In this document: in pieces, positions 1 to 47,056 of the stretch
Layout: each line of letters begins with the position of its first letter
How positions within the stretch are numbered: the stretch's first letter is position 1
Source: an uncultured Clostridia bacterium
GTDB lineage: Bacteria; Bacillota; Clostridia; Oscillospirales; Oscillospiraceae
Assembly (NCBI GenBank): GCA_946542465.1
Contig: CAMNKQ010000002.1
Span: 1 to 47,056 of the forward strand
Length of the DNA stretch: 47,056 nucleotides
Reading direction: 5' to 3'
Notes under the pieces: model-generated
Told to the model about the DNA's origin: nothing
Databases searched by the model: none
What the model saw: only the letters and a program-made list of their open reading frames with translations
Program-made: the position numbers and the translations under genes

Positions 1-45
1 ATCCAAATCGAAGCCCAGCGAAGCGGGTTCGATTTGGGAAAGGAA

Positions 46-118
46 GAAGGACTCTGCGGATGTGCAGTTTTCGCGGCTCTTACGCAAACCGCGGAAACGG
101 AACAAAGCAGAGTCCTTC
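46..118 (-). other. Nested hairpin structure directly downstream of tRNA-Leu (possible terminator or structured RNA)
   Basis: Perfect 12-bp inverted repeat GAAGGACTCTGC (46-57) / GCAGAGTCCTTC (107-118) enclosing an inner GCGG...CCGC inverted repeat. Confidence 0.6.
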
Positions 119-123
119 TGACG

Positions 124-209
124 TGGTGCCGGTGACCGGACTCGAACCGGTACGGGATTGCTCCCAAGGGATTTTAAGTCCCTGGTGTCTACCATTCCAC
201 CACACCGGC
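124..209 (-). tRNA. tRNA-Leu (anticodon UAA), encoded CCA
   Basis: Reverse complement reads GCCGGTG...CAGGGACTTAAAATCCCTTG...GTACCGGTTCGAGTCCGGTCACCGGCACCA: acceptor stem, long variable arm, T-loop GGTTCGAGTCC, anticodon TAA. Confidence 0.93.
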
Positions 210-341
210 GTGCTTTTACACTCTACCACTCCCGGGAATTTGTGTCAAGACTTGGAAAGCCCCGCTTTTTTAGCCGGATCGCTTGTAATTCCCGCGGTAC
301 TATGATAAAATAGACCGATTTTCGGGAAAGGAGCGCGGAGC

Positions 342-1700
342 GTGGTTTTTTCGTCGGCCATTTTCTTGTTTGCCTTTCTGCCGGCCGTGTTCCTTCTGGA
401 TCGACTGGGGCGGGATCTGCGCTGGAAGAACGCGGTTCTGGCGCTGGCCAGCCTCGTCTTTTATGCTTTCGGGCAGCTCTATTACGTCCCGCTGTTCCTG
501 CTCTCGGTGCTGATTAACTATCTGGCCGGGCGGCTGCTGATGGGGGGCGGACGGCGCCGGGCGGTGCTGACGGCGGCGGTGCTGATAAACCTGGGGCTGC
601 TGGCGGTGTTCAAGTACACGGATTTTGTCCTGCAGAATCTGGGCCTGCCCCCGGCGGGGATCATCCTGCCGATCGGCATCTCCTTTTACACCTTCCAGGG
701 CCTCTCCTATGTGATCGACTGCTATCGGGATCCGGCGAACGGCACCCGGAGCTTTCCGAAGCTCTTCCTCTATATCGCCTTTTTCCCCCAGCTGATCGCG
801 GGCCCCATCGTGAAGTATCACGATATCGCCGCGCAGATCGACGCGCGCGTCTGCGATCCCGTCCGGACGGAGCAGGGGATCCGCCGCTTCATCCTGGGCC
901 TGGCCAAAAAGCTGCTGGTGGCGGACACGGTGGGCTATATCGCCGATACGGTCTTCAACGGCGGCACCGGGGACATCCGCCTGGCCTGGCTGGGCGCCGT
1001 CTGCTACACGCTGCAGATCTACTATGACTTCTCCGGCTACAGCGACATGGCCATCGGCATGGGCCATATGTTCGGCTTCCAGATCCGGGAGAACTTCCTC
1101 CACCCCTATGGGGCGCGGACGATCCGGGACTTCTGGCGGCGCTGGCATGTCTCCCTGTCCTCCTGGTTTCGGGAGTATCTCTATATCCCCCTGGGCGGCA
1201 ACCGCAAGGGAAAACGCCGCGCGGCGCTCAACCGCTTTCTGGTCTTCCTCTGCACCGGCATCTGGCACGGCGCCAACTGGACCTTCGTGGTCTGGGGCCT
1301 GGGCCACGGCCTGCTCTCCGATCTGGAGGGCCTGGGGCTGATCCCGGTGGACAGACTGGAGAAATCCCGCGCGGGGCGGCTGCTCTGCCGGGTCTATACG
1401 CTGCTTTGCGTGACGCTGCTGTTCGTGGTTTTCCGGGCGGAGAGCCTCACGGCGGCCGGGGCCATGTTCACCGCTCTCTTTGCCGGCGCGGTCACGCCGG
1501 CGGGGACGATCCTGCTGCACCGGCTGCTGAACCCGGTGAGCGGCCTGATCCTGCTGCTGGCGGCCCTCTTCTCCCTGGGCATCCGCCGCCGCCCGCTGCC
1601 GCTGCCCCTCAGCCGGGTGCTGAGCCTGGGACTGCTGGTGCTGAGCATCCTGTGCCTGAGCCGGGGCGGCTTCCATCCTTTCATCTATTTCCAATTCTAA
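342..1700 (+). CDS. MBOAT family O-acyltransferase (AlgI/DltB-like)
   Basis: Multi-TM protein with SFYTFQGLSYVIDCYR, FFPQLIAGPI, DFSGYSDMAIGMGHMFGF, RDFWRRWHVSLSSWFREYLYIPLGGN and GIWHGANWTFVVWG motifs typical of AlgI-like MBOATs. Confidence 0.95.
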   Translation: MVFSSAIFLFAFLPAVFLLDRLGRDLRWKNAVLALASLVFYAFGQLYYVPLFLLSVLINYLAGRLLMGGGRRRAVLTAAVLINLGLLAVFKYTDFVLQNLGLPPAGIILPIGISFYTFQGLSYVIDCYRDPANGTRSFPKLFLYIAFFPQLIAGPIVKYHDIAAQIDARVCDPVRTEQGIRRFILGLAKKLLVADTVGYIADTVFNGGTGDIRLAWLGAVCYTLQIYYDFSGYSDMAIGMGHMFGFQIRENFLHPYGARTIRDFWRRWHVSLSSWFREYLYIPLGGNRKGKRRAALNRFLVFLCTGIWHGANWTFVVWGLGHGLLSDLEGLGLIPVDRLEKSRAGRLLCRVYTLLCVTLLFVVFRAESLTAAGAMFTALFAGAVTPAGTILLHRLLNPVSGLILLLAALFSLGIRRRPLPLPLSRVLSLGLLVLSILCLSRGGFHPFIYFQF

Positions 1701-1728
1701 TCACTTGCGAAATCTATTTCGCAAGTGA
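1701..1728. other. Perfect intergenic hairpin
   Basis: TCACTTGCGAAA-TCTA-TTTCGCAAGTGA, 12-bp perfect stem immediately after the MBOAT stop codon. Confidence 0.7.
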
Positions 1729-1743
1729 GGACTCACATGTATC

Positions 1744-1863
1744 GCAGCGGGCCAGGGGCCCGCTTTGGTCGATGCGAGGGCTCGCTTGGCTCGCCTCAAG
1801 GTGTTTTTGAAGCGGCAAAGCTGCTTCAAAAACGATTTCAATACCTTCGGGTATCAATCCAGT
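1744..1863 (+). repeat. Dispersed structured repeat family A, copy 1
   Basis: GCAGCGGGC..GCCCGCTTTGGTCG..GCGAGGGCTC..TCGCCTCA.GGTGTTTTTGA.GCGGCAAAGCTGC.TCAAAAA.. is also found inverted at 46934-47056; contains several hairpins. Confidence 0.85.
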
Positions 1864-1905
1864 CCGATTGTGCCTGCTGCATTCGACGATGCGTCCAATT
1901 TTGAT

Positions 1906-2919
1906 ATGAAGCATGCGATAAGCAAAGTGTATATTGCGCTGTTTCTGCTGCTCTGTCTGCTCCCAAGTCTGGGGATCCTGGTTTTCGGGGAGAGCGGGGC
2001 CGCCGCCAATGAGATCCTCTCGCCGCGCCCTCAATGGGGCTGGGAGGTGCTCAGCCAGACGGCGGACTATCTGGCCGACCACTTCGCCCTGCGGCAGCCG
2101 ATGGTGGCGCTCTGGTCGAGGCTGAACGCGGCGTTGGGCCACTCCACCGATGAGCAGGTGCTGCTGGGCCGCGAGGGCTGGCTCTATTACACGCCCTCTC
2201 TGCCGGACTATCTGGGCGAGCACCTGGAGGATGAGGACCTGGAGCAGATCGCCCGGAATCTGGCCCGCCTGCAGCAGCAGTGCGAGGAGAGCGGGCGGCA
2301 GTTTCTGTTTACCATTGCCCCGAACAAGAACAGCCTCTATCCCGAATACATGCCCGCCTGGGCGACAAACGGGCATGAGCAGGCCAACAGCGTCCGGCTC
2401 CGGCCGCTGCTGGAGCAGTACGGCGTTTGCTATGCCGATCTCTTTGCCCTGGACATGCCCTATTACCGCACGGACACCCACTGGACGGCGGAGGGCGCGG
2501 CCGTGGGCGCGGACGCGATCCTGCGCGCCCTGGGCCGGGAGAGCGGCTATGCCGCGCGCCGCTTTACGGCGGAGGGCCGGCACCTGGGCGACCTGGAGGA
2601 AATGCTCTATCCCGGTACGGCCGGGGAGGAGGCCGCCATCGTCGATACGACGGGCTTTTCCTATGAGGCCCTCGGCAAGGTAAACGGCGGCAACGCCCTG
2701 ACCATCCGTACGCAAAACCCAACAGGGGAGGGCAGCCTCTTCTGCTGGCGCGATTCTTTTGGGATTGCCCTCTATCCCTATCTGGCCGAGGATTACGCCG
2801 AGGCCGTTTTCTCCCGGTCCACGGACTACCGGCTCCCCGAGGGGGACTGGGACACCCTGATCCTGGAGATCGTGGAACGCAATCTGCCCAATTTATTGGA
2901 TATACCCATGGAGGACTGA
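1906..2919 (+). CDS. DHHW/AlgX-AlgJ-like SGNH-hydrolase-fold protein (polysaccharide O-acetylation partner)
   Basis: N-terminal TM, GREGWLYYTPSL, FLFTIAPNKNSLYPEYMP, DTHWTAEGA and WRDSFG motifs as in AlgJ/AlgX/DHHW proteins; ATG at 1906. The upstream part of the long ORF is repeat A. Confidence 0.85.
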   Translation: MKHAISKVYIALFLLLCLLPSLGILVFGESGAAANEILSPRPQWGWEVLSQTADYLADHFALRQPMVALWSRLNAALGHSTDEQVLLGREGWLYYTPSLPDYLGEHLEDEDLEQIARNLARLQQQCEESGRQFLFTIAPNKNSLYPEYMPAWATNGHEQANSVRLRPLLEQYGVCYADLFALDMPYYRTDTHWTAEGAAVGADAILRALGRESGYAARRFTAEGRHLGDLEEMLYPGTAGEEAAIVDTTGFSYEALGKVNGGNALTIRTQNPTGEGSLFCWRDSFGIALYPYLAEDYAEAVFSRSTDYRLPEGDWDTLILEIVERNLPNLLDIPMED

Positions 2920-2923
2920 AAAC

Positions 2924-3307
2924 ATGAAAAACCTGCTGACGATCATCCTGCTGCTGGCCCTGTGCCTGTGCCTGTGCGCCTGCGGCGAGAGCAAAGAAGC
3001 CGCCGCCACCCCGACGCCTGCCCCTGTGGAGGAGCCGGCGAGCACCCAGCAGTCCGTTCTGCCCGGCGCGACGCTGGTAGAAGCGGAGGAGGAGCCGGAG
3101 GAAGAGGTGAACGAGGATCTGGAGAAGGCGATGAGTTTTCTGGAGAAGGACGTGTCTGAGCTGATCGCGGTCTTCGGCGAGCCCAATTCCAGCGATTACG
3201 GCCCCAGCTGCCTCGGCAGCGGCGAGGATGGCGAGCTGCACTATGACGCTTTCACGGTCTATACCTATCGGGAAGGCGAGAGTGAGATCGTGAAGGACGT
3301 GGAGTGA
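2924..3307 (+). CDS. Small lipoprotein of unknown function
   Basis: Lipobox LCACG after a hydrophobic signal; compact operon spacing with both neighbours. Confidence 0.75.
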   Translation: MKNLLTIILLLALCLCLCACGESKEAAATPTPAPVEEPASTQQSVLPGATLVEAEEEPEEEVNEDLEKAMSFLEKDVSELIAVFGEPNSSDYGPSCLGSGEDGELHYDAFTVYTYREGESEIVKDVE

Positions 3308-4848
3308 TGGACACCAAACAGAGACTTGTTTCCCGGCTGGGCTGGGTCGCGGCGGCGCTGCTGCTGATTGCGACGACCTATCTCTTTACCAGCCGACAGG
3401 AGGAGCGGCTGCTGGCCCGCACTCCGATCACGGTCACCTACCACGATCCGGAGGGCAGCCAGAGCGAGGAGCTTGCTCCCGGCGGGGTGCCCAGCTTCCC
3501 GGACGCCCCTGCGATCGAGGGCTATACCTTCCTCTACTGGAAGGATAACGACGGCCAGCAGGTGATCAACCGGAAGCTCCGCCTCCATGAGAATACCGAC
3601 TACTACGCGGTCTATGCCATGGCCTTCGACCGGAGCGGGCATGAGGCCTGGCTGCCCCTGGACGAGGAGGGCAGCTTCCACCCGGATGAACAGATCACCC
3701 GCCGGGCGGCGGCAGAGCTGCTCTATCAGCTCCTGGGCACCGAGCTGGTGGGACAGGGCCGCTTCACCGACGTGGACAAAGAGGACAGCGCCTACAAGGC
3801 GGTGGCCACGCTCAAGGATCTGGGCGTGATCGGCGGCAGCCGTTTCCATCCCGACGAGTTGATCACCCGCTATGAATTCCTGCAGATGCTGACGTCTTTC
3901 TTCCCGGCGGAGGAGAGAAACGTCCGTTTTGCGGACCTGGAAGCCACGGATGAGGAGTACCCGGTTTTCCGCACTGCGGCGCAGCTCAACTGGATCGACA
4001 GCGGCAAGAAGGCAGAGGCCCGGCCCCACGAGGCCCTGACCCGGGCGGAACTGGCGCGCATCCTCTGTGAGGTGCTGAACCGCCGCGGCGATTCGGAACA
4101 TCGTGTCGAGATGGTCGGAACGATCCTGGACGTGCCTGTCAGCGATGAGCGCTATTGGACGATCGCGGAGATGTCCATCTCCCACACGTCCCGGCAGATC
4201 GGGGATGAGGAGATCTGGATCAAGAGCAAGGCGCTGCCCCTGCGTGACGAGGGCTTCTTCTTCCTTGGCAGCAGCCTGCACGCCATCAACAGCGAGGGCG
4301 TGGCGGTGGCCGATGCGGACTATCACAACATAAGCTTTGACGCCTCCGGCCGCGTGACCAGCGGCAACGCCGATCTGGACGCGCTGCTGCGGCCGGTGCT
4401 GGAGGAGATCGTGGACCCGGACAGCATGGAGCAGGAGGAAATGCTGCGGGCGGTGTTCGATTACGCCGTCAACAACATCTCCTATCGCAAGAAGGATCTG
4501 CACAAGCCCGGCGATATCTCCTGGGTCACCCAGACGGCGCTGGACACGCTGAACAGCCATCGGGGCAACTGCTACTGCTTTGCCGCCGTGTTCTACGAGC
4601 TGTCCCGCTTCCTCGGCTATGACACGCAGATCTTCAGCGGCATGGTCAACGGCGAGAACGGCCTGACGCCTCACTCCTGGACAGAGATCGAGATCGACGG
4701 CGAGCTCTACATGTTCGACCCGGAGCTGCAGTTCAAGAGCAACTGGGGGACACAGGATCAGTTCTTCATGCGCACGCCCGAGGAACTGGCCGCCTACAAC
4801 TACACCAAAGAAGCCCCTGCCTACTTCACGGTCATGTGGGGCGACTAA
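3307..4848 (+). CDS. Membrane-anchored protein with SLH-like repeats and a C-terminal transglutaminase-like domain
   Basis: N-terminal TM; repeats of FxPDExITRxE..L type; GNCYCFAA..., HSWTEIEIDG, FDPELQ as transglutaminase-like Cys/His/Asp region. TGATG overlap with the preceding lipoprotein. Confidence 0.85.
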   Translation: MDTKQRLVSRLGWVAAALLLIATTYLFTSRQEERLLARTPITVTYHDPEGSQSEELAPGGVPSFPDAPAIEGYTFLYWKDNDGQQVINRKLRLHENTDYYAVYAMAFDRSGHEAWLPLDEEGSFHPDEQITRRAAAELLYQLLGTELVGQGRFTDVDKEDSAYKAVATLKDLGVIGGSRFHPDELITRYEFLQMLTSFFPAEERNVRFADLEATDEEYPVFRTAAQLNWIDSGKKAEARPHEALTRAELARILCEVLNRRGDSEHRVEMVGTILDVPVSDERYWTIAEMSISHTSRQIGDEEIWIKSKALPLRDEGFFFLGSSLHAINSEGVAVADADYHNISFDASGRVTSGNADLDALLRPVLEEIVDPDSMEQEEMLRAVFDYAVNNISYRKKDLHKPGDISWVTQTALDTLNSHRGNCYCFAAVFYELSRFLGYDTQIFSGMVNGENGLTPHSWTEIEIDGELYMFDPELQFKSNWGTQDQFFMRTPEELAAYNYTKEAPAYFTVMWGD

Positions 4849-5142
4849 AACACAAAGACATGAAAAGGGGGCTGTGAAATCGTCCCCCATGCTGTGGGGG
4901 CTGACGCCCTCGGCAGAGCGCATTAATAGAGATCCCCAGCGAAAACGGGTAAAAGGTACCCGAATTCGCCGGGGATTTCTGTTTGTTATCCTTTCCACGC
5001 CGGGACGCCAAGGGTGGCGTCCCCTACAAGGGAAGTGCCCAAGCCGTTTTCTGTCAAGCGACTTTTTCCACAGCCCCATCTTCTTGCGAATTCTTGTCTG
5101 CGGGTATATACTGGACCCAATGAAAACAGGGGAGTGACAGCC

Positions 5143-6318
5143 GTGCAGGAAAAGTATCTGGCCTGGGGCCGGGTCAAGAATAAAATGCGGGAGATCACGG
5201 CCTACGGCAACGCCCGCAAGGCGGAGATCGGGGCCGAGAAGGTCTTTGATTTCAGCCTGGGCAGCCCCAGCGCGCCGGTGCCGGAGGCGGTGACCGAGGC
5301 GATGCTGGCGGCGCTGGCGCGGGAGGACTGCTGCGAAGTGACGCCCCGGGAGGGTCTGCCGGAATTTCGGCAGGCGGTGGCGGAGGATCTGAACCGCCGC
5401 TACGGCCTGGGGGTGGACCCGGCCTATATCCATGTGGCCACCGGCGCGGCGGGCAGCCTCGCCGTGAGCATCCACGCGCTGCTGAAAGCCGGGGAGGAGG
5501 CCATCGTTCTCGCGCCCTTCTTCTCGGAGTACCGCGTCTTTGTGGAGGGCGCGGGCGGCGTGGTCGTCCCCGTGGGGGCGGACGAAACGCTGCAGCCGGA
5601 TCTGGCGGCCTTCCGGGCGGCGGTCACGGAGAAGACCCGCCTGGTGCTGGTGAACACGCCCAACAATCCCGCCGGCGTCGTCCTCTCGGAGGAGAGCCTG
5701 GCCGCGATGGGCCGCATCCTGACCGAGGCCCAGGCGCGCTATGGGCGCGCCATCTATATGGTCTCGGACGAGCCCTATCGGGAGCTCCTCTACGAACGGA
5801 CGGCCATCCCCTGTGTGCTGAACGCCTATGACAACAGCATCCTCTGCTATTCCTACAGCAAGAGCCTCTCTCTGCCCGGCGAGCGCATCGGTTACCTGGC
5901 GCTGAACAGCCGCATGGCGGAGCGGGACGCGGTCTTTGCCGCGGTGAAGGAGGCGGCCCGGGCCCTGGGCTATAGCGGCGCGCCGGCCCTGATGCAGCGG
6001 GCCCTGATCGGCTGCCTGGGCAGAACGGCGGACGTGTCGCTCTACAAGCACAACCGGGATCTGCTCTACGAGGGCTTGACCGCGCTGGGCTTTTCCTGCG
6101 TCAAACCCGAGGGCGCCTTCTATCTCTTCATGAAAGCACCCATCGAGGACGCGGAGGCCTTCAGCGACGCGGCGCGGAAGTACGAGCTGCTGTTGGTGCC
6201 CAGCGACGGCTTCGGCGTACCCGGCTATCTGCGCCTGGCCTATTGCGTCCCCACTGCCACCATCGAGCGCTCCCTGCCCGCTTTCCGAAAACTCGCGGAG
6301 GAATACGGGCTGGTGTAA
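5143..6318 (+). CDS. PLP-dependent aminotransferase class I/II (aspartate aminotransferase-like)
   Basis: NTPNNPAGVVLS, SDEPYRELLY, YSYSKSLSLPGERIGY (PLP lysine); GTG start at 5143. Confidence 0.92.
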   Translation: MQEKYLAWGRVKNKMREITAYGNARKAEIGAEKVFDFSLGSPSAPVPEAVTEAMLAALAREDCCEVTPREGLPEFRQAVAEDLNRRYGLGVDPAYIHVATGAAGSLAVSIHALLKAGEEAIVLAPFFSEYRVFVEGAGGVVVPVGADETLQPDLAAFRAAVTEKTRLVLVNTPNNPAGVVLSEESLAAMGRILTEAQARYGRAIYMVSDEPYRELLYERTAIPCVLNAYDNSILCYSYSKSLSLPGERIGYLALNSRMAERDAVFAAVKEAARALGYSGAPALMQRALIGCLGRTADVSLYKHNRDLLYEGLTALGFSCVKPEGAFYLFMKAPIEDAEAFSDAARKYELLLVPSDGFGVPGYLRLAYCVPTATIERSLPAFRKLAEEYGLV

Positions 6319-6336
6319 CAGAATAAGCCAAACCAA

Positions 6337-6363
6337 AGGGCCTCCCGTGCGGAGGCCCTTTTA
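6337..6363 (+). terminator. Rho-independent terminator after the aminotransferase
   Basis: AGGGCCTCC-CGTGC-GGAGGCCCTTTT. Confidence 0.85.
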
Positions 6364-6365
6364 GT

Positions 6366-6393
6366 TTGACTTTTTTAACTAATGTGATATACT
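6366..6393 (+). promoter_or_regulatory. Sigma-A-like promoter for the degV gene
   Basis: TTGACT - 16 nt - TATACT. Confidence 0.6.
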
Positions 6394-6424
6394 AACACGG
6401 AATGATTTATTAAGGAGAATTATC

Positions 6425-7306
6425 ATGTCTTATATCATTGCCACCTCCTCCACCTCCGATCTGCCGCGGACCTATCTGGAGGAGCATCATATTCCCTTCA
6501 TCCCCTACCGCTTCACCGTCAATGAGCAGCCCGCCGAGGACGACTGCCGGGAGGAGCGCCGTGCCGCCATCTACGCCGGCATGCGCAAGGGCGACATCCT
6601 CAAGACCTCGATGATCAACGAGTTTGTCTACTACGATTTCTTTAAGGAGCTGCTGGACACCGGCAAGGACGTGATTTTCCTGGATATGTCCGAGAAAATG
6701 TCCGTCTCCTTTGAAAACTGCCGCCGCGCGGCCGAGAGCATCCGGGGCGAATACCCGGATCAGCGCCTATGCGTGATGGACACCCGCTGCATCTCCGGCG
6801 GCCTGGGTCTGCTGGTCATGCACATGGTGGCCCAGATGGAGTCCGGCGCCGACTTCGATGCCGTGGTGGGCTGGGGCGAGGAGAACAAACTGAAAATCGC
6901 CCACCGCTTCACCGTGGACGATCTGAACTACCTCAAGCGCGGCGGCCGCGTCTCCAACGCCGGGGCGCTGGTGGGCTCCATGCTGAACATCAAGCCCGTG
7001 CTCTACGTCCCCGATGAGGGCACGCTGAACGTGGCCAAAAAGGTGCGCGGCCGCAAGACCGCCCTCAAGACCATCCTGGACGCGGTGCTGCACGACCTGG
7101 ACCGGGTGGACACCGCCGGGCGCGACATGCTGATCCTCCACGCCGACTGCCTGGCCGACGCAGAGTACATCCGGGATAACGTAAAGCAGGCCCATCCCGA
7201 CATGGGCGAGATCCGCATCTCCTCCCTGGGCGTGGTCATCGGCGCCCACACCGGCCCGGGCCTTCTGGCCATCTTCTACCTCTGCGGCGAGAGAACGCCG
7301 GAATAA
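6425..7306 (+). CDS. DegV family fatty-acid-binding protein
   Basis: N-terminal TSSTSDLP, IPFIPYRFTVNEQ, LKTSMINEFVYYDFF, RFTVDDLNYLKRGGRVSNAGALVGSMLNIKPVL, GAHTGPGLLAIFY. Confidence 0.95.
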   Translation: MSYIIATSSTSDLPRTYLEEHHIPFIPYRFTVNEQPAEDDCREERRAAIYAGMRKGDILKTSMINEFVYYDFFKELLDTGKDVIFLDMSEKMSVSFENCRRAAESIRGEYPDQRLCVMDTRCISGGLGLLVMHMVAQMESGADFDAVVGWGEENKLKIAHRFTVDDLNYLKRGGRVSNAGALVGSMLNIKPVLYVPDEGTLNVAKKVRGRKTALKTILDAVLHDLDRVDTAGRDMLILHADCLADAEYIRDNVKQAHPDMGEIRISSLGVVIGAHTGPGLLAIFYLCGERTPE

Positions 7307-7374
7307 AACGAGAATAAAACCAATCTCCAGGGAAGACCTGTGCGTCAGGCTTTTCCCTGGAGATTTTCGTATTA

Positions 7375-7536
7375 TACTGATATCGGATAGGAAGGTCGGA
7401 AATGATTTTCGAGGCAGAATTGCGCCAGGCAAGGCGGCCTCCGCAGAGCATAATGGAGATATATGGTCAAGGAGGCCAACGCAGTATGGCAGTTTTCTGG
7501 CCGGAAAGAATCCGAGATTTCTATCAGATATCAGTA
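7375..7536 (+). repeat. MITE-like element, repeat family C copy 1 (162 bp)
   Basis: Terminal inverted repeats TACTGATATC(G/T)GATAG...CTATCAGATATCAGTA, flanked by TTA on both sides; inverted homologous copy of identical length at 16326-16487. Confidence 0.85.
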
Positions 7537-7908
7537 TTACTTGTTCTTGTCCTTCGGCTTGAAGAGCAGCGCCGCCAGCAGGCCGAAGAACACCGCCGCC
7601 GCAGTGCCGCCGGAGGCCGCGGTAAAGCCGCCGGTGAAGGCGCCCAGCAGGCCCTGCTCCGCCACGGCCTTTTTGACGCCCTTGGCCAGGGCGTTGCCGA
7701 AGCCGGTGAGGGGCACGGTGGCACCGGCCCCGGCCCAGTCGGCCAGAGGCTGATAGAGGCCCAGCGCCCCGAGAATCACCCCGGCCACCACGTAGCCGGT
7801 GAGGATCCGGGCGGGGGTCAGGCGCGTGCGGTCGATGAGCAGCTGGCCGATCAGGCACAGCAGCCCACCCACCAGAAAGGCCTTTCCGTATTGCAACAGC
7901 GTCTCCAT
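7537..7908 (-). CDS. spoVAE: Stage V sporulation protein AE (SpoVAE)
   Basis: METLLQYGKAFLVGGLLCLIGQLLIDRTRLTPARILTGYVVAGVILGALGLYQPL...GFGNALAKGVKKAV; directly downstream of spoVAD. Confidence 0.9.
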   Translation of the reverse strand: METLLQYGKAFLVGGLLCLIGQLLIDRTRLTPARILTGYVVAGVILGALGLYQPLADWAGAGATVPLTGFGNALAKGVKKAVAEQGLLGAFTGGFTAASGGTAAAVFFGLLAALLFKPKDKNK

Positions 7909-7909
7909 C

Positions 7910-8923
7910 TTATTCCATCCTTTCCAGCGCCACCGCGTGGCAGATGCCCGGGATGCTCTCCCCCTGCTGGGAGCTGGTGGGGGACATGAGGGCCCCGGTG
8001 GCCGCAAAGAGCACCCGGTTCCAGAGACCCTTTTCCATCCCGGGCAGGATCTGCGCGCCCAGCACCGAGGCACAGCAGCCGCAGCCCGAGCCGCCCGCGC
8101 CCACGTCCTGGGCTGTCCGGTCGTAGATCAGCACGCCGCAGTCCATATAGCGCACGCCGAGCTCAAAGCCCTGCCGGCGGAGCAGATCCTCCAGAATGTC
8201 GTGGCCCAGAGCGCCCAGGTCGCCGGTGAAGATGGCGTCGTAGTCCTCCGGGCGGCGGCCCGTCTCCCGGAAATGGGCCGTGAGCGTGTCCAGCGCCGCG
8301 GGGGCCATGGCCCCGCCCATGTGTGTGGCGTCGGCCACGCCCGCGTCCACGATGCGCCCGGTGGTCACGTGGGTCAGGCGGATCCCCGTGCCGCCCTGGC
8401 CCAGGATCACCGCCCCCGCCCCGGTGACGGTCCACTGGGAGGTGGGGGTGCGCTGGCCGCCGTATTCCAGGGGGAAGCGGTACTGCCGCTCCGCCGAGCA
8501 GAAATGGGAGCCGGTCAGCGCGCAGCAGCGCTCCGCCGCGCCGCCGTCCAGCAGCAGCGCCGCCAGGCTCAGTCCCTCCGCCATGGTGGAGCAGGCCCCG
8601 TAGAGCCCAAAGTAGGGCAGGGCGCTGTCCTTCATGGCGAAGGCGGAGCTGACGCACTGGTTTAACAGGTCGCCCGCGAACACATAGTCCAGGGACGCGC
8701 TCGGCAGCTCGCCCTTGTCGCAGGCCAGCTGAAAGCACTGCTTGAGCATGCGGCTCTCGGCCTTTTCCCAGCTTGCCTCGCCGAAATAGGAATCCTCGGA
8801 GAGAAAATCGAAACCGCGTTTGAGCGGCCCCTCGCCCTCTTTCTTGCCGCCCACCGCGGCGTAGGACAGCAGCACCGGCGGCCGCTCCAGCCGGATGGTC
8901 TGTCGGCCGAGCCGTTTTGCCAT
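7910..8923 (-). CDS. spoVAD: Stage V sporulation protein AD (SpoVAD, thiolase-fold)
   Basis: FDFLSEDSYFGEASWEKAESRMLKQCF, GDLLNQCVSSAFAM, FGLYGACSTMAEGLSLAALL. Confidence 0.93.
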   Translation of the reverse strand: MAKRLGRQTIRLERPPVLLSYAAVGGKKEGEGPLKRGFDFLSEDSYFGEASWEKAESRMLKQCFQLACDKGELPSASLDYVFAGDLLNQCVSSAFAMKDSALPYFGLYGACSTMAEGLSLAALLLDGGAAERCCALTGSHFCSAERQYRFPLEYGGQRTPTSQWTVTGAGAVILGQGGTGIRLTHVTTGRIVDAGVADATHMGGAMAPAALDTLTAHFRETGRRPEDYDAIFTGDLGALGHDILEDLLRRQGFELGVRYMDCGVLIYDRTAQDVGAGGSGCGCCASVLGAQILPGMEKGLWNRVLFAATGALMSPTSSQQGESIPGICHAVALERME

Positions 8924-9109
8924 AAAAACGCCTCCTTCGTATCCGTATCGTGTCTTTAGTGTGCGCAGGAGACGGCCAAAATATCAGAAAGAGGAAAAGA
9001 ATAAAAATGCGTTTTTTGTTGAAAAAGAGAGTACCCATCCAGATGGGCCCTGTGCTATAATGAGCCTATGGAAAAAAGCGGAAGCTTTGCCCGGAGAGGA
9101 GAGAGCGCG

Positions 9110-9769
9110 ATGGAGAGCATGACAAAGCCGGTGGCCGTGCTGGCCGGAACCCCGGTGGACACCCAAATGGGCGCGGAGGTGCTGGAGGCCCACGGCATCA
9201 CGCCGATGCCCTTTCCCCTCTCCCGCATCCCGCCGGAGCAGGCCTATTTCCAGGTCCAGCCCCCGGAAAAGAAGCGGGAGCGGGTATTGGGCATCCTGCG
9301 CGAGGCCATGGACAAGGGCTGCGGCAGCGCCTTTGTCTACTGCAATTCGCTCTCCGGCGCGGTGGATTTTGCGCCGCTCTCCCAGAAGCTGGGCCTCAAG
9401 ATCGTGACGCCCATGGACGCCTACGGCAGCATCGCCCGGGCGCACAAAAAGCTCGCCATCATCGCCTACAACGCCCAGGCCATGGTGGGCCAGGACACGG
9501 CCATGATGCGCGCCAATCCCGACATCACCATGCTGACGGCCAGCGTCTCCCAGGTGGCCATCGACATCGAGGCGGGCTGGGCGCCGGAGGAGATCCTCCG
9601 CCGGAATCATCTGGATCTGCTGATGCGGTATTTCGAGGCCTGCGGCTGTGAGGCGCTGGTGCTGGGCTGCACCCATTTCCCCTATGTGAGCGTGGCCCTG
9701 CGTGCCATCACCCGCCTCCCCCTCATCGACCCGGCCGAGGACATGGTACGAATTTTGATCGAGGGATGA
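9110..9769 (+). CDS. Aspartate/glutamate/hydantoin racemase family protein
   Basis: VFVYCNSLSG and EALVLGCTHFPYV motifs characteristic of the Asp/Glu racemase superfamily. Confidence 0.85.
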   Translation: MESMTKPVAVLAGTPVDTQMGAEVLEAHGITPMPFPLSRIPPEQAYFQVQPPEKKRERVLGILREAMDKGCGSAFVYCNSLSGAVDFAPLSQKLGLKIVTPMDAYGSIARAHKKLAIIAYNAQAMVGQDTAMMRANPDITMLTASVSQVAIDIEAGWAPEEILRRNHLDLLMRYFEACGCEALVLGCTHFPYVSVALRAITRLPLIDPAEDMVRILIEG

Positions 9770-9781
9770 TCGAAACGCGGT

Positions 9782-9825
9782 AAAACGGCGGCGGATTCGT
9801 AATCGTACGAATCCGCCGCCGTTTT
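9782..9825. terminator. Bidirectional terminator between convergent genes
   Basis: AAAACGGCGGCGGATTCGT-AATCGT-ACGAATCCGCCGCCGTTTT. Confidence 0.9.
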
Positions 9826-9831
9826 CTGCCC

Positions 9832-10341
9832 TTAATCCGCGATCAGGACGCAGGTGCCGTCGCTGATCTGCAGGGCGGTGTTCTCCGTCAGCGTGACGCG
9901 CACGGAGTCCCCGGCCTTGAGCTCAAAGGATTTGAGCACCGCGCCGTAGTCCCCGAGGATCTCCACCTGGGTGTTGAGTACCTCGCTCATCATCCCGCCC
10001 AGGGAGCCGAAGAGGCCGCCCCAGTCCTCACCGCCGAGGGAGCTGGCCGCGTCACCCAGCGCGGAATACATGCCGCCGAAGTCGTCACCCGCGGTGGAGA
10101 GGCATTTGAGAGTGTAGCTGCCCGGGAGAATGTCCTCCCCGACGATGAACTTGCCCTCCCGGAGCGTGACCTCCTGGGCCAGGGGCAGGCCGCGGGCGAT
10201 CATCTCCTCCCGGACGGCCTCATAGAGCTGGCGCAGCTCCTCATCGCTGTAGCGGGCGAGGGGATTGTCCTCGGCGCAGGCGGCGGCGCTGACGCTCAGC
10301 ACCAGGGCCAGGATCAGCAGGATCGAAAGCAGTTTTTTCAT
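9832..10341 (-). CDS. Secreted hypothetical protein
   Basis: Signal peptide MKKLLSILLILALVLSVSAAACA; coding-like composition and a ribosome-binding site; family not recognised. Confidence 0.7.
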   Translation of the reverse strand: MKKLLSILLILALVLSVSAAACAEDNPLARYSDEELRQLYEAVREEMIARGLPLAQEVTLREGKFIVGEDILPGSYTLKCLSTAGDDFGGMYSALGDAASSLGGEDWGGLFGSLGGMMSEVLNTQVEILGDYGAVLKSFELKAGDSVRVTLTENTALQISDGTCVLIAD

Positions 10342-10434
10342 AGCAGTTCCTCCTTAATACTATGTCGGTATCGAAAGTATACCCGATGACGGACCGCCCC
10401 GTTGACCCCGTTTCGGGGGCAAGAGACGGCTCTT

Positions 10435-10887
10435 TTACGGCAGCAGCGGGGCGAGACCGTGTTCCCGCAGCAGCGCGTCCACCTCGTGGATCTCGAAGAT
10501 CCGGTTTTCCATGGCCACGCGGATGACCAGGTCGCGGGGGAAGTGGAGAAAGAGCGGGGCCATGCCGTAGCGGATCAGCGCCTCGTTGGTCTCCTCCGGC
10601 GTGAATTCCGCCGCCAGGCAGAGCCGCAGGATCACGTCCCGCTGCCGGGTGCGCTTCTGCTCGGCGATCAGCTTGTAGCCGCAGCGCTCCGGCAGGTCGG
10701 CGGCCAGAAAGACGTTCTGCTGCAAAAGTCCCTTCTCCCGCAGCCTCTCCCGCATGAAGTCGGCGAAGGGATGGGGGCTTGTGATCAGGTCCTTCTGCAT
10801 CCGCCGCAGGAGATCCCCCAGCTCCTCCAGGCGGACCGGCCGCGGCTCCTCCTCCGTCCAGTCCCAGATGTCGTTTTTGTTTTCCAT
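10435..10887 (-). CDS. Hypothetical protein (about 150 aa, predicted helical)
   Basis: MENKNDIWDWTEEEPRPVRLEELGDLLRRMQKDLITSPHPFADFMRERLREKGL...; followed upstream by a plausible RBS; a GTG 9 nt upstream is an alternative start. Confidence 0.65.
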   Translation of the reverse strand: MENKNDIWDWTEEEPRPVRLEELGDLLRRMQKDLITSPHPFADFMRERLREKGLLQQNVFLAADLPERCGYKLIAEQKRTRQRDVILRLCLAAEFTPEETNEALIRYGMAPLFLHFPRDLVIRVAMENRIFEIHEVDALLREHGLAPLLP

Positions 10888-10912
10888 TGTGTTCACCCTT
10901 TCTATAGAGGAA

Positions 10913-10939
10913 CACCGCCCGGGACGAACCCGGGCGGTG
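10913..10939. terminator. GC-rich hairpin
   Basis: CACCGCCCGGG-ACGAA-CCCGGGCGGTG. Confidence 0.6.
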
Positions 10940-10980
10940 CTCTATAAAAGGGGCTGTAAAATTTACGTGGGGGGAACTGA

Positions 10981-11958
10981 TTAGAAATCTATTTCATATT
11001 CAAAATAGCGACGGGACTCTGTCTGCACTTCGCTAGATACGGAGAGACCTCCGGAATACTTCATAGAAGACAGTGCGGCATCAATTTTGGCTGCGTCTTT
11101 CATCTTAATTCCGGAAGAGCTTCCCATGGCAATGGTATATACCTGATGCGTCATGGTGTTATCGCTCATACGCAGGGACACAAGATTCTGGATTTGAGGA
11201 TCATTTTTGAAATAGACGAGAGTCGGTTTGACTGGCGTATGACCAATGCACTGCATCTCTGCGGCAATTTCAACTTTCGAAGAATTGCTGCTTCTGGATT
11301 CGTGGGAGAAATCGGTACTCCCGTTAACTTTTCCGCCAGTTTTTGTGCCAAGCTTTCCCTTGACGCTGTTTGCGTTGAAAGCGGCAGCTTCTTCCTTGAA
11401 TGTCACGCGAAAATGCTTTGCACCGAGATCCTGCGCGATTTTTTGCAGCTCGCTGACACGGGCAACTCTGAGCCGGCTGAAGTATTCGTCCAAGGCAATA
11501 TAATGATCTCTATCGCAGGGATCAACGTAGTACAGATCACTGTCCATGTTAGGCTCAAAGGAGAGCCCGAAAGCCTCGGCTTTGTCAGGATAGATGTTGA
11601 CGATCCGCAACTCCTTGTGGACAGACTCATAGCCGATGGAACCTTGGCAGATTTCACTTTCGGCGTGCTTCTTGTCCATCTCAATTACACGAATCAGCTT
11701 CGGCATCAGGAAGTCTGTACTGTCCAAGTCATCCTCAAAGATCGGGCATAGCGCTTTTCGCTCCGCCTCTTGACGTGTTTGCGCTCTCTTTTCGTTCCAT
11801 TGATCCGTCAGCGAACTAATGTCTTTCAAATCCAGCTTGCCGTCACTGTTTTGGTCAACGGTGTTCACGACGGTTTTCTTTGCTTTGTCGAACAAATCCG
11901 CAGCCGCTTTCCCCTTGCCGGCGACAACGGCTTTTATATCCAACTTTTTCTTTTCCAT
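10981..11958 (-). CDS. Uncharacterised protein with an EF-hand/dockerin-like calcium motif near the N-terminus
   Basis: DQNSDGKLDLKDISSL motif; Ser/Thr/Gly-rich alternating C-terminal half; GAGG ribosome-binding site; AT-richer than surroundings. Confidence 0.8.
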   Translation of the reverse strand: MEKKKLDIKAVVAGKGKAAADLFDKAKKTVVNTVDQNSDGKLDLKDISSLTDQWNEKRAQTRQEAERKALCPIFEDDLDSTDFLMPKLIRVIEMDKKHAESEICQGSIGYESVHKELRIVNIYPDKAEAFGLSFEPNMDSDLYYVDPCDRDHYIALDEYFSRLRVARVSELQKIAQDLGAKHFRVTFKEEAAAFNANSVKGKLGTKTGGKVNGSTDFSHESRSSNSSKVEIAAEMQCIGHTPVKPTLVYFKNDPQIQNLVSLRMSDNTMTHQVYTIAMGSSSGIKMKDAAKIDAALSSMKYSGGLSVSSEVQTESRRYFEYEIDF

Positions 11959-12011
11959 ATGAATTACCTCAAAGCACTAATCTAATAGCGCGATCTAATT
12001 ATTTGTAGAGC

Positions 12012-12875
12012 TTAATGGATTGAATTATTCTCCTCACCATCCTTTGGGGATATGGAATCAGCACGCATATCCCTTCTATGCTTTTGACTGTTTGCTTGCC
12101 AAGCAAGCAAGTGACTCAAAGCATCAAAGCCAGTGTATTTTTTTATTAGCATAAAGAAAAAGAGGCAAACCAGCAAGGGAATAATACAGGAAGTAACAAT
12201 CAATACAGCAATGCTTTCAATAAAACGATTGATGATGTTAGAAATCTTACGCTTAAGAGTTTCTGATGTTTCGGATAGGCGGCTTAGGATAGATTGGACT
12301 CCAATTTGATCGTTATCTTCTGCCAACTCTGCCGTCTCGTTTGCCAAATTCTCGGCGGCAGATATAGTTGATTCTATAGATGCTTGATATGTTTTATAAA
12401 TCATATCAGAGGCGCCTATGCCAGCTGGAATAACTAATGAGATTCCCAAAGTTACAAGAACAAGATTATATCCTATACGTTGCAGGAAAGAGTTTCCGAT
12501 TATTTGACTGATTCCAAATAAACCGCAAATAATTGGAATTAAGTAACGGCAAGCGACGACAGGAATTATGGAAAGAAGGTACTTTTCAGAATAAAGAACG
12601 CATAGAATAAACAGATAATACTGGGAAAAATCTGCAAGTTTATCAGCTATTGGATTTGCTATATCACTCGGGAGAGCAGAAACACCAACGGAAGCTAAAG
12701 ACGAGGTCGTGGTTAATGCTAGAACAGTCTTTATTTTTTCGTTTATTGAAAGTACTTGGTTCGCATATATTTCGGGGGAAGCCAATTTATCAGCTAAAAT
12801 CAGATTTGAGATGACAGCAATTAAAACCAGAAAGAGAATTAGCGATGTTTTTTTTAAAAGTTTATTCGTATTCAT
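12012..12875 (-). CDS. Uncharacterised multi-TM membrane protein
   Basis: Several hydrophobic segments (SLILFLVLIAVISNLIL; YYLFILCVLYSEKYLLSIIPVVA; LVLVTLGISLVIPAGIG; IAVLIVTSCIIPLLVCLFFFMLI) separated by a helical NETAELAEDN...LKRKISN segment. Confidence 0.8.
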   Translation of the reverse strand: MNTNKLLKKTSLILFLVLIAVISNLILADKLASPEIYANQVLSINEKIKTVLALTTTSSLASVGVSALPSDIANPIADKLADFSQYYLFILCVLYSEKYLLSIIPVVACRYLIPIICGLFGISQIIGNSFLQRIGYNLVLVTLGISLVIPAGIGASDMIYKTYQASIESTISAAENLANETAELAEDNDQIGVQSILSRLSETSETLKRKISNIINRFIESIAVLIVTSCIIPLLVCLFFFMLIKKYTGFDALSHLLAWQANSQKHRRDMRADSISPKDGEENNSIH

Positions 12876-12898
12876 AAGGCCCTCAACAAGTAATGTGT

Positions 12899-13606
12899 TT
12901 ATTTATTGGCAGCTTGTATTTCCACTGAATAATCAGATATATCAATGATGCTATTTGCAAATGTACGAATTATTGTTTTTGCGTTGTCCTGTGCTCTTTC
13001 TAAAATTCCGGATTCGATTGCTTTATCTTTTACTTCGTTTTGAAAATCATTCAATGCGCTGTTATAGTCGACCATTGTGAATTTGTTTCCCAAACCATTT
13101 TTTTCAGAGTAGATAGTTAAACTCTCTGGATCAATATCTATACTGAAGATTTCCGAAGAAGGAAGATAGACTGTTATTACCCGACGCAAAATGTCTTTTT
13201 CAACGGTGATTTCAGAAAAGTCTACTCCGGCGCAGATAACGCCTGCGTAGGTGGCAAGGAGACTTGATTCAGTAATACCCCACTCTTTTTTCAGAATCTC
13301 TTTGTTTTTAGAATAATTAATAACATCAGTAAACCAGTATTCCTCTGTAATTAACTTTCCTACATCTTGCAATTTTTCTTGAATCACTTCCGGAGGGATA
13401 CCAGTTTCTTCAATTGCACGTTCTTCGATGTTATCATTTGTGAGATTTTCTTCAGATAATAGAGTTTCGGTAGGAGAAGGTAGTGTACTGGATAAATCTT
13501 TATTCAAGGGATGCGCAAAGTGTATTGCTACTACAGTAAGGGTAGCGATAACTAATAATACAATTATCAGAATCCATAACATAGTCTTATTTTTTTCTTT
13601 GACCAT
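12899..13606 (-). CDS. DUF4230 domain-containing membrane-anchored protein
   Basis: N-terminal TM then LQDVGKLITEEYWFTDVINYSK...SSLLATYAGVICAGVDFSEITVEKD...ITVYLPSSEIFSIDIDPESLTIYSEKNGLGN, typical of DUF4230; GGAGG RBS 6 nt before ATG at 13606. Confidence 0.82.
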   Translation of the reverse strand: MVKEKNKTMLWILIIVLLVIATLTVVAIHFAHPLNKDLSSTLPSPTETLLSEENLTNDNIEERAIEETGIPPEVIQEKLQDVGKLITEEYWFTDVINYSKNKEILKKEWGITESSLLATYAGVICAGVDFSEITVEKDILRRVITVYLPSSEIFSIDIDPESLTIYSEKNGLGNKFTMVDYNSALNDFQNEVKDKAIESGILERAQDNAKTIIRTFANSIIDISDYSVEIQAANK

Positions 13607-13668
13607 TTTTTCCTCCATAATACAAAAGCATCTTTCAATATGATTCGACAACAAATTCATTATAATAA

Positions 13669-13848
13669 AAATGGAAGGAATATGCAAGGACAAACCAAAT
13701 TCCAAACTGTGAACTGACGCCAATAGACTGCATTGCCAAGCGCGGGAGGCTTGACAATTTGGCCGGGCGGCTTCTTGCAATGAGTTCAGAAAAAGCAAAG
13801 AGGGAGCACTTTGACGAGATCGGGTGCAAACAGCGGGGAATCGAATAA
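13669..13848 (+). pseudogene. Possible remnant C-terminus of a lost gene at the edge of the AT-rich insert
   Basis: Open frame without a usable start: ...PIDCIAKRGRLDNLAGRLLAMSSEKAKREHFDEIGCKQRGIE*; protein-like composition. Confidence 0.3.
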
Positions 13849-13919
13849 ACCTGCCGGTGTTCAATCTGGCAGGCCGGTTTTAGGTCAGGGCAGGCGTCAC
13901 CGAGCAGGGAAAAGAAATA

Positions 13920-13967
13920 TTGACACGGTGTCAAAATAATGCTATACTGCGGATTGACGCAGTGTCA
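13920..13967 (+). promoter_or_regulatory. tetR-operon promoter with two palindromic operators
   Basis: TTGACA (13920-13925) - 17 nt - TATACT (13943-13948); TGACACGGTGTCA (13921-13933, perfect palindrome) over the -35; TGACGCAGTGTCA (13955-13967) near the start site. Confidence 0.8.
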
Positions 13968-14052
13968 TTTTCACGCGGGAGAAAGAATTCGCGCGCTGAG
14001 GACGCCGCCGCTCCGGCCCCGGGGCGGAAAACAGCGACAGAGGGGGAAGAGC

Positions 14053-14682
14053 ATGCCGAAAGGATCCGCAGAACGAACCAACGCGCGGCGGGAGGAGATC
14101 CTGGCCGCCTGCCGGAAGCTCTATGAGACGATGAGCTTCAAGGAGATCAGCCTGAAAGAGATCGGGCAGCAGACCTCCTTTACCCGCACCTCGATCTACA
14201 ACTATTTTGAGACCAAGGAGGAGATCTTCCTCGCCCTCTTCCAGCGGGAATACGAGTGTTTTGCCCGGGATCTGGATGAACTCTGCGGGCGGGAGGAGAC
14301 GCTGTCCCTGGACGCGCTGGCCTCCGAACTGGCCCATGCGCTGGAGCGGCGGCCGCTGATGCTCAAACTTCTGAGCATGAACCTCTACGATATGGAGGCC
14401 AACTCCCGCATGGAGCGCCTGGTGGAGTTCAAGACCGCCTATGGGGAATCCAGCGCCGCGCTGGACCGCTGCCTGCAAAAGTTCCTGCCCGGTCTGGGAG
14501 AAGAGGGGCGGCGGACCTTCCTGTATGCCTTTTTGCCCTTCGTCTACGGCCTCTACCCCTATACCGTCGTGACGGATAAGCAGCGGCAGGCCATGGAGGA
14601 GGCGGGCGTCGCCTATGTCTACATGAGCACCTACGAGATGGCCTATACCTTTCTTCGAAGCTTATTGGGAGGATTGCTATGA
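14053..14682 (+). CDS. TetR/AcrR family transcriptional regulator
   Basis: RREEILAACRKLYETMSFKEISLKEIGQQTSFTRTSIYNYFETKEEIF HTH. Confidence 0.93.
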   Translation: MPKGSAERTNARREEILAACRKLYETMSFKEISLKEIGQQTSFTRTSIYNYFETKEEIFLALFQREYECFARDLDELCGREETLSLDALASELAHALERRPLMLKLLSMNLYDMEANSRMERLVEFKTAYGESSAALDRCLQKFLPGLGEEGRRTFLYAFLPFVYGLYPYTVVTDKQRQAMEEAGVAYVYMSTYEMAYTFLRSLLGGLL

Positions 14683-15008
14683 TCACCGTAAACATCTACT
14701 ACAGGGGCGAAAACGGCAGCGCCCGCGCCTTCGCGGAGGAGATGGTCCGCAGCGGCGTCGTGGCGGACATCCGCGCCGAGGAGGGCAATCTGCGCTATGC
14801 CTATTTCTTCCCGATGGACGATCCCGAAACCCTGCTGCTCATCGACCAGTGGCGGGATCAGGCGGCCATCGACGCGCACCACGCCTCCCCCATGATGGGG
14901 AAGATCGCGGCGCTGCGGGAGAAATACGACCTTCATATGACGGTGGAGCGCTTCGCCTTCGACGAGGCGGGGCTTCCGGAGAAGGACTTGAAATTTATCA
15001 AACGATAA
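14679..15008 (+). CDS. Antibiotic biosynthesis monooxygenase (ABM)/putative quinol monooxygenase
   Basis: 110-aa ABM-like protein: PETLLLIDQWRDQAAIDAHHASPMMGKI; overlaps the tetR stop codon. Confidence 0.85.
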   Translation: MITVNIYYRGENGSARAFAEEMVRSGVVADIRAEEGNLRYAYFFPMDDPETLLLIDQWRDQAAIDAHHASPMMGKIAALREKYDLHMTVERFAFDEAGLPEKDLKFIKR

Positions 15009-15020
15009 GGAGAAAGCGGT

Positions 15021-15776
15021 ATGAGTAAGAAGATCACACAGACGGCCGGGCGCAGCCAGCTCGGCGAATTTGCCCCGATGTTCGCCCACCTCAACGACGA
15101 CGTGCTTTTCGGCGAGGTCTGGAACGAGGAGGCCATCGACCTCAAGACCAAGTGCATCATCACGGTGGTGTCTCTGATGGCCTCGGGGATCACCGATTCC
15201 TCCCTCGGCTATCACCTGCAGAACGCGAAAAACCACGGCGTGAGCAAGGCGGAGATCGCCGCCATCATCACCCACGCCACCATGTATGTGGGCTGGCCCA
15301 AGGGCTGGGCGGTGTTTCGCATGGCCAAGGAGATCTGGAACGAGGAGATAAAGGTCCAAAGCGAAAAGGACGCCTATCAGAACACGATCTTCTTCCCCAT
15401 CGGGGAGAAAAATCCCTATGGGCAGTTCTTTGTGGGGCAGAGTTATCTGGCCCCGGTCTCCACGGCGCAGGTCCCGATCTTCAACGTGACCTTCGAGCCG
15501 GGCTGCCGCAACAACTGGCACATCCACCACGCCGCCAGCGGCGGCGGGCAAATGCTCATCTGTGTGGGCGGCCGCGGCTGGTATCAGGAGTGGGGCAAGG
15601 AGCCCGTTGAGATGACCCCGGGCACCGTGGTCAACATCCCCGCCGAGGTCAAGCACTGGCACGGCGCGGCCGGGGACAGCTGGTTCTCCCATCTGGCCAT
15701 TGAGGTCGCCGGGGAGAAGAGCTCCAATGAGTGGCTGGAGCCCGTGTCGGAAGACGATTACAACAATCTGAAATAA
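15021..15776 (+). CDS. Carboxymuconolactone decarboxylase (CMD)-cupin fusion protein
   Basis: N-terminal CMD domain (LKTKCIITVVSLMASG...LQNAKNHGVSKAEIAAIITHATMYVGWPKGW) fused to a cupin (FEPGCRNNWHIHHAASGGGQMLICVGGRGWYQEWG...HWHGA). Confidence 0.9.
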   Translation: MSKKITQTAGRSQLGEFAPMFAHLNDDVLFGEVWNEEAIDLKTKCIITVVSLMASGITDSSLGYHLQNAKNHGVSKAEIAAIITHATMYVGWPKGWAVFRMAKEIWNEEIKVQSEKDAYQNTIFFPIGEKNPYGQFFVGQSYLAPVSTAQVPIFNVTFEPGCRNNWHIHHAASGGGQMLICVGGRGWYQEWGKEPVEMTPGTVVNIPAEVKHWHGAAGDSWFSHLAIEVAGEKSSNEWLEPVSEDDYNNLK

Positions 15777-15790
15777 AAGGAGTTTTTAAA

Positions 15791-16267
15791 ATGAGTAAAC
15801 TGGTCGCCTATTTTTCCGCCAGCGGCAGCACCGCCCGACTGGCCCAGACCCTCGCCGCCGCGGCCGATGCGGCGCTCTATGAGATTAAACCCGCCCTGGC
15901 CTATGAGCGGAAGGATCTGAACTGGATGGACAAGAAGGCCCGCAGCACCGTCGAGATGCAGGATCCGAACTGCCGCCCGGCCCTGGCCGATACCGCCGCC
16001 CCGGTCGCGGAGGCGGATGTGATCTTCCTGGGCTTTCCCATCTGGTGGTACCGGGAGCCCAGCCTGATCGACAGCTTCCTGGACGCCTATGATTTCTCCG
16101 GCAAGACGGTCGTGCCCTTCTTCACCTCCGGCGGCAGCCAGCTGGGCGAAGGTCAGGGCCGCATCGAGACGCTGGCCAAGGGCGCGAGGGTCCTCGGCGG
16201 TAAGCGCTTTTCCGCCCGCGCCTCCGAGAGCGAGCTGAAAGCCTGGGTCGCGTCCCTGAAGGTATAA
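15791..16267 (+). CDS. Flavodoxin family protein
   Basis: LVAYFSASGSTARLAQTLAAAADAALYEI; DVIFLGFPIWWYREPS; TVVPFFTSGGSQLGEG. Confidence 0.92.
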   Translation: MSKLVAYFSASGSTARLAQTLAAAADAALYEIKPALAYERKDLNWMDKKARSTVEMQDPNCRPALADTAAPVAEADVIFLGFPIWWYREPSLIDSFLDAYDFSGKTVVPFFTSGGSQLGEGQGRIETLAKGARVLGGKRFSARASESELKAWVASLKV

Positions 16268-16281
16268 AAGCCCTACAGCAT

Positions 16282-16324
16282 AAAAGTGCTCTGCGTACGA
16301 ACGAAAGTACGCAGAGCACTTTTT
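16282..16324 (+). terminator. Terminator of the tetR operon
   Basis: AAAAGTGCTCTGCGTAC-GAACGAAA-GTACGCAGAGCACTTTT. Confidence 0.9.
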
Positions 16325-16325
16325 A

Positions 16326-16487
16326 TACTGATATCTGATAGAAATCTCGGATTCTTTCCGGCCAGAATTGTGCCATACTGCGTTGGCCTCCTTGACCATA
16401 TATCTCCATTATGCTCTGCGGAGTCCGCCTTGTCTGGCGCAATTCTGCCTCGAAAATCATTTCCGACTTTCCTATCAGATATCAGTA
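16326..16487 (-). repeat. MITE-like element, repeat family C copy 2 (162 bp)
   Basis: Reverse-complement homologue of 7375-7536 with the same TIRs and TTA on both sides. Confidence 0.85.
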
Positions 16488-16511
16488 TTACAGCCGTTTT
16501 TCCGCTTGACT

Positions 16512-16955
16512 TCAGTCCTCGATGGTGACCTCACCGTTTTCCCCGATGCTCACCATCATGCCGGTCTGCACGGCCTCCAGAAATTCATTTCCCAGCGAGT
16601 CCACCACGGGCATGGGGTTGTCCGTCCACACGTCGCCCAGGATCGCGCCAGAGGCGGCCAGGGAGTCGATGGGCTTGGAGAAGAGCATGCAGGCCGGGGC
16701 CTTGCCCAGGGCGCAGGCGGTGTAGAGCACCATACCGCCGGTGGTGGAGCCGATGGTCATCGGCAGGCACAGGGCCTTGCCCAGCATGGGCTTCTTGTAG
16801 AGATCGGCGTTGTTCTGGTCGCCGCATTTGACCTGCTTATCGCCGAACATCAGGGCCATCTGATAGCTGGCCAGGGTGTTGAAGCCGCCATGGCTCACCA
16901 GAGCCTCGGCCCGGCAAGTGCCGGGGACGATAACGCGGCCTTTAAAAACTTTCAT
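16512..16955 (-). CDS. Aconitase X swivel domain protein (DUF126, small subunit)
   Basis: KGRVIVPGTCRAEALVSHGGFN...GSTTGGMVLYTACALGKAPACMLF..DSLAASGAIL. Confidence 0.88.
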   Translation of the reverse strand: MKVFKGRVIVPGTCRAEALVSHGGFNTLASYQMALMFGDKQVKCGDQNNADLYKKPMLGKALCLPMTIGSTTGGMVLYTACALGKAPACMLFSKPIDSLAASGAILGDVWTDNPMPVVDSLGNEFLEAVQTGMMVSIGENGEVTIED

Positions 16956-16956
16956 C

Positions 16957-18231
16957 TCAGACCCTCCCTCCGGTGATGATGTCCAGGATCTCCGCCTCCG
17001 TGTAATAGCGGGCGCTGGTGTAGGTGCGCAGCTTGTTGGAGGAGGTGATCACGTTTTTCTTTTTGCAGAGGGGATTGTTCATGTACATGAGCGGGCAGAT
17101 ATAGCTCAGCACCACGCCCATGCGCTCCAGCCGGTAGGCACCCATGGTCTTTTCAAACTCCCGGATGACCGGGGTCGGGGCGGTAAAGACCGTGGGCACG
17201 GCCACCTTCTTGCGCCCGTTTTTCCGCAGACCCGCTTCCACCGCGTCGGTCCAGTCCTTGAGCTGCTGGAGGGACATGTGCGGGCAGCCGACAAAGCAGA
17301 GCTCCGGCTTGGCCTCGGGCTTTTTCCAGACGATGGGATAATTGGCCTTGACGCGCTCCAGCTCTTTGTCGTCGATCACGTAGACCTGCGCGTCGGGGAG
17401 GATCAGGCTCTCGCCCAGCTCCTGCGCCTCGGGGGTGAGGCCGGCGATGTGGTAGAGGCCCACCGCGCCGTTGGAGGCGGTGGCCGCGCCGAAGTCCTTC
17501 AGATAGGCCTTGGCCTCATCGTTCAGCTCCGTGCCCAGCCAGGGCTCCAGCCCCTTGACGTAGGGCACCTCTTCCATGACCTTCATGCCGATGGCCGAGC
17601 CCAGCAGCTGGGCCTCCGGCCTGTGCTGACATTTGACCTCCACGACCCAGCTGGCCTTGCGGCCCGCATCGGTCAGCAGGCCGAACTCAGGGACAAAACC
17701 GGCGATGGAGCCCATCAGCTCGATCATGCCGGAGTTGCGGTTGCAGCGGGCGCCCAGGACGGAGTTGGCGTAGACCACGGCGGAGGATTCCGCCCAGGAG
17801 AGCACGTCGCCCTTCTTCGGCGTGTTGCCCACCTGGTCCAGATAGCAGGCGCAGGTGTAGTCGTCATCGTTCGTGATGCCCAGCTTGCGCATCTGCTCCT
17901 CGTAGCGCTGCTGCTGGGTGTACATGATCTTTTTGAACACCAGGTCGTCCAGCAGGGAAGAGGGCACCCGGGGGTCCAGCGGCTTGGGATCGGCGGTGAA
18001 CTTCTGGTTGGCGGGGAGCCCGGCCGCGATCAGCGTGTCGTAGAGATCGTAGACCGGCTTCATGACCTCCAGACCGAAGGAGATCACCGTGTGGCCGTAG
18101 CTGCTGGTGACCGGCACCATGCGCTCGGCCCCAAAGGTGTCGCCATACATGACAAGGGTCTTGACGATCTTGGCCATGACCTCGCCCTGGCTTCCGTCCA
18201 GAAGGGCCTGCTGCTCCGGCGTCAGTTTCAT
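16957..18231 (-). CDS. Aconitase X catalytic domain protein (DUF521, large subunit)
   Basis: MKLTPEQQALLDGSQGEVMAKIVKTLVMYGDTFGAERMVPVTSSYGH, WAESSAVVYANSVLGARCNRNSGMIELM, CFVGCPHMSLQQL; adjacent to the small subunit. Confidence 0.9.
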   Translation of the reverse strand: MKLTPEQQALLDGSQGEVMAKIVKTLVMYGDTFGAERMVPVTSSYGHTVISFGLEVMKPVYDLYDTLIAAGLPANQKFTADPKPLDPRVPSSLLDDLVFKKIMYTQQQRYEEQMRKLGITNDDDYTCACYLDQVGNTPKKGDVLSWAESSAVVYANSVLGARCNRNSGMIELMGSIAGFVPEFGLLTDAGRKASWVVEVKCQHRPEAQLLGSAIGMKVMEEVPYVKGLEPWLGTELNDEAKAYLKDFGAATASNGAVGLYHIAGLTPEAQELGESLILPDAQVYVIDDKELERVKANYPIVWKKPEAKPELCFVGCPHMSLQQLKDWTDAVEAGLRKNGRKKVAVPTVFTAPTPVIREFEKTMGAYRLERMGVVLSYICPLMYMNNPLCKKKNVITSSNKLRTYTSARYYTEAEILDIITGGRV

Positions 18232-18459
18232 AGCATCACATCCTTTGTTGTTGATTACTTTCAGTCTATCACGGCGGAAAAGAGAAGTCAACGCAGGGTG
18301 CAAGTCCGAAAAACCGACGGAATGATCCAATATATCCTTAAATATTGAATAATAATAAAAATTATATAATTCCTGTATGGACAAAATGGGGAAGGAAAGA
18401 TACAATATAGCCACAGGAATGGAAACAATTCCGGAATTATCAAACAGGAGGAATGCAAC

Positions 18460-20490
18460 ATGAACGTATCCCGCAGAGATTTCCTGAAGGGCTCCGTCGC
18501 CGGTGCGGCCGCGCTGGCGCTGGGCAGCCTGGGCCTGAACTCCCAGGTCGAAGCGGAGGCCGCCGGCCTCAACAGCAAGGATCCCGGCGAGAAGCCGAGC
18601 TTCTTCACCAATCCCTACAACCATGTGGCCTCTGACGCCGCGCAGGTCGTCACGGCGGAAGTCGTCGTGGTCGGCGCCGGCAACGCGGGCTGCGCCGCGG
18701 CGGCGTCCCTGGCGGACAACAACGTGCAGACCGTGGTCATTGAGCAGCAGAACGTCATCCACGGCCAGGGCGGCGGCATCGGCATGGTCAACACCAAGTT
18801 CATCCAGAGCCTGGTGGACGAGGGCAAGCTGGACGGCCTGACCGACGTCGTGCAGCACCAGAACATCTGGATTCAGCGCTGCGGCAGCCGTGTCAACGAG
18901 AAGCTGGTCTCCATGTGGTTCAACAACGCCCCGGCGACCGGCGACTGGCTGATCGACAAGTGCGCCGAATATGGCGTCATCCCCCTGTCCTTCCGTGCCC
19001 GCGCGCCGAAGGCCATCGTCCCCGAGACCTATGACTACCACATGTTCTTCGGTGTGGGCGACTACCAGTTTGACGACAAGTGCGGCTACTTTGCGGCCAC
19101 CAACGTCTGCTACACCGACGCCCAGCGCGCGGACAAGCATGACAAGCCCGCCGTGTTCTTCTTCAACACCAAGGCCCAGGATCTGCTGGTGGAGGACGGC
19201 CGCGTGGTCGGCGTCTTTGCCGAGCGCGACGGTGAGCTCTGGCTCTTCCGCGGCACCAAGGGCGTGATCCTCGCCACCGGCGGCATCCATGAGGATCCCG
19301 AGATGACCGCCTACTACTGCGACGACTATGTCAACCGCGTCCAGCGCTGCGAGCATGGCCCGGCCGGCTTCTCCACCGGCGACGGCCACAAGATGGGCCT
19401 CTGGGTCGGCGGCAAGATGCAGGACAACGGTCCCTTCCCGCTGATGCTCCATCCCCAGGCCAACGCCATGTTCCACGGCTGCTTCCCCTTCGTCAACACC
19501 AACGGTGTGCGCTTCATGAACGAGGGCGCCTGGGTGCAGGGCAAGTCCATGAACATCATGAACCAGCCCGGCTACATCGCCTACTCCATCTTTGACAAGA
19601 ACTACGGCGAGTATAACCGCAAGTCCCTGGAGGGCGAGACCGGCGGCGGTATGTTCTGGGATACCATGTCCGCGGGCGTCGGCGATCCCTTCACCGATGA
19701 TGACGTGACCGCCACGGTCGAGAGCGACGTGGTCAACGGCAACACCCTCGTGGCCGATACGCTGGAAGAGCTGGCCGAGAAGATCGGCTGCCCGGTGGAC
19801 ACCTTTGTAGAGACCATCAAGCGCTACAACGAGATGGTCGCCCAGCAGTTCGACGACGACTTCCACAAGCCCGTGGAGTTCCTCTATCCCGTGGAGGAAG
19901 GCCCCTTCTACGCCGCCAAGATCGGCGTGGCGCTGCTGGGTATCTGCGGCGGTCTGTCCGTGAACACCGATCTGCAGGTCCTCAACACCGAGAAAGAGCC
20001 CATCCCCGGCCTCTTCGCCACCGGCAACACCTCCGGTGATCTGTACGCCATCGACTATCCCATCAACTGCGCCGGCAACTCCAACGGGCGCTGCTTCATC
20101 TGGGGCTACCTGCTGGGCCAGCGGATGCCGAACTTCCCCGACACCGGCGAGGAACTGACCTCCTACGACGAGCTTGTCGCGCTCAAGGGCGAGGACAGCG
20201 CCCAGGTTATCGCCGATACCACGGTCTACAACGACGGCGTCTATGAGGGCGTCGGCACCGGCCGCAACGGCGATATCAAGGTCGCCGTCACCGTCACCGA
20301 CGGCAAGATCGCCGCGGTCGAGGTGCTGGAGCATGCCGAGTCCGCCGATATCGGCGCGGCCGCCCTGCCCAAGCTGGTGGATCAGGCGGTCGCCGCCAAC
20401 TCCGCCGCCATCGACGGCGCGTCCGGCGCATCCATGACCAGCGAAGGCTTCCGCCAGGCGGTCGCCATGGCGCTGGAACTGGCCAAGTAA
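18460..20490 (+). CDS. Tat-exported FAD-dependent (fumarate-reductase-like) oxidoreductase with C-terminal FMN-binding domain
   Basis: Tat motif SRRDFLKG; Rossmann VVVGAGNAGCAAAASLAD; fumarate-reductase-type C-terminal region; FMN_bind with DGASGASMTS flavinylation-like motif. Confidence 0.92.
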   Translation: MNVSRRDFLKGSVAGAAALALGSLGLNSQVEAEAAGLNSKDPGEKPSFFTNPYNHVASDAAQVVTAEVVVVGAGNAGCAAAASLADNNVQTVVIEQQNVIHGQGGGIGMVNTKFIQSLVDEGKLDGLTDVVQHQNIWIQRCGSRVNEKLVSMWFNNAPATGDWLIDKCAEYGVIPLSFRARAPKAIVPETYDYHMFFGVGDYQFDDKCGYFAATNVCYTDAQRADKHDKPAVFFFNTKAQDLLVEDGRVVGVFAERDGELWLFRGTKGVILATGGIHEDPEMTAYYCDDYVNRVQRCEHGPAGFSTGDGHKMGLWVGGKMQDNGPFPLMLHPQANAMFHGCFPFVNTNGVRFMNEGAWVQGKSMNIMNQPGYIAYSIFDKNYGEYNRKSLEGETGGGMFWDTMSAGVGDPFTDDDVTATVESDVVNGNTLVADTLEELAEKIGCPVDTFVETIKRYNEMVAQQFDDDFHKPVEFLYPVEEGPFYAAKIGVALLGICGGLSVNTDLQVLNTEKEPIPGLFATGNTSGDLYAIDYPINCAGNSNGRCFIWGYLLGQRMPNFPDTGEELTSYDELVALKGEDSAQVIADTTVYNDGVYEGVGTGRNGDIKVAVTVTDGKIAAVEVLEHAESADIGAAALPKLVDQAVAANSAAIDGASGASMTSEGFRQAVAMALELAK

Positions 20491-20504
20491 TCCTCATTCC
20501 AAGC

Positions 20505-20542
20505 AAAAAAGATCCGTTTCCGAGTGGAAACGGATCTTTTTT
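20505..20542. terminator. Bidirectional terminator between convergent genes
   Basis: AAAAAAGATCCGTTTCC-GAGT-GGAAACGGATCTTTTTT. Confidence 0.92.
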
Positions 20543-20548
20543 GTGGCA

Positions 20549-22795
20549 TTATTCGTCCAGATCCAGGCTCAGGTTCTGGCCGATCACGGCGTTGGAGACG
20601 TGCAGCACGCGGTCCTTGATCTCCTGGGTGCGGCCCTGGTTCCAGTACTGGGTGCCGATGTAGCCGCAGGTGCGGCGGGCGACGTTCATCTTGTTCTGGT
20701 CCCGGTTGCCGCAGCGCGGGCAGGTCCAGAGAAGCTTGCCGTCCTCCTCCTGAATCTCGATCTCCCCATCCCAGCCGCAGACCTGGCAGTAATCGCTCTT
20801 GGTGTTGAGCTCGGCATAGAGGATGTTGTCGTAGATGAACTTCATCACAGCCATCACGGCGTCCAGGTTGTCGTTCATGTTGGGCACCTCGACGTAGCTG
20901 ATGGCGCCGCCGGGGGACAGGGCCTGGAACTTGGCCTCGATGCGGATCTTATCGAAGGCGTTGATGGGCTCGGTCACATGGATGTGGTAGGAGTTGGTGA
21001 TGTAGCCCTTGTCGGTGATGCCGGGGATCACGCCGAAGCGCTTCTGCAGGCACTTGGCGAACTTGTAGGTGGTGCTCTCCAGGGGGGTGCCGTAGAGGGA
21101 GTAGTCGATGTTCTCCGCGGCCTTCCACTTGGCGGTGTACTCGTTGAGCTTGCGCATGATTTCGAGGCCCAGTTCCTCGCCCTCCGGCTCGGTGAGCTTC
21201 TTGCCGTTGAGAGCCAGGACGCACTCCCACAGACCGGCATAGCCCAGGCTCAGGGTGCTGTAGCCGCCGTAGAGCAGGCGGTCGATGGTCTCGCCCTTTT
21301 TCAGGCGGGCCAGGGCGCCGTACTGCCAGAGGATGGGCGCCACGTCGGACAGCGTGCCCAGCAGCCGGTCATGGCGGCAGCGCAACGCCCGGTGGCAGAG
21401 CTCCATCCGCTCGTCGAAGATCTTCCAGAATTCGTCCATGTCGCCATGGGCGCTCAGGCCGATGTCCACCAGGTTCACCGTGACCACGCCCTGGTTGAAG
21501 CGGCCGTAATATTTGTGCTTGCCCGGCTCGTAATTGCCGGCGTTGGCGATGTTGCCCACGCCCGTGTCGGTGAAGCGGTCCGGGGTCAGAAAGCTGCGGC
21601 AGCCCATGCAGGTATAGACGTCCCCGCCCTTAAGCTCCTTCATCACCTTTTCGGAGATGTAATCGGGCACCATGCGCTTGGCCGTGCACTTGGCCGCGAG
21701 CTTGGTCAGGTAGTAGTACGGGGAATCCTCGTGGATGTTGTCCTCCTCCAGCACGTAGATCAGCTTGGGGAAGGCGGGGGTTACCCAGATGCCCTGCTCG
21801 TTCTTCACGCCCTCATAGCGCTGGTTGAGCACTTCCTCGATGATGATGGCCAGGTCCTTCTTCTCCTGCTCGTTTTTGGCCTCGCCCAGGTACATGAACA
21901 CCGTGACAAAGGGGGCCTGCCCGTTGGTGGTCATCAGGGTCACCACCTGGTACTGGATGGTCTGGACGCCGCGCTTGATCTCGGCGCGCAGCTGGTGCTC
22001 GGTCAGCTTGTCCAGCAGCGTATCGTTGATCGCGACGCCGGCCTCCCGCAGTTCCTCCTCGGTCTCCCGGCGGATGCGCTCCCGGCTGACCTGCACAAAG
22101 GGGGCCAGATGGGCCAGGGAGATGGACTGCCCGCCGTACTGGTTGGAGGCCACCTGGGCGATGATCTGGGTGGCGATGTTGCAGGCGGTGGAGAAGCTGT
22201 GGGGCTTCTCGATCAGGGTGCCGGTGATGACGGTGCCGTTTTGCAGCATATCCTCCAGATTCACCAGGTCGCAGTTGTGCATATGCTGGGCATAGTAGTC
22301 GCTGTCGTGGAAGTGGATGATGCCCTCGTTGTGGGCCTCCACGATGTCCTGGGGCAGCAGCATGCGCATGGTCAGATCCTTGGACACCTCGCCGGCCATG
22401 TAGTCGCGCTGGGTGGAGTTGATGACCGGGTTCTTGTTGGCGTTCTCCTGCTTGGCCTCCTCGTTGGCGCACTCGATCAGGCTGAGGATCTTGTCGTCGG
22501 TGGTGTTGGACTGGCGCACCAGGGCGCGGGTGTAGCGATAGGTGATGTAGCGCTTGGCGACCTCGAAAGCGCCGTGGGACATGATCTGCTTTTCCACCAT
22601 GTCCTGCACTTCCTCCACGCTGGGGGCGCGGCCCAGCAGCTCGCAGGTGGCGGAGACACGCTCGGTCATCTCCTGGATGTCCGCGTCGCTGAGGCGCTCG
22701 GAGCTGGCGGACGCCTCGCTGGCCTTGCCGATGGCGACGGCGATCTTGCGGCTGTCAAATTCGGTCTCGCTGCCGTTTCTCTTAATAATCTTCAC
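20549..22795 (-). CDS. nrdD: Anaerobic ribonucleoside-triphosphate reductase
   Basis: N-terminal ATP-cone; glycyl-radical C-terminus RRTCGYIGTQYWNQGRTQEIKDRV; zinc site CQVCGWDGEI...CPRCGNRDQNK. Confidence 0.97.
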   Translation of the reverse strand: MKIIKRNGSETEFDSRKIAVAIGKASEASASSERLSDADIQEMTERVSATCELLGRAPSVEEVQDMVEKQIMSHGAFEVAKRYITYRYTRALVRQSNTTDDKILSLIECANEEAKQENANKNPVINSTQRDYMAGEVSKDLTMRMLLPQDIVEAHNEGIIHFHDSDYYAQHMHNCDLVNLEDMLQNGTVITGTLIEKPHSFSTACNIATQIIAQVASNQYGGQSISLAHLAPFVQVSRERIRRETEEELREAGVAINDTLLDKLTEHQLRAEIKRGVQTIQYQVVTLMTTNGQAPFVTVFMYLGEAKNEQEKKDLAIIIEEVLNQRYEGVKNEQGIWVTPAFPKLIYVLEEDNIHEDSPYYYLTKLAAKCTAKRMVPDYISEKVMKELKGGDVYTCMGCRSFLTPDRFTDTGVGNIANAGNYEPGKHKYYGRFNQGVVTVNLVDIGLSAHGDMDEFWKIFDERMELCHRALRCRHDRLLGTLSDVAPILWQYGALARLKKGETIDRLLYGGYSTLSLGYAGLWECVLALNGKKLTEPEGEELGLEIMRKLNEYTAKWKAAENIDYSLYGTPLESTTYKFAKCLQKRFGVIPGITDKGYITNSYHIHVTEPINAFDKIRIEAKFQALSPGGAISYVEVPNMNDNLDAVMAVMKFIYDNILYAELNTKSDYCQVCGWDGEIEIQEEDGKLLWTCPRCGNRDQNKMNVARRTCGYIGTQYWNQGRTQEIKDRVLHVSNAVIGQNLSLDLDE

Positions 22796-22817
22796 GTGTG
22801 TTCCCTCCTGTTGGGAA

Positions 22818-22874
22818 ATACAAATCCTTGTGGCATCCTGTGGAGCAATCGGCGCTCAACACAAGATTTAGTGT
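22818..22874 (-). promoter_or_regulatory. Tandem NrdR-like boxes upstream of nrdD
   Basis: ACACAAGATTTAGTGT (22859-22874) and ATACAAATCCTTGTGG (22818-22833), starts 41 bp apart, resembling NrdR box ACACTATATATAGTGT. Confidence 0.6.
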
Positions 22875-23096
22875 TTGTCAGCCCGACTAACTTAGCACAT
22901 CTGGTAGGGAAAGTCAAAGAATTCTTTTTGTCGACTTTCGTCACAGTTTGTCTTTTTTCCTGAGTTAGACGAGATTATGGAGCCGAATCGTTCCCGCTTT
23001 CGGCGCCTTTTGGCGGGAAGCGGAACTTTTCCCGAAGGCAGCTTTCGGCTATGGGCAAAGTGACGATTTTTGAGGCCGGAAAGGGATAAAAAATCG

Positions 23097-23134
23097 TCAA
23101 GCATCGGAGGGACTTTTTTGCCTCCGATGCTTGA
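23097..23134. terminator. Hairpin terminator
   Basis: TCAAGCATCGGAGG-GACTTTTTTG-CCTCCGATGCTTGA, 14-bp perfect stem. Confidence 0.75.
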
Positions 23135-23152
23135 CAGATTTACCTTCTTTTT

Positions 23153-23884
23153 TCAGGCGGGCAGATAGCTCAGCGGATCCACCGCCGCGCCGTTTGCGGT
23201 CAGGGCGAAGTGCAGATGGCCCTCCTGGCCCACCTCGCAGAGGGCGCTGCTGCCCACGGCGCCGATCACGCTGCCCGGCTCCACCCAGTCGCCCACGGAC
23301 ACGGCCGGCTCCTCGGCCAGATTGGCGTAGACGCTGGTCATGCCGTCGCCGTGATCCACGGTGACCACGGTGCCGTAGAGATCATCCTGGGCGATCTGAA
23401 CGACGGAACCGGCATGGGCCGCGTTCACCGGACTGCCCAGAGGCGCGGCGATGTCGATGCCGGCGTGGGTGCGCCAGTCCTGCATGGTCACGTCATAGCG
23501 GAGAACCTCCAGGTCGTGCCGCCGCTCCACGGTGCCGCTCACCGGCCAGAGATAGAGGGGCGAGGACACGGGCACGGTCTCGCTCCAGACGGCCTCGGCC
23601 TCCGGGGCTTCCGCTTCCGGCTCCGTCTCCTGGGCGGTCTCCTCGGGCAGCGTTACCTGCACGGGGAGCGTCTCCTCCGCCACCGGCGGGACGATGATGG
23701 TCTCGACGCGCTCACTGGGCGCGTCCTGCTTCATGACGCTGATCTCTTCTTTCATAGCCCGATCTCCCGCCGCCATCATCCAGGCGGACGCGCCGATCAC
23801 CGCGGCGCACAGGAAAAGGACTATGTAGAAGCCCTTTCCGTTGAAAAATTCCTCCAGCTTGCCGCCGGAGCTCCTGCTGTTCAT
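23153..23884 (-). CDS. M23/LytM-domain membrane-anchored protein (SpoIIQ-like)
   Basis: N-terminal TM, acidic linker, then THAGIDIAAPLGSPVNAAHAGSVV...GHLHFALTANGAAVDPLSYL. Confidence 0.85.
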   Translation of the reverse strand: MNSRSSGGKLEEFFNGKGFYIVLFLCAAVIGASAWMMAAGDRAMKEEISVMKQDAPSERVETIIVPPVAEETLPVQVTLPEETAQETEPEAEAPEAEAVWSETVPVSSPLYLWPVSGTVERRHDLEVLRYDVTMQDWRTHAGIDIAAPLGSPVNAAHAGSVVQIAQDDLYGTVVTVDHGDGMTSVYANLAEEPAVSVGDWVEPGSVIGAVGSSALCEVGQEGHLHFALTANGAAVDPLSYLPA

Positions 23885-24021
23885 GGGTTATCCTCCTATT
23901 GCATACAAATTCAGGTTTGCAATCCTATTCTTTCCGGGCAGGAATGGAAATATACATCAGCGCTTGTAAAAAAAGGGAGGAGATGATAGACTGAAGCTAA
24001 CCTGAATCGGGAGGCAAGCCC

Positions 24022-24612
24022 ATGAACGTAGAAAAAGCCATCAAGAATTTCAAGCTCCGCGGCTATACGGTGCAGCATTTTGCCACCGGGGCGGAGGCGG
24101 CCGCCTATCTGAACGCGCAGATCGACAACACCACCGTCGGCATCGGCGGCAGCATGACGGCCCAGGAGCTGGGGCTGTACGAGACGCTCAGCGCCCATAA
24201 CCAGGTGTTCTGGCACTGGAAGGAGCCGGGCTGGGACACCCTGCACAAGGAGATCACCGCCAAGGTCTTCATCACCAGCGCCAACGCCATGACCGAGGGC
24301 GGCGAGATCCTGAACATCGACGGCCGGGGCAACCGCCTGGCCGGGCAGATCTTCGGGCAGAAGAAGGTCTATATCGTCGCCGGCACCAACAAGCTCTGTC
24401 CGGACTTTGAATCGGCGCTGTTTCGCGCCCGCAACACCGCCGCCGTCACCAACTGCAAGCGCTTTCCCAACAAGCCGCCCTGCCAGATCGATGACAAATG
24501 CCACGACTGCCGCTCGCCGGAGCGGATCTGCCGGGCGCTGGTGGTGCAGTGGATGCCCATGATGGACATGGAGAGCGAGATCATTCTGATCGACGAAGAC
24601 TTGGGATATTAA
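24022..24612 (+). CDS. LUD domain protein (lactate utilisation LutC/YkgG-like)
   Basis: VGIGGSMTAQELGLYETL, FITSANAMTEGGEILNIDGRGNRLAGQIFGQKKVYIVAGTNKL. Confidence 0.9.
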   Translation: MNVEKAIKNFKLRGYTVQHFATGAEAAAYLNAQIDNTTVGIGGSMTAQELGLYETLSAHNQVFWHWKEPGWDTLHKEITAKVFITSANAMTEGGEILNIDGRGNRLAGQIFGQKKVYIVAGTNKLCPDFESALFRARNTAAVTNCKRFPNKPPCQIDDKCHDCRSPERICRALVVQWMPMMDMESEIILIDEDLGY

Positions 24613-24623
24613 GGAGGAAAACG

Positions 24624-24971
24624 ATGGTACGCAGAAGTTCGGAGCGGAAGATCGAGACCAAGAAGATGTTCGGCGGCGAGGGCGAAGTCGTCCTCCAGCA
24701 CATCCTCAACGGGGCCGAGGAGATGTACGGCAAGGGCCGCGTCTTCGCCCATACGGTGCTGGAACCGGGCTGCGAGATCGGCTGGCACATTCACCACGGG
24801 GACGGCGAGACCTATTACATCCTCAAGGGCACGGGCCTGTATAACAACAACGGCGAGGAAGTCACGGTCGGCCCCGGGGACATCACCTCTGTGGACGACG
24901 GCGAGGGCCACAGCCTCAAGAATATCGGCGAAGACAAGCTGGAGACCATCGCCCTGATCCTGTATAAATAA
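24624..24971 (+). CDS. Cupin domain-containing protein
   Basis: VLEPGCEIGWHIHHGDGETYYILKGTGLYNNNGEEVTVGPGDITSVDDGEGHSLKN. Confidence 0.9.
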   Translation: MVRRSSERKIETKKMFGGEGEVVLQHILNGAEEMYGKGRVFAHTVLEPGCEIGWHIHHGDGETYYILKGTGLYNNNGEEVTVGPGDITSVDDGEGHSLKNIGEDKLETIALILYK

Positions 24972-24981
24972 GCGGAAAAGC

Positions 24982-25026
24982 AAAAAACACCCGACGCGGT
25001 CTTGTAAACCGGGTCGGGTGTTTTTT
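24982..25026. terminator. Bidirectional terminator
   Basis: AAAAAACACCCGAC...GTCGGGTGTTTTTT. Confidence 0.9.
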
Positions 25027-25032
25027 GGTGTC

Positions 25033-25272
25033 TTAATCCAGCACGTAGGGCAGGAGAGCGATCTGGCGGGAACGCTTGATCGCCTCGGTCAGCTCGCGCT
25101 GATGCATGGCGCAGGTACCGGTGGTACGGCGGGGCAGGATCTTGCCGCGCTCGGACAGGAAGCGGCGAAGCTTCGCGGTATCTTTGTAATCAATGTACGT
25201 GGCCTTGTCCACGCAGAACTGGCAAACTTTTCTGCGTTTGCGGTTCTTGGGGTTGTTCTTATCGAAAGCCAA
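25033..25272 (-). CDS. rpsR: 30S ribosomal protein S18
   Basis: [63 protein letters not shown]. Confidence 0.98.
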
Positions 25273-25297
25273 AGCGGTATCCTCCTATCAATAATTT

Positions 25298-25789
25298 TTA
25301 GAACGGCAGTTCGCCGTCGCCATCGTCCAGTTCCGAAAACGCGGAGGGCGCGGGAGCGCTGCTGCGCGGGCTGCTTTCGTAGCCGTAACCGCCGTTGCCG
25401 CGATTGTTGTCGTAGCTGTTGCGGTTATTGTCGTAACTGCCGTAGCTGCTGTTGGACTCACTGTCACGACGGCTCTCGCCGAAGTAGACGTTGTCAGCGA
25501 CGACTTCCCAGTTGGTGCGGTTGTTCCCGTCGCGATCCTGCCACTTGCGGGACTGCAGGCGGCCGGAGACCACGATCATGCTCCCCTTGTGGAAGTACTT
25601 GGAAACAAACTCACCGGTCTGACGCCAGGCGACACAGTCGATAAAATCGGTCTGCCGCTCGCCGCCGTCGCGCCCGCCGAAATCACGGTCGACCGCAACG
25701 GAGAAGGACGTCACGCTGACGCCGGACTGCGTGCTGCGCAGTTCGGGGTCCCGGGTCAGACGACCCATGATGGTGATGTGATTGAGCAT
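25298..25789 (-). CDS. ssb: Single-stranded DNA-binding protein
   Basis: MLNHITIMGRLTRDPELRSTQSGVSVTSFSVAVDRDF...; acidic tail DDGDGELPF. Confidence 0.98.
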   Translation of the reverse strand: MLNHITIMGRLTRDPELRSTQSGVSVTSFSVAVDRDFGGRDGGERQTDFIDCVAWRQTGEFVSKYFHKGSMIVVSGRLQSRKWQDRDGNNRTNWEVVADNVYFGESRRDSESNSSYGSYDNNRNSYDNNRGNGGYGYESSPRSSAPAPSAFSELDDGDGELPF

Positions 25790-25801
25790 CGGGGATCTCC
25801 T

Positions 25802-26098
25802 TTACTCTGCACGCAGGGTGATCAGGCGACGCAGGATGCCATCGGTGATACCGAGAATACGGTCCAGCTCAGCCGGGAACTCCGGGCCGCTGGTGAACTT
25901 CATCAGCACATAGTAACCTTCGGTCAGGTAGTCGATCTCATAAGCGAGCTTGCGCTTGCCCATTTCCTCCAGCTCCTCCAAAGTACCATTTGCCTCAACA
26001 AGCCCCTTGAACTTCTCAACAACCGCTGCGGTCTCCTCCTCGGAGAGCTTCGGGCTGATGATGTACATAACCTCGTACTTTTCGCTTGCTTTTGCCAT
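25802..26098 (-). CDS. rpsF: 30S ribosomal protein S6
   Basis: YEVMYIISPKLSEEETAAVVEKFKGLVEANG...KRKLAYEIDYLTEGYYVLMKFT. Confidence 0.97.
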   Translation of the reverse strand: MAKASEKYEVMYIISPKLSEEETAAVVEKFKGLVEANGTLEELEEMGKRKLAYEIDYLTEGYYVLMKFTSGPEFPAELDRILGITDGILRRLITLRAE

Positions 26099-26177
26099 GG
26101 TTGCACCTCCTTTTGGTCTTTTGGCCCTCCCTCTCAGGGGAGAGCAAGGATAGTCTGCCTCTTGGACAGGCCATATT

Positions 26178-26205
26178 ATTATACCGGTTTTCCCCGGAAT
26201 GTCAA
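26178..26205 (-). promoter_or_regulatory. Consensus promoter for rpsF-ssb-rpsR
   Basis: Reverse strand TTGACA - 16 nt - TATAAT. Confidence 0.8.
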
Positions 26206-26319
26206 GCATTTTTGCGAAGTTTTTCCCGGCTTTTCCGGGGCTTTGTTCACGCTTTTTCTCTTTTCCGGCCGGGAGGGACGTGGTATACTTGTCTCATCCC
26301 CATACAAGGAGACACTGCC

Positions 26320-26883
26320 ATGAAAAAAACACTGTTATTCTTGCTGCTCCTGTCCCTGCTGCTGAGCGCCGCGGCCTGCCAAAGCGCCGCGCCCGCGGCC
26401 CCCGCGGCGACGGAGACGCCGGCGGAGGCGGCGCCCGCGCCGGAACCGGAGGCCACGGCGGAAGCGGAGCGCGAGGCGGAGGGCGTTCGCTTCACGACCA
26501 CCGACCGGGAGGGCGCGGCCTGGGATGAGAGCGTCTTTGCCGAGCACAGCCTGACCATGATCAATTTCTGGGAGCCCTGGTGCCCGCCCTGCGTGGGGGA
26601 GATGCCGGAGCTGGAGAAGCTGTATGAAAACTACGCCGAGCAGGGCTTCACGATCCTGGGCGTCTACAGCACCGCGGACAGGGAGGACGAGGTGGACGCG
26701 GTGCTGGCCCAATGCGGCACCAGCTATCCCATCCTGCACTACTGCCCGGACTTTGATCTCTTCCAGTCCGGCTATGTGCCCACGACGGTCTTTGTGGACA
26801 GCCGGGGTCAGCTGGTCGGCGAGATGCAGATCGGCGCTCTGAGCTATGAGGGCTGGGCCGCCCTGGTGGAGGCGTTGCTGTAA
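26320..26883 (+). CDS. TlpA/ResA-like thioredoxin-fold lipoprotein
   Basis: Lipobox SAAACQS; WEPWCPPCVGEMPELEKLYENYAEQGFTILGVYS (CPPC). Confidence 0.92.
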   Translation: MKKTLLFLLLLSLLLSAAACQSAAPAAPAATETPAEAAPAPEPEATAEAEREAEGVRFTTTDREGAAWDESVFAEHSLTMINFWEPWCPPCVGEMPELEKLYENYAEQGFTILGVYSTADREDEVDAVLAQCGTSYPILHYCPDFDLFQSGYVPTTVFVDSRGQLVGEMQIGALSYEGWAALVEALL

Positions 26884-26960
26884 GAGGCAATTCGCTCCGT
26901 GCCGTAGGGGAGGGCCTTGTGGCCTTCAGTTGCCCCGGACGCGCACAAACATTTCGGCGG

Positions 26961-27070
26961 TGTCATTCCGAACCAGTGACTGTGTCACTGGTGTGGGAAT
27001 CCGTTCTCCCCCTGGCAGCATAAAAGAGAAACGGATTGCCACGTCGGGCTCCGCCCTCCTCGCAATGACA
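26961..27070. repeat. Intergenic inverted-repeat element (TGTCATT...AATGACA)
   Basis: TGTCATTCCGAACCAGTGACTGTGTCACTGG...GGGAATCCGTT...AACGGATTGCC...GCAATGACA: terminal and internal inverted repeats. Confidence 0.6.
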
Positions 27071-27183
27071 GGACAGGGGCTAATGCGGCCACCGTAGGGG
27101 CCGACGGCCCGGCGGCAGATCTTGTATAAAAACCAAAAAGAAAGGCGCGCCCGATTCGGACGCGCCTTTGGCATGCATGGGGA

Positions 27184-28140
27184 TTATTTCTTGTAGCCGG
27201 TGGTAAAGTCGATGACGTTGCGCAGCTCCTCGCCCTTGAGATAGGCCGCAAAGTTGGCAAGGCTGATGGACACGATGTTCTCCAGCGTCACCGGCAGATG
27301 GAAGCCGCCGGAGATGTGGGGCGTGATGATCATGTTGCGCTGCTTCCAGAGTGGGTGATCCGCGGGCAGAGGCTCGACCTCCGTCACGTCCGCGGCGGCG
27401 CCGGCGATGACGCCCTGCTCCAGCGCGCGGCAGAGGGCCTCGCCGTCCAGGGCGGTGCCGCGGCCGCAGTTGATGAAGTAGGCGCTGGGCTTCATCTTGG
27501 CATAGCGCTCGTCGTTAAAGAGATGATAGGTGCTGGCGGTGCCGGGCAGAAAGCTGCACACCACGTCGGCCCGGGGCAGAACGCTGTCCAGCTCGTCGGT
27601 GAGGCAGAGCTCGTCCACGCCCTCGGGGCAGGCGGAGAGGCGGCGCTTCACGCCGATCACATAGGCGCCCACCGCATGGGCCAGGCGGGCGTACTGCAGG
27701 CCGATATCGCCCAGACCGACGACCACCACCGTGGCGCCGCGCAGGGAGCTGACCATGCCGTTATCGCCCCAGACGGCCTTGGCCTGGTCGTCCCGGTACA
27801 GGTGGAGCTTCTTGATCAGACTCCAGGTCAGGGCGAAGGCATGCTCGGAGACGGCCTGCCCGTAAGCCCCGGTGCAGCTGCAGAGCGCCGTGCCCTCTTT
27901 CAGCACGCCGCTCTTCACATAGCCGTCCGCGCCGGAGGCGGCCAGCTGCAAAAACTCCAGATTCTCGGAGGCGTGGATCATGCCGGGAGCGGGATTGCCG
28001 AAGATGATGTTGGCGTCCTGAATCTGCGCCTCGGTTACTTCACTGTCCTTCACATAGCTGTAGCGGTAGTCGGGGGCCAGAGCCTCCAGTTGCGCTTTCT
28101 GCTCCTCACTCAGAGGGATAAGAACCAATACCTTTTTCAT
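27184..28140 (-). CDS. D-2-hydroxyacid dehydrogenase family protein
   Basis: VVVVGLGDIGLQYARLAHAVGAYVIGVKR, YFINCGRGTALDGEALCRALEQGVIAGAAADVTEVEPLPADHPLW. Confidence 0.93.
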   Translation of the reverse strand: MKKVLVLIPLSEEQKAQLEALAPDYRYSYVKDSEVTEAQIQDANIIFGNPAPGMIHASENLEFLQLAASGADGYVKSGVLKEGTALCSCTGAYGQAVSEHAFALTWSLIKKLHLYRDDQAKAVWGDNGMVSSLRGATVVVVGLGDIGLQYARLAHAVGAYVIGVKRRLSACPEGVDELCLTDELDSVLPRADVVCSFLPGTASTYHLFNDERYAKMKPSAYFINCGRGTALDGEALCRALEQGVIAGAAADVTEVEPLPADHPLWKQRNMIITPHISGGFHLPVTLENIVSISLANFAAYLKGEELRNVIDFTTGYKK

Positions 28141-28236
28141 GGCACAGCCTCATTTCTTGTTATTGATAGATAAAAGGACTTCGCTGCTTTCAGTATAATA
28201 CAGAAGCAGACCCTTTTCAAGCACAGAAACAGAGCA

Positions 28237-28264
28237 AAACCCGGCACCTCTTCCGATGCCGGGT
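28237..28264 (-). terminator. Terminator of the greA operon
   Basis: ACCCGGCA...TGCCGGGT hairpin next to the greA stop codon. Confidence 0.7.
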
Positions 28265-28270
28265 GTGAAG

Positions 28271-28774
28271 TCAATATTGCAGCAGCGGGGCCGAGCCGTC
28301 GTCCTGCTGCTTGGTGATGGAGCGGATCTCCGCCTCGTAGCTGTAGTGCTCGTCCACCTGGACGGTGAAGCGGTCGCCCACCCGCTTGCCCAGGACCTGC
28401 TTGCCGAATGGGGATTCCTTGCTGATGAGGCCCTTGCGCGGGTCGCAGCGCACGGTGGTCACCACCTGGATGATCTCGGTCTCGTCGTCCTCGGGCATGT
28501 AGATCTCCACCTTGTCGAAGAGACCCACCTGATCGTCCCCAGCCATGTCGGTGATGATGTGGGCGGTCTTGATCATGCCCTCCAGATAGCGGATGCGGCT
28601 GCGGTTCTTGTTCTGGGCCTGCTTGGCCGCTTTGTATTCAAAGTTCTCGCTCAGATCGCCGAAGGCGCGGGTGCGCTTGACCTCCTCGATCAGCCCGGGC
28701 ATCAGCTCCAGCCGCCGGTAGTCCAGCTCCTCCTGCATCTTGCGGATATCCTCGCGTGTCAGTTCGTCGTGCAT
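28271..28774 (-). CDS. greA: Transcription elongation factor GreA family protein
   Basis: ELDYRRLELMPGLIEEVKRTRAFGDLSENFEYKAAKQAQNKNRSRIRYLEGMI...SPFGKQVLGKRVGD. Confidence 0.93.
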   Translation of the reverse strand: MHDELTREDIRKMQEELDYRRLELMPGLIEEVKRTRAFGDLSENFEYKAAKQAQNKNRSRIRYLEGMIKTAHIITDMAGDDQVGLFDKVEIYMPEDDETEIIQVVTTVRCDPRKGLISKESPFGKQVLGKRVGDRFTVQVDEHYSYEAEIRSITKQQDDGSAPLLQY

Positions 28775-28793
28775 TCTGAATGTGCGCTCCTGT

Positions 28794-29204
28794 TCATATA
28801 TTCTCCACGGTGACGGTGCTCAGACCGTTGCGGTCAAACTCCTGCAGGTAGTCCTCCATCCGCTCGCTGAGCTCGGTGAAATCCTCCGGGTCCGTCTCCT
28901 CCAGGCCCAGATCCCGCCGGGCCAGCTCCTCGGCCAGGATGTTGAAGAACACCGCGTCCTCATAGTCGGCGATGGCCTCGTGGATGCCGCCGTCGGCAAA
29001 GGCCTGGGAGGGATAGATGTGGCCGCGCCAGAACTGCACCAGGGATTTCATCCCCTGAGACGGAGCCAGGGCAAACAGCTTCTCCTCCACCTTGTCGTAG
29101 TCCTCGAAGCGGTCGTCGCCGCGGGTGGAATTGAGGATCCAGTTGCCGATATAGACCATGTCCAGCAGACGCCGGTACTCTTTTTCTGTCAGCTCGATGT
29201 TCAT
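28794..29204 (-). CDS. Hypothetical protein
   Basis: 136 aa, MNIELTEKEYRRLLDMVYIGNWILNSTRGDDR...; cotranscribed with greA by spacing; family not assigned. Confidence 0.75.
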   Translation of the reverse strand: MNIELTEKEYRRLLDMVYIGNWILNSTRGDDRFEDYDKVEEKLFALAPSQGMKSLVQFWRGHIYPSQAFADGGIHEAIADYEDAVFFNILAEELARRDLGLEETDPEDFTELSERMEDYLQEFDRNGLSTVTVENI

Positions 29205-29368
29205 GCGCTCGCCTCCCTTGAGTCTCAGGCTCGAATATCGAATATTATATACGTTTTTTCAAAAAGAACAAGAGGAATTTATGAACAAAGACCGGGAGAG
29301 GCGGAAAAAGAGCTTGTCAGAGACGGCCTTTTAGTGTATATTAAATTGTCTGCGTGAAGGAGAAAGCT

Positions 29369-30172
29369 ATGGATAATCGACCGATCGGTATTTTTGATTC
29401 CGGCCTGGGCGGCCTGACGGGCCTGATGGCTCTGCGGGAGCTGATGCCGGAGGAAAACCTCATCTATTTTGGGGATACGGGCCGCCTGCCCTATGGCGGA
29501 CGTCCGGCTTCCCAGCTGCGGAAGATGGCGCGGCAGAACCTGGACTTCATGGCGGGCTTTGACGTGAAGGCCGTGTTCGTGGCCTGCGGCACCTTTTCCA
29601 GCACCGCGGCCGAGATCCTGGCGCAGAACCCGATCCCGACCTTCGGCGTGCTGCGCGCCGGGGTGGAGGGCATGGCCCGTGTCCCGGGGGACGGTCCCCT
29701 GGCCGTCATCGCCACCCAGGCCAGCATCGACAGCGGCGCCTTTGCCCGCGCCCTGATGGAGCGCTGCCCGGGGCGGGAGATCCTGCCCGTGCCCTGCCCG
29801 GCCTTTGTGCCGCTCATCGAGGGCGGGCACACCCGGCCCGGCGATCCGGAGCTGGAGCAGGCGCTGGAGCGCTACCTCCGCCCGGTGAAGGAAGCCGGGG
29901 CGCAGGCCCTCCTCTACGGCTGCACCCATTACGGCATCATCGACGAGGCCGTGCGCGCTTACCTGGGCCCGACGGTGCGGACCGTCAGCGCCAGCGCCTG
30001 CGCAGCCCGGGAGTTGGCCGATTTTCTCACCCGCGAAGACCTCCGCGGCGGGAGCGGGGAGGAGCGCTATTTTACCAACGGAGACCCGATCGCCTTTGCC
30101 GAAGCCGCCGAGCGCCTGCTGGGCCATGCGCTGCCGTCGGCGGTGGAAAAAACGGCGGTCCTGGAGTGTTAA
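29369..30172 (+). CDS. murI: Glutamate racemase
   Basis: PIGIFDSGLGGLTGLMALRELMPEENLIYFGDTGRLPYGGR; FVACGTFSS; LLYGCTHYGII. Confidence 0.93.
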   Translation: MDNRPIGIFDSGLGGLTGLMALRELMPEENLIYFGDTGRLPYGGRPASQLRKMARQNLDFMAGFDVKAVFVACGTFSSTAAEILAQNPIPTFGVLRAGVEGMARVPGDGPLAVIATQASIDSGAFARALMERCPGREILPVPCPAFVPLIEGGHTRPGDPELEQALERYLRPVKEAGAQALLYGCTHYGIIDEAVRAYLGPTVRTVSASACAARELADFLTREDLRGGSGEERYFTNGDPIAFAEAAERLLGHALPSAVEKTAVLEC

Positions 30173-30616
30173 ATGGACGAAAAGAAACTGAAAAATGTAT
30201 GGATCTCCTTTCACAGCGTCCACAGCTATGACGAGGAGGAGCCGGACAGCCTGGAGTTTTCCACCGAAGGGGAATACCTCTTTCTGGACGATGTGGGCTG
30301 CCTGAGCTATCAGGAGAGCGAGGTGACCGGGATGGAGGGCACCCGCACCAGCATGACCATTGCGCCTAACCGGGTGGAGGTGTTCCGCAACGGCACCGTA
30401 ACCAGCCGGATGGTCTTTGAGGAGGGACGGAAGAACTCCTTCCTCTATTCCACGCCCTTCGGGGACGCCACCATGGGGGTGGACACCCGGAAGATCCGCC
30501 GCCATGTGGACGAGAACGGCGGCCGGGTGGAGATCGACTACGTGGTCGATATGGAGCACGCCGTCGTGGCGCGCAATAAATTTGAAATTACGATCAGACA
30601 GACGGGGGAAGCATGA
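30173..30616 (+). CDS. DUF1934 domain-containing protein
   Basis: Beta-barrel-like DUF1934 pattern (ISYQESEVTGMEGTRTSMTIAPNRVEVFRNG...MVFEEGRKNSFLYSTPFG), immediately upstream of argS as is common in Firmicutes. Confidence 0.85.
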   Translation: MDEKKLKNVWISFHSVHSYDEEEPDSLEFSTEGEYLFLDDVGCLSYQESEVTGMEGTRTSMTIAPNRVEVFRNGTVTSRMVFEEGRKNSFLYSTPFGDATMGVDTRKIRRHVDENGGRVEIDYVVDMEHAVVARNKFEITIRQTGEA

Positions 30617-30617
30617 C

Positions 30618-32357
30618 ATGGCGAATCGGATCCAGGAAGCGAAAGACAGCGTAAACGAGATTTTGCAGAAGGCCTATCAGCGCGCGGCGGAGAAGGGCCA
30701 GCTGCCCGCCGGGGCAAGGCTCAGCGGCACGGTGGAGATCCCCAAGGACACCGCCAACGGCGACTTTGCCGCCAACCACGCCATGACCGGCGCCCGCGCT
30801 CTGCGCATGGCCCCGCGCAAGATCGCCGAGACCCTGATCGAGAACGCGGAGCTGGAGGGGACCTGGTTTGCCTCTCTGGAGGCCGCCGGCCCCGGCTTTC
30901 TGAACTTCCGTCTGGCCGACAGCTGGTACGCCGATGTGCTCACTTCCATCACCGGCGAGGGCGAGAACTACGGCCGTCTGGACGAGGGCAAGGGGAAAAA
31001 GGTCATGGTGGAGTTTGTCTCCGCCAATCCCACCGGCCCCATGCACATGGGCAATGCCCGCGGCGGCGTCCTGGGCGACGCCCTGGCCAGTGTCCTGGAC
31101 CGGGACGGCTATGAGGTCTGGCGGGAATTCTATGTGAACGACGCCGGCAACCAGATCGAGAAGTTCGCCTCCTCCATCGACGCCCGCTATCAGCAGCTGA
31201 TCCTGGGCGAGGACGCGGTGGAGTTTCCCGAGGACGGCTACCATGGCGAGGATATCAAGGACCTGGCCGCCGCCTTCCGGGCGGAAAAGGGGGACGATTG
31301 GCTGAATACACCCGTGGCCGAGCGCCACGCCGCCATGGCCGCCTTCGGCCTGGAGCGGAACATCCCCAAGATGCAGAGCGATCTGAGCCGCTACGGCATC
31401 CACTACGACCAGTGGTTCTTCGAGTCCGAGCTGCACAACACCGGCTATGTGGCCGACTCCGTGCAGAAGCTGGGCGAGCGGGGCTATACCTATGAGAAGG
31501 ATGGGGCCCTGTGGCTGGCCACCTCCCGCATCCTCGCCGAGAACCTGCGCAGGCAGGGCAAGAGCGAGGAGGAGATCGAGAAGCTGGAGCTCAAGGACGA
31601 CGTGCTGCGCCGCGCCAACGGCTTCTACACCTATTTCGCCGCCGACATCGCCTACCACCGCAACAAACTGGAGCGGCGCGGCTTTGACAAGGCCATCAAC
31701 GTCTGGGGCGCCGACCACCACGGCCATGTGGCCCGCCTGAAGGGCGCGCTGGATGCGCTGGGCCTGGACGGGGAGCACCGGCTGGACATCGTGCTGATGC
31801 AGCTGGTCAAGCTCACCCGCAACGGCGAGGTGGTGCGCATGTCCAAGCGCACCGGCAAGGCCATCTCCCTGACCGACCTGCTGGACGAGATCCCGGTGGA
31901 CGCCGCCCGCTACTTCTTCAACTCCCGGCCCGAGAGCCCGGTGGAGTTCGATCTGGAGCTGGCCGTGCGCCAGGACAGCGAGAACCCGGTCTATTACGTC
32001 CAGTATGCCCACGCCCGCATCTGCACCCTGCTGGCCGCCCTGGCCGAGGAGGGACAGGCGGTGCCGGAGACGGCGGACGTCTCCCTGCTGAAGGATCCCA
32101 CCGAGCGGGAGCTCATCAAGCAGCTGGCCGCCCTGCCGGAGGAGATCCATCTGGCCGCCCAGAGCTATGATCCCAGCCGCATCAACAAGTATGTGACGGA
32201 GCTGGCCGCCCGCTTCCACCGCTTCTACACCGCCTGCCGCCTGAAGGGCGCGGAGGAGGACGTGCTGAAGGCCCGTCTGCTCCTGGCCGACTGCACCCGC
32301 CGGGTGATCGCCCTGTCCCTCGGCATCATCGGCGTATCCGCTCCGGAAAAGATGTAA
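30618..32357 (+). CDS. argS: Arginyl-tRNA synthetase
   Basis: VEFVSANPTGPMHMGNARGGVLGDAL signature; NVWGADHHGHV; RMSKRTGKAISLTDLL. Confidence 0.97.
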   Translation: MANRIQEAKDSVNEILQKAYQRAAEKGQLPAGARLSGTVEIPKDTANGDFAANHAMTGARALRMAPRKIAETLIENAELEGTWFASLEAAGPGFLNFRLADSWYADVLTSITGEGENYGRLDEGKGKKVMVEFVSANPTGPMHMGNARGGVLGDALASVLDRDGYEVWREFYVNDAGNQIEKFASSIDARYQQLILGEDAVEFPEDGYHGEDIKDLAAAFRAEKGDDWLNTPVAERHAAMAAFGLERNIPKMQSDLSRYGIHYDQWFFESELHNTGYVADSVQKLGERGYTYEKDGALWLATSRILAENLRRQGKSEEEIEKLELKDDVLRRANGFYTYFAADIAYHRNKLERRGFDKAINVWGADHHGHVARLKGALDALGLDGEHRLDIVLMQLVKLTRNGEVVRMSKRTGKAISLTDLLDEIPVDAARYFFNSRPESPVEFDLELAVRQDSENPVYYVQYAHARICTLLAALAEEGQAVPETADVSLLKDPTERELIKQLAALPEEIHLAAQSYDPSRINKYVTELAARFHRFYTACRLKGAEEDVLKARLLLADCTRRVIALSLGIIGVSAPEKM

Positions 32358-32361
32358 TACT

Positions 32362-32520
32362 ATCAAGCTGTTGACAAAGTGTCAACAGCTTGAAGCACAA
32401 AAATGAGAACTTCCATAAAAGTTCCCATTTTTGTGTGGATCAAACTCGAGAGGGAATAACCAATCCCCTCTCGAGCTCTCCCCATGCGTATCCATGCTTG
32501 GCCACATGGGTTTGTCTACA
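32362..32520 (+). repeat. Dispersed structured repeat family B, copy 1
   Basis: About 158-bp sequence nearly identical to 40706-40862; contains four consecutive inverted repeats. Confidence 0.9.
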
Positions 32521-32735
32521 ATCTGATACTATTATCAGATTAAATTCTTTAATCTGCACAGCATAAGCTCGCGTAAGCCAAATCAAAGATTTGGACGCTC
32601 GCTTAAGATAAGCCGCAGTTCCTGCGGCATTTTCATCGCAAAGGCGCTGAAAATCCGTCTCATGCAGAACCTCTACGCGCCTTACGGCGCTATAAAAACC
32701 TTTAAGAATGAAAGGTTTTTATGAGGTTCTAGTAT
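32521..32735 (+). other. Cluster of potential RNA hairpins downstream of argS, including a candidate three-way junction (32666-32730)
   Basis: AGAACCTC...GAGGTTCT enclosing GCGCC-TTAC-GGCGC and AAAAACCTTT-AAGAATG-AAAGGTTTTT; upstream CCAAATC-AAA-GATTTGG, GCCGCAG-TTC-CTGCGGC, ATTTTCA...TGAAAAT. Confidence 0.5.
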
Positions 32736-32749
32736 AAGAAATGAAAGAA

Positions 32750-32802
32750 CCCCCAGTCATCGAATCCCTTTGTATGACGTTCGATGACCGGGGTTATTTT
32801 TT
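32750..32802. terminator. Terminator-like hairpin
   Basis: CCCC-AGTCATCGAA...TTCGATGAC-CGGGG followed by TTATTTTTT. Confidence 0.7.
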
Positions 32803-32810
32803 AGGAGATG

Positions 32811-34421
32811 CTAACGGAATTCTGCCAATACGGCGGGATCGTCAAAGCGATAGAGATAATAGGACAGATTCGGAGAATGAAAACTCTTTACCAGTTGAAA
32901 CGCCTTTTCAAATTCTTCCCGGTAGGCGTCGGATGCCGCGGACTGAAGCCAGCGGTAGCCGGAAGCCTCGTCATAGGCCGAGTCGGATAAGACAAGCAGA
33001 GAATGCGCCGGGTCAACCTGGCGGTACTCGACAGCCGACACCGGCGAGCCAAAGGGCGCGAGCAGCGCTCCGTCAGCCATATCGGCTTGCGGGTAGATGG
33101 GAGAGGAGCGGATCGTATCGGCAGAACAGGCCGCAATACTGGGGGCCTCGTAGTCACCATAGAGAACCGTGATTTCCTGATCCTGCAGATAAGCAACGAT
33201 CTCCCGGTAAAACTGCATCTGGGAGGAATAGCGATGATAATCGGGATAAAAGGTATAAACCGCGTTTATCATCCCGCAGGCCAGCAGCGCGCAGCAGAGG
33301 AAGCGCGCGGAAGCGGCAGGGCCGGAATCGACCAGATAGGCCAGGGAAAAGGGGAGTAGCAGATACCAGACGAAGAAGTAGATCGCCCGGACACGGAAAA
33401 GGAGAACCCCGACGCCAAAGACACACAGAAGGCTGATCCAACACAACAAAAGCGGCAGGGCCTGATCGCTCTCCGGTTTCGTTTTCAGCGCTTTTATCAG
33501 GGCCCACACGGAGACCAGGAGGAGCACAAGCGCGAGCAGCGTGAGAATCTGCCATTTCCAGCTCTGAGACAGATAGCGCAAACCGATCAGCTCCAAAAAA
33601 GAAGAGGCGGTTGCGCGAAAAGCGGCCAGCAGATCCGAGGCGGAGCGATTGAACTGGAGCGGTGCGATGTTGGGGATGCGCTGCGCGGGGATCAGTCGGC
33701 CCGCCCCGAGACCGAGAAGGTTGAACGCGAGAGCCGCCAGAGCGAAGCGCAGCCCGCGTTTTTCCGGCGTCTGCTTCCGCCTCAAGACAAGAAGGCCTGC
33801 CAAAAGGACGAGCGGGAGGTTCAATACCAGCGTCTCGCGCGGGCTTTGGAGGCCCAAGGCGATATCGCAGAGCATAGCGAGAATCGGAAGAAGAGCCGAA
33901 ACCGGGAGGCCGCGCCGCAGCCGGAGCCAGATCCCCAGGTGGAACAAAAGCACCCAGGCATAGCAGGCATAATAGCTCGCCATGGTGTAAAAAAGCTGGA
34001 GGCCATAGACGCAGTTTGCCGCGCTGTCGCCAAGAATGGTCGCGCCGACAAGAGAGAGCGTGCCGGCGGCGATGGCGCGGGTGGAAAACAGAGGCCGGCA
34101 GCACCAGATAAACAGAAACAGAATGAGCCCCAGCATCAGGCTGGAGGCCAAGGCCATGGCCGATACGCTGTCGGGAATGAGCGAGTAGATAAGAGAGGCG
34201 AGCACCGGTGTTGCGATGATATAGTATTGGTTCCCAAAATACCAGTCCTTCGGGAAAAAGCTTCTCTCCTGGCTCATCAAACGGGCGACATACGCATCCG
34301 CATACATGTCGTAAGTATACCATGCGGCGCTGTGATAATTGATGAGAAGAATGCCGATGACATAGGCGGCCGCGGCGGCGAACAGAAGAAGGGAGAGCCT
34401 GTCCTTTTTTTTGAGAGCCAT
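32811..34421 (-). CDS. Polytopic membrane protein (glycosyltransferase GT-C/DUF6056-like)
   Basis: N-terminal TM, then YDMYADAYVARLMSQERSFFPKDWYFGNQYYIIATPVLASLIYSLIPDS and multiple TM segments; family assignment tentative. Confidence 0.75.
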   Translation of the reverse strand: MALKKKDRLSLLLFAAAAAYVIGILLINYHSAAWYTYDMYADAYVARLMSQERSFFPKDWYFGNQYYIIATPVLASLIYSLIPDSVSAMALASSLMLGLILFLFIWCCRPLFSTRAIAAGTLSLVGATILGDSAANCVYGLQLFYTMASYYACYAWVLLFHLGIWLRLRRGLPVSALLPILAMLCDIALGLQSPRETLVLNLPLVLLAGLLVLRRKQTPEKRGLRFALAALAFNLLGLGAGRLIPAQRIPNIAPLQFNRSASDLLAAFRATASSFLELIGLRYLSQSWKWQILTLLALVLLLVSVWALIKALKTKPESDQALPLLLCWISLLCVFGVGVLLFRVRAIYFFVWYLLLPFSLAYLVDSGPAASARFLCCALLACGMINAVYTFYPDYHRYSSQMQFYREIVAYLQDQEITVLYGDYEAPSIAACSADTIRSSPIYPQADMADGALLAPFGSPVSAVEYRQVDPAHSLLVLSDSAYDEASGYRWLQSAASDAYREEFEKAFQLVKSFHSPNLSYYLYRFDDPAVLAEFR

Positions 34422-34504
34422 TGGATAACACCTCAATTCGCAATAAAAGTATGTTAACATAGAACGCGCTAAAAATCCACAGGGAATCTCCCCGGACACA
34501 GAAG

Positions 34505-34540
34505 ACCCCTGATGCGGGAGGCGTTTCCCGCATCAGGGGT
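34505..34540. terminator. Hairpin downstream of the lipoprotein gene
   Basis: ACCCCTGATGCGGGA-GGCGTT-TCCCGCATCAGGGGT. Confidence 0.8.
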
Positions 34541-34589
34541 CGATCGGTTCTCGGATGTCACACAGGGGGCAGGGCGCGGCTGCCGGTTC

Positions 34590-35495
34590 TCAGGCGACCG
34601 GGGGCGTAAAGTCCGCCGGATCCAGCTCGTTAAACTGGGACAGCGTGACGCTCAGGCGTGTCTGAGCGACGTGGATCTCCATATCAAAGCCCTCCAGGTC
34701 GAGTTGCTCGGCGATCAGGGCATTCACCAATCCGGAGCCCAGGAAGCTGTTCAGGAAGGGGCCGAGATCCATTTCGGCCTTCACCAGGCGGCCGCTCTCC
34801 TGATCCAGCCACAGGGACAGGGGAACATCTTCCAGATTGTCCAGGTCGATCAGCGCCTCCACGTCCGCGGCGTCCAGGTGCAGGGATTCCGCCAGATCCG
34901 CGTAGAAGGACGCTCTCGCCTCCGGATCTGCGGCGATCGCCTTCATACTGAGGCTCGCATCGTAGCGATCGGCGGGAGAAGCCTTGACGTCCTCCGTTCC
35001 GACCTTGACGAAATCCTGGAAGCTCTCACCGAGAGATTTGCCGAAATCCAGGATGCCGGAAAGGGAGGGAGAGGGATCGCTCTCCGTTTCGACCTCACTG
35101 TCCTCCGCTTTTTCCAGCGTGGTGTGTTCCCAGGTCTCCCCCTCGTCCAGGGAATACCAGATGTCCGTGACCTCGCTTCCGCTCTCTGCATAGGCCAGCA
35201 GGTGCTGCTCCTCTCCCTCGACCAGCTGGAAGTGCAGATCGGCCATGAGGCGCGTCGGATCTTTCACAAGGTCGATATGGCCCGATGTCGCGGCATTCAG
35301 ATCGAGGGACGCATCATAGTCGGGCACCTGCACCTGCACATCGAAGGCCAACTCCGGCTCGGCGCGGAAGCTGTCAAACTGTGACAGCTCCAAGGCTGCT
35401 TTGACGAGCGGGACGTCCGAGAGGCCGCAGGCGCTCAGGCACAGGAGCAGGGCGGCCATGCAAAGAAGCGCCAGAATCTTTCTTGTTTGTTTCAT
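34590..35495 (-). CDS. Lipoprotein of unknown function
   Basis: Signal peptide with lipobox LSACG; acidic 301-aa protein. Confidence 0.82.
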   Translation of the reverse strand: MKQTRKILALLCMAALLLCLSACGLSDVPLVKAALELSQFDSFRAEPELAFDVQVQVPDYDASLDLNAATSGHIDLVKDPTRLMADLHFQLVEGEEQHLLAYAESGSEVTDIWYSLDEGETWEHTTLEKAEDSEVETESDPSPSLSGILDFGKSLGESFQDFVKVGTEDVKASPADRYDASLSMKAIAADPEARASFYADLAESLHLDAADVEALIDLDNLEDVPLSLWLDQESGRLVKAEMDLGPFLNSFLGSGLVNALIAEQLDLEGFDMEIHVAQTRLSVTLSQFNELDPADFTPPVA

Positions 35496-35584
35496 CGGTG
35501 TTCTCCTTTCTTGTCAATCTTTTTTCTTATTATAAAGGTTTCTGCCCGACTTTGTAAATCCCCCAAATTTTTTTGTAAAAGCTC

Positions 35585-35638
35585 TTGACAGAACTGTATG
35601 AATGTGTTACTGTATTAATCGCTTAAGACAATAACACA
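35585..35638 (+). promoter_or_regulatory. Promoter and palindromic operator of the gntR-ABC operon
   Basis: TTGACA (35585-35590) - 17 nt - TACTGT; inverted repeat TGTGTTACTGT (35603-35613) / ACAATAACACA (35628-35638), 10 of 11 positions matching, overlapping the -10. Confidence 0.7.
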
Positions 35639-35651
35639 GAGGAGGTGCCAC

Positions 35652-36008
35652 ATGGAATGGAATTTCCGAAATGACCTGCCCATTTATTCCCAATTGGTGG
35701 AGCAGATCAAGCGGGGGATCGTCTCCGGCGCCTTTGCTCCGGGGGAGCGGCTCAGTTCCGTGCGGGAGATGGCCACGGAGGCCGGGGTCAACCCCAACAC
35801 CATGCAGCGCGCGCTGCAGGAGCTGGAGCGCCAGGGCCTGGTCTATTCCCAGCGGACCGCCGGGCGCTTTGTGACCGAGGACACCCAGACGATCGAGGAC
35901 AGCAAGCGCGCCCTCGCCCGGGAGCAGACGGAGGCCTTTCGCAAGGCCATGGAGACATTGGGATACGACAGGGCGGAGATCGTCGCCCTATTACAGGAGG
36001 AGGCGTAA
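35652..36008 (+). CDS. GntR family transcriptional regulator (YtrA-like)
   Basis: LPIYSQLVEQIKRGIVSGAFAPGERLSSVREMATEAGVNPNTMQRALQELERQGLVYSQRTAGRFV. Confidence 0.95.
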   Translation: MEWNFRNDLPIYSQLVEQIKRGIVSGAFAPGERLSSVREMATEAGVNPNTMQRALQELERQGLVYSQRTAGRFVTEDTQTIEDSKRALAREQTEAFRKAMETLGYDRAEIVALLQEEA

Positions 36009-36011
36009 GAG

Positions 36012-36707
36012 ATGCCGATTTTGGAATGCAGAGAATTGAGCAAGCGCTTCGGCAAGACCGCGGCGCTGGACAATGTTAGCCTGAAGCTGGAGCCGGGGCG
36101 GGTCATCGGCCTGCTGGGCCCCAACGGAAGCGGAAAAACCACCCTCATCAAGCTTTGTAACGGCCTGCTGACCCCCTCGGAGGGAGAGATCCTGATTGAC
36201 GGCGAGGCGCCGGGCCCCAAGACCAAGGCCATCGTCTCCTACCTCTCCGACAAGGAATACCTGCCGGATTGGATGAGCACCCGGCAGCTGATGGATTTCT
36301 TTGAGGACTTCTACCAGGATTTCGACCGACAGCGCGCCGAGGAGATGCTCCTCCGCCTGGGCCTGGACGAGAAGCAGAAGGTCAAGACCATGTCCAAGGG
36401 CACGCGGGAGAAGGTACAGCTCATCCTGGTGATGAGCCGCCGCGCCAAGCTCTACCTGCTGGATGAGCCCATCGGCGGCGTCGACCCGGCCACCCGGGAT
36501 TACATCCTTGATACCATCATCCGCAACTATAACCCTGAGGCCGCCGTCCTCATCTCCACCCATCTGATCGCGGATGTGGAGCAGGTGTTGGACGAGGTGA
36601 TCTTCATTCAAAACGGACAGATCCTGCTCCAGTCCGACGTGGACAGCATCCGCGAGGAGAAGGGCATGAGCGTGGATCAGTACTTCCGGGAGGTGTTCAA
36701 ATGCTAA
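36012..36707 (+). CDS. ABC transporter ATP-binding protein
   Basis: Walker A GPNGSGKTT; signature MSKGTREK; Walker B LYLLDEPIGGVDP. Confidence 0.95.
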   Translation: MPILECRELSKRFGKTAALDNVSLKLEPGRVIGLLGPNGSGKTTLIKLCNGLLTPSEGEILIDGEAPGPKTKAIVSYLSDKEYLPDWMSTRQLMDFFEDFYQDFDRQRAEEMLLRLGLDEKQKVKTMSKGTREKVQLILVMSRRAKLYLLDEPIGGVDPATRDYILDTIIRNYNPEAAVLISTHLIADVEQVLDEVIFIQNGQILLQSDVDSIREEKGMSVDQYFREVFKC

Positions 36708-37525
36708 GCAAACTTCTGAAACAGGAATTCCGCGCCACCGGACGCATCATGCTGCCGGTGCTGGCGGCCCTGCTGCTGCTCAGCGTGCTGGGCAATTTCT
36801 CCATCCGTATGATGGATCAGAACGTCACGAACAACGCCGTTTTGCGCTTCCTTTTCGTTTTCCTGATCATCGTTTTCGTGCTGGGCATGTTTGCGGCCGT
36901 GCTGATGACCCTGCTGCTGATGATCACCCGCTTCTACCGCAATCTCCTCAAGGATGAGGGCTATCTGATGCACACGCTGCCGGTCAGCGTCCATGGGCTG
37001 GTCTGGTCGAAGCTGATCGTCTCCCTGGTCTGGTTCGTGGTGACCGGGCTTGTGGTGACGGCCATCCTCTTCCTGACCGGGCTGATCCAGTCCGGCACCA
37101 ACCTGGGCGAGCTGATGATGGAGTTTCCCTCCTGGGCGGAGATCCGCGAGGCGATGGCCGAGGCCGGCTTCCGCGGCAGCGACATCACGGTCTTCCTGCT
37201 GGAGCTGCTGGCGCTGGTGGGCTTCTTTGCCACCTGCCTGCACTTCTATGCCGCCATGGCCATGGGCCATATGTTCAACAAGGACAAGATCCTGCTGAGC
37301 ATCGTGTTCTTCGTGGTGATCAGCTTTGCCCTGAGCATGATGACCAGCCTGCTGGCCTTCCGGATCGACAGTCTGGAGCTGTATGTTGCGGAGTTTGATT
37401 CGGCCCAGGTCCTCGGCTTTATGAACCGGCTGCTCCGCTTCTCCCTGATCGTGGAGCTGATCCAGGGCGCGCTGCTCTACTTCGCCACGACCCTGAGCCT
37501 GCGCCGTGGCCTGAACCTGGCGTAA
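36701..37525 (+). CDS. ABC transporter permease (ABC-2 type)
   Basis: Multi-TM protein overlapping the ATPase gene; GntR-ATPase-permease order. Confidence 0.88.
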   Translation: MLSKLLKQEFRATGRIMLPVLAALLLLSVLGNFSIRMMDQNVTNNAVLRFLFVFLIIVFVLGMFAAVLMTLLLMITRFYRNLLKDEGYLMHTLPVSVHGLVWSKLIVSLVWFVVTGLVVTAILFLTGLIQSGTNLGELMMEFPSWAEIREAMAEAGFRGSDITVFLLELLALVGFFATCLHFYAAMAMGHMFNKDKILLSIVFFVVISFALSMMTSLLAFRIDSLELYVAEFDSAQVLGFMNRLLRFSLIVELIQGALLYFATTLSLRRGLNLA

Positions 37526-37531
37526 ACGTAC

Positions 37532-37571
37532 AAAAAAAGATTCCGCTTTCCGACGGAAAGCGGAATCTTTT
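37532..37571. terminator. Bidirectional terminator
   Basis: AAAAAAAGATTCCGCTTTCC-GAC-GGAAAGCGGAATCTTTTTT. Confidence 0.92.
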
Positions 37572-39149
37572 TTACTCATTCGGCACCGCGCTTGCGAAAT
37601 AGATAATATCGCTGATATCCTTCTCCCAGCCGAACTGCACGGGGTTGATGAGCTGGCCGTTGAAGACCGTGGTGGCGGTCTGACCGCCGTCCAGGGTGTA
37701 GGCCTTGAGGCAGCCCCGGCGCACCATGGCGTCCGCCGCCTGGCGGAGCGTGGCCAGATAGTAATAGTCCGGCTGCTGGCAGTTGATGTTCATGGTCAGG
37801 TAGTGCCGCTCGCCCAGGAGACCCAGGGCGCTGCGGGCATAGGTGTCGTCGATCTCGCCCCAGGCATAGCTGGTGGGCGTCACGTCCACGCCGTTATCGA
37901 TCAGAACCGGGCCGAAGACCAGGGAGAAGAGCACGTCGTTTTCTTCGATAAACTGCTTTGCCTCTTCCTCCGTCTGGAACTGGCCGCGATAGCTGAAGAG
38001 CAGATCCCCGTCGGGGGTGATGTAGCAGACGTCGCAGCTGTCCGGCTCGAAGCGGCAGATCTCCCGCTGGTAGACGGAGATGCCGCAGGCGCGCCCGTGG
38101 TGGTAGAAGTCGCCGCCCACGGCCAGCACCGCGTTGGTGTCCTGGGCGAAACGGCTGCAGCTCTCAAAATTCAGGTCAAAGGGCGTGTCCCCGGCGATCT
38201 TCCGCCGCAGCTGGGAGCCGTCGGCGACGAAAACCTCCGAGAAGGTGCCCACCGCCCGGGCCTCCGGCTCCTGCCAGACGAGCACCAGGAGCGTCTCGTC
38301 CAGATACCAGCGGATGGGCGTGTTGGGGATGCGGGCGATCTCGGCGTTCCAGCAGAGCTCCTGCCCGTTAATGAGCGCCTGGGCCTCCGGCCGCTGCAGC
38401 AGCGCCTCGATCACCGCCGGGTCGTCGGTCTCGCCGAAGCCCTCGGGATTCGGAACCGGGCCGGCCAGCGCGTCCTCGGCGATCCGATAGCGCACCGGCA
38501 GATAGGGCAGAGCTTCGCTTACCAGGGTGAAAAGGGATTCCGCCATCGCATCCGGGTTTCCCATCTCCAGAAGGTACAGCATCTGTGTGAGATTCTCCTC
38601 GCTCGGGACCCAGGCCCCGTCCTCGTAACGGAGCGCGAGCTCCAGGTTGAGCTCCTCGGGATAGCGGGAGGCATTCAGCGCCGCGTCCAGTTCCTCGAGG
38701 AAGGCCGGCTCCAGCAGCTCGGGGCGGATGGCCTGATCGTCGGTATAGACCTCACTGCCGCGGGCGGCGGCGTCCACCCAGCTCTGCAGCCGTGCGGTCA
38801 TTGCCGCTGTCAGATCCGCCCGCAGGGCGGCCTCGTCCAGGCGCGTCAGGCGGAGCAGCTGCCGGGCTTCATCGCCCTCGATGTGGCAGTCCCCCTCCGG
38901 GCTGACGGCGCATACCGCCTGCAGGGCCTGAAGGAGGCGTTTGCCGCCCTCGGTCTCCGGCTGGGTGAGCGGCTCGGGCACGGTAAGCGCGGTGATGGCC
39001 TCGGCCGGGTCGGGCCGCTGCAGCCCAAGCTGTACCATGACGGGTACGGCGTCCTCACCGCCCAGCCCCATGCGCAGGGCGACAAGAGCACAGACGACCG
39101 CCAGCAGAAGCAGCAGGATGGCAAGCCATAAAAAGCTTTTTCGTTTCAT
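37572..39149 (-). CDS. Membrane-anchored hypothetical protein (extracellular sensor/binding-like)
   Basis: MKRKSFLWLAILLLLLAVVCALVAL signal anchor followed by a long soluble domain; coding-like, family unassigned. Confidence 0.75.
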   Translation of the reverse strand: MKRKSFLWLAILLLLLAVVCALVALRMGLGGEDAVPVMVQLGLQRPDPAEAITALTVPEPLTQPETEGGKRLLQALQAVCAVSPEGDCHIEGDEARQLLRLTRLDEAALRADLTAAMTARLQSWVDAAARGSEVYTDDQAIRPELLEPAFLEELDAALNASRYPEELNLELALRYEDGAWVPSEENLTQMLYLLEMGNPDAMAESLFTLVSEALPYLPVRYRIAEDALAGPVPNPEGFGETDDPAVIEALLQRPEAQALINGQELCWNAEIARIPNTPIRWYLDETLLVLVWQEPEARAVGTFSEVFVADGSQLRRKIAGDTPFDLNFESCSRFAQDTNAVLAVGGDFYHHGRACGISVYQREICRFEPDSCDVCYITPDGDLLFSYRGQFQTEEEAKQFIEENDVLFSLVFGPVLIDNGVDVTPTSYAWGEIDDTYARSALGLLGERHYLTMNINCQQPDYYYLATLRQAADAMVRRGCLKAYTLDGGQTATTVFNGQLINPVQFGWEKDISDIIYFASAVPNE

Positions 39150-39202
39150 ATGTTTCTCCGGAAAAAACAGGGGCGGTCGATCGACCGCCCCATTTTTTAG
39201 TC

Positions 39203-40597
<1,395 letters not shown>

Positions 40598-40675
40598 TGG
40601 CACTCGTCCTTTCTCGGTGCCCCGAAGGACACGCATATTTCCCGGTTGCCCGGATTTTCCCATTATATACAACAG

Positions 40676-40705
40676 AGGCTGTTTTTGCAAGAGCAAAAAC
40701 AGCCT
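40676..40705. other. Perfect hairpin adjoining repeat B copy 2
   Basis: AGGCTGTTTTTGC-AAGA-GCAAAAACAGCCT. Confidence 0.7.
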
Positions 40706-40862
40706 CAAGCTATCGACAAAGTGTCGACAGCTTGAGGCACAAAAATGGGAACTTCCGAAAAAGTTCCCATTTTTGTGTGAATCAAACTCGAGAGGGAATA
40801 ACCAATCCCCTCTCGAGCTCTCCCCATGCGAGTCCAAGCTTGGCCACATGGGTTTGTCTACA
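40706..40862 (+). repeat. Dispersed structured repeat family B, copy 2
   Basis: Nearly identical to 32362-32520 with substitutions concentrated in stems and loops. Confidence 0.9.
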
Positions 40863-40882
40863 GGCAGAGCAGTTTGGAGAGT

Positions 40883-41866
40883 TTATCGTTCCTCTCGGAA
40901 ATAGGCCAGGCCGAGGGAGGCGGGGGGCTGGTTCTCGCGCTTGTTGCGCATGGAGGAGAGCACCAGCACGATGATCGTGACCACATAGGGGGCCATCTTG
41001 TAGAGCTCCTTGACGGCCAGGTTCATACCGGAGGGGATGTACATATGCAAAATGTACAGTCCGCCGAAGAGGAAGGAGGCCAGCACGCCCACGTTGGGAC
41101 GCCAGACCGTGAAGATGACCAGCGCGATGGCGAGCCAGCCGCGGTCGCCAAAGGCGTCGTTGGTCCAGACGCCGGAGGCGTAATCCATCACGTAATACAG
41201 GCCGCCCAGGCCCGCGATCATGGAGCCGGTGCATGTGGCGATGTATTTATACTTGGAGACATTGATGCCGGCGGCGTCGGCGGTGTTGGGGTTTTCACCC
41301 ACGGCGCGCAGATGCAGACCCACGCGGGTGTGCTTGAGGATGTAGGCGGCCGTCAGCGCAATGATCACGGCGATATAGGCCAGGAAACCGTAGGACAGCA
41401 GGAGCTTGCCGAAGACCCCGGCCTTCTCGGCGATGGGCAGAGAAGTGCGGAAAGCGTTGCTGGTGGCGGAGAGGATGACGGAGGGCAGGTCGCTGCCGGA
41501 GAGCTTGATGAGGGAGCCGCCGAAGAAGTTGCCGAAGCCCACGCCGAAGGTGGTCAGGGCCAGACCGGTGACGTTCTGGTTGGCGCGCAGGGTGACCGTC
41601 AGGAAACAGTAGAGCAGACCCATCAACAGCGAGCCCAGCAGGCAGCAGCCCAGCGGGATCAGGATGGCGGGCAGGGGGGCGAAGTTGGGCGACTGCTCAT
41701 AGAAGAAGGCACCGATGACGCCGGAGATCGCGCCCACGTACATGATGCCGGGAATGCCCAGGTTCAGGTTGCCGGATTTCTCGGTCAGGGTTTCGCCGGT
41801 GCTGCCCAGCAGCAGGGGAATGCCCTGGACGACAGCCCGGGGGATGAAAGAGATAAAATCAAACAT
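40883..41866 (-). CDS. Nucleoside/BMP-type ABC transporter permease
   Basis: GIPLLLGSTGETLTEKSGNLNLGIPGIMYVGA...; AGINVSKYKYIATCTGSMIAGLGGLYYVM. Confidence 0.93.
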   Translation of the reverse strand: MFDFISFIPRAVVQGIPLLLGSTGETLTEKSGNLNLGIPGIMYVGAISGVIGAFFYEQSPNFAPLPAILIPLGCCLLGSLLMGLLYCFLTVTLRANQNVTGLALTTFGVGFGNFFGGSLIKLSGSDLPSVILSATSNAFRTSLPIAEKAGVFGKLLLSYGFLAYIAVIIALTAAYILKHTRVGLHLRAVGENPNTADAAGINVSKYKYIATCTGSMIAGLGGLYYVMDYASGVWTNDAFGDRGWLAIALVIFTVWRPNVGVLASFLFGGLYILHMYIPSGMNLAVKELYKMAPYVVTIIVLVLSSMRNKRENQPPASLGLAYFREER

Positions 41867-41870
41867 CGTC

Positions 41871-42971
41871 TCAGCCCTCCTTACCGCCGGATTTGCGGAA
41901 GTGGATCTCGTAGTTGATGAAGAACTCGCTCCCGATGATGAAGAACAGAATGAGGCCGGTCAGAATATCGCCGAAGGAGCGGTTCAGACCGAACTTGGTG
42001 GCGATCTCACCCGAGCCGCGGCCCAGGAAGACGATCAGGAAGCTGGTGAGGATCATCCAGATGGGGTTGAACTTGGCAAGCCAGGAGACCATGACCGCGG
42101 TGAAGCCGCGCCCGTCCACGATGGTGGTGGTCAGGGTGTGGTTGGTGCTGCCCACGAGCAGCAGGCCGGCCAGACCGCAGACGGCGCCGGAGAGGAGCAT
42201 GGTGCGGATGATGACCCGGTCCACCTTGATGCCGACGTAGCGGGCGGTGCGCTCGCTCTCGCCGACGACGGTGATCTCATAGCCGTGCTTGGAGTAGTTG
42301 AGGTAGACATACATCGCCAGGCACACCGCCGCGACGATCAGGATGTTCAGCAGATACTTGTAGCTGCCGATCTGCGGGAACCAGCCCAGCTCCGTGGTGG
42401 GGTTGATGACGCCGATGGTGCCCGAGCCCTTGGGGGACTCCCAGACCACGCAGTAGTAGGCCACCAGCTGGGTGGCGACGTAGTTCATCATCAGGGTGAA
42501 GAGGGTCTCGTTGGTGTTCCACTTGGCCTTGAAGAAGGCGGGGATCGCGGCCCAGATGGCGCCGGAGAGCACACTGGCCACGCACATGCAGGCGATGATG
42601 CCCCAGTTGGGCAGCTTTCCGGGCAGCAGGATCATGCAGGCCGCGGCGGCCAGACCGCCGATCAGGGCCTGACCCTCGGCGCCCAGGTTCCAGCAGCGCA
42701 TGCGGAAGGCGGGGGTGACCGCCAGAGAGATGCACAGGAGCATGGAGATGTTCTGCAGCAGCACCCAGATCTTGCGGGGGGAGCCGAAGGAGCCGTTGAT
42801 GATGGCGGCATAGACCTGGATGGGGTTCTGCCTGGTGACCAGGGAGGTGATCAGCCCGCAGGTGACCAGCGCCAGAACCAGCGCCGCACCGCGGATGGCC
42901 CAGGCCTTGTACCAGGGCAGCAGTCCGCGCTTGGAGACGTGGATAAGAGGGCTGCGTGTCTTGTTATTCAT
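41871..42971 (-). CDS. Nucleoside/BMP-type ABC transporter permease
   Basis: FRMRCWNLGAEGQALIGGLAAA; GTIGVINPTTELGWFPQIG; YVGIKVDRVIIRTMLLSGAVCGLAGLLLVGSTNHTLT. Confidence 0.93.
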   Translation of the reverse strand: MNNKTRSPLIHVSKRGLLPWYKAWAIRGAALVLALVTCGLITSLVTRQNPIQVYAAIINGSFGSPRKIWVLLQNISMLLCISLAVTPAFRMRCWNLGAEGQALIGGLAAAACMILLPGKLPNWGIIACMCVASVLSGAIWAAIPAFFKAKWNTNETLFTLMMNYVATQLVAYYCVVWESPKGSGTIGVINPTTELGWFPQIGSYKYLLNILIVAAVCLAMYVYLNYSKHGYEITVVGESERTARYVGIKVDRVIIRTMLLSGAVCGLAGLLLVGSTNHTLTTTIVDGRGFTAVMVSWLAKFNPIWMILTSFLIVFLGRGSGEIATKFGLNRSFGDILTGLILFFIIGSEFFINYEIHFRKSGGKEG

Positions 42972-44502
42972 GGGCGTTTCCTCCCAGCTTCGTCATCATC
43001 ATGCCCACGTCCCGCTTGTTGGCGCCGCGGCCGGGCACAATGCCGGAGACCTTGCCGCCGCAGAGGACCAGAATGCGGTCGGCCAGCTCCAGCAGCACGT
43101 CCAGATCCTCGCCCACGTAGACGACGGCGACGCCGGACTTTTTCTGCTTGTTGATCAGATCGTAAATGGTGTAGGACGAGTTGATGTCCAGACCGCGCAC
43201 CGCGTAGGCGGTTAGCAGTACCGTGGGCGCCGAGGCGATCTCACGCCCGACCAGAACCTTCTGGACGTTGCCGCCGGAGAGGCGGCGCACCGGGGTGCTG
43301 ATGCCGGGGGTCACGACCTCCAGCTCCTGCACCACGTCCAGCGCGAGCTGGCGCGGGGTCTTGCGGTCGGTGAACACGGAGTGGCCGCGGCGGAAGGAGC
43401 GGAGCATCATGTTGTCGCTCAGGTCCATGTTCGCCACCAGGCCCATGCCCAGGCGGTCCTCCGGCACGAAGGAGAGGGAGACGCCCATCTGCTGGATGGT
43501 CAGGGGGTCCTTGCCCAGCAGCTGCTCGGCGCGGCCGTCGTCCTCAATATACTCGATGCTGCCCTTTTCCACGGGCTGCAATCCGGCAATGGCCTCCAGC
43601 AGTTCCTTCTGACCGCAGCCGGAGATGCCGGCGATGCCCAGGATCTCCCCGGAGTTGGCGGTGAAGGACACGTCGTCCAGCTTTACGATGCCGTCGATGC
43701 TGCGCACGGTCAGATTCTTGACCACGATCCGGGGCTTGGGGTCGACGGGGTCGGGGCGGTCGATGTTCAGGGTGACCGCGTGGCCGACCATCATGTTGGT
43801 CATCTCCTGGGCGTTGGTCTTGGCGGTGGGCATATCGCCGATGAACTGCCCGTGGCGCAGGATGGCGACCCGATCACTGAGAGCCTCCACCTCGTGCATC
43901 TTGTGGGTGATGATGACGATGGCCTTGTTGTCGTTGCGCATGTTGCGCAGGACGTTGAAGAGCTTGTCGGTCTCCTGGGGGGTCAGAACGGCGGTGGGCT
44001 CGTCCAGGATCAGGATGTCCGCGCCGCGGTAGAGGACCTTCACGATCTCCACGGTCTGCTTCTGGGACACGGACATGTCATAGATCTTCTGGTTGGGATC
44101 GACCTCAAAGCCGTAGGCCTCGCAGATCGTGCGGATCTTCTCCGAGGCGGCCTTCAGATCCAGCTTGCCGGGCAGGCCCAGCACAATGTTCTCCGCCGCG
44201 GTCAGCACATCGACCAGCTTGAAATGCTGGTGGATCATGCCGATGCCCAGGTCGAAGGCGTCCTTGGGGGAGCGGATCACCACGTCCTTGCCGTCGATGC
44301 TGATCGCGCCCTCGTCGGGGAAGTAGATGCCGGAGAGCATGTTCATGAGGGTCGTTTTGCCGGAGCCGTTTTCGCCCAGCAGCGCCAGGATCTCGCCCCG
44401 GTAGATATCCAGCCAGACCTTGTCGTTGGCCACGGTGGGGCCGAAGGTCTTGGTGATGTTGCGCATCTTGACAGCGGGGATTTTGTTGTCCAAAGCCGTC
44501 AC
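42964..44502 (-). CDS. Tandem-domain sugar/nucleoside-type ABC transporter ATP-binding protein
   Basis: LLGENGSGKTTLMNMLSGIYFPDEG; LSVSQKQTVEIVKVL; ILDEPTAVLTPQE; second domain RRLSGGNVQKVLVGREI; GTG start. Confidence 0.95.
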   Translation of the reverse strand: MTALDNKIPAVKMRNITKTFGPTVANDKVWLDIYRGEILALLGENGSGKTTLMNMLSGIYFPDEGAISIDGKDVVIRSPKDAFDLGIGMIHQHFKLVDVLTAAENIVLGLPGKLDLKAASEKIRTICEAYGFEVDPNQKIYDMSVSQKQTVEIVKVLYRGADILILDEPTAVLTPQETDKLFNVLRNMRNDNKAIVIITHKMHEVEALSDRVAILRHGQFIGDMPTAKTNAQEMTNMMVGHAVTLNIDRPDPVDPKPRIVVKNLTVRSIDGIVKLDDVSFTANSGEILGIAGISGCGQKELLEAIAGLQPVEKGSIEYIEDDGRAEQLLGKDPLTIQQMGVSLSFVPEDRLGMGLVANMDLSDNMMLRSFRRGHSVFTDRKTPRQLALDVVQELEVVTPGISTPVRRLSGGNVQKVLVGREIASAPTVLLTAYAVRGLDINSSYTIYDLINKQKKSGVAVVYVGEDLDVLLELADRILVLCGGKVSGIVPGRGANKRDVGMMMTKLGGNAHE

Positions 44503-44559
44503 ACTCCTTTTTCAAAGAAAAGATGAAGGGACGCCGCGCCCGCGGCAGGTCCCGAATCT

Positions 44560-44670
44560 GGCAGAAAAAACCAAGAATGCTGTAAAGGGCAGCGCGGCGG
44601 CTGATAGTCACTGCGCTGCCCTTTGCAGCATGGAGGGAAGTCCCGGAAGGACCGGGACTTCCCAGAAGCT
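44560..44670 (-). terminator. Hairpins in the BMP-ABC intergenic region (likely attenuator/mRNA stabiliser)
   Basis: AGGGCAGCGC...GCGCTGCCCT and GGAAGTCCCGG-AAGG-ACCGGGACTTCC inverted repeats between the binding-protein gene and the ATPase gene. Confidence 0.6.
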
Positions 44671-44678
44671 TAAAAAAC

Positions 44679-45860
44679 TCAGGCGTCGATGTTGGTGATG
44701 CCGTCGATGAAGAGATCGAAGTAAGGAGCGCTGCGATACTCGGACTCGTGGAAGTAGCCGTCGGAGATGGCGTTGGTCTCGGGGACAAAGTCGCCCATAT
44801 CGTCAACGTCGGCCAGATACTCGTCCAGGGTCTCACCGTTCACGGTGAAGGTGGCGGTGTCGAAGACCTTCAGGGAGCCGTCAGCCAGAGCGGCCTTGAC
44901 TTCCTCAAGCTTCTCGACGGTGCCGGCGGCAGCGGCCTGCTCGTTGACCTCGGTCATCAGGACGGAGTCGGTGGCCAGGGTGCCAGTCCAGTCGGCGGGG
45001 ATGGCCTCACCGTTCATGACGCACTCCATGGCAAACTGCATGTAGGGAGCCCAGTTGATGCGGGAAGCGACGATGAAGGTGTTGGGGCAGGCGTCAGCGG
45101 CGGAGCCGTTGTAGAACACGAAGGGGATGTTGTTGGACTCGCACTCGGTGGGAGCGCCCATGGAGTCGGCATGCTCGGAGAGCAGGACGCAGCCGTTGGA
45201 GATGAGCTTGATGGCGCCTTCCTTCTCCAGGGTCGGGTCATACCAGGAGTTGGTGAAGGTCACTTCCATGGTGGCGGCGGGGCAGGCGTAGCGGACGCCC
45301 AGGAAGAAGGAGGTGAAGCCGGAGACGACCTCGGCATAGGGGAAAGCACCCACGTAGCCGACCTTGGCCTGCTCTTCGGTGATGGCGCCGCTCTCGATCA
45401 TCTCGTTGAGCTTCAGACCGGCGGCAACACCGCCGAGGAAACGACCCTCATAGATGGAGGCGAAAGCGTTGTGGTAGTTGTCAAGACCCACGGTGTGAGC
45501 CTGGGTGCCGGTGGCGTGGCAGAACTGAACCTCGGGGAACTCCTTGGCAGCCTGGATCAGGAAAGGCTCGTGGCCAAAGGAATCGGCGAAGATGAAGTTG
45601 CAGCCTTCGTCAACCAGTTCGGCGGCGGCGTCATAGCACTCCTGGCCTTCGGGGATACCGGTCTTGAGCAGATACTCAACACCCAGGGCCTCGCAGGCTT
45701 CCTTGGCAGCGTTGATGAAGTTCAGGTCATAGGTGGAGTTCTCGTCGTGCAGGAAAATGAAACCGGCCTTGACGGGAGTCTCGGCGGAAGCGGTGGGACC
45801 GACAGCACACAGCGCCACGACCATGACGACAGCGAGCATCATTGCGATGATCTTCTTCAT
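44679..45860 (-). CDS. BMP family (purine nucleoside-binding) ABC transporter substrate-binding protein
   Basis: PVKAGFIFLHDENSTYDLNFINAAKEA; FIFADSFGHEPFLIQAAKEFPEVQFCHATGTQ; GRFLGGVAAGLKL; KVGYVGAFPYAEVVSG. Confidence 0.93.
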   Translation of the reverse strand: MKKIIAMMLAVVMVVALCAVGPTASAETPVKAGFIFLHDENSTYDLNFINAAKEACEALGVEYLLKTGIPEGQECYDAAAELVDEGCNFIFADSFGHEPFLIQAAKEFPEVQFCHATGTQAHTVGLDNYHNAFASIYEGRFLGGVAAGLKLNEMIESGAITEEQAKVGYVGAFPYAEVVSGFTSFFLGVRYACPAATMEVTFTNSWYDPTLEKEGAIKLISNGCVLLSEHADSMGAPTECESNNIPFVFYNGSAADACPNTFIVASRINWAPYMQFAMECVMNGEAIPADWTGTLATDSVLMTEVNEQAAAAGTVEKLEEVKAALADGSLKVFDTATFTVNGETLDEYLADVDDMGDFVPETNAISDGYFHESEYRSAPYFDLFIDGITNIDA

Positions 45861-45983
45861 TGTGTTTCTCCTTATAATAAATTTTGTATATCAGTGCTGG
45901 GGAGGAGCCCGAAGGCCCTCCTCAACACACCTAAACCGCTATTGCGGTAAAGGGAAAGGTGAGGCGCGCCGAAGCGCACAAAA

Positions 45984-46016
45984 CAAAAAGGGAGAGCGGA
46001 TCGAAAATCCCTCTCC
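45984..46016 (-). terminator. Terminator hairpin of the purine riboswitch expression platform
   Basis: Reverse strand GGAGAGGG-attttcgatccg-CTCTCCCTTTTTG. Confidence 0.75.
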
Positions 46017-46065
46017 AACGAAAAAACAGGTGACGTCCCACGGAGGAGACGTGCCCTGGAGTTTT

Positions 46066-46135
46066 TTCCGATAGTCCGGTCATTTACGGTGTCCGGGTAG
46101 AGACTTCAAATCCATATCATTTGCTTATATCGAAA
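46066..46135 (-). ncRNA. Purine riboswitch (guanine class) upstream of the BMP transporter operon
   Basis: Reverse strand TTTCGATATAAGCAAATGATATGGATTTGAAGTCTCTACCCGGACACCGTAAATGACCGGACTATCGGAA: P1 pairing, ATATAA, GATATGG, TCTCTACC, CACCGTAAATG and GACTAT (C at the ligand-pairing position, by alignment to B. subtilis xpt). Confidence 0.95.
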
Positions 46136-46270
46136 CGATGTTCAATTGCGGCAGCCGCACTGCCCATTGATGACAATATAGTAACAGCGCAGGAGCCAAA
46201 AGTCAAGCGGAAAATTCGTGGATTTCGACATTTTTTGCTTCAAAAAATTGTATAATTTGCATAAGAAAAG

Positions 46271-46299
46271 CAGGATTTCCCACGGAATGGGAAATCCTG
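46271..46299 (-). terminator. Terminator of xpt
   Basis: CAGGATTTCCCA...TGGGAAATCCTG followed on the minus strand by CTTTTCTT. Confidence 0.8.
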
Positions 46300-46305
46300 T
46301 CAAAC

Positions 46306-46878
46306 TCAGCAGAATTCGATCGTGCCGTCGTCGTCCATGGAGGCGATGCGGGCCAGGGATTCCACGCGCAGACCCTCGGCGCGCAGCTTGTCGCCGCCGC
46401 CCTGGAAGGCCTTCTCGATCGCGATGCCGGCGCCGACCACGCTGCCGCCGGCCTGCTCCACCAGCGCCTTGAGCCCCACCAGCGCCGCGCCGGTGGCCAG
46501 AAAGTCGTCAATGAGCAGGACGCGGTCGCCCGCGTGCAGATACTGCCGGGAGACCACGACGGTGTTGGTGTTGCCGTGGGTAAAGGAGGGAACCTCCACC
46601 GAATAGACCTCATGGGAGATGTTTTTGGACTTGCTCTTCTTGGCGAAGACGAGGGGGCAGCCGAAGGCGTGGGCCGCCATGACGGCCATGGCGATGCCGG
46701 AGGCCTCGATCGTCAGCACCTTGTTGACCCCGGCGTCGGCGAAGAGACGCTTAAACTCCTGCGCCATCTCGTACATGAGCTGGGGATCGATCTGATGATT
46801 CAGAAAGTTGTCCACCTTCAGAATGCCGCCGGGCAGGATCTGCCCATCCTGGCGAATACGCTGCTCCAAAAGTTCCAT
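46306..46878 (-). CDS. xpt: Xanthine phosphoribosyltransferase
   Basis: MELLEQRIRQDGQILPGGILKVDNFLNHQIDPQLMYEMAQEFKRLF; KVLTIEASGIAMAVMAA; HAGDRVLLIDDFLATGAALVGL. Confidence 0.96.
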   Translation of the reverse strand: MELLEQRIRQDGQILPGGILKVDNFLNHQIDPQLMYEMAQEFKRLFADAGVNKVLTIEASGIAMAVMAAHAFGCPLVFAKKSKSKNISHEVYSVEVPSFTHGNTNTVVVSRQYLHAGDRVLLIDDFLATGAALVGLKALVEQAGGSVVGAGIAIEKAFQGGGDKLRAEGLRVESLARIASMDDDGTIEFC

Positions 46879-46933
46879 GTCTCTCTCCTTATGTTGTGAT
46901 AGTACCTAGCTGATTGCGATAGTCGCAAAGGAG

Positions 46934-47056
46934 CTTGGATTATTGCCCCAAAGGGAATTGAAATCCGTTTTTTGAGGCAGCTTTGCCGCCTCAAAAACAC
47001 CCTGAGGCGAACTGCGTGAGCCCTCGCGCCGACCAAAGCGGGCTTTAGCCCGCTGC
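46934..47056 (-). repeat. Dispersed structured repeat family A, copy 2 (runs to the window edge)
   Basis: Reverse-complement homologue of 1744-1863. Confidence 0.85.

Follow-up and report, generated by a model that had tools for sequence, protein, structure and literature searches.

In the 47,056-nucleotide stretch of DNA analyzed here (the window), which belongs to an uncultured Clostridia bacterium of the family Oscillospiraceae, a block of three AT-rich genes is composed of two separately inherited modules, namely a DUF4230-P2 gene pair and the gene encoding a soluble protein, P1. The reading we favor, to which we give a probability of about 0.4, is that these two modules are stacked in a defense hotspot and that P1 may be a membrane-directed defense protein: P1 genes were found repeatedly beside phage-defense genes, which makes the family a plausible defense candidate. 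As a system, the block is defense-hotspot cargo, which is a known kind, and the P1 family itself is present in none of the libraries searched. The initial annotation had proposed the block as a candidate for an undescribed system, and this is plausible in the sense of a defense-type locus. The features discussed below are the following:

9832-10341, minus strand: gene encoding a 169-aa protein with an apparent signal peptide, downstream of the 153-aa gene
10435-10896, minus strand: conserved 153-aa gene, left edge of the variable cargo
10910-10942: 14-nt inverted repeat (hairpin), upstream of the 153-aa gene
10981-11958, minus strand: P1 gene (325 aa, soluble protein)
11821-11856, minus strand: EF-hand/dockerin-like loop of 12 residues, DQNSDGKLDLKD (P1 residues 35-46)
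12012-12875, minus strand: P2 gene (287 aa, protein with multiple transmembrane segments)
12899-13606, minus strand: P3 gene (DUF4230, Pfam PF14014)
13607-13881: right edge of the AT-rich block, read by eye

The coordinates of the three codirectional minus-strand open reading frames were confirmed, and so was their close spacing, although the gaps amount to 53 nt (P1/P2) and 23 nt (P2/P3) and not to the 54 and 24 previously given; each of the three genes is preceded by a Shine-Dalgarno-like sequence. The foreign composition attributed to the block is borne out by its GC content (positions 10981-13606), which is 40.3% versus 61.4 ± 2.0% in same-length segments elsewhere in the window, a difference of about 10 standard deviations. 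The GC content of the individual genes is 48% in P1, 37% in P2, and 35% in P3, and the third-position GC is 0.30-0.32 in P2 and P3, 0.56 in P1, and 0.81-0.90 in the neighboring genes. That P1 is unlike P2 and P3 in composition was an early indication of separate histories. The left boundary of the block coincides with the conserved leader of the 153-aa gene. At the right edge, the 3' remnant of an open frame (13640-13849, plus strand, ending in LTPIDCIAKRGRLDNLAGRLLAMSSEKAKREHFDEIGCKQRGIE and a stop codon), which gave no match in searches for its origin, is followed by a hairpin and T-run (about 13848-13881) resembling an intrinsic terminator, beyond which lies a divergent TetR operon. The block region has on its two sides the members of a 164-nt inverted repeat pair (7374-7537 and 16325-16488, 96% complementary); since about 10 further matches occur elsewhere in the same genome, this repeat is not specific to the block and is probably a dispersed, MITE-like element, and a composite transposon was rejected on these grounds. 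Elsewhere in the window, we observed an adjacent gene pair (16512-18300, minus strand), which we take by eye to encode a small and a large subunit of an aconitase X type protein, and a purine riboswitch (46052-46152, minus strand; Rfam RF00167, E 1e-8).

P3 belongs to DUF4230 as previously annotated, with an E value of 9.2e-32 and 110.6 bits against a Pfam PF14014 cut-off of 27 bits. It carries one transmembrane segment at its N-terminus (residues 5-35) and the DUF4230 domain at residues 77-219, and P2 has several transmembrane segments: these are indeed the anchored protein and the membrane protein of the earlier description. No Pfam or NCBIfam family matched P2 above cut-off; P3 had no PADLOC match, P2 gave only a weak coiled-coil match to JetC (E 0.04), and the PHROGs matches were weak for both. 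To our knowledge, DUF4230 is a curated family with no known function; here it is paired with P2. Among 99 relatives, 28 genomes have P2 homologs and 19 have DUF4230, and in 13 congeners a DUF4230 gene is directly followed by P2, mostly at native GC. P1, P2, and P3 were observed together only in the window. Since P1 and P3-P2 differ in distribution as well as in composition, P3-P2 is one module and P1 is another, separately inherited. The single acquired three-gene cassette originally postulated was rejected, P1 and P3-P2 being unlinked in nearly all the relatives. The P3-P2 pair is mostly at native GC in the congeners, and P1 is AT-rich wherever it was measured.

The site upstream of the 153-aa gene is a defense-rich, genus-wide variable site, and the block is its cargo in the window. 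The 153-aa protein, which matched no family, reads like an HTH protein; its gene was found in 23 of the 102 congeners, including the window's own genome, and at many copies of the hotspot the 169-aa gene lies downstream of it. Positions 9833-10957 of the window, comprising the 169-aa gene, the 153-aa gene, and the leader hairpin, give a 74% alignment with G045, which has a comparable hairpin in the corresponding position; the homology stops at 10957, and in G045 another AT-rich gene, encoding a zinc-ribbon DUF4230 protein, lies upstream of the 153-aa gene. Genes matching defense models were detected upstream of the 153-aa gene in 10 relatives, a count that has no matched control of its own. 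The cargo includes EF-hand-EcsC proteins (PDC-S30) in G060 and G040 (E 5e-97 in the case of the G040 protein, the relative in G426 being likewise PDC-S30), an AT-rich pair matching PDC-M09A/B in G129, G100, and G016, an M09A-like protein in G032, AbiEi/AbiEii (AbiE) in G111, a type I methyltransferase in G051, an AbiL/Ari-like ATPase in G116, and an NsnB-like ATPase in G131. For PDC-M09, scores were obtained with the G016 pair, and the assignment was extended to G129 and G100 by similarity. These pairs (L158, L159, and L164) encode proteins of 288-316 aa and 334-367 aa, the second of which has a Gly/Ala-rich hydrophobic core. PDC-M09, a two-gene candidate, thus occupies the site of the window block in three congeners, and M09A has a charged helical N-terminus like that of P1, whereas its Gly/Ala-rich hydrophobic core shows no detectable homology to P1. 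In PADLOC, the PDC families have the status of unvalidated candidates (PMC12988326, PMC11514479).

P1 is a mobile family. Full-length copies are present in about 9 of the 102 congeners, with fragments in a few more, and P1 occurs in approximately 2% of the genomes across the order and class; the family is sporadic and usually standalone. The congeneric P1 genes are AT-rich (41-50% GC in surroundings of 52-64% GC). At 7 of the 22 other P1 loci, a tRNA gene lies within about 500 bp: tRNA-Leu in L007, L008, L010, L011, and L088, tRNA-Thr/Asp in L089, and tRNA-Ser in L107. C-terminal P1 fragments were found in L012, L091, and L095 (G050, G135, and G041, respectively); those of G050 and G041 contain stops and seem to be decayed copies, and the decayed copy of L095 is located at the same tRNA-Asp/Thr pair as the intact P1 of L089. 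At the tRNA-Leu site common to L010 and L011, identity amounts to 93% between the flanking TrpB-like proteins and to only 52% between the P1 proteins, and P1 has therefore been replaced or is evolving much faster. G017 and G139, by contrast, have P1 proteins with 93% identity in unrelated contexts, the DNA in common amounting to about 1.1 kb around the gene. One further copy lies among conjugation and replication genes. A phage or plasmid origin was rejected, as plasmids, phages, and viral contigs gave no match to P1 with the queries tried; one viral contig holds one weak P2 relative.

Several of the P1 loci carry defense genes. In G810 (L124:538-9607), the genes encoding P1, a 678-aa protein (by eye, presumably DUF3800-like), Cas13d (E 2e-226), and Cas1, a CRISPR array of 6 repeats with a spacing of mostly 68 nt, a DUF4230 gene, and a Cas2-like open reading frame are all located on one strand and form a type VI-D locus, with a gap of 51 nt between P1 and the 678-aa gene. 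P1 comes after PD-Lambda-1 (E 9e-151) in G583 and precedes a TIR protein in G433, a Fic protein of PDC-S04 in G282, and AbiEi in G434. Five different defense types are therefore present within two genes of P1, at 5 of the 22 other loci, versus 1-2 of 16 in a control based on the neighbors of P2 (93 genes near P1 and 82 near P2 were scanned). The five loci combine the neighbor scan with individual scans, the TIR protein being below the scan threshold and found individually. The control yielded one clear defense locus (G052) and scattered weak matches, and since it also gave matches to defense models, the enrichment at P1 is not strong alone: the excess is modest and suggestive, not proven. Most of the 22 other P1 loci are surrounded by ordinary chromosomal genes, with neither DUF4230 nor a defense neighbor within two genes. 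Linkage between DUF4230 and P1 was observed in 3 of the 23 loci, those of the window, G017 (where two DUF4230 genes come after P1), and G810; the linkage expected by chance is about 0.0015 per locus, a rough estimate derived from the genus density of DUF4230 (24 hits in 99 genomes), with each genome assumed to hold 2,200 genes, G810 being from another lineage.

The proximity of tRNA genes, the decayed and intact copies at the same tRNA pair, and the copy lying amid conjugation and replication genes would all be expected if P1 were a passenger or maintenance gene of small mobile elements favoring tRNA-proximal or accessory sites, which shares islands with defense genes without playing any part in defense. 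We consider this explanation unlikely, since no recombinase or repeat able to move P1 was found, and the spacing of only 21-51 nt on the same strand from P1 to the TIR gene, the Fic gene, and the Cas13d locus suggests that P1 forms operons with them.

A second, independent DUF4230 gene lies inside a CRISPR-Cas locus in G052 (L061:248-9266), where a 15-repeat CRISPR array, CARF-type genes, Cas6 (E 2e-21 to PDB 6fjw), DUF4230, P2, and EcsC (PDC-S30) are carried on one strand; the CARF matches were assigned to open reading frames according to size and position. No report of DUF4230 within CRISPR loci was found in the literature searched. In G426, which belongs to another genus of the family, an EF-hand-EcsC gene is clustered with P2 and a divergent DUF4230-like gene. 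Compared with the window, these two loci indicate that the third position beside DUF4230-P2 has been filled by P1 (window) or by EcsC (two genomes), and one of the two EcsC proteins has an N-terminus related to that of P1. PDC-S30, an EcsC-like PADLOC candidate, therefore resembles P1 in its N-terminal helix and EF-hand-like loop, in its location upstream of the 153-aa gene (G060 and G040), and in its association with DUF4230-P2 (G426 and G052); it differs in carrying an EcsC-like C-terminal domain, whose sequence is not related to that of the P1 core, and in that P1 has no PADLOC match.

The P2 gene of other families stands alone amid housekeeping genes, its neighbors being, as far as we can judge by eye, genes such as valS and folC; this suggests a general envelope role. 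It is quite conceivable, although we regard it as doubtful, that DUF4230-P2 is an ordinary membrane pair and P1 a cytosolic stress or membrane-maintenance protein, the whole block serving in the envelope or in membrane stress and owing its AT-richness to an AT-rich donor. The native GC of DUF4230-P2 in most congeners is in line with such a role, as is the DUF4230 gene of S. mutans, which adjoins ribosome-biogenesis genes and can be deleted without any significant effect on biofilm (PMC13041782). The sporadic, AT-rich, mobile nature of P1, the two independent DUF4230 genes inside CRISPR-Cas loci, and the abundance of defense-model genes at the hotspot argue against it.

P1 consists of an N-terminal helix with an EF-hand-like loop (residues 35-46) and a conserved core (residues 69-325), which contains a variable disordered loop at about residues 193-227. 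The N-terminal 68 residues are helical, charged, and Ala/Lys-rich, and are related to the N-terminus of EcsC-like proteins. The EF-hand/dockerin-like loop noted earlier is present, with acidic residues or Asn at positions 1, 3, 5, and 12 and Gly at position 6, and is kept in most of the congeneric P1 proteins as well as in the EcsC fusions; since it is missing from distant members (L099, L101, and others), it cannot be said to define the family. The Asp at position 12 is also found in dockerins, but the loops of dockerins and EF-hands are paired or duplicated and dockerins are secreted, whereas P1 has a single loop, without any pairing or duplication, and no signal peptide was seen; nor was any transmembrane segment predicted. 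P1 had no above-cut-off match to any Pfam or NCBIfam family, none in PHROGs or PADLOC, and none to a profile or PDB sequence; one member of the family gave a weak Pfam match to YdgH_BhsA-like.

The model of full-length P1 (pLDDT 71) was replaced by a core model (residues 69-325) built from 22 sequences, with a mean pLDDT of 84 and a pTM of 0.77, in which the elements occur in the order strand, loop, strand, helix, strand, two helices, strand. Foldseek searches with this model gave no match in the PDB (best E 0.5) or among viral structures (best E 0.06). The core may therefore have a new fold, judging from this predicted model against the PDB and viral structures, and neither a catalytic motif nor a known fold was recognized. 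The EF-hand as the fold of P1 was rejected, there being no structural or sequence match. The earlier suggestion that the Ser/Gly region forms membrane beta-hairpins, making P1 a gasdermin/MACPF-like pore-former, now appears highly improbable: the order of strands and helices in the core is loosely reminiscent of such folds, but the structural and sequence searches gave no match to them, the strands are only 7-9 residues long, and the Ser/Gly region corresponds to the variable, low-confidence loop of the core model. The gasdermin/MACPF fold was likewise rejected.

In the favored reading, P3 and P2 travel as a gene pair and would presumably form a membrane complex, while P1, which is soluble and spreads alone, often next to tRNA genes, would act in phage defense. 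The charged helical N-terminus with its calcium-type loop might hold P1 at the membrane or bring it there, possibly docked on P2/P3 in the case of the window, and either sensing or carrying out the response might be the task of the conserved core, in which one loop varies rapidly. Beside DUF4230-P2, the third component may alternatively be an EcsC protein of the PDC-S30 type, whose N-terminus is related to that of P1. A more specific proposal, which strikes us as rather improbable, is that DUF4230-P2 and an exchangeable third protein (EF-hand-P1 or EcsC/PDC-S30) make up a modular membrane-based immune system, sometimes ancillary to CRISPR-Cas (type VI-D in G810, Cas6/CARF in G052), with P1 as a new-fold sensor or effector.

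If P1 is a defense protein, it would represent a Clostridia-wide family that has escaped Pfam, NCBIfam, PHROGs, and PADLOC and whose core matches no solved structure; DUF4230 would gain a testable role, and the findings would point to exchangeable effectors behind a common N-terminal module. The conserved 153-aa gene provides a handle for finding similar cargo in gut and rumen bacteria.
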